A stretch of 64,000 bases of DNA from Maricaulis sp. GTDB taxonomy: Bacteria > Pseudomonadota > Alphaproteobacteria > Caulobacterales > Maricaulaceae. The notes beneath the pieces are model-generated. The model did no database searches and was not told where the DNA came from. It was given only the letters and a program-made list of their open reading frames with translations. A program made the translations under genes and the position numbers. Positions 1 through 64,000 of the stretch are shown one piece after another (within the stretch, counting starts at the first letter, position 1; the number at the start of each line of letters is the position of its first letter). The stretch spans positions 186,001 through 250,000 of the forward strand of contig JAEPND010000002.1 in assembly GCA_017643585.1 (NCBI GenBank). The letters run 5' to 3'.

Positions 1-913
1 TGACGATGGCCTTGACCTCTTTGTCCATGGCTTTGAGCTCGTCTTCGCTGGCCCATTTCTTCTCGAGGATCTTCTCCTTGACCATGTCGATCGGGTCGTG
101 GTGCGACCGCACTTCATCGACCTCTTCGCGCGAGCGGTATTTGGCCGGGTCGGACATGGAGTGACCGCGATAACGATAGGTCTTCATTTCCAGGATGTAG
201 GGGCCCTTGCCGGAGCGTGCGTGCTTGGCTGCCTTGTCGGCCGCCTTGCGCACGGCTTCCACATCCATGCCATCGACCGCTTCGCCCGGAATACCAAAGG
301 AAATGCCGCGCTTGTGCAGTTCGGTTTCAGATGATGCCCGTTTGACCGCGGTGCCCATGGCGTACTGGTTGTTCTCGATCACATAGATGACCGGTAAATT
401 CCAGAGCTTGGCCATGTTAAAGCTCTCATAGACCTGGCCCTGGTTGGCTGCGCCGTCACCGAAATAGGCCACGGAGATCTTGCCATTGTCCTTGTACCAG
501 TTGGCAAAACCCAGACCGGTACCCAGCGCGACCTGCGCGCCGACAATACCGTGGCCGCCATAGAAGTTCTTCTCGCGGGAGAACATGTGCATCGAGCCGC
601 CCTTGCCCCGGGAATAACCGCCTTCGCGGCCCGTCAGCTCGGCCATGACGCCATTGGCATCCATGCCGCAGGCCAGCATGTGCGCGTGGTCACGATAGCC
701 GGTGATGACCTGGTCACCCTCTTCCAGCGCAGCCTGGACGCCGACAACGACCGCTTCCTGTCCGATATAGAGGTGACAGAAGCCGGCAATCAGGCCCATG
801 CCATAGAGCTGACCTGCTTTTTCCTCGAACCGCCGCATCAGCAGCATGTCACGATAGTATTGAAGCATTTGCTCTTTCGAAGCGCCTTTGGCGGCAGTAC
901 GTTTGGCTGGCAT
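1..913 (-). CDS. pdhA: Pyruvate dehydrogenase E1 component, alpha subunit (3' end cut by window edge)
   Basis: Thiamine-diphosphate-dependent E1 alpha subunit, which with E1 beta decarboxylates pyruvate and passes the acetyl group to the E2 lipoyl domain. Reading from ATG at 913 gives about 304 residues with no stop before the edge; the family is roughly 330-345 long, so only the C-terminal tail is missing. The ThDP/Mg motif GDGAANQG lies at residues 152-159, followed by an ENNQYAMGT stretch about 25 residues later. A GGHGIVGAQ segment and the RYRGHSMSD loop typical of E1 alpha are also present. The start is fixed by the sequence MPAKRTAAKG; the upstream frame gives nothing E1-like. ftsB and eno lie upstream on the same strand, an order common in alphaproteobacteria, where pdhB normally follows pdhA. 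Confidence 0.95.
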   Translation of the reverse strand, partial: MPAKRTAAKGASKEQMLQYYRDMLLMRRFEEKAGQLYGMGLIAGFCHLYIGQEAVVVGVQAALEEGDQVITGYRDHAHMLACGMDANGVMAELTGREGGYSRGKGGSMHMFSREKNFYGGHGIVGAQVALGTGLGFANWYKDNGKISVAYFGDGAANQGQVYESFNMAKLWNLPVIYVIENNQYAMGTAVKRASSETELHKRGISFGIPGEAVDGMDVEAVRKAADKAAKHARSGKGPYILEMKTYRYRGHSMSDPAKYRSREEVDEVRSHHDPIDMVKEKILEKKWASEDELKAMDKEVKAIV

Positions 914-1068
914 ATTTCGCTCGCGAAATTAATGGGCGCGGACGCGCCGGGACAGTTCGAGCGACTTATCAGAGTTTGCGGTAACTCCGCAAGTTCAAAC
1001 GCGCGAAACTCCCCCGCAAAGCGAATCGCCCTGCGGCCACACCTGGCTATTCCGTTTGCGAAGAAACG

Positions 1069-1377
1069 TTAACGGCGATTGGAGGTGTCGATTTCTACAA
1101 TGAAATCGCGAGGATGCGCGACATTCAAAACCGCACGAGCGCGTTCATCGAGATAGTCGAGGTCCAGACTGTCAGAGCGCAGACGAGATGCGATTTCTTC
1201 CATGTGCTCGCGTTCGGCCTGGGCAGCGGCAAGCTGTATTTCGGTTTCGCGGATCTCGTTTTCAATAACCAGCCAGTTGAGCACACCCTGCTCACCGGTC
1301 AGGGCGTGATAGCCAAAATAGGCAATCGCCATGGCGATAAAAAAGCTCGGAATGAATCGCTTGATCGCGTCCACCAC
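1069..1377 (-). CDS. ftsB: FtsB/DivIC-like septum formation initiator protein
   Basis: Small bitopic division protein of 102 residues. One transmembrane helix spans about residues 8-26, after a short basic N-terminus. A helical, Glu/Gln/Arg-rich coiled-coil stretch covers about residues 38-72 and is followed by a short C-terminal periplasmic tail. Family members sit in the FtsB-FtsL-FtsQ subcomplex of the divisome and relay activation to FtsWI. The length, topology and position between eno and pdhA are all typical for alphaproteobacteria. Sequence conservation in this family is low, so the call rests mainly on architecture and neighbourhood. Confidence 0.82.
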   Translation of the reverse strand: MVDAIKRFIPSFFIAMAIAYFGYHALTGEQGVLNWLVIENEIRETEIQLAAAQAEREHMEEIASRLRSDSLDLDYLDERARAVLNVAHPRDFIVEIDTSNRR

Positions 1378-1456
1378 TGGTCACCCTGTCTGCCGGCATT
1401 TCGCCGTGTCTAGGGTTTCAAGTAGACGCGATCAGCGTGAAGGAAGCGTTACCGGA

Positions 1457-2797
<1,341 letters not shown>

Positions 2798-2892
2798 GGG
2801 GGTGGCATAGGTGTTAGCGCAAACCTCGTGCGCTTTCTGCAGGATATCTGTGCATACCCGCTTCCCGGTTGGGAAAATACGGTCCAACTCAA

Positions 2893-2929
2893 CGCTTGTT
2901 GATCCGGCTACGCATGATACCAACAAGCG
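2893..2929. repeat. Perfect 9-bp inverted repeat upstream of the aromatic decarboxylase
   Basis: CGCTTGTTG at 2893-2901 is mirrored by CAACAAGCG at 2921-2929 with a 19-base interval. The right arm ends 18 bases before the ATG at 2948, and the GGGGAG ribosome-binding site follows at 2935-2940. It may be an operator with half-sites about 28 bases centre to centre, or a hairpin in the 5' leader. It also lies in the upstream region of eno. Confidence 0.6.
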
Positions 2930-2947
2930 ATTCCGGGGAGCCAAAAC

Positions 2948-4351
2948 ATGCAGATGTCAGAGTATCGTGAATGGGCCAGACGCCTGGTCGACTGGACCGT
3001 CGATTATTACGCGGGCTTGCGTGACCGTCCGGTCCGCTCACCGGCGCGTCCGGGCGATACCTTGTCCCAATTGCCGGACATGCCTCCGGAAGACGGAGAA
3101 TCCATGACGGATATCTTCGCAGATTTCGAGCGCATCGTGCCGGACGGCATGACCCACTGGCAGCATCCGCGCTTTTTCGCCTATTTCCCCGCCAACACGA
3201 CCCCGCCCTCCCTGCTGGCCGAACAACTGGTCTCGGCCATCGCGGCGCAGTGCATGCTCTGGCAGACATCACCGGCCGCAACCGAGATGGAAACGCGAAT
3301 GGTCGACTGGATGCGTCAGGCGCTCGGCCTGCCCGACGGTCTGCGCGGGGTCATTCATGACAGCGCCTCCTCGGCGACCCTGGCGGCCGTTCTGACCATG
3401 CGCGAACGGGCGCTGGACTGGGTCGGTATAAAATCCGGTGCCGCGGGCCAGCCCCAACCGCGCATCTATGCCTCTGCACAGACCCACTCCTCCATCGACA
3501 AGGCCGTGTGGATCGCCGGCATTGGCCAGGACAATCTGGTCAAGATCGAAACCGACGGGAATTGGGCCATGAAGCCCGAGGCCCTGGCCGCACAAATTCG
3601 TGCAGATCGCGCTGCGGGCTATCTGCCGGCCGGGATCGTGGCGTGTACCGGCGGGACGTCCATCGGAGCCTGCGACCGGATCGATGCGATCATGGATATC
3701 GCCGAAGCCGAGGACCTCTATGTGCACGTCGACGCCGCCTGGGCGGGCTCTGCCATGATCTGCGAGGAACAGCGTGGGCACTGGCGGGGTGTGGAGCGCG
3801 CAGATTCCATCGTCTTCAATCCACACAAATGGCTCGGCGCGCAGTTCGATTGTTCGATCCAGTTCCTCAAGTCACCGGAACACCAGGTGCGCACGCTGGG
3901 TTTGCGCCCGGATTACCTGGAAACGCTGGGCCAGGACGAGGTCGTCAATTACAGCGAATGGACCGTGCCGCTCGGCCGGCGCTTCCGCGCCCTGAAACTG
4001 TGGTTCCTGATCCGCAGTTACGGGCTGGACGGCCTGCGCACCCGCATCCGCAATCATATCGCCTGGGCCGAGATGGCTGAGGCACAGATTGCGGCCCTGC
4101 CCGGCTTCCGGATCACGTCGACATGCCGGTTCAGCCTGTTCAGCTTTCGCTGGGAGCCTGAAGGCCTGGATGGAGACGCCGCCAGCCAGGCCCTGCTTGA
4201 AGCCATCAATGATGACGGCCGGACCTATCTGACCCAGACCAAACACCAGGACGAGTTCGTCATCCGTTTCCAGGTGGGCCAGTTCGACACGACGCGCGCG
4301 GATGTCGAGACCGCCGTCCGGGTCATTGCCGAGATTGCCGCCCGCGTCTAG
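2948..4351 (+). CDS. Pyridoxal-phosphate-dependent aromatic L-amino-acid decarboxylase (group II)
   Basis: Group II PLP decarboxylase of 467 residues, the usual length for the DOPA/tryptophan decarboxylase family. It has the TSPAATEME segment at 107-115 (cofactor and substrate pocket), His180 (expected to stack on PLP), Asp262 in HVDAAWAG (expected to pair with the pyridine nitrogen) and the Schiff-base Lys294 in NPHKW. The expected reaction is decarboxylation of Phe, Tyr, Trp or DOPA to the arylamine; the substrate cannot be read from sequence. The start is ATG at 2948 with GGGGAG about 7 bases upstream; a second ATG two codons later is possible. It is monocistronic, divergent from eno and convergent with rpmF, separated from rpmF by a two-way terminator. 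No pathway partner is adjacent, so its role is open. Confidence 0.9.
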   Translation: MQMSEYREWARRLVDWTVDYYAGLRDRPVRSPARPGDTLSQLPDMPPEDGESMTDIFADFERIVPDGMTHWQHPRFFAYFPANTTPPSLLAEQLVSAIAAQCMLWQTSPAATEMETRMVDWMRQALGLPDGLRGVIHDSASSATLAAVLTMRERALDWVGIKSGAAGQPQPRIYASAQTHSSIDKAVWIAGIGQDNLVKIETDGNWAMKPEALAAQIRADRAAGYLPAGIVACTGGTSIGACDRIDAIMDIAEAEDLYVHVDAAWAGSAMICEEQRGHWRGVERADSIVFNPHKWLGAQFDCSIQFLKSPEHQVRTLGLRPDYLETLGQDEVVNYSEWTVPLGRRFRALKLWFLIRSYGLDGLRTRIRNHIAWAEMAEAQIAALPGFRITSTCRFSLFSFRWEPEGLDGDAASQALLEAINDDGRTYLTQTKHQDEFVIRFQVGQFDTTRADVETAVRVIAEIAARV

Positions 4352-4364
4352 GTGCAAACAAGAA

Positions 4365-4394
4365 AAGCGCGGCTGGCAATTACCAACCGCGCTT
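4365..4394. terminator. Bidirectional hairpin terminator between decarboxylase and rpmF
   Basis: A 12-bp stem (AAGCGCGGCTGG / CCAACCGCGCTT, one G-T wobble) with a 6-base loop lies between the convergent stops at 4351 and 4419. A-rich and T-rich ends on the two sides suit both directions. Confidence 0.7.
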
Positions 4395-4418
4395 CTTGAA
4401 ACTTACGGCACAAAGACC

Positions 4419-4601
4419 TTAGTCGTCCTGCGGATCCAGGATCTGACGGCCGCGATACATGCCGGACTTGAGGTCGATGTGGTGCGGACGACGCAGCTCA
4501 CCGCTGTCCTTGTCCTCGACATAGGCAGACGCCGTCAGGGCGTCATGGCTACGACGGAAGCCACGCTTCATCTTCGTGATTTTACTCTTAGGGACGGCCA
4601 T
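4419..4601 (-). CDS. rpmF: 50S ribosomal protein L32
   Basis: Small basic large-subunit ribosomal protein of 60 residues beginning [20 protein letters not shown], the diagnostic L32 N-terminus. The start at 4601 follows a GGAGAGG ribosome-binding site. This is the alphaproteobacterial form without the four zinc-binding cysteines: no Cys occurs in the chain. It is separate from any plsX/fabH cluster here, and is convergent with the decarboxylase gene. Confidence 0.96.
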
Positions 4602-4684
4602 GAGCCTCTCCACCGTGTAGAAAACTGTCTGGGGACGGCTTTTGCCATCCATTCGAGCCGCGCCGTATACCTGCTTCGCAGAGG

Positions 4685-4708
4685 GAGCGCAAGCACTTGC
4701 CTGCGCTC
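4685..4708. terminator. Short hairpin after the DUF2807 gene
   Basis: A 7-bp stem GAGCGCA / TGCGCTC with a 10-base loop lies just after the stop of the gene ending at 4729 (minus strand). No clear U-tract follows, so termination is only a possibility. Confidence 0.35.
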
Positions 4709-4728
4709 TACACTGCGAGAGATCGGAA

Positions 4729-5370
4729 TTAGCCGTTACCGTTGAAACGGATGCTGCCGCCCATTGAGCTGGAGCTGTCGTGGGAACGCGGGCTGCCATA
4801 GACCACAACATCGCCGCCCAGGCTTGCGCTGGCGTCCATAGACTGGGTGGCGTGCACGCGCGCGGCAGCGCCGGTTGAGGTCGATACGTCGACAATCTCG
4901 CATTCAAGATTACGGCCGTCGAACATGGCGCCTGTACTACCGCTGATGTCCAGTTCACCGCAACTTCCACTCATCGAGACCGAGGCGCCGGTGCTGACAT
5001 CCACCTCAAGCGTCGATGATTCGAAACCATCGACTTCAGCACGGACGCCGCGACCAAAATCAACCTCGTTGAGCGTTGGCATGGTGACGTAAACCGTCAC
5101 GTCAAGGCCGCGATTGCGTCCGAACAGGCGGCTTTGCTGGTCGAGATAGAGGCCGTCACGGCGCACATCGATCTCCACCTTGGAGAAATCATCGCCATCG
5201 CCTTCCAGGCGTACGGTGTGGGTATCGCCCGGCGTGACGACAACGCGATATCCACCGCCGGCATCCACACGAGAGAAGCTTTCAACGTCAACAGCCTGGC
5301 TGTCCTGAGCCATGGCTGTGGAAGACATTGCAATGGCAGCCGCACCTGCCAGAAGAGCTGAGAGTTTCAT
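4729..5370 (-). CDS. Secreted DUF2807 (head GIN domain) protein
   Basis: A 213-residue exported protein of unknown function. The N-terminus is a signal peptide, with a hydrophobic stretch and likely cleavage after AMA at about residue 21. The mature part is rich in Gly, Ser, Asp and Val in short alternating strands, as in the DUF2807/auto-transporter adhesin head domain, which folds as a beta-helix-like stack. One Cys pair (in SGSCGELD and NLECEIV) could form a disulfide. The start at 5370 is preferred over upstream in-frame codons because it is preceded by AGGGATGG and begins the signal peptide directly. It stands alone between rpmF and pyrG; partners are unknown. Confidence 0.75.
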
Positions 5371-5485
5371 TTTTCCATCCCTGTCGTCATAGACATTTGT
5401 CCTGTCTGCACTCGGAAACCTAGTGCAGCTGAACAAGGGATGCATGAGGGACGCATTTTGGATGCATCCCCCACTGAAAAAAGAA

Positions 5486-7168
<1,683 letters not shown>

Positions 7169-7189
7169 TCAGGTAAAATTTGATACGGG

Positions 7190-7507
7190 CTAACCGTCCG
7201 TCGGAACCTGATCGGGTTCTTCGACCTCGATGACAGGCGTGTCGACCGTCTGATCCAGATCACTTTGATCTTGCGTTCCGGCACCCATCAAAATGGCGAG
7301 GGCAATGGAATTGCCGATGAAGGCCGCGGCCAGGAACATTGTGGTTCGGGTCAGGAGATTGGCAGCGCCACGACCAGACATCATGCCGCCTCCGGCACCA
7401 CCACCGCCGCCCATGCCGAGCGCGCCGCCTTCAGAACGCTGAAGGAGAATAACCGCGATCAGGGCTGCCGCGACCAGAAGCTGAATGATGAGAAGAACCG
7501 TTGTCAT
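7190..7507 (-). CDS. secG: Protein translocase subunit SecG
   Basis: Small membrane subunit of the SecYEG translocon, 105 residues. Two transmembrane helices at about 2-20 and 50-73 flank a Gly/Met-rich loop (residues 29-46) that contains the typical LQRSEGGALG motif at its start. The C-terminal tail is acidic and Pro/Asp-rich, longer than in E. coli but usual in alphaproteobacteria. It lies upstream of pyrG and downstream of a receiver-domain gene on the same strand. Confidence 0.95.
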   Translation of the reverse strand: MTTVLLIIQLLVAAALIAVILLQRSEGGALGMGGGGGAGGGMMSGRGAANLLTRTTMFLAAAFIGNSIALAILMGAGTQDQSDLDQTVDTPVIEVEEPDQVPTDG

Positions 7508-7551
7508 GAAACTCGCCGTTCTTTGTTTTCGCCCTTCATATAGGGACGAAA

Positions 7552-8571
7552 TTACATGCCGGCGCGTTTTAAAGCAGCTTGTTCGGATTGACCAGCACCA
7601 TCTGCTGCTTGGGGTGCTTGCTGGGCCTGGACAGCCGCAGCGCGTGCTTGCAGACGTTTGCGCAGACTGGCCACCGTCCGGTCGATCTCGTCGCGGGATT
7701 TCTCCAGCCCGTCCCCATTGGCAAAGGCAGCATAGGCCCCCATCGCCAATTCCTTGATCAATTTGAGAGACGCTGCCGGCGCTTCATCGGGCTTGAGCGA
7801 ACCAATCTGGTCAATGAGAGCCTGGGCGACTTCAGCCGCTTCAGCGCGGCTGGCCTTGATCAGCTGGGCGCGCAGTTCGCGGCTGGTTTTGGCCATATCA
7901 TCGATGTCCAGCTTGGCGGACGACCCGTCTTTGGTGCCACCCAAATATAGTTCGACACCCACGACGATACGCATGGCGCCTCGACGGATCCGTTCCGCGG
8001 ATACGGTCGACTTGGCTTCCTGTATCCACTGACTGCCGCGAGAAAGGGCTTCCGTGTCACCCTCAACAACAGCCTGTAACAGGTTGGGAACCTCAAGGGC
8101 CTGGGCGCTCGAGCTGCGGTCGTTATTCTTGCGCCGGTCAGGGCCGATATAATCGCTGGTCACGATGAATTGCTTGCGGCCCTTGATCAGGGTGCGAACG
8201 CGTTCCTCGGCAAACATGGTCGAGAATGGCCGCACGATCAGATCGTCCGCACCACATTCAATGGCCTTGCGAATATGGCCCGTGTCCCGGCCCCAGGTCG
8301 TCAATAAGATGACTACGAACGGGTTGTTGCCAAGTTCGGAGCGGCGGATGGAGCGGACGATACGAAACACATCCGCGTCGGTGGCGCTGCTCTCGGCGAC
8401 GATCATCAACGGATTGACGTCAGTAATGCCAGCCTTGAGATCCTCTAGGGTCGACACACATTCAATCTGCCGAAAACCGATCTCGAACAACGCATAGCGC
8501 GTCGTACGCTGGTTCGCGTGCACGGGATCGAACAGTAGGACTGGGGCCCGGGCGTAGTCAGCTTCGGCCAT
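7552..8571 (-). CDS. Protein with degenerate response-regulator receiver domain
   Basis: A 339-residue protein whose first ~125 residues follow the receiver (REC) fold: LLFDP at 12-16, strand PLMIVAE ending at Glu60, ILLTTW at 88-93, and LIVRPFS at 111-117. The phosphoacceptor Asp position holds Glu60 and the conserved Lys is Arg114, so ordinary phosphotransfer is unlikely. A GPDRRKNNDR motif follows at 143-152. The remaining ~190 residues are mostly helical and Ala/Glu/Arg-rich, with a Gln/Ala-rich tail; I recognise no output domain. It lies between tpiA and secG, co-oriented with both. Role unknown; a phosphorylation-independent scaffold or signalling adaptor is an inference. Confidence 0.75.
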   Translation of the reverse strand: MAEADYARAPVLLFDPVHANQRTTRYALFEIGFRQIECVSTLEDLKAGITDVNPLMIVAESSATDADVFRIVRSIRRSELGNNPFVVILLTTWGRDTGHIRKAIECGADDLIVRPFSTMFAEERVRTLIKGRKQFIVTSDYIGPDRRKNNDRSSSAQALEVPNLLQAVVEGDTEALSRGSQWIQEAKSTVSAERIRRGAMRIVVGVELYLGGTKDGSSAKLDIDDMAKTSRELRAQLIKASRAEAAEVAQALIDQIGSLKPDEAPAASLKLIKELAMGAYAAFANGDGLEKSRDEIDRTVASLRKRLQARAAAVQAQQAPQAADGAGQSEQAALKRAGM

Positions 8572-8659
8572 GCGCTGCGGAGCTCCGTGTAAGATTAGTA
8601 TTCACGACAATCGGATTACCATCGTGGATCCAATTGGTTGAAATCGCCTTACCAAGGGC

Positions 8660-9385
8660 TCAACGGATTGAATTTTTTATAATGCTGGCAAAATCCGACG
8701 CTTTCAGACTGGCCCCGCCGACCAGTGCGCCATCAACATGATCCAGTGACAGGATCGCGGCAGCATTGTCTGGTTTCACCGATCCGCCATAGAGGAGACG
8801 CGCGGAAACGCCGCTGGGCAAAGCGTTGTTGAGCGCAGAGTGCATCTGCAAGATGTCATCTGTCGACGCGACCTTCCCGGTTCCGATCGCCCATACCGGC
8901 TCGTAGGCTATTTCACATCGATCACTCGCCTCATCGGGAAGCGAGGCGAGCATTTGCTCGACGACAACGCGCTCCGCCTCGCCGCTTTCCCGTTCAGCCA
9001 GGGTTTCGCCGACACAGATGACCGGGGTCAGGCCCGATGCCAGGACCGCCTCGGCCTTGGCTTTGACGATGGCACTGGTTTCTCCATGATCGGCACGGCG
9101 CTCGGAGTGCCCAACAATGACAAAACTGGCGCCGGCATCCTTCAGCATCCCGGCGGACACATCGCCAGTGTGCGCGCCCTTCTCATTCACATGGCAGTCC
9201 TGGCCGCCAATGGCGATCATTGCGGAGTCCACGGCCCGGGCACACCGCTCGATCAAGGTGGCCGGCGGGCAAATCAGGATATCGACATCGACCGCGGCGA
9301 TCTCGCTCACGAGATCGTCAAAGAAATCGAGCTGGGCCCCCTGCCCGTTCATCTTCCAGTTTCCAGCGATGAGTTGGCGCGCCAT
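8660..9385 (-). CDS. tpiA: Triosephosphate isomerase
   Basis: Interconverts dihydroxyacetone phosphate and glyceraldehyde 3-phosphate in glycolysis. It is 241 residues long, slightly short but normal for alphaproteobacteria. Catalytic Lys11 is in GNWKMNG, the electrophile His93 in VGHSERR, and the base Glu162 in AYEPVWAIGTG, which also starts the flexible phosphate loop. The second phosphate-binding element LLYGGSVKPDN is at 197-207. The gene is divergent from ppiD. Confidence 0.98.
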   Translation of the reverse strand: MARQLIAGNWKMNGQGAQLDFFDDLVSEIAAVDVDILICPPATLIERCARAVDSAMIAIGGQDCHVNEKGAHTGDVSAGMLKDAGASFVIVGHSERRADHGETSAIVKAKAEAVLASGLTPVICVGETLAERESGEAERVVVEQMLASLPDEASDRCEIAYEPVWAIGTGKVASTDDILQMHSALNNALPSGVSARLLYGGSVKPDNAAAILSLDHVDGALVGGASLKASDFASIIKNSIR

Positions 9386-9542
9386 ATCTCCCCCAAGTTC
9401 TGGCGATCTAACGGAATTACCCGGTTAGCATTACGGTGACTGTGCCGGTGGTGCAATGCTTCAAGCACAGCCCTGAACGCTTGTATACGCGGGGGTGTGT
9501 CGCTACGTTCCCGCTCTCACTCTTCACAAGGCCTCTTGTACC

Positions 9543-11483
9543 ATGCTGACCCTGCTCCGAGCTTTCGCCAAATCTCCCTGGGCAATTGGAATTATCGGAC
9601 TCCTCGTCCTCGCTTTCGCGCTGACCGGCGTGGGCGGTGTTTTCACCGGCACCGGAACAGCCGTGGCGATCGTGGGCAGCGAGCGTGTCAGTGTGAATGA
9701 ACTGACCCGGGCCTATGAGCGTCAGCTGCGGGAAATCCAGGACCAGGACCCCAGCTTCACCCGTGAACAGGCCGAACAGTTCGGTATTGGCGACCAGGTC
9801 CTCAACGAACTCGTTGTTCTGGCTGCCTTCTCTGCCAAGGCTGACGAAATGGGGCTGGTGGCTTCAGGCGATGCCTTGGTCAACACCGCTGCCGGCTTCG
9901 AGGCTTTCCGCAATCCGGCCACTGGTCGCTATGATTTCGACACCCTGCAGGAAACGCTGCGCCTCAATGGCTACACGGTCCAGCAGTTCGAAGACGACCT
10001 CTATGGCGATATTGTGCGCGGTCAGCTGACCGCGACAATGGCTGGCGGCATTTCGGTTCCCAGCGAGCTTGCCACCAACCGCTATCGGGTGTCCGAGGAG
10101 CGTCGCCTGATGCGCGGCCTGTTCATCGACGCATCCACGGCCGATGCGATCGACGACCCGACCGATGAGGACCTGCAGAATTTCATCGACGAGAACCGCA
10201 ATGCGACAGACCAGCTCGGCCTGCCGCTGTTCATGGGAATGGAATTGCGCGGCATCACGCTGGTTCGCTTCCAGCTCGCCGATTTCGTGCTCGACGTTGA
10301 AGTCGACGAAGAGCCGCTGCGCGAACTCTACGATTACCAGCTCGAAACCGGTCAGCTGGGCACGCCGGCGACGCGCGGCTTTGTTCAGCTGGTGACGCCG
10401 GATCTGGAGACGGCCAATGCCGTCGTCGAACGCCTCACGGCCGGTGAGACACCGCTCGACATCGCCAATGCCCTTGGGCTCGCAGCGCCGTTCGAGCAGT
10501 CCGAATCGCTCGCTTACCAGGTGCCGGACAATGCCTTGGCTGACGCCGTTTTCGCGGCAGCAGTGGGTGACATCATCGCGGTCGAGGGCGCGTTTGCGAC
10601 CTATGCGGTCCAGGTCACCAGCGGTGTCGATGCCGACATTCCCAGCTTCGAGGACCAGCTGCCGGAGCTTCGCCAGGCCGCCGCCGAGGAAGAAGCCCTG
10701 AACGTCATGTACGAGAAAATGGGCCTGTTCCAGGAAACGCGCGATGCCGGGGCTTCGCTTGAGGAGGCCGCGGCCATGTCCGGCAGCCCGCTGGAAATGT
10801 TCGCACCGCTCGACCTGCTGGGTCGCGGTGAAGACCGTGAGCTCAATTTCGCGCGCTATAACAGCCTTGCTGCGGAAATCCTGCCGCTGGCCTTCGAGCA
10901 GTTCGAAGGCTTCCCGACCGAGATGCAGCAGTTCAACGAAACCGACTTCTATGTCGTTCGCGTCGACAGCATCGCCGAGGCCCGTGAGCTTACGCTCGAT
11001 GAAGTTCGCGATGATGCTGAGGTCCTCTGGCGCCAGTCCCAGGTGGGCGTACAGCTGCAGGCCCGTGCCGAGGAAGCCCTCGCCCATCTCGAAGCAGGTG
11101 AAGATCTCGATATCGTTTCGCTGACGGCCGGCGGACGCGTAGAAGCGGCCACGCTGCAGCGTGACGAAAGCGCCGGGCAGTTTGCCGGTACTGTCATCCA
11201 GGAAGCCTTCGCTGCGGAACCGGGTGAATATCTGATTGCCAGCAATACCGGTGAAAACCTGCGCGTGATCCTGGTGGTGGACGAGATTATCGGCGCGGAT
11301 CCGGGTTCAGCAGAGCTGGGTGAGATTGGCACGATCCGTGAGCTGATTGGCACGGAAATCCAGGGCGACATCATGGTCATGGCACAAAATGCCCTGCTCT
11401 CGGAGTATGGCACGGATCGAGGTGGTATCGACGCAGCACTGGTGGACCAGGCGCTCGGTCGCGATACCAGCACCGGACAGTGA
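9543..11483 (+). CDS. ppiD: Periplasmic peptidyl-prolyl isomerase/chaperone, PpiD (SurA N-terminal) type
   Basis: Membrane-anchored periplasmic folding factor of 646 residues from ATG at 9543. A short cytoplasmic N-terminus is followed by one transmembrane helix at about 14-32, then a long acidic periplasmic part with a SurA-like N-terminal chaperone region (residues ~40-190). The central parvulin-like region (about 250-370) is divergent, as is common in alphaproteobacterial PpiD, so isomerase activity is uncertain. An upstream in-frame start at 9495 exists, but ATG at 9543 places the membrane anchor normally. The stop overlaps the GTG start of trpE by four bases, implying translational coupling. 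Confidence 0.88.
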   Translation: MLTLLRAFAKSPWAIGIIGLLVLAFALTGVGGVFTGTGTAVAIVGSERVSVNELTRAYERQLREIQDQDPSFTREQAEQFGIGDQVLNELVVLAAFSAKADEMGLVASGDALVNTAAGFEAFRNPATGRYDFDTLQETLRLNGYTVQQFEDDLYGDIVRGQLTATMAGGISVPSELATNRYRVSEERRLMRGLFIDASTADAIDDPTDEDLQNFIDENRNATDQLGLPLFMGMELRGITLVRFQLADFVLDVEVDEEPLRELYDYQLETGQLGTPATRGFVQLVTPDLETANAVVERLTAGETPLDIANALGLAAPFEQSESLAYQVPDNALADAVFAAAVGDIIAVEGAFATYAVQVTSGVDADIPSFEDQLPELRQAAAEEEALNVMYEKMGLFQETRDAGASLEEAAAMSGSPLEMFAPLDLLGRGEDRELNFARYNSLAAEILPLAFEQFEGFPTEMQQFNETDFYVVRVDSIAEARELTLDEVRDDAEVLWRQSQVGVQLQARAEEALAHLEAGEDLDIVSLTAGGRVEAATLQRDESAGQFAGTVIQEAFAAEPGEYLIASNTGENLRVILVVDEIIGADPGSAELGEIGTIRELIGTEIQGDIMVMAQNALLSEYGTDRGGIDAALVDQALGRDTSTGQ

Positions 11484-12982
11484 CGCCCGGGCATTCGCCG
11501 GTCGTCACGCCGGATTTTCGGTCTGTCGATGCGGCCTGCGCGCGCGGCGAAACCGTTGTGGTTACCGCGCGGCGCGCAGACGATCTGCTGACCCCGGTTG
11601 CGGCTTATCTGAAGCTGGCAAACACCTCACCGCACACCTTCCTGCTGGAATCCGTTGAAGGTGGGGCGTGGAGAGGACGCTATTCCGCGATCGGTCTCGA
11701 CCCTGACCTGATCTGGCGCTGCCGTGACGGCCAGGCCGCAGTCTGTACCGGCGAAGACCTTTCCTCCCAGCAGTTCCGCCCCTTGCACAAGGCCCCGATG
11801 GAGGCTCTGCGAGAAGTTATCGAATCCGCGCGTTGCGAGCTGCCCGACGGTGCCGCTCCGATCGGAGCGGGCCTCTTCGGCTATCTCGGCTATGACATGG
11901 TTCGCTACATGGAACGCCTGCCGGAAGCCGCAGCGCCCGAGCCGCTCGACCTGCCCGAGTCCGTGCTGATGCGACCACGCACGATCGTGGTCTTTGATTC
12001 GCTCAAACAGGAGATCCAGGTCTTCTGCCCTATCCGCACCGATGGTTTTACGCCGCGTGAAGCCTATGACGCGGCCTGTGAGCGGATTGATGCGGTCTTC
12101 CGGGCCCTGGCTGGCAAGCTGCCCGAGGTGGATCTACCGCTGGGCACTTTGGGTGAAATCCAGTCCAACCAGACGCCGGATACCTATATGGCCGCGGTCG
12201 ACAAGGCTCGTGACTATATTCGTGCAGGTGACGCCTTCCAGATCGTGCCGAGCCAGCGCTTCAGCGCCGACTACCCCGCCGACCCATTCTGGGTTTATCG
12301 CTCCTTGCGACGCCTCAACCCCTCGCCCTTCCTGTTTTTCTTCCGGATGGACGGGTTTGAAATTGTTGGCTCCAGCCCGGAAATCCTGGTGCGCCTGCGT
12401 GATGGGGTCGCGACGATCCGTCCGATCGCAGGTACACGGCCTCGCGGCAAGACGCCGGCCGAGGATGATGCGCTGGAAGCCGACCTGCTGGCCGACCCCA
12501 AGGAGCGCTCCGAGCACCTCATGCTGCTTGACCTCGGACGCAATGATGTCGGACGCATTTCCAAACCGGGCAGTGTGCGCATCACCTCGCGCGAAATTGT
12601 CGAACGCTACAGCCATGTGATGCATATCGTCTCCAATGTCGAAGGAGACCTGGCCGAAGCTGATGATGCCGTTTCCGCCCTGTTCGCAGGCTTCCCGGCG
12701 GGCACCGTATCCGGCGCGCCCAAGGTCCGGGCGATGGCAATCATCGATGAGCTGGAACCCCATCGCCGCGGTGTCTATGCCGGCGCCGTTGGCTATTTCG
12801 GGGCCGACGGCTCGATGGATACCTGTATCGCCCTGCGCACAGCCGTGTTCAAGGACGGCAAGATGAATGTCCAGGCGGGTGCAGGAGTTGTGCTGGATTC
12901 TGATCCGAAATCGGAACACGAGGAATGCCGCAACAAGGCCGCTGCGCTGTTCCGCGCCGCCGAAGATTCGCTATCGAATTGA
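11480..12982 (+). CDS. trpE: Anthranilate synthase component I
   Basis: Converts chorismate and ammonia or glutamine to anthranilate, the first committed step to tryptophan. It is 500 residues long. The N-terminal LLES motif near residue 55 belongs to the tryptophan feedback site, and the chorismate-binding core has PIAGTRPRGKT near 315 and LLDLGRNDVGRI near 350. GTG at 11480 overlaps the ppiD stop. The glutaminase partner TrpG is encoded separately from 14094, so TrpE and TrpG are not fused. The 3' end overlaps the convergent deacetylase gene by 12 bases. Confidence 0.97.
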   Translation: MTPGHSPVVTPDFRSVDAACARGETVVVTARRADDLLTPVAAYLKLANTSPHTFLLESVEGGAWRGRYSAIGLDPDLIWRCRDGQAAVCTGEDLSSQQFRPLHKAPMEALREVIESARCELPDGAAPIGAGLFGYLGYDMVRYMERLPEAAAPEPLDLPESVLMRPRTIVVFDSLKQEIQVFCPIRTDGFTPREAYDAACERIDAVFRALAGKLPEVDLPLGTLGEIQSNQTPDTYMAAVDKARDYIRAGDAFQIVPSQRFSADYPADPFWVYRSLRRLNPSPFLFFFRMDGFEIVGSSPEILVRLRDGVATIRPIAGTRPRGKTPAEDDALEADLLADPKERSEHLMLLDLGRNDVGRISKPGSVRITSREIVERYSHVMHIVSNVEGDLAEADDAVSALFAGFPAGTVSGAPKVRAMAIIDELEPHRRGVYAGAVGYFGADGSMDTCIALRTAVFKDGKMNVQAGAGVVLDSDPKSEHEECRNKAAALFRAAEDSLSN

Positions 12983-13996
12983 TGCTTCGATGATTTGTTG
13001 CTCGGCCGTGGTCAAATCCCGGGCGAGTTCACTCAGCGTGACAAACTCGAAGCCCTGGGCTTCGGCTTCGCCGATCCAGTCTTCCAGCGCGTCCAGCGTC
13101 GCATCATGCGGATGACCAATGGCGATGGCCCATCCGCGTAATTGCGCCAGGGCTTCAACATCGTCCAGCCGCGCTGAAATCGCCGCGGTATCGATGGCAT
13201 GATCAAGAAAGATGTCACGTTCCAACGCAGTCAGACCCAGCCCACGCGCTACGGCCGCGCCCCGGCTTTCCGCCGTTGTCATGGAGTCCAGGAACAGGCC
13301 CGCCTCCTCAGAAACCACTTCAAGAACAGACCGCATCGCATTGACATCCTGGGTAATGCGACTGCCCATATGATTATTCATACCGATGGCACCTGGCACA
13401 CGGGCAAACGCCCAGCGCACGCGCAATTGCAGTTCCTCGGCAGTCTGGTCGACGCGCAGGGCATGCGGTCCGGGATCCGCCAATCCCAGGGGTTCCATGG
13501 GCATGTGCAGGAGCAGGTCATGTCCGGCCTCGCGGACAAGCCCGGCAATGTCCCGCGACGCATCGGCATAGGGCAGCACCGCCATGGTGATGGGAGCGTT
13601 CAGGGAGGCCGTACGTTGCGCAGCCGCGACGTCCAGCCCGACATCATCAATGACCAGGGCGATGCGCGGGCGCTGCCCGGTTGACGCGCCTGCCGCCGGT
13701 TCGACCCGGTTCTCGATCTGTGGAGGCCTGATCTGGGCGGTCGACACGATTTCCGGCTCTTCCAGCACAGGGAGGCTGGCAGGCGTGGCTGATATCGGCT
13801 CGTTGGCGTCAACGCTGGCATACAGGCTGGGCTGGGAATAGCTCAGTGTGAAATCCGGCAGATCCGCTGTCTCGGGGCCGCGGGCAATCGAGAACACGAT
13901 CGCACCAACACTATAGGCAGCAGCCGCAACAACACTGGCAAAGGCCGGTGTTGCGGACCGCAGCACGCGAAAGCGATTGGAGTGTCGGCGTCTCAT
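12971..13996 (-). CDS. Divergent polysaccharide deacetylase family protein
   Basis: A 341-residue exported or membrane-anchored protein of the divergent polysaccharide deacetylase family (PF04748-type). One N-terminal transmembrane segment lies at about 17-38, then a low-complexity Pro/Thr linker, then the catalytic-fold domain starting [10 protein letters not shown] at 111-120 with Asp117/Asp118. Later motifs include LLHMPMEP and NNHMGSR, which supply family His residues. The enzymatic substrate of the family is not settled. The gene lies antisense between trpE and trpG and overlaps the trpE 3' end by 12 bases, so the two transcripts converge. Confidence 0.85.
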
Positions 13997-14093
13997 GCTG
14001 CTAATGCGAAGGGAGTCGGTGAATCAAGCGTTAAGCAGTCGCAGGGATTGGCGCATACAACCGAAGGGCCTAATTTGGCGATGGAGGCCCAAA

Positions 14094-14684
14094 ATGCTCT
14101 TGATGATCGACAATTACGACAGCTTCACTTTCAACCTGGTGCACTATTTCCAGGAACTGGGTGCAGACATCCAGGTGCATCGCAATGATGCCTTGAGCGT
14201 CAATGAGGCCCTGGCGCTTGGTCCCTCAGCGATCGTCTTGTCCCCCGGGCCCTGCGACCCTGATCGCGCAGGCATCTGCCTCGACCTGATCGATCAGGCA
14301 CCGCATGACATGCCCATCCTGGGCGTGTGCCTGGGCCATCAATCCATCGGCCAGATCTTTGGCGGCAAGGTGATCTCGGCCAAACAGATCATGCATGGCA
14401 AGACCAGCCCGATCACGCATGATGGCACGGGTGTTTTCAAAGGCTTGCCCTCTCCATTTGAAGCAACGCGTTACCACAGCCTCGCCATTGAACCAGAGAG
14501 CCTGCCGGCCACGCTGAAGGCCAATGCCTGGACCGCTGATGGCGAGATCATGGGCGTACACCACGTCGAGCGCCCGGTTCACGGGGTTCAATTCCATCCC
14601 GAATCCATCGCTTCGGAACACGGCCACCACCTGTTGCGCAATTTCCTCGATCCTGCGGGCGCTCCGCTGGTCAGCGCTGCGTGA
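14094..14684 (+). CDS. trpG: Anthranilate synthase component II (glutamine amidotransferase)
   Basis: Class I glutaminase that feeds ammonia to TrpE; 196 residues. The nucleophile is Cys79 in GVCLGHQ, with His168 and Glu170 in QFHPES; the oxyanion strand LSPGPCDP is at 49-56. The start [12 protein letters not shown] at 14094 matches the conserved N-terminus; an upstream frame to 13977 adds sequence unlike the family. It could also serve para-aminobenzoate synthesis, as some bacterial TrpG proteins do. It is followed by a 247-base gap before trpD. Confidence 0.96.
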
Positions 14685-14931
14685 GACACATCACAAGCGA
14701 TTGAATTTCTCCAGCGGCCAGCTAGATTTGCCCGGTTCGCGAAGTTCAACCTGAGCCAGCCGGTATGCCGATCCTGAACCGACATGTCTTGTATGCCTGC
14801 ACAGCAGATATTGCTGTGGCTGCAGTCATGCCTTCATCGCGCGTTCGATACCGTGTGCTGGATTGGCGATGGCGCAGCTTATCCTGCTAGTCGTCCCCCT
14901 TTTGTAAAATGCTTTGAACAAGAGAGAGCCC
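14685..14931 (+). other. Gap between trpG and trpD with possible leader features
   Basis: This 247-base gap is the longest in the window. A perfect 6-bp hairpin ACAGCA-GATAT-TGCTGT lies at 14801-14817. A short frame from ATG 14828 runs 20 codons to a TAG and contains Trp-Arg-Trp near its end. No strong terminator hairpin with a U-tract follows before trpD, so an attenuator is not demonstrated. Confidence 0.25.
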
Positions 14932-15957
14932 ATGACTGAGCTCGCTATCTGTCTGCAGGCCATGAGCCGCGGGCAAAGACCGGACACCAAACAAATCGAA
15001 GCCGCCTTCAATCTGCTGATGGAGGGCGATGCCCCTGATGCGGCCATTGGCGGGTTTTTGATGGGCCTTGCTGCACTGGGTGAGCAACCTGCTGATATCG
15101 CCGCCGGGGCCCGTGTCATGCGCAGTCGCATGACGCGGATTGCTGCGCCCGACGGGGCCATCGACACCTGCGGGACCGGCGGAGATGGCAAGGGTGCCTA
15201 CAATATCTCAACCGCCGCCGCGATCGTCGCCGCTGGCGCGGGCGCCAAGGTCGCCAAACATGGCAATCGCGCCGCCAGTTCCAAATCCGGCTCTTCGGAT
15301 GTGCTCGCCGCGCTGGGCGTTCGGCTGGATGTGCCTCCGCAGATTGTCGAGCAGAGCCTCGATGCTGCGGGTGCGGGCTTCCTCTTCGCTCCGGCTCATC
15401 ACAGTGCCGTTCGCCATGTGGCCAGTGCGCGCAAGAGCCTCGGTGTCAGAACCGTTTTCAACCTGCTGGGGCCGCTCTCCAATCCCGCCGGCGTGAAACG
15501 CCAATTGCTGGGTGTTTTTGATCAGCGCTGGCTTGAGCCGATGGCGCAGGCCCTGCGCGATCTGGGGTGTGAGCGCGCCTGGGTCATGGTTGGCGATGAC
15601 GGCATGGACGAGATAACGACAACAACGACAACCCAGGTCGCCGAGCTGAAACAGGGTGAAATCCGGCGGTTTGTTATTGATCCGGTAGATTATGGCATCG
15701 CGCGTGCCAGCGAGCAGGACCTGCAGGGCGGCGATCCGGAATTCAATGCCAAGGCGATCCGCGCCCTTCTGGACGGCGAGACCGGCGCCTTTCACGACAT
15801 CGTCGTGCTCAATGCCGGTGCCGCCTTGGTGATTGCCGACCTTGCCGTGGACCTTGCCGACGGGATCGACAAAGCCCGAGCTGCAATCGCCGATGGTCGT
15901 GCGCGCGACACGCTGGACAAGATGATCACCTTGACCGCGCAAGGAGCAGACGCATGA
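14932..15957 (+). CDS. trpD: Anthranilate phosphoribosyltransferase
   Basis: Transfers the phosphoribosyl group from PRPP to anthranilate. It is 341 residues long. The PRPP/Mg loop GTGGDG lies at 81-86 and the glycine-rich [15 protein letters not shown] at 109-123, both invariant in the family; a double-acidic DDGMDE segment appears near residue 220. ATG at 14932 has AGAGAG just upstream and gives the standard MTELAICLQ start; an upstream TTG at 14914 is less likely. The stop overlaps trpC by four bases (ATGA type), so trpD and trpC are translationally coupled. Confidence 0.97.
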
Positions 15958-16778
15958 CAGCCATGCCCGATGCCCTGGCGCGTATTACCGCCTACAAGCT
16001 GGACCATATCGCCGCCTGCAAGGCCAGGACCGGCTATCAGGAGATCGCGGCTCGCGCCGCCGACCAGCCCGCTGTGCGTGGCTTTTTCCACGCCCTCAAG
16101 CGCGACGCGTCAGAGCGCGGCCTTGCGTTGATCGCCGAGGTCAAGAAAGCCAGCCCGTCCAAGGGCCTGATCCGCGAGGACTTCAACCCGCCCCTGCTGG
16201 CCAGGGCTTATGAAGATGGTGGTGCAACATGTCTCTCAGTGCTGACGGACAAGCCAAGCTTCAGGGGCGATGACCTTTTCCTGGGCGCAGCCCGGGACGC
16301 GACCCGCCTGCCCGCACTGCGCAAGGACTTTCTGTATGACCCCTATCAGGTTGCGGAGGCCCGGGCGCTTGGCGCAGACGCGATCCTGGTGATCATGGCC
16401 GCGGTGGATGATGACTGCGCACGTGGATTGATCGACGAGGCCGCGCGCTGGTCGCTTGATGTTCTTGTGGAAGTGCACGACGAGGCCGAGATGGACCGGG
16501 CCCTTGCGCTCTCGGCGCCACTGATCGGGGTCAATAATCGCGATCTTCGTACCTTTGAAACCTCCCTGTCGACGTTCGAACGCCTCGCAAAACAGGTCCC
16601 GGACGGACAATTCCTCGTCGCGGAAAGCGGGATATTCACGGCGGAGGATGCCGAGCGTTTGCGTTTGGCAGGTGCTGGCGCCCTGCTGGTCGGAGAGAGT
16701 CTGATGCGCCAGACTGACGTCGAACAGGCAACAAAAACGCTTATGGCCGCTTATCAGTGCCGGTTGACGACAAAATAG
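15954..16778 (+). CDS. trpC: Indole-3-glycerol-phosphate synthase
   Basis: Closes the indole ring from carboxyphenylaminodeoxyribulose phosphate; monofunctional (no TrpF domain) at 274 residues. The family motif [13 protein letters not shown] near 59-71 carries the catalytic Lys; [12 protein letters not shown] near 120, [10 protein letters not shown] near 186 and LVAESGI near 222 complete the TIM-barrel active site. trpF, trpB and trpA are not in the window. The TAG stop ends on the first base of the LexA operator that controls lexA. Confidence 0.97.
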
Positions 16779-16792
16779 AACACATGTAGAAC
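16764..16792 (+). promoter_or_regulatory. lexA promoter overlapping an SOS (LexA) box
   Basis: TTGACG (16764-16769), a 17-base spacer and TAGAAC (16787-16792) form a sigma-70-like promoter. The perfect alphaproteobacterial LexA operator GAAC-ACATGTA-GAAC occupies 16778-16792, so its second half-site is part of the -10 hexamer. Bound LexA would block the promoter, the expected autoregulation. Confidence 0.88.
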
Positions 16793-16842
16793 ACGCTTCA
16801 AGTTGCCGATTTGTTCCGGCGAAAACTTGAAGGAGTCGACCT

Positions 16843-17544
16843 GTGCTGACCCGCAAACAACATGAGCTGCTGTTATTCATTCACCAGCGCATCAAGGAAA
16901 CCGGTGTCTCCCCCTCCTTCGACGAGATGAAAGGCGCTCTGAGCCTGGCATCCAAGTCCGGTGTTCACCGCCTCATCACAGCTCTGGAAGAACGCGGGTT
17001 CATCCGCCGCCTCGCGCATCGCGCACGGGCTTTGGAAGTCCTCAAACTCCCCGAGAGTGCTGCTGCCGAAGGCACAGAGGAAAAGTCCGCTGATCTGGGC
17101 CCCAATGTTGTGCGCGCCGATTTCACCGGCCAGGGCGCAGCCCCGTCGGAGGAGCGCGGAACGATCGATGTTCCCTTGCTCGGTCGCATCGCAGCGGGTG
17201 TTCCGATCTCGGCCATTCAGCATGAAACCGACCGCTTGCCCGTTGCTTCGGACATGTTGGGCAATGGTGAACATTTTGCCCTGGAGGTCCATGGCGATTC
17301 CATGATCGAGGCCGGCATTCTGGATGGTGATACGGTTCTGATCCGTCGCTGTGACTCAGCGGATACGGGCGATATCGTTGTCGCGCTGGTCGATGATGAG
17401 GAAGCCACACTCAAGAAGCTCCGCAAGAAAGGTGGCTCGGTCGCTCTGGAAGCCGCCAATCCGGAATACGAGACCCGCATCTTCCCGCCACACCGAGTAA
17501 AGGTTCAGGGCAAGCTCGTCGGTCTTCTGCGTAGCTATCACTAA
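16843..17544 (+). CDS. lexA: LexA repressor (SOS regulator, S24 autoprotease)
   Basis: Transcriptional repressor of the SOS regulon, inactivated by RecA-stimulated self-cleavage. It is 233 residues, the longer alphaproteobacterial form. The winged-helix DNA-binding domain is at about 1-65; the cleavage site Ala118-Gly119 is in RIAAGVP; the catalytic dyad is Ser153 (GDSMIEAG) and Lys191 (ATLKKL). Translation starts at GTG 16843, supported by AAGGAG at 16830-16835. The linker at 70-108 is long and acidic. Three further half-operon observations link it to this window: its own operator and two more LexA boxes near 41.1 kb. The 3' end overlaps convergent comEC by three to four bases. Confidence 0.97.
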
Positions 17545-19586
17545 CGAGTCTGCCACGGCCAGTTGGCCCCTTCTGCGTCGACATAGCGGACGCGGATGAT
17601 CTCGCCTGCGCTCAGCCAGACCAGGGCATTACCGCGTTCAGCCAACTCGGCCAGCGCAATGTGCGAAGCAGCACATCGATGCGCGATCCAGCGGGGCGTT
17701 TGCGCGGGAATGATGACGATATCGGCGCGCCGGCAATCCTCGTTCAAGGCGTCGATACGATCTGGCACTGCCACGCGCAGTGTCTCCAGCTCCAGCACAC
17801 ATCCCTGCGGATCACAGGCAGCGACCTCCCCCTCTGTGCCCTCAAGCGCCACCGTCTGCAAAAACACCTGGCGAGGAAATCGTCCGCGTCGCGTGGTATT
17901 GGCGACCCAACCATCGTCATGCCGCGCAACAACCAGACCATTGGTACTCACCAGGAGCGAGGGCTGCGGCCAGAGCGCCCACATCGCAACCAGGCCAGCC
18001 AGGCAAACAACCGCACCCCACTGAACCAGGCGATGGCCGGCCGCAAATAGAGTAATCACAAGCACCGCATACAGGGCGAGCCACCATGATGGGGCGGCGG
18101 GTACGCCACGAGCGGCTGTGGGCAGGGTCTCGATCCATGCGGATATGCCCAGGATCACATCCAGCCCCCACTGCATCACCGCAAAGGCTGGCCCCTCAAC
18201 ACCAAGCGGCATCAGCAATAAGCCAAGAACGCCGGCAGGCATGACCAGGAAAGAGAAAACAGGCATGGCCAGAAGATTGCCCACTAGGCCATAGCTGGCG
18301 AGCCTGTGAAAATGTACCGCGCCAATGACCGCTGTTGCGGTACCAGCCACAAAACTGGTCAGACCCAGCTCGAGAAATGGCCGCAGCACGCCCGGCACCC
18401 GCCGCTGCTGCGTGAGCGCACGTCTGCGCCGCCAGTCATGCACCGCGATCAACGCTCCGACTGCACTGAAGGACATCTGGAAACCTGGTGAGACAACACT
18501 TTCAGGCTGAAGTACCACAACAACAGCCAATGCCAGGGCAAAGGATTGGAAGGAAAAAGCCCGCCGCCCAGCGATCACGGCTCCCAGCGCCACGGCGGTC
18601 ACCACAAAGGCGCGTTGAGTCGGTATCCCGGCACCGGACATCAGCAGATAGACCGACGAGACCAGCAAGGCGATGCACGCGGCCAACCGCGCAACATCGG
18701 TTCGCCGTGCGAGACCGGACCATGCAGCCAGCAACAAGCGAATCGCAAAGAAACTTCCTCCGGCCATCAAGGCCATGTGCAGACCGGAAATCGCCAGGAT
18801 GTGCCCCAGACCGGCCACTCGCAATGTCTCGGCCGTGTCCGCCTCAATACCGGATCGGTCGCCCACCAGAAGTGCGGCCGCGATCCCTGCAGCCGGCCCG
18901 TCCATCCGCGCGCGGATAGCCTCGGCGATATCATATCGCCAGCGCGCCAATCGTCTGGCCCCCGTTAGCGGGCCCTGCTCCGCCAGGCGATGCGGGGCAG
19001 CCAGCGCATAACCGCTGGCCTGAACGCGCTGGAAGAAGGCGTAATAGCGACTGTCATACCCGCCAGGAAGAACGGCGGGTCGGGTGCGATCCAGCATCGC
19101 AACAAGGCTCAGCCTGTCACCCGGCCGAACCTCGTTCGCGTTCGCAAGCACCCGGACGCGATACCAGTGTCGGCCTGTGTGCTCTGGTCCATCTCGCCGG
19201 ATGACCAGACGTGAGCGACCACTGGAACTGCGCTCAACGCGCTCAAGCCACCCGGTGATCTCGACCCGGCCGGTCTCCGACGCCGCAGGTTGCCGGGCGT
19301 GAATGGAAGACACCCGGTGATCGGCCACCAGAAATCCGGCCACAAGCCCGATCAGCCCCAGACTTACCGAGCGCCCCGCCCGGCCAGGAGAGGCCATCAG
19401 GCCCAAAGCGACAACGCCTGCGGTCCAGGCCGTTGCGACTAAGATATAACTTGGGCGTTGCGCGCTGGAGAAATAGAGCGCCGCACCAGCTGTCATGCAC
19501 AGGGCCAATACGAGCAGGGGCGCAGATTTTCTGTGCGACGTCATGCCCTTCGCTGAACGCTTGAAACCGTGCACACCAAGAGACAT
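17541..19586 (-). CDS. comEC: ComEC/Rec2-family membrane protein
   Basis: Polytopic inner-membrane protein of 681 residues related to the DNA-uptake channel ComEC. The N-terminus has several transmembrane helices and a DUF4131-like soluble segment (about 100-200). The central Competence domain begins near residue 240 with [19 protein letters not shown], the family hallmark, followed by about seven more helices. The C-terminal ~130 residues lie where many ComEC proteins carry a metallo-beta-lactamase domain, but I see no HxHxDH motif there. The gene is convergent with lexA, with overlapping stops, and divergent from gltX. Whether the organism is transformable cannot be judged from this alone. 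Confidence 0.88.
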
Positions 19587-19657
19587 GTCTGCGCCTTCGC
19601 TCTATCGCTCGGTCAGTTAATCATGCTAACACCTGATTTCCTTCCTTGCAGCGCAAC

Positions 19658-21088
19658 ATGAATTCGCAAGTGCAACAAAATCAGATGACGATCCGAACTC
19701 GCTTCGCACCTTCTCCGACGGGCTTTCTCCACATTGGTGGAGCACGCACCGCCCTCTTCAACTGGCTGTTCGCCAAACATCATGGCGGCGAGTTTTTGCT
19801 GCGAATCGAGGACACGGACCGCAAGCGCTCGACCCAGGAAGCCATTGACGCCATCGGCGAAGGTCTAAGCTGGCTTGGACTGGACTGGACCGGCGAAGCG
19901 ATTTCCCAGTTCGCGCAGGCCGAGCGTCATGTCGAGGTCGCCAATGCCCTGGTGGAGCGCGGCAAGGCGTTCCGCTGCTACTGCACGCCCGAGGAAGTCC
20001 AGGAATTGCGCGACCAGGCCTTTGCCGACGGCCGGGCCCTGCGATCCCCCTGGCGCGACCGGGATGCAGGCGCGGATCAAGCCGACAAGCCTTTTACTGT
20101 CCGGTTCCGGGCCAGCGATAACGACACTGTGATCGAGGACGAGGTCCAGGGCACGGTCAAATGGGCGGCCAAGGAATTCGACGATCTCATCCTGCTGCGC
20201 AGTGATGGAACGCCGACCTATAATCTCGCCGTGGTGGTTGATGATCATGACATGGGCATCACCCATATCGTTCGCGGGGATGATCACCTGGTCAATGCCG
20301 CGCGCCAGGGCCAGATCTATGATGCGATGGGCTGGGATCGTCCGGTCTTCGCGCACATCCCGCTTATTCACGGTGATGACGGCAAGAAGCTGTCCAAACG
20401 CCACGGTGCGCTCGGCGCCCAGGATTACCGGGATATGGGCTATCTGCCGGAAGGCCTGCGCAATTACTTGCTGCGCCTGGGCTGGGCCCATGGCGACCAG
20501 GAATTGTTCACCGATACCGAGGCTATTGCTGCGTTCGACCTGGGCGGACTGAACAAGGCGCCGGCCCGCATGGACCTGTCCAAGCTGGCTCACATCAACA
20601 GCCACCACATCGCTCACGCCGATGATGCGCGTCTGCTGGAGTTGAGCTGGTCGTGGATTTCAGGGCTGGAAAACCGCATCGCGGACGAAAACACAATCAA
20701 GGCGCGCTATCTGCGCGCGATGCCAGTGCTGAAAACCCGCGCATCAACACTGGATGAGTTGGCTCAGCAAGGCTATTTTCTGATCAAATCTCGTCCATTC
20801 GAATTTTCCGGCAAGGCTGCCAAGGCGCTGAAAGATGACGCAAGAGAACGTCTTAACCGCCTTTTCATCACTCTGTCCGACATCACGGACTGGACAGAAG
20901 GTGTGTTGTCTCAGGCCCTGCAGGAATTCGCCGACGCTGAAGAGGTTGGTTTCGGTAAAGTAGGTCAACCGCTCCGCGCGGCATTGACCGGAGGGGCACC
21001 CGCCCCAGATCTGGCCCAAGTCATGGTCTTCATTGGCCGTGACGAGGCGCTGGATCGCATCACAGATCAAATGTCGCAGGGCAGCTAA
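19658..21088 (+). CDS. gltX: Glutamate-tRNA ligase
   Basis: Class I aminoacyl-tRNA synthetase charging tRNA-Glu (and often tRNA-Gln in alphaproteobacteria, which use the GatCAB route). It is 476 residues from ATG 19658. The HIGH-type motif is FLHIGGAR with His25; the KMSKS-type motif is KLSKR at 244-248. The anticodon-binding helical domain occupies the C-terminal third. The start is uncertain: ATG at 19685 (MTIRTRFAPSP) gives the minimal family N-terminus and neither site has a strong ribosome-binding site. Alphaproteobacteria often have two gltX copies; this may be one of them. Confidence 0.95.
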   Translation: MNSQVQQNQMTIRTRFAPSPTGFLHIGGARTALFNWLFAKHHGGEFLLRIEDTDRKRSTQEAIDAIGEGLSWLGLDWTGEAISQFAQAERHVEVANALVERGKAFRCYCTPEEVQELRDQAFADGRALRSPWRDRDAGADQADKPFTVRFRASDNDTVIEDEVQGTVKWAAKEFDDLILLRSDGTPTYNLAVVVDDHDMGITHIVRGDDHLVNAARQGQIYDAMGWDRPVFAHIPLIHGDDGKKLSKRHGALGAQDYRDMGYLPEGLRNYLLRLGWAHGDQELFTDTEAIAAFDLGGLNKAPARMDLSKLAHINSHHIAHADDARLLELSWSWISGLENRIADENTIKARYLRAMPVLKTRASTLDELAQQGYFLIKSRPFEFSGKAAKALKDDARERLNRLFITLSDITDWTEGVLSQALQEFADAEEVGFGKVGQPLRAALTGGAPAPDLAQVMVFIGRDEALDRITDQMSQGS

Positions 21089-21117
21089 CTGCCCGCCACG
21101 CGTAGAGGGAAGACGAT

Positions 21118-22422
21118 ATGGAAAGCAAAGCAAAACCGAATGGCACGGCCACTCTGAACTATAACGGCCAGAGCTATGATTTGCCGGTATTCAGCGGCGA
21201 GATCGGACCTGACGTCATCGATATCCGCAAGCTGTACGCTCAAACCGGCGCGTTCACCTATGACCCGGGTTTCACCTCGACCGCGAGCTGCGAAAGCCAG
21301 ATCACCTATATTGATGGCGATCAGGGTACCCTGCTCTATCGCGGCTATCCGATCGACCAGCTGGCGGACCAATCCAGTTTCATCGAGGTCTGCTACCTCC
21401 TGATGAATGGTCGCCTGCCGGAACAGAAGGAGCTGGAGGGTTTCGACTGGACGATCCGTCGTCACTCCATGCTGCACGATCAGTTCGAGATGTTCTTCCG
21501 CGGTTTCCGCCGCGACGCACACCCGATGGCGATCATGGTCGGCACGGTTGGTGCGCTGTCGGCCTTCTACCACGACTCCACGGACATCAATGATCCGGAA
21601 GCCCGCACGATTGCCAGCCATCGCATGATTGCGAAAATGCCGACGATTGCCGCGCGCGCTTACAAATACGCGATCGGACAGCCGTTCATCAGCCCGCGCA
21701 ACGAGCTGGACTATGCGGCGAACTTCCTGCGCATGTGTTTCGCAGTTCCGGCGGAAGACTATGAAAACAATGCCGTTCTCGCCAAGGCGATGGACAAGAT
21801 CTTCATCCTGCACGCCGATCACGAGCAGAATGCATCGACCTCCACGGTTCGCCTAGCCGGTTCTTCCGGCGCCAATCCGTTTGCGTGTATCGCTGCGGGC
21901 ATTGCCTCCCTGTGGGGACCGGCACACGGTGGTGCCAACGAAGCCGCACTCAACATGCTCAACGAGATCGGTTCCGTCGACAAGATCCCGGAATACGTCG
22001 CCAAGGCCAAGGACAAGTCCGATCCGTTCCGACTGATGGGCTTTGGACACCGCGTCTACAAGAATTACGATCCGCGCGCGAAAGTCATGCGTGAGACCTG
22101 TCACGAGGTTCTCGACGTGCTGGGCGTTCGCAACGATCCGACCCTGCAGGTCGCCATGGAGCTGGAGCGCATCGCGCTGGAAGACGACTACTTCGTCGAG
22201 AAGAAGCTCTACCCGAATATCGACTTCTATTCCGGCATCACGCTGAAGGCGATGGGCTTCCCGACCGAGATGTTCACCGTGCTGTTCGCCCTGGCGCGTA
22301 CGGTCGGCTGGATCGCGCAATGGTCGGAAATGCTGGGCGATCCGTCCCAGAAGATCGGCCGTCCGCGTCAGATCTTCACCGGCGCCCAGCCTCGCGACTA
22401 CGTCCCGCTGGACAAGCGCTAG
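21118..22422 (+). CDS. gltA: Citrate synthase
   Basis: Condenses acetyl-CoA and oxaloacetate at the entry of the TCA cycle. It is 434 residues, the type II (NADH-sensitive, hexameric) size class. The catalytic triad is His270 (PAHGGAN), His311 (GFGHRVY) and Asp369 (IDFYSG). The start at 21118 follows AGAGGGAAG. It is 29 bases after gltX and probably shares its transcript. A strong hairpin terminator follows at 22443-22470. Confidence 0.98.
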
Positions 22423-22442
22423 TCGTTACCCGTTTCAAGATG

Positions 22443-22470
22443 AAGGCCGCTCGATTGAGCGGCCTTTTTT
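22443..22470 (+). terminator. Rho-independent terminator of gltA
   Basis: AAGGCCGCTC, a 4-base loop and GAGCGGCCTT form a perfect 10-bp stem ending in a run of T through 22470. The T-run reaches into the TAA of convergent lpxB (22469-22471). Confidence 0.9.
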
Positions 22471-23632
22471 ATTGGCTGAGCCGGAAGACCGTATCGGCTG
22501 CATTCTCGCTGGCATCGCCCTCGCCGCGCAGCTTTTCAGTGGCGGCTGCCAGGCGCGTGTGAAGACCTTCACGGCGTTCTGGATCATCCAGTATCGCGGT
22601 GATTTCGGCCGCCAGAAGACCGCCGCGGCAGCGGGTCTGGACGAATTCCGGAACGAGCATTTCATTGGCCGCGATGTTCACCAGGCTGATGAAGGGCGCT
22701 TTCATTACACCAAAGGCGCGGATAATCGCCCAGGTCAGCCAGCCCAGCTTGTAGGCCGTGACGGTGGGTACGCCGGCGGTCGCCAGCTCGGTGACAACCG
22801 TTCCGGAACAGGCCAGCGCAATATCCGCCGCAGCGAAGGCGTCGGTCTTTTCCTCTTCCTCCACGATCACCGCACCAAATTCCTGTCGCGCCTGATCCAG
22901 TCGTGGCGAGAGATGCGCCTTTACCGCGCCGGCGACCACGATGATCGGGGTCAGCTCGCGCGCGGCGGTCAGTCGTTTCAGCGTGTCCATGAAGGCTGGG
23001 CCCACGCGGTCGATTTCCGACTTGCGGCTGCCAAACAGCACCAGAAGCGTCTGGGCATCACTGGCAATGCCATGGCGAGAGCGAAAGCCGGCGCCATCGC
23101 CCGGCTCGATGCGGTCGAGCGTCGGATTACCGACGAAGGTGACGGGCAATCCATGCGGCTCGTAATAGCGCGCGTCAAAGCTTAGAATGGTCATCAGGTG
23201 ATCGACCGCCCCGGCCAGGGTCTTTGCCCGCCCGGGGCGCGTGGCGAAGACCTGGGGACCGACATATTTGATTAGCTTGATCGAGGGGTCCTGGGCGCGC
23301 ACACCCTGTGCCACCCGCAGCATGAAGCCCCAGCTGTCAATCAGGACCACCGCCTGGGGCTTGTGAATCAGGATGTCAGCGACCACCTCGGCCACCCTCT
23401 CCTTGATACGCCCATAGGCCTTGAGCCCGTCGAAAAAGCCGAGGATCGACAGCCCGTCAATGCTGACCGTGGTGGGCACGCCCTCCTCGGCCATGGCTTC
23501 ACCGCCCATGCCGCGAAAGGCGATATCGGACCCGCACTTTGCGCGCATGGCCCGGATAAGGCCCGCTCCGAGCAGATCGCCGGATCGCTCGGCTGCGACG
23601 ACATAAACGAGCGGCTTGTCCTCACGCATCAT
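22469..23632 (-). CDS. lpxB: Lipid-A-disaccharide synthase
   Basis: Glycosyltransferase family 19 enzyme joining UDP-2,3-diacylglucosamine to lipid X in lipid A synthesis, at the inner face of the inner membrane. It is 387 residues. The N-terminal AAERSGDLLGAGLIRAM is the family signature; FRGMGGEAM and the sugar-nucleotide region LALACSGTVVTELA (near 275) are present. It starts ATG-ATG at 23632 and overlaps the end of lpxI by 11 bases. It is the last gene of the lpxD-fabZ-lpxA-lpxI-lpxB run. Confidence 0.97.
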   Translation of the reverse strand: MMREDKPLVYVVAAERSGDLLGAGLIRAMRAKCGSDIAFRGMGGEAMAEEGVPTTVSIDGLSILGFFDGLKAYGRIKERVAEVVADILIHKPQAVVLIDSWGFMLRVAQGVRAQDPSIKLIKYVGPQVFATRPGRAKTLAGAVDHLMTILSFDARYYEPHGLPVTFVGNPTLDRIEPGDGAGFRSRHGIASDAQTLLVLFGSRKSEIDRVGPAFMDTLKRLTAARELTPIIVVAGAVKAHLSPRLDQARQEFGAVIVEEEEKTDAFAAADIALACSGTVVTELATAGVPTVTAYKLGWLTWAIIRAFGVMKAPFISLVNIAANEMLVPEFVQTRCRGGLLAAEITAILDDPERREGLHTRLAAATEKLRGEGDASENAADTVFRLSQ

Positions 23633-24485
23633 CGGCCTCGACGATTACCAGGAACATGTTGTGCGCCCGGAGCGCGCGTTCGACAGCTTCACGCTCGAGG
23701 ATCAGCGCAGAGCCCGCCTCCAGCGCGATCCCGGCCAGTCCTGCGGTCGCGCAGCGCTCGACCGTGTCCAGACCGATGGTCGGCAGGTCCACGCGCCGTT
23801 CCTGCATCGGTTTGGGCATTTTCGCCAGCACACCACAGCGCTGCTCGGGCGTTCCCCGGATCTCTGCGCGCAGGCTGACCAGCCGGTCGAGCATGGCATT
23901 GGTGCCCTCCTGGGCTTCCACGGCGAGGACCAGTCCGTCCGCGACCACAGCGCCCTGGCCGATATCGAGTGCCCCCATCTTGCGGGCAATCTCACACGCC
24001 TTGGCGATGTCGTCGCGATGCGGTCCGTCATGCGGCGCATCAACCCCGCCATTCAGGGTGGGCGCGAGGGCCGACAAAACCTCATCAGCGCCGACCACGG
24101 CAAAGCCCTGGCTTTCGAATTCTTCAACCACGACGCGGATCAGCGCGTCATCACCCTTGCGTCCTGCCGCCAGTGCCTTGGGCACCATGATCAGGCCCCG
24201 CGTATCGAGCTTGAGTGACTTGATATCCGGACGCTGGACATAGCCGGCAAAACAGACGGTGTCGCAGCCAGCGGCCTTGAGCACTTTCGCGATCCCGCCG
24301 ATTTGTCCGATCGACATGTCCTGATGATCAAAGGCGGTATAATCACGGTCCGCGTGACCGTTGAGCGTCACAACGAAGGGGGCACTGTCCTGGCAGGCCT
24401 GGGCCAGTTCGAGCGGCAAATCCCCGCCACCCGCGAGGATACCCAGCCGCTGCCAGCGCTGTGAGTGTGCCCCCTCGCTAGCCAT
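23622..24485 (-). CDS. lpxI: UDP-2,3-diacylglucosamine pyrophosphatase LpxI (DUF1009)
   Basis: Hydrolyses UDP-2,3-diacylglucosamine to lipid X, the step done by LpxH in gammaproteobacteria. It is 287 residues from ATG 24485, which overlaps the lpxA 3' end by 8 bases. The N-terminal [15 protein letters not shown] and the C-terminal segment [20 protein letters not shown] match the DUF1009/LpxI family, first defined in Caulobacter. The longer in-frame extension to 24686 runs inside lpxA and is not credible. It lies between lpxA and lpxB, the usual place, and no LpxH-type phosphoesterase is near. Confidence 0.93.
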
Positions 24486-25269
24486 GGGGCATGCACAGGG
24501 ACCGCTTGGCGTCCACTCGGATGAAGTCGAGGATCTCCTTGACCGGAGCATTGTCGGCATAATCCTTCGCAACGTCCTCGAGACGTTCCTGGAAGGTGCC
24601 CTCCTCGGCGAATAACAGGCGATAGGCCGCCCGCAAGTCGCGCAGCGTGTCGCGGGGCATGCCGCGACGCTTGAGCCCGACGACATTGAGACCGGCCAGA
24701 TGCGCGTGATTGCCGATCACCGAGCCATAGGGAATGACATCTGCCGTGACCATCGCCATGGCGCCGATGAAGGCATGGCGGCCGATACGGCTGTTCTGGT
24801 GCACTCCGGCATAACCGCCCAGGATGGCATGGTCATCAACGGTCGTGCCGCCGCCGATGGCGGCCCCATTGGCGAACACGACCCGGTTGCCGACCTGGCT
24901 GTCATGGGAGACATGCGAGGCCACCATGAAGTAGCCGTCATCGCCGATGCGCGTTGTGCCCCGACCCACGCTGGTGCCCGGATGCATGGTGACATTCTCG
25001 CGCATGACATTGCGGTCACCGATGACCAGCGTTGTGTCCTCGCCCTGGTATTTGAAATCCTGCGGCGGATGACCCAGATGCACGCCCGGATAGAGCACGC
25101 AATCCGATCCGACCTCGGTCAGGCCGGCGACCGTCGCATTGGAAATGATGCGCACGCGATCCTTGAGCACGACCTTGGGGCCGACAATGCTGAAGGGGCC
25201 GATCTCGACATCACTGCCCAGTTCAGCAGACGGATCCACGATGGCGGTAGGATGAATTTTCGCGGTCAT
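24478..25269 (-). CDS. lpxA: UDP-N-acetylglucosamine acyltransferase
   Basis: First enzyme of lipid A synthesis: transfers a 3-hydroxyacyl chain from ACP to UDP-GlcNAc. It is 263 residues, made mostly of left-handed beta-helix hexapeptide repeats from the N-terminus ([14 protein letters not shown]...) with a helical C-terminal domain. The catalytic-region HVSHDSQVG and GGYAGVHQ segments are present, with the expected His in the former. The start at 25269 overlaps the fabZ stop by four bases. Confidence 0.97.
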
Positions 25270-25712
25270 GAGTTTTCGATCGCCTTTGCCGCAAACTCGG
25301 CCTGCACGGCCTTTACGCCGTCTGCATAGACCTCACCGGAAAACTTGAACACGCCATGGCGCGCGACATTGACCTTGACCGGCATGCGCAATTGCATGCC
25401 CGGCCGGACGGGTGCACGGAATTTCACCTTGTCTGCGCCCATGAAGAAAATCGTCGCGTCTGCAGCCGAAGCGCCCAGTGTTTTGTACATCAGAACCGCG
25501 CCGGTCTGGCCCATGGCCTCGATCATCAACACGCCCGGCATCACCGGGTTGCCGGGAAAATGGCCCGGGAAGAACGGTTCGTTGAACGTCACGCCCTTGA
25601 TGCCGGTGATGGATACGCCTTTGACGTAATCCTCGGCGGCATCCACCAGCAAAAACGGGTAGCGATGAGGCAAGAGCGTCTGGATCTCCGCGCTCTCGAT
25701 GCGGTCACTCAT
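25266..25712 (-). CDS. fabZ: 3-hydroxyacyl-[ACP] dehydratase FabZ
   Basis: Hotdog-fold dehydratase of type II fatty acid synthesis, 148 residues. It has [11 protein letters not shown] near the N-terminus, catalytic His in [11 protein letters not shown] and Glu in MIEAMGQTG. It competes with LpxA for 3-hydroxyacyl-ACP, which fits its place between lpxD and lpxA. Stops and starts overlap on the lpxA side; the gap to lpxD is nine bases. Confidence 0.97.
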
Positions 25713-25721
25713 GATCGTGTC

Positions 25722-26747
25722 CTATTTCTTCTTGTTCTTGGCGCGGACAAGGCGGCGGATTTCAGCGACCTCGCGCATATAGTCCCGAAGGGGTTGAGCC
25801 GGCATGCCTGAATAGGCGCCGGAGGATGGCAGGCTTTTCATGACCGCCGCGCCGCCACCAACAATGACGTCAGAGGGGATGTCAATGTGATCAGCAACGC
25901 CGACACGGCCGCCGAACATGACCCGCTCGCCGATCGTCGTGCTACCCGACACACCTGCAAAAGCGGCCATGAGCGTATTGGCCCCCACGGTCACATTGTG
26001 CGCGATGTGGCAGAGATTATCGATCTTGACGCCGTCACCGATATGAGTGGCTCCGAACACGCCGCGATCTACGCAGGAATTGGCACCGATCGTCACATTA
26101 TTCCCCAGGATCACCTGACCCAGATGCGGCACGTCAATCGCGCCGTCCTTGGACATTGCAACGCCGAAGCCCGCTTCGCCAATCACAGCTCCTGCCAGAA
26201 TGTTGCAGTTCGCGCCGATATCCGAACAGATGATTGATGCGTTGGCACCGACGCGTGTTCCAGAGCCGATACGCACACCCGGTCCAATCTGGGCACCGGG
26301 ACCGATGATCACGCCCTCTGCGATATCCGCGCCCTCACCGATCACAGCGCCGGCCGCGACACGTGCCGTGGACGCAATGCGCGCTGATGAAGCAACCGCT
26401 ACGTCGAACCCGGCCTGTTTCAGCCGGAAGAGCGCTGTGGCCACCTTGGCAAAGGCCGCACGCGGCGCGTCTTGCAGTAGCAAGGTCGCGCCCGTTAGCC
26501 GCTCATCCTCCGCGAGTTTCGCAGGAATGATCAGAGCGACGCCTTCAAGGGACTTGCCCTCGAGCTGGGACAGGAATTTCTCGGATTCCAGGTAACTGAC
26601 CGCTCCGGCGCGTGCAGACGCCAGGTCAGCCACATCATCCACTTCGCCCCCCTGAGAATCAGAAATCGCCGCACCCGAAAGCGCGGCGATATCTGTTACC
26701 GTCAGAGGACCAAGCCGATCAAAAAATCTCGGATCAGCCACAATCAC
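25722..26747 (-). CDS. lpxD: UDP-3-O-(3-hydroxyacyl)glucosamine N-acyltransferase
   Basis: Third lipid A enzyme, adding the N-linked hydroxyacyl chain. It is 341 residues. The N-terminal uridine-binding domain covers about 1-105; hexapeptide repeats follow (IASTARVAAGAVIGEG...), with IAHNVTVGANT carrying the catalytic His. The C-terminus is helical and basic, ending in a Lys-rich tail (KNKKK). It is nine bases from the ompH-like gene upstream and nine from fabZ. Confidence 0.97.
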   Translation of the reverse strand: MIVADPRFFDRLGPLTVTDIAALSGAAISDSQGGEVDDVADLASARAGAVSYLESEKFLSQLEGKSLEGVALIIPAKLAEDERLTGATLLLQDAPRAAFAKVATALFRLKQAGFDVAVASSARIASTARVAAGAVIGEGADIAEGVIIGPGAQIGPGVRIGSGTRVGANASIICSDIGANCNILAGAVIGEAGFGVAMSKDGAIDVPHLGQVILGNNVTIGANSCVDRGVFGATHIGDGVKIDNLCHIAHNVTVGANTLMAAFAGVSGSTTIGERVMFGGRVGVADHIDIPSDVIVGGGAAVMKSLPSSGAYSGMPAQPLRDYMREVAEIRRLVRAKNKKK

Positions 26748-26756
26748 AGTCCTATC

Positions 26757-27338
26757 TTATTGAGCAGCCTGGCCATCCTGCGGCAGGCGAACGCGGTTGA
26801 CCGCGACCGTCGGCAGACGTGTGTTCAGGATGCTGATGACTTCTGCAGAAATATCGACTTCCTCGCTGGAGAAAACCAGGTTGGAGCGACGCAGCAGGAT
26901 ATCGATGTCACGGGCCTCGACGACCTCTTCAAGGATCGGGCTCATGGCTTCATAGATCGGACGCATGGCAGACTGTTGCGTCGCGGCCAGTTCCTGCTGG
27001 CGGATGCGACGCTGGACTTCCAGAGCCTGGAGCTGCTGGTTGAGCGTCTCGATGCGCTGCATGAGGTCCGGACGTGCCTGGATGGCGGCCGGGTTCATGG
27101 AGGCTGTTTCCGCGTTGAGTGCTTCGTTTTCCTGAGCGACCGGTGCCGTCAGGGCCTGCATTTCGGCTTCAACTTCCTGGGCGATCGCCGCGAGGCGCGT
27201 CTGGACATGCTGACCGACCGCACTTTCCGCGAGCACACGCTCTTCATTGAATACCGCAATATTCGTCTGAGCCATCGCCGGAGCCGCGAGGCTCAGAACT
27301 GCGACTGGCAGCAGCAGAAGTGATTGGATGAATTTCAT
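26757..27338 (-). CDS. skp: OmpH/Skp family periplasmic chaperone
   Basis: Periplasmic holdase for unfolded outer-membrane proteins delivered to BamA. It is 193 residues with a signal peptide cleaved after AMA at about residue 23. The mature chain is almost wholly helical and Gln/Glu/Ala-rich, forming the two long coiled-coil arms expected of Skp (about 55-140). It lies three bases after bamA on the same strand, the standard bamA-skp-lpxD order. Confidence 0.9.
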   Translation of the reverse strand: MKFIQSLLLLPVAVLSLAAPAMAQTNIAVFNEERVLAESAVGQHVQTRLAAIAQEVEAEMQALTAPVAQENEALNAETASMNPAAIQARPDLMQRIETLNQQLQALEVQRRIRQQELAATQQSAMRPIYEAMSPILEEVVEARDIDILLRRSNLVFSSEEVDISAEVISILNTRLPTVAVNRVRLPQDGQAAQ

Positions 27339-27341
27339 AAC

Positions 27342-29702
27342 CTAGAACCCTGTTCTTGTACTGAAGCGGAAGAACTCCGTGCGATCGTATTCTTCCGCCA
27401 TGAATGCCTCTGCAAAGTCGAAACGGACAGGGCCAAACGGAGAGTCCCAGAAGACACTCAGACCGGCCGACGCCCGCAGCGCCAGATCATCGACTGTAAA
27501 GACCGAGCTAACACCCTCGTCTATCTGATCCGCCGAGTCGAGCATGCCCAGCGTACCGAATTCAGTGAACAGCGCCCCGCGGATACCGTATTGTTCCGGC
27601 AGGAAGCTCGGCAGGCTCAACTCAAGAGCACCGATTGCATAAAGCCTGCCACCCAGTGAATCACCCCGGATCAGCTCGCCTGTCGTCTCGTCACGCTGAA
27701 CCGTGCGCGGTCCAAGGCCACCGACGTCAAAACCGCGGAATGAGTTACCACCTTTGAAGAAACGGTCGTTAATGCGGATGCTGTCGCCGCCCCAACCCAC
27801 GGCGAAACCGGCATTACCGGTAAAGCTTGCGACCCAGCCACGGAAGAGCTCGTGGTAGAAGGCCGTCTGCACTTCCGTACGGACATAACGCACATCACCG
27901 CCGACGCCGGCCAGATCCTGGTTCAAAACGAAACGGAAACCATCACTCGGCTCAATCGGATCGTTCAGGCGCGTCCAGGAGAAGGTGTAACCGACAACAG
28001 AGGTCGTGCGATTACCGGCCTGCGAGGCCAGGGCTTGTGACGCACTGGAGAAGACCAGGACGTTGTCGTTACGCAGCGTATAGCGCAGCTGAAGGTTGGT
28101 CTGACGCGTCACCGGGAAACCAAGGCGAATACTGCCACCTGTGGATTCTGTCTGGAATGACGCTTCGCTCAGGAAATCCGAATTGACCCGGAACAGGTCA
28201 AAACCGGCCGCGAGATTGCGGTCCATGAAACGTGGTTCGGTGAAGCGGATATCGATCGTCTCCCGTCGGGAACTTGCCGATACACGCAGGCGCAGGAACT
28301 GGCCGCGACCACGCAGATTTCGCTCGGAAATGGACAGGTCGACCAGGAAGGCATCCGTCGAGGAGAAACCGGCACCGAAAGCCAGCTCACCCGTCGGCTG
28401 TTCCGTCACATCGACCATCAGGCGCGCGCGGTCCGGCGTGGACCCCGGCGTCTCGGTGATCTCAACTTCCTCGAAGAAGCCCAGGCGACGGACGTTGTTG
28501 CGCGAGCGGTCGATCAGGACGCGGTTGAAGGCATCACCCTCAACGATGTTCAGCTCGCGGCGGATCACACGGTCCAGCGTCCGCGTATTGTTCACGATGT
28601 CGATACGCTCAATATAGACCCGCGGTCCCTCGTCGATAACGTATTCCACGTCGACGGTGCGGGTTTCGCGATCACGGCGTGTCATCGGACGCACATTGAC
28701 GAAGGCATAGCCCGACGCACCCGCCGCAAAGGTAAGCGTGTCGATCGCATCCTCGATCAGCTGGCCCTGATAGATATTGCCTTCCTGGGTCGGCAACAGC
28801 GCGGCCAGGTAGTCCGGATCAAGATCCTCGATCTGGCTAGTAACCGTGACCTCGCCAAAATTATAGATCTCGCCCTCATCAATCGTGATGGTGATGTAGA
28901 AGCTTTCCTGGTCCGGCGTCAGCTCGGCAACAGAAGAAAGAACCCGGAAGTTGGCGTAACCCTGGTTCTGGTAGAATTGACGCAGCAGCTCGCGGTCATA
29001 TTCCAGGCGATCCGGGTCGTAATTGTCATTCGAGCTGAAGAAGCGCCACCAGCGCGATTCTTCCGTAACCAGCTCGCGGCGCAGCCGACGGTCGGTAAAG
29101 CTCTCATTGCCGATGAAATTGATCCGGCTGACACCGGTAACCGGACCTTCGGAGATCTCGAAAATCAGATCCACACGGTTCTGCGGAAGTTCGATGATCT
29201 GCGGCGTCACGGACGCTGCGAAACGGCCTGAGCGGCGATAGACCTCGATAATGCGCTGAACATCGGACTGGACACGTGCGCGGGTGAAGATCGCGCGCGG
29301 TTGGGCCTGGATCTCGTCCGTGATCTTGTCGTCCGCCATGGCGCGGTTCCCTTCCAGGACCACGCGGTTGATGATCGGGTTCTCCTGGACACGGACGGTG
29401 ACGAGCTCGCCATCATCCTGGATCTGGACATCAGAGAACAGGCCGGTTGCGAACAGTGTCTGGATGGACAGGTTGATCGTACGGTCATCCGCGTACTGAC
29501 CCGGCTGGATCAGCAGGTAGGAAATCACCGTGTCTGATTCCACACGCTGATTGCCCTCAACCAGGATCTGCCGGATGACGGGACGTTCGGGCGCCTGGAC
29601 GGCTGCCGCTTCCTCCTGTGCCGGTTGCGCCTGCGCCGACGCAAGTGCGCCGAAGCTAAAGGTCATCAGGGCTGCAAAGAGCACACGCAAAACACTCGCC
29701 AT
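27342..29702 (-). CDS. bamA: Outer membrane protein assembly factor BamA
   Basis: Omp85-family core of the beta-barrel assembly machine. It has 786 residues from ATG 29702: a signal peptide (about 1-25), five POTRA domains (to about residue 430, beginning with VIRQILVEGNQRV) and a C-terminal 16-strand barrel ending in Phe (RTGF), as required for BAM recognition. The barrel motif VRFDF occurs close to the C-terminus. A TTG start 30 bases upstream would add ten residues before the signal peptide and is less likely. It lies 26 bases after rseP and three before skp. Confidence 0.96.
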   Translation of the reverse strand: MASVLRVLFAALMTFSFGALASAQAQPAQEEAAAVQAPERPVIRQILVEGNQRVESDTVISYLLIQPGQYADDRTINLSIQTLFATGLFSDVQIQDDGELVTVRVQENPIINRVVLEGNRAMADDKITDEIQAQPRAIFTRARVQSDVQRIIEVYRRSGRFAASVTPQIIELPQNRVDLIFEISEGPVTGVSRINFIGNESFTDRRLRRELVTEESRWWRFFSSNDNYDPDRLEYDRELLRQFYQNQGYANFRVLSSVAELTPDQESFYITITIDEGEIYNFGEVTVTSQIEDLDPDYLAALLPTQEGNIYQGQLIEDAIDTLTFAAGASGYAFVNVRPMTRRDRETRTVDVEYVIDEGPRVYIERIDIVNNTRTLDRVIRRELNIVEGDAFNRVLIDRSRNNVRRLGFFEEVEITETPGSTPDRARLMVDVTEQPTGELAFGAGFSSTDAFLVDLSISERNLRGRGQFLRLRVSASSRRETIDIRFTEPRFMDRNLAAGFDLFRVNSDFLSEASFQTESTGGSIRLGFPVTRQTNLQLRYTLRNDNVLVFSSASQALASQAGNRTTSVVGYTFSWTRLNDPIEPSDGFRFVLNQDLAGVGGDVRYVRTEVQTAFYHELFRGWVASFTGNAGFAVGWGGDSIRINDRFFKGGNSFRGFDVGGLGPRTVQRDETTGELIRGDSLGGRLYAIGALELSLPSFLPEQYGIRGALFTEFGTLGMLDSADQIDEGVSSVFTVDDLALRASAGLSVFWDSPFGPVRFDFAEAFMAEEYDRTEFFRFSTRTGF

Positions 29703-29728
29703 GGAAGATCGCCGTTCTCTGAACTCAA

Positions 29729-30922
29729 TCAAAAGAATTGACTGAGCTTGTAGTTAATGTCGTTCCAGGTGGCTAAAAGCATCATCATGAGCACAAGTGC
29801 AAGCCCCAATCGAAAACCGATGGCCTGAGCTTTCATGCTCAGCGGACGACGCGCCACTGCCTCATATGCGTAATACACAAGATGCCCGCCGTCGAGGATG
29901 GGAATCGGCAGCAAGTTCACCAATCCCAGTCCAACCGAGAGAAAACCGGCCAGTTGGACCAGATTAATAAACAGCAAGAATGCACTTTCCCCGGGCGTGC
30001 GCCCCGCATCCACGCTGCGCTGTGCCGTCTGGCCTGCGGCCTCTGCGATTCCCAGTGGCCCGTTGAGCAGGCTGGTATCGGCACGCCCCGTAACGATATG
30101 GCCGACATAACGCCCGGTCATGGAGACGGCGGACCAGGTACGGTCGATACCATGCCCGATGGCCGAGACCAGCCCGACCGGCGTTAGCGGATAATCATCA
30201 CGCCGAATAAGTTGTGGAACATTGCCCAGACCCAGCTGGCCGAATGTGCGTGTTCCGCCAAACTCGTCTTCCACCTCGGTGGCGCGAGGCGTGGCGCGCA
30301 GGGTCAGCTGTTGCTCTCCGCGGGTAACATCAAAGGCGATTTCCTGCCCCGGACGCCAGATCACTTCGGTGATGATCTCCTGGAAACTGGTGATTTCATT
30401 GCCGTTGATGGCAATAATCTCATCGCCTTCGCGAAAACCTGCATCCTCGGCAGCCGAACCGGCCGTGACCGAACCCACAATTGCCGGCTGATAAGCCGGT
30501 CCGCCAATGGACAAAGCCAGGGTCGCGAAAATGAAAATAGCCAGAATGAAGTTCGCGATCGGGCCGGCGGCAGTAATGAAGCTGCGCGCCCAGATCGGCT
30601 TGAAGTGATAACACTTGTCGGCTGCAGGCCCCATGCGCTGGTGCAATTCCGCCAGCTTCTCCGCATCCGGCTCGCTGGCCGCGCCTGCATCGCCCAGGAA
30701 TTTCACATACCCGCCAAGTGGAAAGGCCGCGACACGCCAGACGGTGCCGTGCTTGTCACGTCCCGACCACAGCGTCGGCCCGAAGCCCATGGAAAACGCC
30801 TCGGCATGCACACCGCAGATGCGCCCGGCCCAATAGTGGCCGAGCTCGTGGATAACCACGACCACGGAGATGAGGAAGATAAAGGAAAATGTTCCCAGCA
30901 GGAGACCCGCGATGGCACTCAT
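29729..30922 (-). CDS. rseP: RIP metalloprotease RseP (site-2 protease family)
   Basis: Intramembrane zinc protease that completes cleavage of anti-sigma factors and clears signal peptides. It is 397 residues with about four transmembrane helices. The zinc motif HELGH is at 25-29 in the first helix, and the third ligand lies in ILDGGHLVYY near 332. One periplasmic PDZ domain covers about 140-225 (VTAGSAAEDAGF). It lies between dxr and bamA in the conserved envelope cluster. Its anti-sigma substrate is not in the window. Confidence 0.96.
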   Translation of the reverse strand: MSAIAGLLLGTFSFIFLISVVVVIHELGHYWAGRICGVHAEAFSMGFGPTLWSGRDKHGTVWRVAAFPLGGYVKFLGDAGAASEPDAEKLAELHQRMGPAADKCYHFKPIWARSFITAAGPIANFILAIFIFATLALSIGGPAYQPAIVGSVTAGSAAEDAGFREGDEIIAINGNEITSFQEIITEVIWRPGQEIAFDVTRGEQQLTLRATPRATEVEDEFGGTRTFGQLGLGNVPQLIRRDDYPLTPVGLVSAIGHGIDRTWSAVSMTGRYVGHIVTGRADTSLLNGPLGIAEAAGQTAQRSVDAGRTPGESAFLLFINLVQLAGFLSVGLGLVNLLPIPILDGGHLVYYAYEAVARRPLSMKAQAIGFRLGLALVLMMMLLATWNDINYKLSQFF

Positions 30923-30940
30923 TTTACGTTCCGTATTCTC

Positions 30941-32125
30941 TTATGCTGCGGCAACAGCAATCAATTCGCGTGCCAATTCACGGGCACGATGATCGATCGC
31001 AAATACATCGTCAAATGACGAGAGCTGTTGGGGCATATCCGTGTCCTTGAGGGACAGATCCATCACCTGTTCAACACTGGCGGCGATATCGAGAAAACCG
31101 ATACGCTCTGCCAGGAACGCCTCGACAGCAATCTCATTGGCGGCATTGAGCACCGCCGGCAGCATGCCGCCTTGCCGAACCGCCTCCCGCGCCAGGCGCA
31201 TGGCCGGAAAACGCTTGAGGTCGGGCGTCTCGAAATCCAGCCTCGAAATGGCACACAAATCCAGCGGAGCCACAGGAGCTTGCATGCGTTGTGGCCAGGA
31301 CAGGGCATTGGCGATCGGCGTGCGCATGTCCGGCGAGCCCATCTGCGACAACACACTGCCGTCGGCATAATGCACTAGCCCATGCACGATGGATTGCGGA
31401 TGAACGGCGACATCAACCTGGCTTTCGGGAAGATCAAACAACCAGCAGGCCTCGATGATCTCCAGACCCTTGTTCATCATGGTGGCGCTGTCGATGGTGA
31501 TCTTCGCGCCCATCTCCCAGGTCGGGTGCGCCAGCGCATCTGCGCGGCGCGCCTGGCTCATTTGCTCGAGCGTCCAGCCTCTGAACGGCCCACCCGAGGC
31601 TGTCAGGGTGATCTTGTCGATATGCTTTTTCTGCCGACTGTCGAAAACCTGGTAAATTGCATTGTGCTCGGAATCGACCGGCAGCAATTCTGTGCCCGCC
31701 CTTGCTGCCGCCTGCATGAACAAACCGCCCGCACACACCAGGCATTCCTTGTTGGCAAAAGCCAGCGCCCGCCCCTGCTCCAGCGCCGCAAGTGTTGGCC
31801 GCAATCCCGCCGCCCCCACGATTGCGGCCATCGTCCAGTCCGCGTCGAGGCGAGCCGCGTTCACAACCGCTTCCGGTCCACAGCCAATATCAATGCCCTG
31901 CCCTGATAGCGCCTCACGCAGGCGTGTCTCGCCGTCCGCGTCTGCGAGCGCGACCATTTTCGGGCGGAATTTGAGGGCAAGCCGGATCAGCTCATCCACA
32001 TTGGTGTGTGCGGTCAGGGCAATAATGTCATACACGCCCGGCTGCGCACGCTCGATCAGGTCGAGAGTTGCGGCGCCTACCGATCCAGTTGCGCCCAGAA
32101 CGCTGATTTTCCGAGTATCTGTCAT
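30941..32125 (-). CDS. dxr: 1-deoxy-D-xylulose 5-phosphate reductoisomerase
   Basis: NADPH-dependent second step of the MEP isoprenoid pathway. It is 394 residues. The N-terminal nucleotide-binding motif is VLGATGSVGAAT; LPVDSEHNAIYQ and the catalytic loop segment TASGGPFRGW are present, and the metal-binding acidic residues follow the family order. The start overlaps the cdsA stop by four bases. It works with uppS upstream, which uses the isoprenoid products for undecaprenyl phosphate. Confidence 0.97.
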   Translation of the reverse strand: MTDTRKISVLGATGSVGAATLDLIERAQPGVYDIIALTAHTNVDELIRLALKFRPKMVALADADGETRLREALSGQGIDIGCGPEAVVNAARLDADWTMAAIVGAAGLRPTLAALEQGRALAFANKECLVCAGGLFMQAAARAGTELLPVDSEHNAIYQVFDSRQKKHIDKITLTASGGPFRGWTLEQMSQARRADALAHPTWEMGAKITIDSATMMNKGLEIIEACWLFDLPESQVDVAVHPQSIVHGLVHYADGSVLSQMGSPDMRTPIANALSWPQRMQAPVAPLDLCAISRLDFETPDLKRFPAMRLAREAVRQGGMLPAVLNAANEIAVEAFLAERIGFLDIAASVEQVMDLSLKDTDMPQQLSSFDDVFAIDHRARELARELIAVAAA

Positions 32126-32925
32126 GCCGCCGACCAGCCGAGATCGATAAAGCGCGACGCAATCACCGCTGTTACAACAGCCAGCATCAATGCATCTACG
32201 CGGTCCAGGACACCCCCATGTCCGGGGATGAGTGTACCTGAATCTTTGACGCCAAAGGACCTTTTGAACAGTGACATGGCCAGGTCACCGCCGACAGAGG
32301 CCAGGGCCACAATGCCCGAGAACACCATCACGGCAGCAATATCGAGCGAGAAGAGCTGCCCGGCCGCATATCCGGCAAGCACGCCCATGCTCACGCCCGC
32401 CAACAGTCCGGACCAGGTCTTGTTGGGGCTGGCCTGAGGCAGGAGTTTGGGTCCGCCCAGCCATGTTCCCGCCAGATAGGCGAAACTGTCAGCGGCCCAG
32501 ACGATGGCGAACAACAGGATTACTGCTTCCAGCCCGTGAGAGACCTCTGCCCGCATCGCAGCCAGCAGTCCGGCGCTGAGCGAAACGTAAAGCACGCCCA
32601 ACACCTCTATGGACCAGCCACGACGCCAGCGCTCTACCCCTGATGCGATCGTTCCCAGAGCGCCCCAAGCAAGCGCCTCCTGGATAGAGGTTTGCCCGGC
32701 CAGCAAAACCGATCCCGACGCCGTGGCACAGGCTATGGCATAGGCAACCGGCGGGGCGTCCTCGTCGGACATCTGGATCCATTCCCAGGCCATGGCGGCC
32801 GCGAAGGCGGCTACCCAGGCCGTAAAGAACAGCCCGCCCATCCAGAGCAGGAAGACCGCGAGTGGACCGAGGATCAGGGCGGAGATCAAACGGCGCTTGA
32901 AGACCGGATCATGCCGCTCCGGCAT
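32122..32925 (-). CDS. cdsA: Phosphatidate cytidylyltransferase
   Basis: Makes CDP-diacylglycerol, the precursor of all glycerophospholipids, at the inner membrane. It is 267 residues and polytopic (about 7-8 helices). The family signature is complete near the C-terminus: KRSFGVKDSGTLIPGHGG followed by DRVDAL. ATG at 32925 is chosen because GGAGG stands just upstream; it overlaps uppS by 17 bases. An ATG at 32937 is the alternative. Confidence 0.95.
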   Translation of the reverse strand: MPERHDPVFKRRLISALILGPLAVFLLWMGGLFFTAWVAAFAAAMAWEWIQMSDEDAPPVAYAIACATASGSVLLAGQTSIQEALAWGALGTIASGVERWRRGWSIEVLGVLYVSLSAGLLAAMRAEVSHGLEAVILLFAIVWAADSFAYLAGTWLGGPKLLPQASPNKTWSGLLAGVSMGVLAGYAAGQLFSLDIAAVMVFSGIVALASVGGDLAMSLFKRSFGVKDSGTLIPGHGGVLDRVDALMLAVVTAVIASRFIDLGWSAA

Positions 32926-33646
32926 CAACGCCTCCATAGCGGCGATCGCGTTGCTGGAATGAATCGAGCGCTCGGCCGAGCTCGACATCATCAAAATCCG
33001 GCCACAGGACATCGGTGAAGTAGAACTCGGCATAAGCAGCCTGCCAAAGCAGGAAATTGGATATCCGTTGCTCGCCACTTGTCCGGATCATCAAATCCAC
33101 ATCTGGCAGGCCCGCCGTATCCAGCGCCGCGGACAACCGCCCTTCATCAATGTCAGACGGGTTGAGATCGCCGGCGCGTACGGCTTCGGCCAGGCTCTGA
33201 GCCGCCCGGATCAACTCATCGCGACCGCCATAATTGAAGGCGATATTGAGGTTGAAATCGGTGTTTTCTGCCGTGTCGGTCTCAGCCTTGGTGACGATTT
33301 CGGCAAGGTCCGGCGTCAAATCATCCCGCCGCCCGATAATCCGGATCCGCACACCCTTTTTCTTGAGCGATGCAAGATCCGCCGCCACATAGCGCTTCAT
33401 CAACTCGAACAAGGCGCCGACCTCATCCGCAGGCCGGTTCCAGTTTTCGGTCGAGAAACTGAACAGGGTCAGGGTGCGGACACCCCGGTCCCCGGCCGCT
33501 TCGACCACGCGCCGAACCGCTTCAACGCCCTTGGAATGTCCAAATGTGCGGGGACGGCCGCGTTGCTGCGCCCAGCGGCCATTCCCATCCATGATGATGG
33601 CGACATGCTGCGGAACGCTCGTTCTGTCCGATGCGGTCTCGCTCAT
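32909..33646 (-). CDS. uppS: Undecaprenyl diphosphate synthase (cis-prenyltransferase)
   Basis: Extends farnesyl diphosphate with cis-isoprene units to the C55 carrier used for peptidoglycan and O-antigen. It is 245 residues. Catalytic Asp20 is in IIMDGNGRW, followed by the GHSKGVEA phosphate-binding segment, LTLFSFSTENWNRP and the C-terminal DLMIRTSGEQRISNFLLWQ. All family regions are present. It lies 24 bases after frr. Confidence 0.97.
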   Translation of the reverse strand: MSETASDRTSVPQHVAIIMDGNGRWAQQRGRPRTFGHSKGVEAVRRVVEAAGDRGVRTLTLFSFSTENWNRPADEVGALFELMKRYVAADLASLKKKGVRIRIIGRRDDLTPDLAEIVTKAETDTAENTDFNLNIAFNYGGRDELIRAAQSLAEAVRAGDLNPSDIDEGRLSAALDTAGLPDVDLMIRTSGEQRISNFLLWQAAYAEFYFTDVLWPDFDDVELGRALDSFQQRDRRYGGVDAGAA

Positions 33647-33670
33647 AGAAGTGTCGCCTCGCTCAGGTCG

Positions 33671-34228
33671 TCAGACCTGCATGATTTCTTCTTGTTTGGT
33701 CTTCAGGTTTTCATCGATCTTCTTGATCGCGTCATTCGTCAGTTTCTGGACGTCCTCGGCAAAGGACTTGTGCTCGTCCTCGGACAGCGTACCGTCCTTT
33801 TCCAGCTTTTTCAGACCATCCATGCCGTCACGGCGCACATTGCGGACCGCAACACGAGCGTTCTCCGCATAGCTGCCTGCCAGCTTGGCCAGTTCGGCAC
33901 GACGCTCTTCGTTCAGCGGCGGGATCGGAATACGCAGGAGCTGACCTTCCACAACCGGGTTCAGACCCAGCTGGGAATTGCGGATGGCCTTGTCGACAGC
34001 ACCGACCATCTCCTTGTCCCAGATCTGGACCGAGATCATGCGCGGTTCCGGAACAGACACGGTGCCAACCTGGTTGATCGGCGTCGGCGTTCCGTAGGCT
34101 TCCACCTTGATCGGGTCGAGCAGATTGGCGCTGGCGCGGCCCGTTCTCAGACCCGCAAACTCCTTGCGCAGCGACTCAATGGCGCCGTCCATGCGGCGTT
34201 TCAGATCATCCTCATCATAATCGCTCAT
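33671..34228 (-). CDS. frr: Ribosome recycling factor
   Basis: Splits post-termination ribosomes together with EF-G. It is 185 residues, the exact family size. The [13 protein letters not shown] segment near residues 27-40 and the helical Lys/Glu-rich three-helix bundle with the inserted beta domain are typical. It lies 26 bases after pyrH in the universal tsf-pyrH-frr order. Confidence 0.98.
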
Positions 34229-34254
34229 GGGTCTCTTCCCTTATCGTGTTGCGA

Positions 34255-35028
34255 TCAGGCCGTTTCTTCTGAACGAACCTGACCGATAATCGTGCACACA
34301 CCCTCGCCGCCGAGAACCTGGGCGAGGCCACCTTGCTCGTGGATGCTGAAGACCACGATCGGAATGCGGTTTTCACGCATCAAGGTCACGGCCGAGGCAT
34401 CCATCACACGCAGATCGCGTGTGAGAACGTCAAGATAGTCGAGTTGATCATATCGTTCCGCGTCCGAATTGGTGCGCGGATCATCGCTGTAGACACCATC
34501 GACCTGGGTGCCCTTGAAGAGCGCATCACAGCCCATTTCCGCAGCGCGCAGCGCCGCTGCCGTGTCGGTGGTGAAAAACGGATTGCCGGTCCCGGCCGCA
34601 AAGATGACAACGCGCCCCTTCTCCATATGCCGCGTGGCGCGACGACGGATATAGGGTTCACACACCGTGGTCATCGGAATAGCCGATTGCACCCGGGTCT
34701 GGACACCAATGCTTTCAAGAGCGGTCTGCATGGCCAGGGCATTCATCACCGTCGCCAGCATGCCCATATAGTCGGCAGCGGTGCGGTCCATGCCCTTGGC
34801 GGCGCCGGAAAGCCCACGGAAGATATTGCCGCCGCCAATGACGAGGCACATCTCGGTGCCGCCTTCGACGGCCTGTTTGACTTCTTGCGCGATACGATTG
34901 GCGGTTTCCAGGTCGATACCAAATTGTTGGGAGCCCATGAGGGCTTCACCGGAAACCTTAAGAAGAACCCGCCGGAAACGCGGCGGATTGCTGGCGCCTG
35001 ATGGCGTGGAGGAAGCTGAGTCGGTCAC
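34255..35028 (-). CDS. pyrH: UMP kinase
   Basis: Amino-acid-kinase-fold enzyme phosphorylating UMP to UDP. It is 257 residues, with a Ser/Pro-rich N-terminal extension of about 18 residues before [14 protein letters not shown]. Further family segments are [24 protein letters not shown] and [22 protein letters not shown]. It is separated from tsf by a 60-base gap holding a perfect hairpin at 35051-35072. Confidence 0.97.
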
Positions 35029-35050
35029 GGTGTGGCAGCATACAGAAAGC

Positions 35051-35072
35051 GCCGGAGCTGAAAAGCTCCGGC
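35051..35072. terminator. Hairpin between tsf and pyrH
   Basis: GCCGGAGCT and AGCTCCGGC form a perfect 9-bp stem with a 4-base loop, 16 bases after the tsf stop. In the direction of tsf the following bases are only weakly T-rich, so partial termination or mRNA-end protection is possible. Confidence 0.55.
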
Positions 35073-35088
35073 ACTCGCTGTTTTTGAC

Positions 35089-36024
35089 TTAGGCCTGGCC
35101 AGTTGCAGCAGCAACTTCAGCGGCGAAGTCTTCTTCTTTCTTCTCAACGCCTTCGCCCAGGGCGACGCGCTGGAAGCCGACGATCTCAACCGGCGTGCCC
35201 AGCTCTTTGGACGCGTTGGCCAGAACCTGTTCGATCGTGTTGTCCGGGTCCATGACGAAGGACTGCTTTAGCAGCACAACTTCTTCGTAGAACTTGCGCA
35301 TGCGGCCTTCGACCATTTTCTCGACGATCTGCTCCGGCTTGCCGGACTGACGCGCCTGGTCAGCGAACACTTCGCGTTCCTTGTCCGCGATCGCGCTGTC
35401 GACACCATCGGTGTCAACGGCAACAGCAACGGCCGGGGAACCCGCAGCGACGTGCATGGCGATCTTGCGGCCCAGCTCGGCCAGCTTGCCGGCATCACCG
35501 TCAGACTTGAGCGCAACGATCACACCCAGAGCGCCCATGCCATCAGCAGCAGCATTGTGCACGTAGGAAGACACAACACCCGTACCGGCGTCCAGCTTGA
35601 AGACGCGGCGCAGGGACATGTTCTCGCCGATCGTGGCGATCAGGTTGGTCAGGGTCGCTTCAACCGTTTCACCGGACGGCAGGGTCGCAGCGTTGAGCGC
35701 GTCAACCGTACCCTCGGTGGTCAGGGCCAGCTTGGCGATCTCGGCAACAGCCGCCTGGAATTTTTCGTTGCGAGCAACGAAGTCGGTTTCAGAGTTGACC
35801 TCTACAACAGCGCCATTGGCGCCATCGGTAGCAACGGCAACCAGACCTTCCGCAGCAACGCGGTCAGCCTTCTTGGCAGCCTTGGACAGACCCTTCTTGC
35901 GCAGCCAGTCAACAGCGGCTTCAAAATCGCCGTCCGTCTCGTTGAGCGCCTTTTTGCAGTCCATCATGCCAACGCCGGTTTTTTCGCGAAGTTCCTTCAC
36001 GAGAGCAGCAGTAATCGCGGCCAT
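35089..36024 (-). CDS. tsf: Elongation factor Ts
   Basis: Guanine-nucleotide exchange factor for EF-Tu. It is 311 residues. The N-terminal UBA-like domain contains [14 protein letters not shown], and the core includes the [10 protein letters not shown] motif that contacts EF-Tu. It follows rpsB by about 37 bases in the standard rpsB-tsf operon. Confidence 0.98.
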
Positions 36025-36061
36025 CGGTTTCTCCTGGAATAAATAGAGTACCTAAAGAAGC

Positions 36062-36916
36062 TTATGCTTCGGTCTTGTCAGATTCAGAGGACGCTTCCGG
36101 AGCAGCAGCCTCTTCGGTGGCTTCAGCAGCAGGAGCCGCCTCTTCCGCCGGAGCCTCTTCGGCAGCCAGCATGGCTTCAACCGGAGCTTCTGCTTCACCC
36201 AGATCAACGCCCATGGCCAGCTGGCTGTCCGCCATACCGTCCAGAACAGCGTCAGCGATCAGGTCGCAATACAGCGAGATCGCGCGGGATGCGTCATCAT
36301 TGCCCGGGATCGGCATGTCGATCGGGTCCGGGTCACAATTGGTGTCGACGATCGCAACAACCGGGATGCCCAGCTTCTTGGCTTCCTGGATGGCAATCGC
36401 TTCCTTGTTGGTGTCGATCACGAACATCAGGTCCGGCGTGCCGCCCATGTCCTTGATACCGCCCAGGGAGCGTTCCAGCTTCTCGCGCTCACGGGTGAGC
36501 ATCAGCTGTTCTTTCTTGGTCAGGCCGTCAACGCCGCCTTCGCTGTCGAACATGGCTTCCAGCTCACGCAGGCGCGCGATGGAGTTGGAGATCGTGGCCC
36601 AGTTGGTCAGCGTGCCGCCGAGCCAGCGCTGGTTCATATAGTACTGCGCACAGCGAGAAGCCGCCGCGGCAACCGGATCGGAGGCCTGGCGCTTGGTGCC
36701 GACGAAAAGAATACGTCCGCCCTTGGCAGCCGTGTCGCGGACCTTGACCAGGGCCTGGTGCAGCAGCGGCACGGTCTGGGACAGGTCAATAATGTGGATG
36801 TTGGCGCGATCGCCGAAGATGTAGTCTTTCATCTTCGGGTTCCAGCGGTGGGTCTGGTGGCCGAAGTGACAACCAGCTTCGAGCAGCTGGCGCATGCTGA
36901 ATTCAGGGAGAGCCAT
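36062..36916 (-). CDS. rpsB: 30S ribosomal protein S2
   Basis: Small-subunit protein of 284 residues from ATG 36916 ([20 protein letters not shown]). The core has [22 protein letters not shown] and the [17 protein letters not shown] segment. The C-terminal ~45 residues form an Ala/Glu-rich acidic tail, which is common in alphaproteobacterial S2. The apparent upstream extension to 37057 covers the promoter and leader and is not coding. The leader at 36943-37013 can fold into nested stems. Confidence 0.98.
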
Positions 36917-36942
36917 CGATGTATCCTTTTCCGGTTGGCCTC

Positions 36943-37013
36943 CACGGAGCGGAGTCGCTTGCCTGGACAAACGACACCGGAGCGGCAGGCAACGCGCCCG
37001 CCGGAGCTCCGTG
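36943..37013 (-). promoter_or_regulatory. Structured 5' leader of rpsB (candidate S2 autoregulatory element)
   Basis: Two nested perfect stems lie between promoter and start codon: the outer pairs 36943-36950 (CACGGAGC) with 37006-37013 (GCTCCGTG), the inner pairs 36959-36965 (TTGCCTG) with 36986-36992 (CAGGCAA). The structure begins 26 bases before the ATG. Known rpsB leaders in other bacteria bind S2; this one is inferred from structure only. Confidence 0.5.
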
Positions 37014-37028
37014 TGCGTAATGAGGCGG

Positions 37029-37057
37029 CTTATAGGCACCTCTTTTGAGTAATGCAA
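37029..37057 (-). promoter_or_regulatory. rpsB promoter
   Basis: On the minus strand TTGCAT (37057-37052), a 17-base spacer and TATAAG (37034-37029) form a good sigma-70-like promoter. Predicted transcription begins near 37022, giving a leader of about 105 bases. It sits just after the preceding gene stops at 37064. Confidence 0.7.
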
Positions 37058-37063
37058 GCAGGC

Positions 37064-37467
37064 TTATCCGGCTTTTCTGCTATCAATTATACAGGGGTGG
37101 GATGCGAGAAGCGCCAAGGCTTCTTTTGCGCGTTGGGAGAACGACCTCACCAGTCGCGAGTACCAGGTTCCGCCTCTCTGGACCGGTTGACGTTGCGTAA
37201 GGCGGTTGCGAGCAAACCGCAACCAGCTCACATCATCGACCCGGGTAACGATGACATTTGGCGACTGTATGGTATCAAGCTCGGCCCAGTCATTCTTGGC
37301 ATAATGGTCAAAGCCCATTGCCTCTTCTCGGGTTTTCGCTTCCTCACGCGACGGTGCCAACAAGAAAGCGTGAGTATAGTATCCCAGCAACGGTGCCGAT
37401 CCGTCAGCCTTGGGGACATGCAAATTGGTAAGGTTCAGCAGGACGTAGTAGGGCCTGAAAACCGACA

Positions 37468-37471
<4 letters not shown>
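37064..37471 (-). CDS. Hypothetical protein downstream of dnaE
   Basis: A 135-residue soluble protein I do not recognise. It begins [20 protein letters not shown], has an aromatic-rich middle ([20 protein letters not shown]) and a basic C-terminal third with several Arg. There is no signal peptide or membrane helix. Its start overlaps the dnaE stop by four bases, so it is very probably co-translated with dnaE. The frame is clean and codon use resembles its neighbours. Function unknown. Confidence 0.65.
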
Positions 37472-40920
<3,449 letters not shown>

Positions 40921-40987
40921 GTGGGTCTCCTGAGTGATGGGGCCAGCGCCGGACCGCGGCGCGCGATTCCCCCGCAGACTAGCCCGA

Positions 40988-41083
40988 TCAGGACGCGCCT
41001 AAAATAGAGCCCCACATCGTAATCATCCAGGCGAAGCCGAGAATGGCAGTGGCAGCGGACATATCTTGAATCATGCGGCGCAT
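40988..41083 (-). CDS. sidA: Small SOS-controlled inner-membrane peptide, probable SidA-like division inhibitor
   Basis: A 31-residue peptide from ATG 41083 to TGA 40988. A short N-terminus with two Arg (MRRMIQDM) leads into one hydrophobic helix covering about residues 9-30, with two Trp and several Met. The ribosome-binding site GGGAGAG (41088-41094) lies four bases upstream. The promoter -10 overlaps a perfect LexA operator. In Caulobacter, SidA is a 29-residue SOS-induced membrane peptide that blocks division through FtsW/FtsN, and I recall its gene lying just upstream of dnaE, as here. Homology was not tested, so the symbol is provisional; size, topology, regulation and position all agree. 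Confidence 0.72.
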
Positions 41084-41102
41084 AACGCTCTCCCGTTGTC
41101 GT

Positions 41103-41143
41103 GTTCTGTATTTGTTCTATTCCCGGAACACAGGGAGCGTCAA
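41103..41143 (-). promoter_or_regulatory. SOS promoter with LexA box upstream of the small membrane-peptide gene
   Basis: On the minus strand TTGACG (41143-41138), an 18-base spacer and TAGAAC (41119-41114) form the promoter. The operator GTTC-TGTATTT-GTTC (plus-strand reading) occupies 41103-41117, overlapping the -10, and ends 19 bases before the ATG. The hexamers are the same as at lexA. Confidence 0.85.
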
Positions 41144-41161
41144 GAGGTGATTCGAATTTTT

Positions 41162-41176
41162 GTTCCAGATATGTTC
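41162..41176. promoter_or_regulatory. Second LexA box
   Basis: GTTC-CAGATAT-GTTC is a second perfect GTTC-N7-GTTC operator, 44 bases upstream of the first and 18 bases before the -35. It lies four bases past the lolD stop, so it can only serve the minus-strand sidA-dnaE promoter or an unseen divergent one. Confidence 0.78.
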
Positions 41177-41180
41177 CGCC

Positions 41181-41870
41181 CTAGGCTTGCTGGAACGGGA
41201 CCAGCTGTCCCTCGACCAGCGACACCACGCGGTCCATGCGTTCGGCCAGCTGGTGATTGTGGGTGGCCACCAAGGCTGCGGCACCACGGTCCTTCACCGC
41301 GGACTGCAAGGCCGAGAACACGTTATCCGAGGTCGCCGGATCAAGATTGCCGGTAGGCTCATCGGCCAGCAGGACATGTGGCTGGTTGGCCAGCGCCCGT
41401 GCAATGGCCACCCGTTGTTGTTCCCCGCCGGACAATTGCGCGGGTGAATGTGTGAGGCGGTCCGCCAGGCCAAGCCCGGACAAGAGACTGGTTGCATGCT
41501 CCCTCGCCTGTCGCTCCGATGCGCCCGCCACCAGCTGTGGCAGGACAACATTCTCCAGAGCATCAAACTCCGGCAGCAGGTGATGGAATTGATAGACAAA
41601 CCCCACTTCGCTGCGACGCAGGGCCGTGCGCTCGCGGTCGGACAGGTCGCGGGTTGCCGCGCCGCCAATGATCACATCGCCCCCATCGGGACGCTCGAGC
41701 AGGCCGGCGGCGTGGAGCAGCGAGGATTTGCCGGACCCGGACGGGCCGATCAGGCCGACGATCTCGCCCGGCTGCAGGCTGAGCGAAGCGCCCTTGAGCA
41801 CGTCCAGCTGCCCCGCCTCGGTGACATAGGTGCGGTGAATATCCTGAAGGTCGAGAACGGGATCACACAT
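41181..41870 (-). CDS. lolD: Lipoprotein-releasing system ATP-binding protein LolD
   Basis: ATPase of the LolCDE exporter, which releases lipoproteins from the inner membrane to LolA. It is 229 residues from ATG 41870. Walker A GPSGSGKS is at 42-49, the signature LSGGE at 146-150, and Walker B VLLADE at 166-171. The start overlaps the 3' end of lolC/E by 8 bases. In alphaproteobacteria the transporter is usually LolD with a single LolC/E-type permease. Confidence 0.94.
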
Positions 41871-43182
41871 AACGCAGCGCCTCCACCGGATCGAGCCGGG
41901 CAGCGCGCCAGGCGGGCGGCAGGGTGACCAGCAGCGACACCACCAGGCCAAAGGTCGAGACAAAGACCACCTCGCCCCAGTCCAGCTCGGCTGGCACGCG
42001 ATAGAGATAATACACGCTGGGATCCCAGACCTGGGCCCCCGCCGTCCAGGTGATGAAGTCCTGGATCGGTCCGATATTCACAACGAAGACAATGCCCAGC
42101 ACGATGCCGGCAATTGTACCCAGCATGCCGATCGAAGCGCCCACGATCAGGAATATGCGAAGGATGGCACTCTGCGTCGTGCCCATGGTGCGCAGGATGG
42201 CGATATCCCGGCTCTTGTTCTTCACCAGCATGACCAGGCCGGAAATGATGTTCAGCGCAGCAATGGCGATCACAATCGCCATGATCATGCGCATAGCTGT
42301 GCGCTCGAACTGGAGCGCGTTGAAATAACCCGGGTCCAGATAGGTGAAGTCATAAACCGGCACCGCATTGTCGACGGCCGCGGAGACGCTCTCCACATAG
42401 CTCGGGGCGATGCTGTAATCCTCCAGCCGGACCTGGATCATGTCGTGCTGGCCCTCGCGGGAGAAGAAAAGCCGCCCCTGTTCCAGCGGCATGAAGGCCA
42501 GCGCATTGTCGATGGTCGACACGCCCGCCTTGAGAATGGCCCCGACATAATAGGTCTTGCGGCGCGGCGTCACACCGAACGGACCCGAGGCCCCCCGGGC
42601 CGACAGAAAGGTCACCGGATCGCCGACCTGGACCCGCAGCTGATTGGCCACGCCCTCTCCCAGGATGACGATATCGCCGCCATTGCGGCCAACGCCGAAC
42701 TCGGACACATCACCGGCCGTGAGCCCGCGCCCGCTGGTTGGGTCATACGTCGCCTGCACCACCGCCATCTGCGCGAAATCCTCCGGCGCGACGGCCAGGA
42801 TCTGGATAAAGGCCTCGCCGCCCTGCGTCGTGGCCATGACCTGGCCCTGGACGACCGGATTGGCGCTGACCACGCCGGGGATGTTTTCAATGCGCTCGAC
42901 GGACTGTCCCACCCGCTCGTCATCCATCAGGCGCACATCCACATAGACATGCGGATGAAAGCCCAGGAGCTGGTTGTAAAGCTCGGTGCGAAACCCGTTC
43001 ATGATCGACAGGATCGCGATCAGGCCTGTCACCGCCAGCATGATGCCCAGGAAGGAAATGATCGCGATCAGCGCCACCCCGCCATGCTTGCGCTTGGTGC
43101 GCAGATAGCGCCCCGCAATCATGAATTCATACGGGCTGAACGGCAATGCGCCAGACGTCTTGCCGGCGGCAGGATTATCCAT
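41863..43182 (-). CDS. lolC: Lipoprotein-releasing system permease LolC/LolE
   Basis: FtsX-type ABC permease of 439 residues from ATG 43182. One helix lies near the N-terminus (after [19 protein letters not shown]), then a large periplasmic domain (about 70-290), then three helices at the C-terminus. The layout and lengths fit LolC/LolE. Only one permease gene is present, so a homodimer (LolF-like) is probable. It overlaps the proS 3' end by 8 bases. LolC versus LolE cannot be decided. Confidence 0.93.
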
Positions 43183-44509
43183 TCGAGAAGGCACCTTCTG
43201 CGAGACGGTTGACCGCGTCTTCCGGCGACATCTCATGCGTCTCGCCGGACCGACGGATCTTGACCTCAACCTTGTTCTCTTTAAGGCCGCGCGGACCGAT
43301 CACCAGCTGATACGGCAGGCCGATCAGGTCTGCGGTCGCGAACTTGCCGCCCGGACGTTCCTTGGTGTCGTCGTAAAGCGGGTCGAGCCCGGCCGCTGAC
43401 AGTTTGGCGTAGGCGTCCTCACAGGCCGCATCCGCCGCCTCGTCGCCGGCACGCAGGTTGAGAATGCCCACTCCGAACGGTGCTACGCTTTCCGGCCATA
43501 TACAGCCCTTCTCGTCGTGATGCGCCTCGATGATCGCGCCGAGAAGACGCGACACGCCAACACCATAGGAGCCCATGTGGACCGCGTGTTCCTTCTGGTC
43601 CTGGTGCATGACCATGGCCTTCATTGGCTCGGAATACTTGGTGCCGAAATAGAAGATGTGGCCCACTTCAATGCCGCGCGCCGACAGCTGGCGGTCGGCT
43701 GGCACCTTGGCGAATTCATCCGCGTCGTGCATTTCCTCGGTGGCGGCATAAAGCGCGGTGCGCTGGTCCACCAGCGGCTGCAGATCACCCTCGAAATCCA
43801 CATCCGCGCCCGGCACAGCCATTTCCACCAGGTCGGCATGACAGAAGACCTCGCTCTCGCCGGTTTCGGCCAGGACGATAAACTCGTGGGACAGGTCACC
43901 CCCGATCGGACCGGTATCGGCCCGCATCGGCACCGCCTTGAGGCCCATGCGCGCAAACGTGTTGAGATAGGCCACGAACATGCGGTTATAGGAGTGGCGC
44001 GCCGCTGCCTCGTCGATATCGAAGGAATAGGTATCCTTCATCAGGAATTCGCGGCCGCGCATGACGCCGAAACGCGGACGGATCTCGTCGCGGAACTTCC
44101 ACTGGATGTGGTAGAGCATTTTCGGCAGATCCTTGTAGGACCGGCAATAGGAGCGGAAGATCTCGGTGATCATCTCCTCATTGGTCGGCCCGAACAGCAT
44201 CTCGCGCTCATGGCGGTCGGTGATGCGCAGCATCTCCTGGCCATAATCGTCATAACGACCGCTCTCCCGCCACAGATCGGCGGACTGGATGGTCGGCATC
44301 AGCATTTCCACCGCACCGGCGCGGTTCTGCTCCTCGCGCACGATCTGCTCGACCTTCTTGAGCACTTTCATGCCCAGCGGCAGCCAGGAATAAATCCCCG
44401 CGGATTGCTGGCGGATCATGCCAGCGCGCAGCATCAGCTGGTGGGAAACGATCTGGGCGTCCGAAGGAGTTTCCTTCAGTACGGGCAGGAAATAGCGGGA
44501 AAGGCGCAT
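43175..44509 (-). CDS. proS: Prolyl-tRNA synthetase (short bacterial type)
   Basis: Class II synthetase charging tRNA-Pro. At 444 residues it is the alphaproteobacterial form that lacks the ~180-residue INS editing domain. Motif 1 lies near [16 protein letters not shown], motif 2 near [27 protein letters not shown], motif 3 in [13 protein letters not shown], with the anticodon-binding domain after it. Without INS, editing of Ala-tRNA-Pro would need a free-standing deacylase elsewhere. It is first in the proS-lolC-lolD run. Confidence 0.96.
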
Positions 44510-44541
44510 GGAAATTCGTCCAGTCAGGAAGGTTTGTGCCA

Positions 44542-44569
44542 GTTAGACGACTTCTGCGCGCCGTGACAA
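44542..44569 (-). promoter_or_regulatory. Putative promoter of proS-lolC-lolD
   Basis: On the minus strand TTGTCA (44569-44564), a 16-base spacer and TCTAAC (44547-44542) stand about 33 bases before the proS ATG. The -10 match is moderate. Confidence 0.35.
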
Positions 44570-44661
44570 GGAGCTGGAGGTGTCACTTGCACCTGGAGGG
44601 CGGGATTTGTATCGCGAGGACGTCATCCCGACGCGGGTTGGGGCGCGGATCACCTGTGCCC

Positions 44662-44680
44662 TTCAAACTGGGCCCTGATC
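44662..44680 (+). repeat. 19-bp direct repeat, copy 1
   Basis: TTCAAACTGGGCCCTGATC differs at one base from the copy at 45736-45754, in the same orientation. The two copies flank the alpha/beta hydrolase gene. Confidence 0.6.
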
Positions 44681-44687
44681 GCCGTTC

Positions 44688-45650
44688 TTATTGCGGGCGG
44701 GTGTCCAGCCAGGTGGTGAAATGCTCCAGCCAGTCATCGGCTGGCGTGCCGCGGCGATAACTGCCGAAACCATGGCCGCCCGAGGCGTAATAGTGAAATT
44801 CCACGGGCGAGCCCGCCGCCTGCCAGGCCTCGATCAGCTGGAAGCCCTGGCCGGCGAAGAGGCTGTCATCAGCGGCGAGCGCCGAGAACAGGGGTGGCGG
44901 TGAGCTCGGCAGGTCCTCCACTGTCATCGGGCCGTAGATATAGCCGAGGAAGGCGGGCGAGACGTCGCCGGGATGGCGGGCCAGGCCGAGTGCTGTTATG
45001 GCGCCGGCGGAAAAGCCCAGAATGCCGGTCTGATCGGGATCGATACCCCAATCACCGGCGCGATCCTGGATCATCTGCCAGGCGGTTTGCGCATCGGCAA
45101 TGGCCAGGGCTTCGCCGCGGGCGCGGTCGAAATCCGCGAAGGGCAATTCGCCGGAGAAAAGCGCACCCATGTGGGCAGAGAATGCGCTCTCCGATTCCGG
45201 CGTGGTCATTGTGCGGTATTTCAGCAGGAAGACCGTATAGCCCTGTTCGACCAAAGGCTCTGCAATGCGATAGCCCTCATTGTCGATCGAGACGAATTGG
45301 AAACCGCCGCCGGGGATCAGCAAGACGCTGCGGCCATTCGCGATCTCGGGATCGGGAAGGAGTGGCAAAAGCGTGGGCTGATTGACATTGCGCACCCATC
45401 TTTCCTCGCCGAAATCCGACCAGATCTCGCTCGACGCCCCTGCCCGGTCGCCGGTCGGCAGGGCGATGGCACCGGCATCGATTTGCGGCTCTGTACGGCG
45501 GGTCATGGCAGGAGCATCCGTCTCGTCGGTGGTCTGGATAAGGGCAGCCCGGGCCGGGCCGGGCCCAAGAACCGCCGCGGCCGCAAGGGCCAGGCCCGCA
45601 AGGGCCGGCATCAGACGGGATCGGCAAGGCCGAAATCGAGTGGCTGTCAT
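44688..45650 (-). CDS. Exported alpha/beta hydrolase (acetylesterase-like)
   Basis: A 320-residue hydrolase from ATG 45650, with an N-terminal signal peptide (Arg-rich start, hydrophobic core to about residue 32, ending ARA). The alpha/beta fold is marked by LIPGGGFQFVS (oxyanion region), the nucleophile elbow GFSAG and a C-terminal SGGHGFG that supplies the catalytic His. This set resembles BD-FAE/acetyl-xylan-esterase-type proteins; the substrate is unknown. An in-frame start at 45689 would put 13 residues before the signal peptide. It is flanked by near-identical 19-bp repeats and sits between core genes, so it may be a recent insertion. Confidence 0.78.
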   Translation of the reverse strand: MTATRFRPCRSRLMPALAGLALAAAAVLGPGPARAALIQTTDETDAPAMTRRTEPQIDAGAIALPTGDRAGASSEIWSDFGEERWVRNVNQPTLLPLLPDPEIANGRSVLLIPGGGFQFVSIDNEGYRIAEPLVEQGYTVFLLKYRTMTTPESESAFSAHMGALFSGELPFADFDRARGEALAIADAQTAWQMIQDRAGDWGIDPDQTGILGFSAGAITALGLARHPGDVSPAFLGYIYGPMTVEDLPSSPPPLFSALAADDSLFAGQGFQLIEAWQAAGSPVEFHYYASGGHGFGSYRRGTPADDWLEHFTTWLDTRPQ

Positions 45651-45687
45651 GACGCATCCAGACTGGCAAACACAATCAGGTCTGCGC

Positions 45688-45714
45688 ACAGGAACACACA
45701 GGCCGCGTGTTCTG
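45688..45714. repeat. Imperfect inverted repeat upstream of the hydrolase
   Basis: CAGGAACAC (from 45689) faces GTGTTCTG (to 45714), eight pairs with one bulged G. It lies 39 bases upstream of the hydrolase ATG and may be an operator. The half-sites contain GAAC/GTTC but in inverted order, so this is not a LexA box. Confidence 0.4.
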
Positions 45715-45735
45715 TCTAGATGGGGTGGGGAGAGT

Positions 45736-45764
45736 TTCGAACTGGGCCCTGATCTTCATCAGGG
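45736..45764 (+). repeat. 19-bp direct repeat copy 2 plus hairpin
   Basis: TTCGAACTGGGCCCTGATC (45736-45754) is the partner of 44662-44680. It runs into a perfect hairpin CCCTGAT-CTTC-ATCAGGG at 45747-45764. The hairpin half is truncated in copy 1. It may belong to a dispersed intergenic palindrome family. Confidence 0.55.
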
Positions 45765-45798
45765 TGACGGTGGAATGCGAGCCAACGTCGGAGCCCCA

Positions 45799-46140
45799 CT
45801 ACACCACCGTCTTCGCATAAACAGCACGGTCGATATCCACGACCTCCACGCTCGTGGACCGCGCTTGCCCTGGCATGTCACACAAGTTCGCCCTCACACG
45901 TTCGCTCAGATCGGCTTTCTGTTCGACCGTGCGGCCGGGCATGATGCGGAGCTGGACGTGGATGAAGGAGAAATTGTCCGAGCCATTGCGGGTCATCGAG
46001 GCCGGGTGGGAGCGGACCTTGATGTCTTCGGTGCCAAACAGCCCGCTCGCCTGCATACCGTCAAAGACGGCGTCGAGGAGCTCGGCTTCGCTGATACCGA
46101 TCTCGTTGAGTGGGGAGAATTCCACGATGGCGTGGGGCAT
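45799..46140 (-). CDS. 5-carboxymethyl-2-hydroxymuconate delta-isomerase family protein
   Basis: Tautomerase-superfamily protein of 113 residues. It begins Met-Pro (MPHAIVEFS), so the N-terminal proline exposed after Met removal can act as the catalytic base. The length and the C-terminal VDIDRA segment fit the HpaF/CHMI family, whose founding member isomerises an intermediate of homoprotocatechuate breakdown. No other hpa gene is near, so the real substrate is doubtful. It lies three bases from the next upstream gene, suggesting co-transcription with the genes ending at 46144 and 46639. Confidence 0.75.
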   Translation of the reverse strand: MPHAIVEFSPLNEIGISEAELLDAVFDGMQASGLFGTEDIKVRSHPASMTRNGSDNFSFIHVQLRIMPGRTVEQKADLSERVRANLCDMPGQARSTSVEVVDIDRAVYAKTVV

Positions 46141-46143
46141 GTC

Positions 46144-46635
46144 CTAATTCCCTTTCGGGTCAGGCTGGAAGTCCGGTGTGGGCAGACCGGCGCAGGGAAA
46201 GACCTCGAGCGGAAGCGCGAAGGGGCCGAGCACGGCGCCCTCGGGATGCGCCTCGGACACATCCAGGCTGATGGTGAAATAGGCCGCTCCGCGCGGAGCA
46301 ATGGCCTCGCCTTCGACCGGACGGTCATCGAGCCGACCCGGGAGACGTTCACCCAGTTCGCCGTTTTCACCGACAAAGGCATGGCCGCCACCCGCCCAGC
46401 GCGGATCCCAGACCCGGGTCCGGCCCATCTCGCGCTGACGGCAGCTATAAAAGGTCCACAACTGGTGCGATCCGGGCGCGGTGGTGACATCGTTTTCAAA
46501 ATAGGTGCGCTCGCCATAGGCCTCGATCACGGGCGTTTCCCCGGACAGGTCCGCCCAGATGAGTACGCCCTCGCGGGTCTGCGCTGGCTGGCTCTCGGCC
46601 AGCCACAGGCTGAGGATCAGGGCGAGCAGGCTCAT
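46144..46635 (-). CDS. Hypothetical exported protein
   Basis: A 163-residue protein I do not recognise. It opens with a hydrophobic signal-like stretch (SLLALILSLWLAES, cleavage near residue 17). The mature part has two Cys (in FYSCRQRE and VFPCAGLP) that could pair, and a Gly/Trp-rich middle (WDPRWAGGGHAF). A GTG directly before the ATG is an alternative start; the upstream gene stops at 46639. It is co-oriented with the CHMI-like gene three bases downstream. Confidence 0.55.
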   Translation of the reverse strand: MSLLALILSLWLAESQPAQTREGVLIWADLSGETPVIEAYGERTYFENDVTTAPGSHQLWTFYSCRQREMGRTRVWDPRWAGGGHAFVGENGELGERLPGRLDDRPVEGEAIAPRGAAYFTISLDVSEAHPEGAVLGPFALPLEVFPCAGLPTPDFQPDPKGN

Positions 46636-46638
46636 CAC

Positions 46639-46983
46639 CTAGCCCCAGCTGCCATCGCGCGGCAGGAATTCATCGATGACACCACTGACCGCGATGAGGA
46701 AATAGACGATCCAGACGATCGAGGTGATGACCGTCGTCCACCAGGCCTTCTTGGCCAGCATCGGCGTAACAGGCGCGCCCGGCTCGGAGCCTTCCTGGAT
46801 GTCCCCGTTTTCCTGTTGCGAGCGCACGCCAACCGGCAGGGTCATGAACAGGACCAGCCACCAGGTGATCAGGAAGACCACCAGCCCGTTGACCAAGCCC
46901 ACACCATCATCGCGCAGGAAAATCCGCGACAGCCACAACAGGCCGGCGATGGCGACGGGCGCGATCTGCAGATAGCGGTTCAT
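46639..46983 (-). CDS. DUF1467 family membrane protein
   Basis: A 114-residue inner-membrane protein of unknown function. It has hydrophobic segments at about 6-22, 30-50 and 82-104. The motif LFMTLPVGVRSQQENG followed by PG.P..P and a second WTTV...W helix is the DUF1467 pattern, which in alphaproteobacteria regularly sits next to mce. It has an extra N-terminal helix compared with the shortest family members. It overlaps the mce stop by one base. Confidence 0.78.
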   Translation of the reverse strand: MNRYLQIAPVAIAGLLWLSRIFLRDDGVGLVNGLVVFLITWWLVLFMTLPVGVRSQQENGDIQEGSEPGAPVTPMLAKKAWWTTVITSIVWIVYFLIAVSGVIDEFLPRDGSWG

Positions 46984-47399
46984 CAGGACGGCTCCTGCAT
47001 CAGTTCGATCAGCTGGCCGTTGGAGTTTTTCGGGTGGATAAAGATCACCGGCACGCCATGCGCACCCAGATAGGGTTCACCGGTGCCCAATACCGTCGCA
47101 CCGCGCTCAACCATCGCATCACGTGCCTCGATGATGTCCTTGACTTCAAAACACAAATGGTGCTGGCCGCCCTTGGGATTGCGTTCGAGGAATTTGTGCA
47201 CCGGGCTGTCATCTCCGAGCGGCGACAACAGCTCGATCTCGGAGTTGTCCAGGTGCACAAAGGCGACCCGAACACCCAGTTGCGGGAAGTCCTTGGTCTC
47301 GGTGGCATCGGTGGCGCCATAGAGCTCGGCATAGGTCTGTTTGGCGGCCTCGATGTCCGGAACTGCGACACCGACATGGTTGAGACGTCCGATCTTCAT
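46983..47399 (-). CDS. mce: Methylmalonyl-CoA epimerase
   Basis: Vicinal-oxygen-chelate-fold enzyme interconverting the (R) and (S) forms of methylmalonyl-CoA in propionate/branched-chain metabolism. It is 138 residues, family size. Metal ligands follow the expected pattern: His8 in LNHVGVAVPD, a His in QHHLCFEVKD, and the C-terminal Glu in LIELMQEP. It lies 24 bases after rnj; the mutase genes are not in the window. Confidence 0.94.
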   Translation of the reverse strand: MKIGRLNHVGVAVPDIEAAKQTYAELYGATDATETKDFPQLGVRVAFVHLDNSEIELLSPLGDDSPVHKFLERNPKGGQHHLCFEVKDIIEARDAMVERGATVLGTGEPYLGAHGVPVIFIHPKNSNGQLIELMQEPS

Positions 47400-47423
47400 C
47401 CAAAACTCTCCTTCTTTGCCGCC

Positions 47424-49091
47424 TTATACGGGCAGAACCATCACTTCGACCTGTGGCTTCTTGCCCCAGATGGCATTGATTTCACGGCGCACGGCCAGGC
47501 GGATCTCTTCCTCGATCGCATCGGGGTCCTTGCGGGTGCGACGTCCCAGGCTGTCAAAGCGCTGTTCGGCAACATCTGCCAGCTGGTCGAGAATGGCCTC
47601 GATGGGCATTTTCTCGTCTTCCGCAACGCCAGACGCGCGCACATCAGGCCCGCCCACCAGCCGGCCCTGCTCGTCCACGGCCAGCGAGACCGCGATCAGG
47701 CCCGCGAAAGACAGGCGGCGGCGTTCACGCATGGAATTGGCATTGTCCGGCGTCAGGAATTTGCCATCAAGGTGCAGACGCCCGGCGGGAACCTCGTCAA
47801 CGACAGCGCCGCTGCCGTCCGAGCGCAGCTCAACCATGTCGCCATTGCGCACCGTGATGGCATGGGGAACCTGGAGGGATTTGGCGAAATCAGCGTGTTC
47901 GAGCAGATGGCGCCGTTCGCCATGCACCGGGATCGCCACTTTCGGCTTGGCCCAGGCATACATCTGCGCCAGCTCGTCCCGGCAGGGATGGCCGGAGACG
48001 TGGATCGGGCGTTCCTTCTCGGTGATGATATGCACACCGCGCTCGGCCAGCTGGTTCTGGAGATTGAAAATCCCCAGCTCATTGCCCGGAATGACACGGC
48101 TGGAGAAAATGACCGTACTGCCCGGTCCCAGTGTCACATTGCGATGATTGCCGTCGGCAATGCGCGACAGCGCCGCGCGCGGCTCGCCCTGGGAACCGGT
48201 GCAGAGATAGAGGATCTTGTCGTCCGGGAAAAAGCCGGCCTCTTCCTCGGTGACGAAATCCTGGACATGCTGGAGCAGTCCCACGGACTTGGCCGCAGAC
48301 GTCATGCGGTGCATGGAGCGACCGACCAGGCAGACGCGTCGGCCATTAGCCTCGGCGGCCTCGATAGCCGATTGCAGGCGCGCAACATTGGAAGCAAATG
48401 CCGCGATGGCGACCTTGCCCTTGAGCTCGCCAACGACTTCGATCAACGCGTCCTTGACCCCGGCTTCGGAACCACTTTCACCGGCCGAGAAGACGTTGGT
48501 GCTGTCACACACCATGGCGAGGACGCCCTCCTCGCCCATGGCTTCCAGCGCTGCACTGTCGGTTTCCTCGCCGATCAGCGGATCAGGATCGATCTTCCAG
48601 TCACCTGTGTGCAGGATCAGACCTGCCGGCGTGCGGATGGCGAGGCCATTGGGTTCCGGGATGGAGTGGGTCAGCGTGACCAGCTGGATATCAAACGGGC
48701 CCAGCTCGAACCGGCTGTCGAGGCTGATCTCGTGCAGCTCGACCTCGTCCAGCAGGCCATGCTCGGCGAGGCGGTCGCGTACCAGATAGGCGGTGAACGG
48801 CGTTGCATAGATCGGACAGCGCAGGCGTTTCCACAATTGCGCCACAGCGCCCATATGGTCCTCGTGCGCATGCGTCAGCACCATGCCGACCAGGTCGTCG
48901 GCACGTTCCTCGATGAACATCGGATCGGGCATGATCAGGTCGACGCCGGGCGTCGACAAATCGCCAAAGGTCACGCCGCAATCGACGATCACCCATTTGC
49001 GTTTTTCCTCCGGGCCATAGCCGTAGAGGTTGAGATTCATTCCGATTTCATCAGACCCGCCGAGCGGCAGGAAATAGACGCTGTCGCTCAC
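47424..49091 (-). CDS. rnj: Ribonuclease J
   Basis: Beta-CASP metallo-beta-lactamase ribonuclease with 5'-3' exo- and endonuclease activity in rRNA and mRNA processing. It is 555 residues. The zinc motif THAHEDH has His74, His76, Asp78 and His79; Asp and His ligands follow ([11 protein letters not shown]); the beta-CASP signature [11 protein letters not shown] is near 360. The C-terminal domain (about 450-555) is intact. The start overlaps the coaX stop by four bases. Alphaproteobacteria commonly carry RNase J alongside RNase E. Confidence 0.96.
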
Positions 49092-49864
49092 GCGGCGCCC
49101 CCGTTCAGTTTCCAGACTTCAAGCAATCCCCGGATGGTCAGGTCGGGGTCGTAATGTTCGATCGTGCGCGAAGCACCGTCGAACAGGCTGACGACACCAC
49201 CCGTGGCGATCACCGTCATGGGCTGTGCGTACTCCGACTTGAGCCTTTCCACCAGCCCGTCAATCAGGTCGATATAGCCCCAGAACACGCCGGACTGCAT
49301 GGCCGAGACCGTATCCCGCCCCATCACGCGTTGTGGCTTGGCAATGGCCACGCGGGGCAGTTTCGCTGCAGCCGCGTGCAGCGCCTGCATGGACAGGTTG
49401 ATGCCCGGCGCGATGATACCGCCCTCGAAGGCACCATCATCGGAGATCACGTCAAAGGTCGTCGCCGTCCCGCTATCGATGATGATCATGGCGCCTGAAT
49501 ACTTGGCGCGGGCGCCCAGCGCATTGACCAGGCGGTCGGCACCGGCGTCCTGGGGACGCTCGAGCCGCACCTCGATATCCAGATTGATCCCGCTCTCGCC
49601 GACAATCATCGGCTCGCAATCGAAATAGCGGCGGGAGAGATTGCGCAGATTGAACAGCGCCTGTGGCACCACAGTTGAGATTACGCAGCCATCAACGTCC
49701 GCCAGCTTGAAACCCTGCAGGGCCATCAATTGCGACAGCCACACAGCATGCTCGTCGGCCGTGCGCGTAGAATCCGTTCCGGCGCGCCAGTGCGCCTTCC
49801 AGTCCTCGCCATCATGGATGGCGAACAGCGTATTGGTATTGCCGCAATCGATAACCAGCAGCAT
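49088..49864 (-). CDS. coaX: Type III pantothenate kinase
   Basis: First step of coenzyme A synthesis; ASKHA-fold kinase of 258 residues. The N-terminal [15 protein letters not shown] holds the phosphate-1 motif, [11 protein letters not shown] contains the catalytic Asp, and [14 protein letters not shown] is the phosphate-2 element. The type III form needs a monovalent cation and is not inhibited by CoA. It sits between birA and rnj. Confidence 0.96.
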
Positions 49865-49889
49865 GCCTTATCCTTTCATCCCGCCCCGA

Positions 49890-50630
49890 TCAGCTTTCCG
49901 GGAAAAAGACTTCACCGGCAGAGATAAATCTCCGCTCGCCCTGCGCCAAGTCGAGGCGCAGTGAACCATCAGGCCCCAGATCCGCAAAGATACCAGTCAC
50001 GGTCTCGTCATTCAGCCGCGCCTGACAGCGATCGCCCAGCCCATAGGCCCGCACCAGCCAGCGATCCCGAATGGGACCGAACCCCTCGCGAAACCACACG
50101 GCGAAGTATCGATCAAAGGCCGCTGACAGGATCTCCAGCGCACGCTCGCGGTCCAGCGGCACGCCGATTTCGGCGAGGCTGGTAGCGGGGCGCTCGACAT
50201 CCTGCGGCGAGGCCATCAGATTGACGCCAATCCCCACGGCCAGCCACAAGCCACCGCCCGGCGCCTTGCCACTTTCCAGCAGGATACCCGCAAGCTTGCG
50301 CCCACTGATCAGGACATCATTGGGCCATTTAAGCCTGGTGTTGGAAAACTCCGCACCGGCCTGGTCACACAGGTCTCCCACAGCTAGCGCCGCGATAAAG
50401 GAGAGCTGGGCCGCGCGCTGGGGGGCATCCGCCAGCGTGTAGAGACCGGTGGTGAAGAGATTGCCGTCGAGCCCGGACCAGGATCGCCCGCGCCGACCGC
50501 GCCCCGCCGTCTGGCGCCGGGTCGCTATCCACAGCGGACCACGCTCACCCGCCTCGGCACGCTCACGCACTTCCGAATTGGTGGAAGCGGTTTCATCAAG
50601 CCATTCGAGGCGGGTTGCAAGCCCGGTCAA
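49890..50630 (-). CDS. birA: Biotin--[acetyl-CoA-carboxylase] ligase
   Basis: Attaches biotin to the biotin carboxyl carrier protein. It is 246 residues, a monofunctional ligase with no N-terminal helix-turn-helix, so it is not the biotin-operon repressor. The biotinyl-AMP loop is RQTAGRGRRGRSW, and KWPNDVLISGRKLAGILLE is the conserved catalytic segment with its Lys. It begins one base after the nuoN stop, so it belongs to the tail of the nuo transcript. Confidence 0.95.
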   Translation of the reverse strand: MTGLATRLEWLDETASTNSEVRERAEAGERGPLWIATRRQTAGRGRRGRSWSGLDGNLFTTGLYTLADAPQRAAQLSFIAALAVGDLCDQAGAEFSNTRLKWPNDVLISGRKLAGILLESGKAPGGGLWLAVGIGVNLMASPQDVERPATSLAEIGVPLDRERALEILSAAFDRYFAVWFREGFGPIRDRWLVRAYGLGDRCQARLNDETVTGIFADLGPDGSLRLDLAQGERRFISAGEVFFPES

Positions 50631-50631
50631 A

Positions 50632-52074
50632 TCAGAAGGTCGCCAGTCCGACGCTGAAGGCGCGATAGACCAGCCAGCCCAGGACCGGCAGCAGCAGGAC
50701 CGTGGCCAGGCCCGCCATGCGCGTGACCCAGTAAATGCTCATCGCGGACGGGACAAACTCGATATCGGAACTGTCGAACCACATCACCTTGACCACACGC
50801 AGATAGTAAGCGGCGGACACGACGGAGAAGAGAACGGCGAGGACCGAGAGGATGATCAGATCCGCCTGAACAGCGGAATAGATCACGAAGAACTTGCCGA
50901 AGAAGCCGACCATGAAAGGCAGACCACCGATCGAGAACATCAACGCCGTGATGGACCAGCCAAGACCCGGATTGCGCTGGGCGAGACCGGCCAGATCAGA
51001 GATATTCTCGACCATGCCTTCCTTGGTGCGCATGGACAGGACAGCGCCAAAGGCACCGACAACACCGACCATGTACAGCGACATGAAGACCAGCAAAGCC
51101 CACAGGCCCGTCTGGCTGCCCGATGCGATGGCCACAAGGGCGTAGCCCATGTTGGAAATCGAGGAATAGGCCAAAAGACGCTTGATATTGGTCTGCGTCA
51201 GGGCGCCGAACGCCCCCACACCCATGGACAGGGCCGCAATCATCCAGACCACATCACGCCACTGATCGATCATGCCGCCGAACGGCTCGACCAGGATCCG
51301 CGCCAGCAGCACGATGGCGGCGAATTTCGGTGCGGTCGCAAAGAAGGCCGTGACCGGGGTCGGTGCGCCTTCGTATACGTCCGGCGTCCACATGTGGAAG
51401 GGTGCGGCAGAGACCTTGAAGGCCAGGCCACAGATCACGAAGACCAGGCCAAAGGTCAGACCAACCGTCGGGCCGGCCGCAACCGCCTGGGCAATTTCTT
51501 CGAAACCGGTCGCGCCGGTGAAACCATAGACCAGCGATGCGCCGTACAGCAGCAGGCCGGACGACAGGGCGCCGAGCACGAAATACTTGAGGCCGGCTTC
51601 CGAGGCCCGCAGGCTGTCACGGTTGAACGCCGCCAGCACGTAGAGCGCCAACGATTGCAGCTCGATACCCATATACATGGAGATTAGGTCATTGGCCGAC
51701 ACCATCATGCCCATGCCCGTCGCCGCCAGGATGGCCAGGATCGGATATTCGATCTTGAGCAGCTTTTCCTTGTCCAGATAGGGCAAGGCCAGGGTCAGGG
51801 TCAGCGCCGCGACCAGCGCGATCGCGACCTTGGAGAATTTCGCCAGCGGGTCGAAGACAAAGGCTCCACCGAAAGCGGTGCCCTCTCCGCCCGTTCCGAA
51901 CAGGGCGAGCAGAGCCGCACCGATCAGGGCCAGGATGGAGAGCGTATAGACCAGGCGCGTCGCCCGTTCGCCTTCCATGAAGACGCCGAGCATCAACAAT
52001 ACCATGGCGCCACCGGCCAGCAGGATCTCCGGAAGGAGAAGCGAGATTTCCTGGGAGAGCATGTCCGCTGTCAT
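50632..52074 (-). CDS. nuoN: NADH-quinone oxidoreductase subunit N
   Basis: Antiporter-like membrane subunit of complex I, 480 residues with about 14 transmembrane helices. The core has the ASEAGLKYFVLGALSSGLLLYG segment and the Lys-containing TNIKRLLAYSSISNMGY region, both typical of NuoN/ND2. It is last of the nuo genes; 12 bases separate it from nuoM. Confidence 0.97.
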   Translation of the reverse strand: MTADMLSQEISLLLPEILLAGGAMVLLMLGVFMEGERATRLVYTLSILALIGAALLALFGTGGEGTAFGGAFVFDPLAKFSKVAIALVAALTLTLALPYLDKEKLLKIEYPILAILAATGMGMMVSANDLISMYMGIELQSLALYVLAAFNRDSLRASEAGLKYFVLGALSSGLLLYGASLVYGFTGATGFEEIAQAVAAGPTVGLTFGLVFVICGLAFKVSAAPFHMWTPDVYEGAPTPVTAFFATAPKFAAIVLLARILVEPFGGMIDQWRDVVWMIAALSMGVGAFGALTQTNIKRLLAYSSISNMGYALVAIASGSQTGLWALLVFMSLYMVGVVGAFGAVLSMRTKEGMVENISDLAGLAQRNPGLGWSITALMFSIGGLPFMVGFFGKFFVIYSAVQADLIILSVLAVLFSVVSAAYYLRVVKVMWFDSSDIEFVPSAMSIYWVTRMAGLATVLLLPVLGWLVYRAFSVGLATF

Positions 52075-52086
52075 ATCAAGCCCCTC

Positions 52087-53604
52087 TTACTGGGCTGCTG
52101 CGGCTTCAAGTGCCGCTTGGTAGTTAGAAATCAGATTGTCCACCGACGCGGCTGTCACATCAGTGACCAGCGTGGACGACACACCCAGGACCAGCGTCGC
52201 AATGGCGAGGATGCCAAGCATGCCGGCTTCCTTCATGTCGACATCGGTGATGGTTTCCAGCTTGGGATTGGTCATCTCGCCGAACACGACATTGCGATAG
52301 ACGGTCAGCATGTACATGGCTGACAGGATGACGCCAGCAGCCGCACCGGTCGCGATCCACCAGCTGACCTGGTAAGCGCCGACCATGGTCATGATCTCAC
52401 CGACAAAGCCCGACGTGCCGGGCAGACCGACATTGGCCATGGTGAACAGCGCAAAGATCGCCGCATAGACCGGCATGCGATGCACCAGCCCGCCATAGAA
52501 GGCGATTTCCCGGGTGTGCATGCGGTCATAGATGACGCCGACACACAGGAAGAGCGCACCGGAGATGAAGCCGTGGGAAATCATCTGGAAGATGGCACCC
52601 TGGACACCGGTTTCGTTCATCGCGAACAGCCCCATGGTTACAAAGCCCATGTGCGCGACCGAGGAATAGGCAATCAGCTTCTTGATATCGGTCTGCCGGA
52701 ACGCCACCAGCGAGGTATAGATGATGGCGATGATCGACAGGGCGAACACCAGCGGGGCGAAATAATCGCTCGCATTGGGGAACATCGGCAGCGAGAAGCG
52801 CAGGAAGCCATAACCGCCCATCTTCAGCAGCACGCCCGCCAGGATTACAGACCCGGCCGTTGGTGCCTGTACGTGCGCGTCCGGCAGCCAGGTGTGAACC
52901 GGCCACATCGGCATCTTCACCGCGAAAGACGCGAAGAAGGCCAGCCACAACCAGTTCTGGACGTCGATATCAAACGGGTGATCCAGCAGCGTGATGATGT
53001 TCGTCGTGCTTGCTTCCAGGAACATGAAGATCATCGCGACCAGCATCAGCACTGAGCCGAACAGCGTGTAGAGGAAGAATTTGAACGCCGCATAGACACG
53101 GTTCTGTCCGCCCCAGACGCCGATGATGATGAACATCGGGATCAGGCCACCTTCGAAGAAGATGTAGAACAAGACCAGGTCCAGTGCCGTGAAGACGCCG
53201 ATCATCAGCGTTTCCAGCAGCAGGAAGGCAATCATGTAGTCCGCGACACGGTTCTTGATAGCACCGGAGGCCAGGATACAGATCGGCATCAGGAAGGTCG
53301 TCAGCATGACGAACAGCACGGAAATGCCGTCAACGCCCATACGATAACCCAAGCCGATCTGCTCGAGCCAGGTGACCTCGTGGATCATCTGGAAGCCGGA
53401 GATCGACGGGTCGAACTCCCACAGCATCAGACAGGAGATGCCGAAGGTGATGATGGTCGTCCAGAACGCCACGGCGCGGGAATTGCGATCCGTGATGTCC
53501 TGGTTTTCAGGCCGGGTCGTGAAACGCAGAACGGCAATCACCAGCGCTCCGAGGGTCGGAACGAAGGTGAGAACGGTAAGCAGGGATTCGATCTCGCCGA
53601 ACAT
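52087..53604 (-). CDS. nuoM: NADH-quinone oxidoreductase subunit M
   Basis: Proton-pumping antiporter-like subunit of complex I (ND4 homologue), 505 residues. The conserved Glu-containing helix ([18 protein letters not shown]), the [19 protein letters not shown] segment and [16 protein letters not shown] are present. One base separates it from nuoL, suggesting tight coupling. Confidence 0.97.
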
Positions 53605-53605
53605 T

Positions 53606-55759
53606 CTAGTTGCCTCCTGCGCCGGCGACGATCCAGAGCGTGAAGCCCAGCACGCCGATCAGCATGACAAATGCGTAGTGATACAAGAAACCGGACTGGG
53701 CCCTGGCGACACGGCGCGCCGTGGCCATGGCCGTTGCGGCAAAGCCGTTGGGTCCGAAACCGTCGATGATGCGGACATCACCCACTTTCCAGAACAGGTC
53801 ACCCAGCGCCTTCGAGCCCTTGACGAACACGAAGTTGTACATCTCGTCGAAATACCACTTGTTCGACAGGAAGGCGTGGACCGGACCGCCATTGGCCGCG
53901 ATACGGGCACCCAGGCCTTCCTTGGTGACGTAGAACCACCAGGCCAATCCGAAACCAAGCCAGGTCACGATAAACGGCGCCCACAGCACCCAGGTGGGCG
54001 GATGGTGGCCGTGATGTCCATCATCGCCATGAGCCTCATCGCCGTGCGCCGCGTCGCCATAACCGGCATCAGCGTGGGTATCCGCTGCGTGGTCATCGGC
54101 AGCCGCCTCACCGTGATCATCCGCGGCATGGGCGTCACCGCCATAACCACCCGATGCGTAGGCTTCGGCGTATTCGGGGTAATTGCCCTCGGCATACGGG
54201 CCGGCAGGAAGGCTGTCACCCCAGTAGGCGAAGGCGTCCTTGCCGACGAAGCTGTCCTTGAAGAAGGCACCGGCAAACACCGCGCCGATCGCCAGCAGGA
54301 CCAGCGGGCCGGTCATGACCCAGCCGCTGTCATGGGCGTGCTCATAATCTTTCTGCTTGCCACGGAAGCTGCCGTGGAAGGTCATGAAGATCAGGCGCCA
54401 GGAATAGAAGCTGGTCAGCAGGGCTGCGCCGATACCGATCCAGAACGCGCCCATAGCGAAGAACTTGCCTTCCTGGCCCATCATGAAGGCTTCCTCGATG
54501 ATCATGTCCTTGGAGTAGAAACCGGCAAAGCCGAACCCACCCAATTCCATGCCCCCAATGGTGAAGGGCGGAATGCCCACACCGGTCAGGGCCAGCGTGC
54601 CGATCAACATCAGCACCCAGGTCATCGGCATCATCTTGTAGAGGCCGCCCATCTTGCGCATGTCCTGCTCGTCATGCAGGCCGTGAATGACGGCGCCACA
54701 TCCCAGGAACAACAGCGCCTTGAAGAAGGCGTGCGTGAACAGGTGGAACATGGCCGCCGAGTACAGACCCAGACCGGCAGCGAAGAACATGTAGCCCAGC
54801 TGGGAACAGGTCGAATACGCGACGACGCGCTTGATGTCGTTCTGGGCCAGGCCGATCGTTGCGGCAAAAATCGCAGTCGTCGCACCGATCACGGTGACGA
54901 TGGCGGAGGCCGCCGGAGCCGCCTCGTAGATCGGGAAGGCACGGCAGACCAGGAAGACACCAGCGGTAACCATGGTCGCGGCGTGGATCAGCGCGGATAC
55001 CGGCGTCGGGCCTTCCATCGCGTCCGGCAGCCAGACGTGCAGGAAGAACTGTGCCGATTTGCCCATCGCGCCTATGAACAGGAGGAAGGCGATCAGCTCG
55101 ATCGCATTGAACTCCATGCCGGCAAAGGCCAGCACCGTCTCGGAATGATCCGCGACATGGCTGAAGACAACGTCGAAATCCACCGATCCGAAAACGTGGA
55201 ACAGCGCCATAATGCCCAGGGCAAAGCCGAAATCGCCGACCCGGTTGGTCACGAAGGCCTTGATGGCGGCGTCATTGGCCGACTTCTTCTTGTACCAGAA
55301 GCCGATCAGCAGATAGGAGGCCAGCCCCACACCTTCCCAGCCGAAGAACAGCTGCAGGAAGTTGTCGGAGGTCACCAGCATCAGCATGGCGAAGGTGAAG
55401 AGCGACAGATAGGAGAAGAAACGCGCGCGGTGCGGGTCATGGGACATGTAGCCCCAGGAGTAGATGTGCACGAGCGCGGAGACCGTGTTGACCACGATCA
55501 GCATGGTCGCAGAGAGCGTGTCCAGCTTGATGTCCCAGGAGACATCGAAATTGCCGACACTCATCCAGGTCGCCAGCTCGATGGTCTGGGTGTGGCCGCC
55601 CATGGCCACATCAAAGAAGAGATACCAGGACAGGGCCGCTGCCAGCACCACGAAGAAAGTCGTGACGATCTGGGAAGCGCGATGCCCGATGATATTGCCG
55701 AAAATGCCGGCAATGATGGACGCCAGGAGCGGTCCGAAGACAACGATGATGGGTGCCAT
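53606..55759 (-). CDS. nuoL: NADH-quinone oxidoreductase subunit L
   Basis: Distal proton-pumping subunit of complex I (ND5 homologue), 717 residues, with the long lateral helix at the C-terminal side. Conserved regions include [38 protein letters not shown] and [19 protein letters not shown]. It is longer than many bacterial NuoL because of a soluble insert around residues 535-588 that is rich in His, Asp, Gly and Ala, with ten His between residues 544 and 586. The insert lies between transmembrane segments before the lateral helix region. Confidence 0.97.
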
Positions 55760-55764
55760 GGTTC

Positions 55765-56076
55765 CTAGCCCTTCATCAGGTTGACGCCCTCAACCGAGAT
55801 ATCACCCCGGTTGCGGAAATAGACGACGAGGATGGCAAGCCCCACAGCGGCTTCGGCGGCGGCCACGGTCAGCACGAAGAGTGCGAAGACCTGGCCGGCG
55901 AGATCGCCGAGGAAGCTGGAGAACGCCACCAGATTCACGTTCACGGACAAGAGGATCAGCTCGACCGACATCAGGATGACGATGACGTTCTTGCGGTTCA
56001 CGAAAATGCCGAAGACACCGATGGTGAACAGTATCGCGGCAACAGCCAGGTAATGGCCCAGACCGACTTCCATCAT
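55765..56076 (-). CDS. nuoK: NADH-quinone oxidoreductase subunit K
   Basis: Complex I membrane subunit (ND4L homologue) of 103 residues with three helices. The buried Glu residues of helices 2 and 3 are in [13 protein letters not shown] and [13 protein letters not shown]. It overlaps the nuoJ stop by four bases; a tandem ATG pair makes the start uncertain by one codon. Confidence 0.97.
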
Positions 56077-56684
56077 TCTCCAATCCCCTGTCCCGGTTTG
56101 ACGTCAACAAGCTCGACCGCGTCTTCGCGACGGCGACCGACCTGAGCGGAGACGCTCTGACGTTTCACATGCGGCTTGTGGCGCAGCGTCAACACGATGG
56201 CACCAATCATGGCAACCAGCAGGACGAGGCCGGATGCCTGGAAGAAATACACATAGTCGTCGTACAGGATCACGCCGAGCGCCTCGATATTGGAGACACC
56301 GTCCGGCATCACCGCCGCGCGCAGCGCCTCGGCCTGTTCGGACGCGCGCCAGGTCAGGCCGATCATGGCCAGCTCGATGGCCAGGATCAGGGCGACGATG
56401 GCACCGAGCGGTGCATATTCCAGGAAACCCTGTTTCAGCTCGGTGAAATCGACGTCGAGCATCATGACGACGAAGAGGAAGAGCACCGCGACCGCGCCGA
56501 CATAGACAACGATCAGCAGCATGGCGAGGAATTCCGCGCCCAGCAGTACGAAAAGACCCGCCGCCGAGAAAAAGGCGAGGATCAGGAATAGTACAGACCT
56601 GACCGGGTTACGCGCGATTACGACCATCAAGGCCGATAGGATCGCTACTCCGGAAAAGGCCCAGAAGGCCAATGATGCTAACAT
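56073..56684 (-). CDS. nuoJ: NADH-quinone oxidoreductase subunit J
   Basis: Complex I membrane subunit (ND6 homologue), 203 residues, five helices. [46 protein letters not shown] (given here only as the region about 27-72) contains the pi-bulge helix of ND6. The C-terminal ~35 residues are a soluble basic tail. It starts 13 bases after the DUF4259 gene that separates it from nuoI. Confidence 0.96.
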
Positions 56685-56697
56685 ATCCCTCTTGTCC

Positions 56698-57105
56698 TCA
56701 GCTCAGTCGTGACCGGAGGTCAGCGATTACACGGTCCCACGCAGGGTTGGGCCCGTCCTCTGTCCAAAGTTCTTTCAACTCAGAATTTTCCGAAACAACG
56801 CCATCAAGTGCGGACGCTGCGCGTTGTTTCACATTAGAAATTTTCAAAATTGCCTCAGCATGGACCTTGATCTGACGGATCCTGTCTTCTGCTTCATTGG
56901 CACTGGGTTGCCCGAGCGCAATCGCCACCGTTTCCGCGGCAGCGAGTGCTTCGCATCCAAAATCCGCGTCAAGGTAATCCTCGGAGCCGGCTTCGATGTT
57001 CGCGAAAGCCTCCTCTACCGCCGCGACTGGATCATCACTGAATTGTCCATCCAGCCAGTCGAGTGCAGTATCGTTGGCAAAATTGTCTTCCGCCCATGCG
57101 CCCAT
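56698..57105 (-). CDS. DUF4259 family protein inserted in the nuo operon
   Basis: A 135-residue soluble acidic protein. It starts [18 protein letters not shown], the DUF4259 signature (normally MG.W....F.ND.A.DW). The rest is helical and Ala/Glu/Asp-rich. It lies in the same orientation between nuoI (27 bases) and nuoJ (13 bases), a place where complex I operons normally have no gene. Its base composition is visibly more A+T-rich than the flanking nuo genes, which suggests acquisition. The function of the family is unknown; there is no sign that it is a complex I subunit. Confidence 0.75.
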
Positions 57106-57131
57106 TGTAAAATTCCAATCAATCGCAACCG

Positions 57132-57620
57132 TTAGCGGTACGGTGCATCAAGTTCCAGGTTCTTGGCGATTTCACGCTCCCAACGGTCACCGTTTTCGAG
57201 CAGTTTCGCCTTATCGTAATAGAGTTCTTCGCGGGTCTCGGCCGCGAACTCGAAGTTCGGACCTTCCACGACTGCATCCACCGGGCACGCCTCCTGGCAG
57301 AAACCGCAATAGATGCATTTGGTCATGTCGATGTCGTAGCGCGTGGTGCGGCGGGAGCCGTCTTCACGCGGTTCGGCCTCGATGGTGATGGCCTGTGCCG
57401 GACAGATCGCCTCGCAGAGTTTGCAGGCAATGCAGCGCTCTTCGCCGTTGGCGTAGCGACGCAGAGCGTGTTGGCCACGGAAGCGCGGGCTGAGCGGACC
57501 CTTCTCGAAGGGATAGTTCAGCGTCGCCTTCTTCTTGAAGAAATAGCGCATGCCCAGTCCGAAAGCGGACCAGAAATCCATCAGGAGCGCGCCACGGATA
57601 GCTTGAGAGATACGGCTCAT
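57132..57620 (-). CDS. nuoI: NADH-quinone oxidoreductase subunit I
   Basis: Ferredoxin-like subunit of complex I carrying clusters N6a and N6b; 162 residues from ATG 57620. The two 4Fe-4S motifs are Cys63-66-69-73 and Cys102-105-108-112. The N-terminal amphipathic segment ([14 protein letters not shown]) anchors it to the membrane arm. The in-frame extension to 57704 overlaps nuoH and is not used. It is five bases after the nuoH stop. Confidence 0.97.
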
Positions 57621-57625
57621 CACAA

Positions 57626-58705
57626 TCACCCTTGAGCGCCGTAGACGGTGTAGGCGCCAACCACGGCGACCGCGACGAGAGAGGCCGGCAGGAAGATTTT
57701 CCAACCCAGGCGCATCAGCTGGTCATAGCGGTAACGCGGTACGAGAGCCTTCACCATGGCGAACATGAAGAAGAAGAAGACAACCTTGATGGCAAACCAG
57801 AAGAAGTACCACAGGCTTGAAACGAGATACGGCCAGCTGGACGTGTCGAGTTCGAACGGCGGGTTCCAGCCCCCGAAGAACAGGATCGTCGTCATGGCAC
57901 ACATCAGGACGATGTTGAGATACTCGCCGACCATGAACAGCAGGTACGGGGTCGAGGAATACTCGACCTGGTAACCGGCCACGAGCTCGGATTCGGCTTC
58001 CGGCAGGTCAAACGGCGGGCGGTTGGTCTCGGCCAGCGCCGAGATGAAGAAGATAACCGCCATGGGCAGCATGACGATGAACATAGGCCAGCCATCCTCG
58101 ATCAGCGCGCGACCGGCGAGGAAGTTCCAGTTCCAGAACCCGCCGGCCTGTGCCTCAATGATGTGCGTCAGGCTCATGGAGCCGGCGAACAGCAGCACCG
58201 TGACAATGATGAAGCCGATGGAGACCTCGTAGGAGACCATCTGCGCGGCCGAGCGCAGCGCGCCCAGGAAGGGATATTTCGAGTTCGATGCCCAGCCACC
58301 GATGATGATGCCGTAGACACCCAGCGAGGACATGGCGAAGAGGTAGAGAATACCGACATTGATGTCGGCAATCACCCAGCCCGGCGCCACCGGCACAACG
58401 GCCCAGGTCACGAAGGCCAGGATCAGCGTGATCAACGGTGCCAGCAGGTACATTGACCGGTCCGCGCCGGCCGGAACCACGATTTCCTTGAAGACGAACT
58501 TGAAGAAATCGGCAAAGGACTGCAGCAGACCGAAGGCGCCAACCACGTTCGGGCCCTTGCGCATCTGGACCGCGGCCCAGACCTTGCGGTCCATCAGCAG
58601 CAGGAAGGCCAGTGAGATCAGGAGGACGATCACGAAACCCAGGATCTGCAGCACGGCCATGCCGAACCCGCCCCAGACGCCAAATTGTGCAACAAAATCG
58701 CTCAT
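57626..58705 (-). CDS. nuoH: NADH-quinone oxidoreductase subunit H
   Basis: Complex I membrane subunit (ND1 homologue) forming part of the quinone chamber; 359 residues, about eight helices. [22 protein letters not shown] lies at the start of the first loop (about 39-60), and the acidic loop [22 protein letters not shown] near 225-246 is invariant in the family. It is six bases from nuoG. Confidence 0.97.
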
Positions 58706-58711
58706 CAGGGC

Positions 58712-60805
58712 TTACTCCGCTGCGACCTTGGCCGGTTCGGAACGCAGGGCGGAGCAAGCCGCCAGGGTTTCCGACGCACGGGCGATCGGGTTGGTGAAAT
58801 AGAAGTTGGAGACAGCGGAGGTAAAGGCCTCGTCCGCGACATCGCCCGCCTGGCCAACAGCCTTGGCGTCGAAATCGGCAGCGCCATCAGCGCCCGGCGC
58901 ATGATCGATACCGGCGAAGACCGGATGGTCCTCGAACAGTTTCATGCGCAGCTGTTCCAGATTGTCGTACGGCAGTGTCTTGCCGAGACGCTCGGACAGC
59001 GCCCGGAAGATGGCCCAGTTCTCTTTCGCTTCGCCTTTCGGGAAGACGGAACGCGAAGCCAGCTGAACACGGCCCTCGGTGTTGACGAAAATACCGTCCT
59101 GTTCGGTCCAGGCGGCGCCCGGCAGGATCAGGTCGGCACGGTGGGCGCCATTATCGCCGTGCGAACCGACATAGATCACAAAGGCATCGCCAAAGCTGGA
59201 CATGTCCAGCTCGTCAGCGCCCAGCAGGACAACCGTGTCCAGCGCAGTGGACTGCATGCCCGCCACGTCATGACCGCCCTCGCCCGGCAGGAAACCGAGA
59301 TCGAGACCGCCGACACGCGATGCGGCCGTGTGCAGTACGTTGAAACCATTCCAGTCTTCGCTGATTGCGCCAACGGCAGCCGCCAGATCGCCCGCTGCAT
59401 TGAGCACCTGGGCGCCATCTCCGCGGGTCAGAGCGCCGGAGCCGACGATGATCATCGGGCGTTTGGCGTCTTTCAGCGTCTTGATGAAGCCGGAGCGCTT
59501 TTTCTTGAGACCGGCCAGGTCCTTGGCGCTTTCGCCGACATGCTCGTATTCATACGTCAGATCAACAGCTTCACCGATAACACCGACCTTGGTGTCATTG
59601 TTCAGCCAGGTCTTGCGGATACGGGCATTGATGATCGCGGCTTCGACACGCGGATTGGTGCCAACCAGCAGGATGGCGTCCGCGTCCTCGATACCGGCGA
59701 TCGTGGAATTGAAGAGATAGTCCTGACGCGCTCCGCCACCGATCTTGGCGCCGTCCTGGCGACAATCGATGGACGCAACACCCAGCACATCAGCGAGGTC
59801 CTTGACGGCCTTGAGCTCTTCAACAGAGTTCATGTCGCCGGCAACAACACCGATCTTGGACGCGTCACCGCCCAGTTTTTCCGCGGCAATCGTCAGCGCC
59901 TCGGTCCAGTCGGACGGCCGCAGCTTGCCGTTTTCACGCACATACGGGCGATCCAGGCGCTGTTTGCCCAGGCCTTCCCAGGCGTAACGGGTCTTGTCGG
60001 AGATCCATTCTTCGTTCACGCCCTCATGGACGCGCGGCAGGATACGCAGAACCGCCGGGCCGCGATTGTCGACGCGAATGTTGGAGCCAACCGCGTCCAT
60101 CACGTCGATGGTCTCGGTCTTTTTCAGCTCCCACGGACGCGCGTTGAACGCATACGGCTTGGAGGTCAGTGCGCCAACGGGGCACAGATCGATGACATTG
60201 CCGGACAGCTCGCTCTCGACTGCGCTTTCCAGATAGGTCGTGATTTCAGCATCTTCACCGCGACCGATCATGCCGATCTCCGGCGAGCCGGCCACTTCGG
60301 TGACGAAACGGACACAGCGCGTACACTGGATACAGCGGGTCATCTCGGTCTTGATGATCGGACCCATTTCCTTGTCTTCAACCGCGCGCTTGTTCTCCGG
60401 GAAACGGGAACCGGTACGGCCATAGGCCAGGGCCTGGTCCTGCAGGTCACACTCACCGCCCTGGTCACAGATCGGGCAATCCAGCGGGTGGTTGATCAGG
60501 AGGAACTCCATCACACCTTCGCGGGCCTTCTTGACCATCGGGGACAGCGTATTCATCGCCGGCGGCTCACCATTGGGGCCACCACGCATGTCTTTCACCT
60601 GCATTGCACAGGACGCCGCCGGTTTCGGCGCACCGACCAGCTCAACGAGGCACATGCGGCAATTGCCCGCCACGGACAGGCGCTCGTGGTAACAGAAACG
60701 CGGAATTTCGCGCCCTGCCTCTTCAGCCGCCTGCAACAGCGTATAGGAATTCGGTACTTCGATTTCCTCGCCGTCGACGATAATTTTGCGGAGATCTTCG
60801 CTCAT
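58712..60805 (-). CDS. nuoG: NADH-quinone oxidoreductase subunit G
   Basis: Largest peripheral-arm subunit, 697 residues. The N-terminal 2Fe-2S ligands lie in the C..RMCLVE and CAMQV segments, the His/Cys-liganded N5 cluster region in GGECDLQDQ, and 4Fe-4S ligands in CPICDQGG and CIQCTRCVRF. The remainder is a molybdopterin-oxidoreductase-like domain without cofactor function. The start overlaps the end of the unknown gene upstream by four bases. Confidence 0.96.
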   Translation of the reverse strand: MSEDLRKIIVDGEEIEVPNSYTLLQAAEEAGREIPRFCYHERLSVAGNCRMCLVELVGAPKPAASCAMQVKDMRGGPNGEPPAMNTLSPMVKKAREGVMEFLLINHPLDCPICDQGGECDLQDQALAYGRTGSRFPENKRAVEDKEMGPIIKTEMTRCIQCTRCVRFVTEVAGSPEIGMIGRGEDAEITTYLESAVESELSGNVIDLCPVGALTSKPYAFNARPWELKKTETIDVMDAVGSNIRVDNRGPAVLRILPRVHEGVNEEWISDKTRYAWEGLGKQRLDRPYVRENGKLRPSDWTEALTIAAEKLGGDASKIGVVAGDMNSVEELKAVKDLADVLGVASIDCRQDGAKIGGGARQDYLFNSTIAGIEDADAILLVGTNPRVEAAIINARIRKTWLNNDTKVGVIGEAVDLTYEYEHVGESAKDLAGLKKKRSGFIKTLKDAKRPMIIVGSGALTRGDGAQVLNAAGDLAAAVGAISEDWNGFNVLHTAASRVGGLDLGFLPGEGGHDVAGMQSTALDTVVLLGADELDMSSFGDAFVIYVGSHGDNGAHRADLILPGAAWTEQDGIFVNTEGRVQLASRSVFPKGEAKENWAIFRALSERLGKTLPYDNLEQLRMKLFEDHPVFAGIDHAPGADGAADFDAKAVGQAGDVADEAFTSAVSNFYFTNPIARASETLAACSALRSEPAKVAAE

Positions 60806-61332
60806 CCCTGCTCTCCAGCGTCGCGCGTTACCGCGCGGATAACATCTTGTTCAAAAAACTGCAGAAACAGACAGTGTCCCTGCGAGGAATACGCGCCCTG
60901 ACCTGAATCGGTAAGCGCCATCAGCATTCGGTCACTTTGATGATCACCCAACGCAAATGTGCTGGAGCTCATCAACTCCAGCTCGCAGTCGGGTCCCAAT
61001 CGAGACATCCAGCCGGTGTGCAGCAGCGCGGTCTGGATTTCTCGGCCACGAACAACCTCTTCAACCTCGAAGATCTCCAGAATCTCCTGAAAACCATTCA
61101 AACCGGTGGTGTTGCCCCCACTATCACACACGCCCTGCACTGGGTAACGAGCCCCGTTCAGACGTCCGTAGGCGAGAACATCCGCATCCAGAGCAAACGC
61201 TATAGCCCGATCACGAGCTGCATTGACCTCGGCATCGGATACCCCGATCGGTTCGCAACTACTTGCGAGTGCTGATGCACCGCTCAATGCCGCCGCCGAA
61301 GCCGCCAAAACGTATGTGAGGAAACTTCTCAC
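60802..61332 (-). CDS. Unknown exported protein between nuoF and nuoG
   Basis: A protein of about 176 residues that I do not recognise. It starts at GTG 61332, eight bases after the nuoF stop. A signal peptide is evident (RSFLTYVLAASAAALSGASA, likely cleaved near ALASS). The mature part has four Cys (SSCEPIG, GVCDSGG, PDCELEL, GHCLFLQ), enough for two disulfides, and mixed acidic composition. Its last codons overlap the nuoG ATG by four bases, so it is translated as part of the nuo operon. No Met start is available near the N-terminus; an extension upstream would run through nuoF. Not a known complex I subunit. Confidence 0.65.
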   Translation of the reverse strand: MRSFLTYVLAASAAALSGASALASSCEPIGVSDAEVNAARDRAIAFALDADVLAYGRLNGARYPVQGVCDSGGNTTGLNGFQEILEIFEVEEVVRGREIQTALLHTGWMSRLGPDCELELMSSSTFALGDHQSDRMLMALTDSGQGAYSSQGHCLFLQFFEQDVIRAVTRDAGEQG

Positions 61333-61339
61333 TCCCGCT

Positions 61340-62653
61340 CTACTCCGCTGCGACCGACTGGCTGACGAAGACAGGTTTGCCTTCGCGGTAATTGTTGATC
61401 CGCTCTTCAATCTCGTGGCGGAAGTGGCGGATGAGCCCCTGGACCGGCCATGCGGCCGCATCGCCCAGGGCACAGATCGTGTGACCTTCCACCTGGCCGG
61501 CGACGTCGAGCAGCATGTCGATCTCTTCGATCGTGGACTCGCCTGCGGCCATGCGGGTCAGGACGCGCCACATCCAGCCGGTGCCTTCGCGGCACGGCGT
61601 ACACTGGCCGCAGCTTTCGTGACGGTAGAAGTAGGAAATCCGGGCGATCGCCTTCACCACGTCGGTGGACTTGTCCATGACGATGACAGCAGCGGTACCC
61701 AGACCAGACTTGTGCGCGGAAAGCGCATCGAAATCCATCAGCACGTCGTCGCAGATGTCCTTGGGCAGCAGCGAGACAGAAGACCCGCCAGGGATGACGG
61801 CCTTGAGATTGTCCCAGCCCCCGCGCACACCGCCGGCATGTGTCTCGATGAGCGTTTTCATCGGGATCGACATGGCTTCTTCGACGTTACAGGGATTGTT
61901 CACATGGCCCGAGATCGAGAAGATCTTGGTGCCGACATTGCGCTCGCGACCAAAGCTGGAGAACCATTCCGCACCGCGACGCAGGATGGTGCCGGCGACC
62001 GCGATCGACTCGACATTGTTCACCGTGGTCGGGCAGCCATAAAGACCGGCATTGGCCGGGAATGGCGGCTTCAGGCGCGGCTGGCCCTTCTTGCCTTCCA
62101 GGCTTTCCAGCAGTGCCGTTTCCTCGCCACAGATATACGCACCCGCACCGTGGTGGATATAGACGTGGAACGGCCAGCCATTCGTGTTCTTCTCGCCGAT
62201 CAGCTTGGCCTCATAGGCTTCCTTGACGGCTTTTTCGAGCGCCAGGCGCTCGGTGACGTACTCGCCACGCAGATAGATGTAACAAGCGTGCGCCTGCATC
62301 GCGAAGGAGGCGATCATGCAGCCTTCGATCAGGAGGTGCGGATCATGACGCATGATCTCGCGGTCCTTACACGTACCCGGCTCGGATTCGTCGGCATTGA
62401 CGACGAGATAATGCGGACGCGCGCCCACTTCCTGCGGCATGAAGGACCATTTCAGGCCGGTCGGGAAACCGGCACCTCCGCGGCCGCGCAGACCGGAGGC
62501 TTTCATCTGGTCGATGATCCAGTGACGGCCCTGTTCAAGGATGTCCTTGGTGCCATTCCATGCGCCGCGCTGTTTGGCAGCCTCCAGCCCCGGGCTGTGG
62601 TGACCAAACAGGTTGGTGAAGATGCGGTCTTTATCCTGGAGAAGCTCTACCAT
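61340..62653 (-). CDS. nuoF: NADH-quinone oxidoreductase subunit F
   Basis: NADH- and FMN-binding subunit of complex I, 437 residues. [16 protein letters not shown] near 54-69 binds [21 protein letters not shown] is the second conserved nucleotide segment; cluster N3 ligands are in [10 protein letters not shown] plus a later Cys in HTICALGD. It is two bases after nuoE. The stop lies just before the unknown exported gene. Confidence 0.98.
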
Positions 62654-62655
62654 GA

Positions 62656-63321
62656 TCAGCCCTCCGCCTTTTCGGTATTGGGCAACTTGATCTTCTTGGC
62701 TCTCGAACCGTCATAGAGGCTCGGGTCAGACAGAACAGACGTGCCGTGCGGCTCGGACGCGTTGCGCTCGGATTGCGGGCCGAACTCGACCTTCTTTCCA
62801 GCGGCCAGATCGTCAAGCAGTTTCTCGAATTTCTCGGCGTCGAGATCCTCGATGTAATGGTCACCCTCGCCATTGGCGAGCTGGATCATCGGGGCATTGG
62901 CGCAGGCGCCCATGCACTCGACCTCAACCCAGGTAAACTTGCCGTCTTCGGAAATCTCGTGCTGCTTGCCGATGCGGTTCTTGCAGATCTTGATCAGCTC
63001 GTCAGAGCCACGCAGCATGCACGGTGTCGTGCCACAGACCTGGACCAGATGCTCACCGACCGGGGCCAGATTGAACATGGTGTAGAAGGTCGCGACTTCG
63101 TAGACGCGGATATAGGGCATATCCAGACGTGAGGCGATTTCGCGGATTGCCGGTTCGGATACCCAGCTTTCCTGCTTCTGCGCGATCCACAGCATCGGGA
63201 TGACGGCAGAGGCCTTTTTCTCTTCCGGGTACTTGCCCAGCCAGAACTTGATCTCGTCTTCGCTCTTCTTGTTGAAGGCAAAGCTATCCGGCTGCTCTTT
63301 TGCGAGACGGCGAACGCTCAT
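62656..63321 (-). CDS. nuoE: NADH-quinone oxidoreductase subunit E
   Basis: Thioredoxin-fold 2Fe-2S subunit (cluster N1a), 221 residues. The four ligands lie in CGTTPC and [10 protein letters not shown]. The C-terminal ~60 residues, rich in Ser, Lys and Asp, extend beyond the minimal fold, as often seen in alphaproteobacteria. The start overlaps the nuoD stop by four bases. Confidence 0.97.
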
Positions 63322-64000
63322 CGGTCGATCTCCCCGAACACGACGTCCAGTGAACCAATAATGGCGGATACGTCAGCGAGCATGTGCCCGCGATTGAGGT
63401 GGTCCATGGCAGACAAGTGGGCAAAGCCCGGCGCGCGGATCTTCACGCGATACGGCTTGTTGGTACCGTCGGCCACGAGATAAACGCCAAACTCGCCCTT
63501 GGGCGCTTCTACACAGGCGTAGACCTCGCCCGCATCGACATGCACACCCTCGGTGTAGAGCTTGAAGTGCTGGATCAGGGCTTCCATCGACTGCTTCATC
63601 TCGGCGCGACGCGGCGGAGAGTGTTTGGAATCGGTGGCAAGCACCTCACCCTGGTTCTCTTCACGCATCAGCCAGTCACAGCACTGGATCATGATCTTCA
63701 CGGACTCGCGCATCTCCTCCATGCGGCAGAGATAGCGGTCATAACAATCGCCATTCTTGCCCACCGGGATGTTGAACTCGAGCTCGTCGTAAACTTCGTA
63801 CGGTTGCGCGCGGCGCAGGTCCCAGGCCATGCCGGAACCGCGCACCATCACGCCGGAGAAACCCCATTCAAGGGCCTCTTCCTTGGAGACGATACCGATA
63901 TCGGCATTGCGCTGTTTGAAGATGCGGTTTTCCGTCAGCAGGCTATCGATATCGTCCAGCGCCTTTGGGAAATCATCACACCACTGGCGGATGTCCGCGA
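63318..64000 (-). CDS. nuoD: NADH-quinone oxidoreductase subunit D (5' end cut by window edge)
   Basis: 49-kDa-type subunit lining the quinone site. The open frame continues to the window edge, giving the C-terminal ~227 residues; the family is about 395-415, so nearly half is missing. Visible segments include [40 protein letters not shown] and the C-terminal [22 protein letters not shown] and [12 protein letters not shown], all characteristic (each listed here only in part). It is at the upstream end of the visible nuo operon. Confidence 0.96.

What the first reader, a model, noticed from the sequence alone, without database searches (positions are those of the whole stretch)
40988..41143. 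31-residue SOS-controlled membrane peptide upstream of dnaE, a probable SidA relative
A 96-base gene with a ribosome-binding site, one transmembrane helix and a promoter whose -10 is overlapped by a perfect GTTC-N7-GTTC operator lies directly upstream of dnaE. Caulobacter SidA is a 29-residue SOS-induced membrane peptide that stops division via FtsW/FtsN, and I recall it at the same position. It is too short for routine gene calling, so it may be unannotated here. It would tie DNA damage to division arrest in this lineage.
Basis: partly seen in the sequence, partly recalled or inferred. Interest (0 to 1): 0.85.

Follow-up and report, generated by a model that had tools for sequence, protein, structure and literature searches.

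The report
SidA-like damage-response peptide beside dnaE
The window carries a real 31-residue membrane peptide gene under DNA-damage control that is a distant relative of Caulobacter's division blocker SidA, and similar tiny genes sit before dnaE in a number of other alphaproteobacteria, so this damage checkpoint may be much older and more widespread than one genus.

Summary
Confirmed and widened. A 31-codon gene (40988-41083, minus) with a ribosome-binding site and a LexA operator on its -10 lies 67 nt before dnaE. The frame is under purifying selection in 17 genus loci (pN/pS 0.23); a profile finds it in 92 of 95 good-quality family genomes. Caulobacter vibrioides has in the same slot a 29-residue peptide scoring 72 bits (cut-off 35) on NCBI's curated SidA model. 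The window's peptide does not match that model; the link is by family profile: 12 of 18 SidA-side peptides at 10 bits or more, 1 of 3600 shuffles; the reverse search is weak. Outside the order, 13 of 80 sampled dnaE upstream regions have a dnaE-facing operator, and 13 of 13 have a short membrane ORF behind it, against 2 of 67 without. Five of the 13 share the window's D-x11-W-x4-W spacing. Best reading: a SidA homologue that blocks division through the FtsW complex when LexA is cleaved. Division arrest is inferred; class-wide ancestry is possible, not proven.

The parts
40988..41083 (-). sidA-like gene, 31 aa: two Arg at the N-terminus, acidic residue D7, one transmembrane helix (about residues 9-28), W19 and W24
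   Evidence: ORF; conserved in genus and family; pN/pS 0.226 and substitutions by codon position 794/176/1712 over 136 pairs of 17 genus loci
41088..41094 (-). ribosome-binding site GGGAGAG
   Evidence: sequence; purine-rich stretches stand at this place in the relatives printed
41103..41117 (-). proximal LexA operator (GAACAAATACAGAAC on the coding strand), overlapping the -10
   Evidence: of 93 loci with a called peptide (5 of them weak calls) 92 have GAAC-N7-GAA[CT] within 120 nt and 68 the exact GAAC-N7-GAAC
41114..41120 (-). -10-like element ATAGAAC
   Evidence: sequence; the consensus scan did not call it
41138..41143 (-). -35 element TTGACG
   Evidence: sequence; TTGAC 25-26 nt before the proximal box start in 17 of 17 genus loci
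41162..41176 (-). distal LexA operator (GAACATATCTGGAAC), 59 nt upstream of the proximal one
   Evidence: a second exact box at 47-48 or 58-59 nt in 13 of 17 genus loci
37468..40920 (-). dnaE, downstream neighbour, 67 nt after the peptide stop; no intrinsic terminator found between
41181..41870 (-). lolD (ABC ATPase of lipoprotein release), upstream neighbour; start codon not settled
   Evidence: best NCBIfam hit TIGR02211 (LolD) E 9.5e-75, 251 bits, below that model's cut-off of 308
16843..17544 (+). lexA, the repressor expected to act on these operators
   Evidence: NCBIfam TIGR00498 181 bits, cut-off 111; Pfam LexA_DNA_bind and Peptidase_S24
16778..16792 (+). LexA operator about 50 nt before lexA (probable autorepression site)

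Best explanation
The 31-codon gene is a SidA homologue. LexA bound at two operators keeps its promoter silent; when DNA damage makes RecA trigger LexA self-cleavage, the peptide is made. Its short basic N-terminus stays in the cytoplasm, one helix inserts in the inner membrane, and the peptide binds the late septal wall synthesis complex (FtsW with FtsI and FtsN), holding it inactive so that division stops after ring assembly until damage is repaired. Shown here by sequence: gene, operators, conservation, distant homology to SidA, slot upstream of dnaE. Inferred from SidA: membrane insertion, FtsW/FtsN binding, division arrest. Possible and untested: read-through from the same promoter also raises dnaE transcription.
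For: Frame conserved with a coding substitution pattern; found with one sequence in 12 of 12 genus genomes of the order sample, own genome included, and with a profile in 119 of 137 family genomes, 92 of 95 of good quality. 83 of the 84 profile hits whose dnaE place was listed lie 18-319 nt upstream of dnaE on its strand. The C. vibrioides peptide in that slot is SidA by the curated model and has the published length of 29 aa (PMC4211646, passages). Family profile against SidA-side peptides: 12 of 18 at 10 bits or more, 1 of 3600 shuffles; hhalign probability 94.8. Relaxed LexA operator in 92 of 93 loci; lexA, ssb, uvrA, radA, uvrD and mmcB of the same genome also have such boxes. Acid at residue 7 in 18 of 18 SidA-side rows and at 7 or 8 in 34 of 34 family rows; no K/R in the last 8 residues of 69 distinct peptides, fitting an N-in single-pass topology. 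Both FtsW positions whose mutation suppresses SidA (F145, A246; PMC4211646, passages) are F and A in this genome's FtsW (alignment, numbering).
Against: The curated SidA model gives no hit to the window peptide even at E 10. Direct BLASTP to C. vibrioides SidA covers 20 residues with 7 identities. The reverse cross-search (SidA profile against the family) is weak: 1 of 34 at 10 bits or more, 4 of 6800 shuffles. W19/20 is present in only 13 of 34 family rows and W24 in 0 of 18 SidA-side rows. The profiles were built from loci that they then score, so their E-values are partly circular. FtsW residue conservation is not specific, and FtsI I45 was not checked. No expression or phenotype data. Sampled f2 and f4/g24 genomes appear to lack the gene, so it is dispensable over evolutionary time.
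Confidence: 0.82

Rival explanations
1. The peptide is SOS-induced and membrane-bound but acts on the membrane itself, like the E. coli SOS peptides TisB or DinQ (recalled), slowing metabolism instead of targeting the divisome.
For: Same size class, one hydrophobic helix, LexA control; sequence alone cannot separate the two. A DinQ paper (PMC3567139) appears in the listing (title and start of abstract only).
Against: Homology to SidA above shuffle controls and the same slot; an acid at residue 7 or 8 in all 52 rows of A2 and A3 and fixed tryptophan spacing in many relatives fit a protein contact better than a simple pore, which is my inference.
Confidence: 0.1
2. The ORF is a leader that tunes dnaE expression, and the peptide product does not matter.
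For: Before dnaE in nearly all loci seen; no terminator found between the two genes; in three loci of genus g4 (L060, L061, L065) the peptide stop lies -1 to 2 nt from the estimated dnaE start.
Against: Amino-acid sequence under purifying selection; the gap to dnaE varies from about 0 to 300 nt, and in one genus genome (G249) the peptide is about 1.3 kb upstream (places); the hairpin in the window's gap is not stronger than in shuffles (z -0.56); SidA of Caulobacter acts as a protein (PMC4211646, passages).
Confidence: 0.06
3. Chance ORF next to a real SOS promoter of dnaE.
For: Short ORFs are common (one search lists 95 ORFs of at least 25 aa over 8 kb); one order locus (L094) has an exact box 119 nt before dnaE with no such peptide.
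Against: pN/pS 0.226 in the genus; conserved across families; 13 of 13 distant regions with a box have such an ORF against 0 of 1600 shuffled regions with box and ORF together.
Confidence: 0.01

Closest known systems
SidA of Caulobacter (NCBIfam NF033228; CCNA_02004)
   Same: Length (29 against 31 aa), single helix, basic N-terminus, acidic residue 7, W19, slot directly upstream of dnaE, LexA operator in the promoter, distant sequence homology
   Different: Not recognised by the curated model; has W24, which 0 of 18 SidA-side rows have; its operator starts 25-26 nt after the -35, over the -10, whereas in several Caulobacteraceae a box starts 9-10 nt after the -35; two operators, whereas about 97% of Caulobacter SOS promoters carry one (PMC12700426, passage)
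DidA of Caulobacter
   Same: Small single-pass division inhibitor induced by DNA damage, acting on the FtsW/FtsI/FtsN complex
   Different: 71 aa, SOS-independent, DriD-controlled, binds FtsN (PMC4211646, passages); not searched for in this genome
YneA, SosA, ChiZ
   Same: Damage-induced small membrane inhibitors of late division, suggested to meet FtsW (PMC13396833, passages)
   Different: From Bacillus, Staphylococcus and Mycobacterium, with other domain layouts; no homology claimed or tested here

Membership tests
SidA (cell division inhibitor) | Score above the curated cut-off (35 bits) of NCBIfam NF033228 | tested here: not met
   Window peptide: no hit at E up to 10; C. vibrioides peptide 72.4 bits; the f3 peptide L084 26.1 bits, also below cut-off
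SidA (cell division inhibitor) | Sequence homology to SidA | tested here: met
   Family profile A2 scores 12 of 18 SidA-side peptides at 10 bits or more, 1 of 3600 shuffles; hhalign 94.8. The reverse direction is weak, 1 of 34 against 4 of 6800
SidA (cell division inhibitor) | Gene directly upstream of dnaE, same strand | tested here: met
   67 nt here; 18-47 nt to a DnaE-like start in 27 of 29 loci of the pattern scan, 2 of 29 unresolved at the locus end
SidA (cell division inhibitor) | LexA operator in the promoter | tested here: met
   Two perfect GTTC-N7-GTTC boxes; lexA present with its own box
SidA (cell division inhibitor) | About 30 residues, one transmembrane helix, N-terminus inside | tested here: met
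SidA (cell division inhibitor) | RecA/LexA-dependent induction by DNA damage | not testable with these tools
   Needs an experiment
SidA (cell division inhibitor) | Blocks division; binds FtsW and FtsN; suppressed by activating ftsW or ftsI alleles | not testable with these tools
   Only indirect: FtsW F145 and A246 positions conserved

The most novel reading that the evidence does not exclude
SidA is the visible tip of an ancient alphaproteobacterial checkpoint: an SOS-controlled single-helix peptide inherited between lolD and dnaE since early in the class, recognisable by a basic start, an acid near residue 7 and usually a tryptophan 12 and/or 17 residues later despite little other identity, lost in many lineages, and in some lineages able to raise dnaE by read-through so that division arrest and replicase supply are coupled.
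Probability: 0.5. Interest if true: 0.72.

Novelty: new member of a known kind. Interest (0 to 1): 0.58.

Why it matters
How bacteria without SulA hold division during DNA damage is known from a few model species. A SidA-like gene in nearly every well-sequenced sampled member of another family, with candidate relatives in the same slot in distant families, would turn SidA from a Caulobacter peculiarity into a general alphaproteobacterial checkpoint. It would also give a natural set of divergent peptides with few fixed positions for mapping how a 30-residue helix switches off FtsW. The gene is short enough to be missed by gene callers and, for the window's family, is invisible to the curated model.

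Tried and rejected
Pfam and NCBIfam scans of the window peptide gave nothing, and no Pfam family matched any of the 48 rows of A1. The strict promoter and terminator scan found neither. The hairpin between peptide and dnaE was considered as a regulatory element and rejected: no stronger than shuffles and no T-run. The curated SidA model on the own genome gave no hit. Five profile hits in family f2 (G001, G006, G060, G075, G175; E 0.003-0.007, in open frames of 311-339 aa) look like chance, though they are inside the 102 of 200. In family f5 some loci (L101, L102, L105, L106) have a short hydrophobic ORF behind a LexA box before dnaE but score near zero on the loci profile, and L104 has a 42-aa ORF 54 nt behind a box that the profile missed; possible relatives only. 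L094 has an exact box 119 nt before dnaE and no peptide. L204's ORF lacks the W spacing. The W spacing is not universal: D/E-x11-W-x4-W in 15, D/E-x11-W in 32 and D/E-x16-W in 45 of 69 distinct peptides of the order set. G017 has a second profile hit away from dnaE, not followed. The original SidA paper (Modell 2011) is not held; its content is taken from later papers.

Full report
WHAT IS IN THE WINDOW. On the minus strand an ORF of 31 codons (40988-41083) lies between lolD (41181-41870) and dnaE (start 40920). It has a GGGAGAG ribosome-binding site, a TTGACG -35 (41138-41143), a -10-like ATAGAAC (41114-41120) and a perfect GTTC-N7-GTTC operator (41103-41117) over that -10. The lexA gene (16843-17544) is in the same window with an operator at 16778-16792. 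The genome has 97 exact boxes against 69 for the reversed control pattern, so many single boxes are chance. I fetched 20 regions; boxes precede ssb, uvrA, radA, uvrD and mmcB there, and also, for example, a transglycosylase gene (L231) with no obvious SOS role.

IS IT A GENE? Among 17 genus loci (the 12 of the order sample plus 5 more) the frame shows pN/pS 0.226 and substitutions by codon position of 794, 176 and 1712 over 136 pairs. One sequence finds it in 12 of 12 genus genomes of the order sample, own included. A profile of 48 rows (A1) finds it in 119 of 137 family genomes, 92 of 95 of good quality, including 18 of 19 genus genomes. In the order sample it finds 102 of 200 genomes with 103 hits. 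For 84 hits the dnaE place was listed: 83 lie 18-319 nt upstream of dnaE on its strand and one is a second hit in G017; for 19 hits it was not listed. Profile E-values are partly circular because the rows come from these loci. In G249 the peptide lies about 1.3 kb upstream of dnaE (places), outside the 700-nt search.

IS IT SidA? A pattern scan of named records gave 29 loci with a 29-residue peptide, among them C. vibrioides DSM 9893 (L133); a DnaE-like start follows 18-47 nt downstream in 27 of 29, and a GAAC-N7-GAA[CT] box precedes it in 29 of 29. The pattern was made from such peptides, so their likeness is partly imposed. L133 scores 72.4 bits on NCBIfam NF033228 (div_inhib_SidA, cut-off 35); 11 of 48 rows of A1 match the model at E 0.01 or better. 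The window peptide does not, even at E 10. The link rests on profiles: family profile against SidA-side peptides, 12 of 18 at 10 bits or more against 1 of 3600 shuffled peptides; the reverse, 1 of 34 against 4 of 6800, is weak; hhalign probability 94.8. BLASTP of the two peptides aligns 20 residues with 7 identities. Acid at residue 7: 18 of 18 SidA-side rows; at 7 or 8: 34 of 34 family rows. W19: 18 of 18 against 13 of 34 (19 or 20). W24: 0 of 18 against 31 of 34 (24 or 25). From papers: SidA is a 29-residue inner membrane protein that interacts with FtsW and FtsN, and ftsW(F145L), ftsW(A246T) and ftsI(I45V) suppress it (PMC4211646, passages); sidA is CCNA_02004 (PMC11034885, passage); dnaE is CC1926 (PMC1839093, passage). 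The FtsW of this genome keeps F and A at the two suppressor positions; FtsI was not examined.

PROMOTER. Of 93 order loci with a called peptide (5 of them weak calls, E above 0.001), 92 have a box within 120 nt when the last base of the second half may be T, and 68 have the exact box. In the genus, TTGAC starts 25-26 nt before the proximal box in 17 of 17, and 13 of 17 have a second exact box 47-48 or 58-59 nt further up, two spacings one helical turn apart; L006 has boxes at both. In Caulobacter about 97% of SOS promoters have one box (PMC12700426, passage).

BEYOND THE ORDER. The class sample gave dnaE in 132 of 142 genomes, 130 of them outside the window's order; I took the upstream regions of 80 of these 130, mostly one per family. 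With no profile involved, 13 of 80 have GAAC-N7-GAAC facing dnaE, and 13 of 13 of these have an ORF of 24-55 codons with a hydrophobic stretch and a purine-rich site 28-60 nt behind the box; without the box 2 of 67 have such an ORF (Fisher 3e-13). Two of the 13 (L173, L212) are from one family. Of 1600 Markov-resampled regions none had box and ORF together; of 80 reverse strands none. The ORF criteria were set on the first 40 regions and slightly loosened; in the 40 regions added afterwards, 6 of 6 with a box and 1 of 34 without have the ORF. Of the 13 peptides, 6 have D/E-x11-W and 5 have D/E-x11-W-x4-W, the spacing of the window peptide (D7, W19, W24); shuffles give 0.82 and 0.03 on average, and 0 of 20000 reach the observed counts. 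That motif was noticed on these peptides before it was counted, and it is not universal: 15 of 69 distinct order-set peptides have it in full. Profile A2 scores 5 of 13 rows of A4 at 10 bits or more, 0 of 2600 shuffles; the SidA-side profile 2 of 13, 0 of 2600; hhalign probabilities 96.5 and 92.4. A4 is 12 of the 13 peptides (without L204; L145 and L153 trimmed at the N-terminus) plus L183. In the family of L145, 34 of 40 genomes carry that peptide in 4 of 5 genera; of the 25 loci fetched, 23 contain dnaE; in the 21 of these where my motif search returned an ORF, 21 keep D-x11-W-x4-W (partly imposed by query and search) and 20 have a box upstream. In the family of L198 only 2 of 6 genomes have a match.

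ABSENCE. In 15 of 108 loci of the order set with dnaE no peptide was called. These are 4 of 4 f2 loci and 9 of 10 newly fetched f4 loci, with lolD ending 38-239 nt before dnaE in 9 of those 13; L104 (f5), which does have a box and a short hydrophobic ORF that the profile missed; and L034 (G249, gene further upstream). One of the f4 loci, L094, has an exact box without a peptide. In 65 of the 80 class regions there is neither box nor ORF.

MECHANISM. Best reading: a LexA-repressed single-pass peptide that, on damage, binds the FtsW/FtsI/FtsN complex and holds division, as SidA does. Shown: gene, operators, homology, slot. Inferred: insertion, target, arrest. No terminator was found between it and dnaE, so SOS read-through into dnaE is possible.

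NOVELTY. SidA is known, so this is a new, divergent member of a known kind. In eight literature searches (listings only, apart from the passages cited) I saw no report of SidA relatives outside Caulobacter or of a class-wide slot before dnaE; the library lacks most subscription journals and the original SidA paper, so this is no proof of absence.

Noticed in passing
window 41103-41117 and 41162-41176: Two LexA operators in this promoter in 13 of 17 genus loci, 47-48 or 58-59 nt apart, i.e. two spacings one helical turn apart, with one locus (L006) carrying boxes at both; suggests cooperative LexA binding.
   Followed up: partly
window 16778-17544: lexA with a probable autorepression box lies in the same window as the sidA-like gene, about 24 kb away; in Caulobacter lexA (CC1902) and dnaE (CC1926) also have nearby gene numbers (PMC1839093, table passage).
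   Followed up: no
G017:C3:315099-315185: A second profile hit (E 9.3e-5) away from dnaE in one genome of family f3, within a 132-residue open frame; possible duplicate or chance.
   Followed up: no
L060, L061, L065: In three loci of one genus the peptide's stop lies -1 to 2 nt from the estimated dnaE start, so the two genes may be translationally coupled there.
   Followed up: no
window 29178-29192: A fourth perfect GTTC-N7-GTTC in the window; its neighbours were not examined and it may be chance.
   Followed up: no
L183:295-396 (-): A class-level region with a short ORF with D7 and W24 before dnaE but no exact LexA box, perhaps a relative that has lost or changed its operator.
   Followed up: no
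L094, 119 nt before dnaE: An exact LexA box before dnaE without a SidA-like peptide, perhaps a remnant of a deleted gene or chance.
   Followed up: partly
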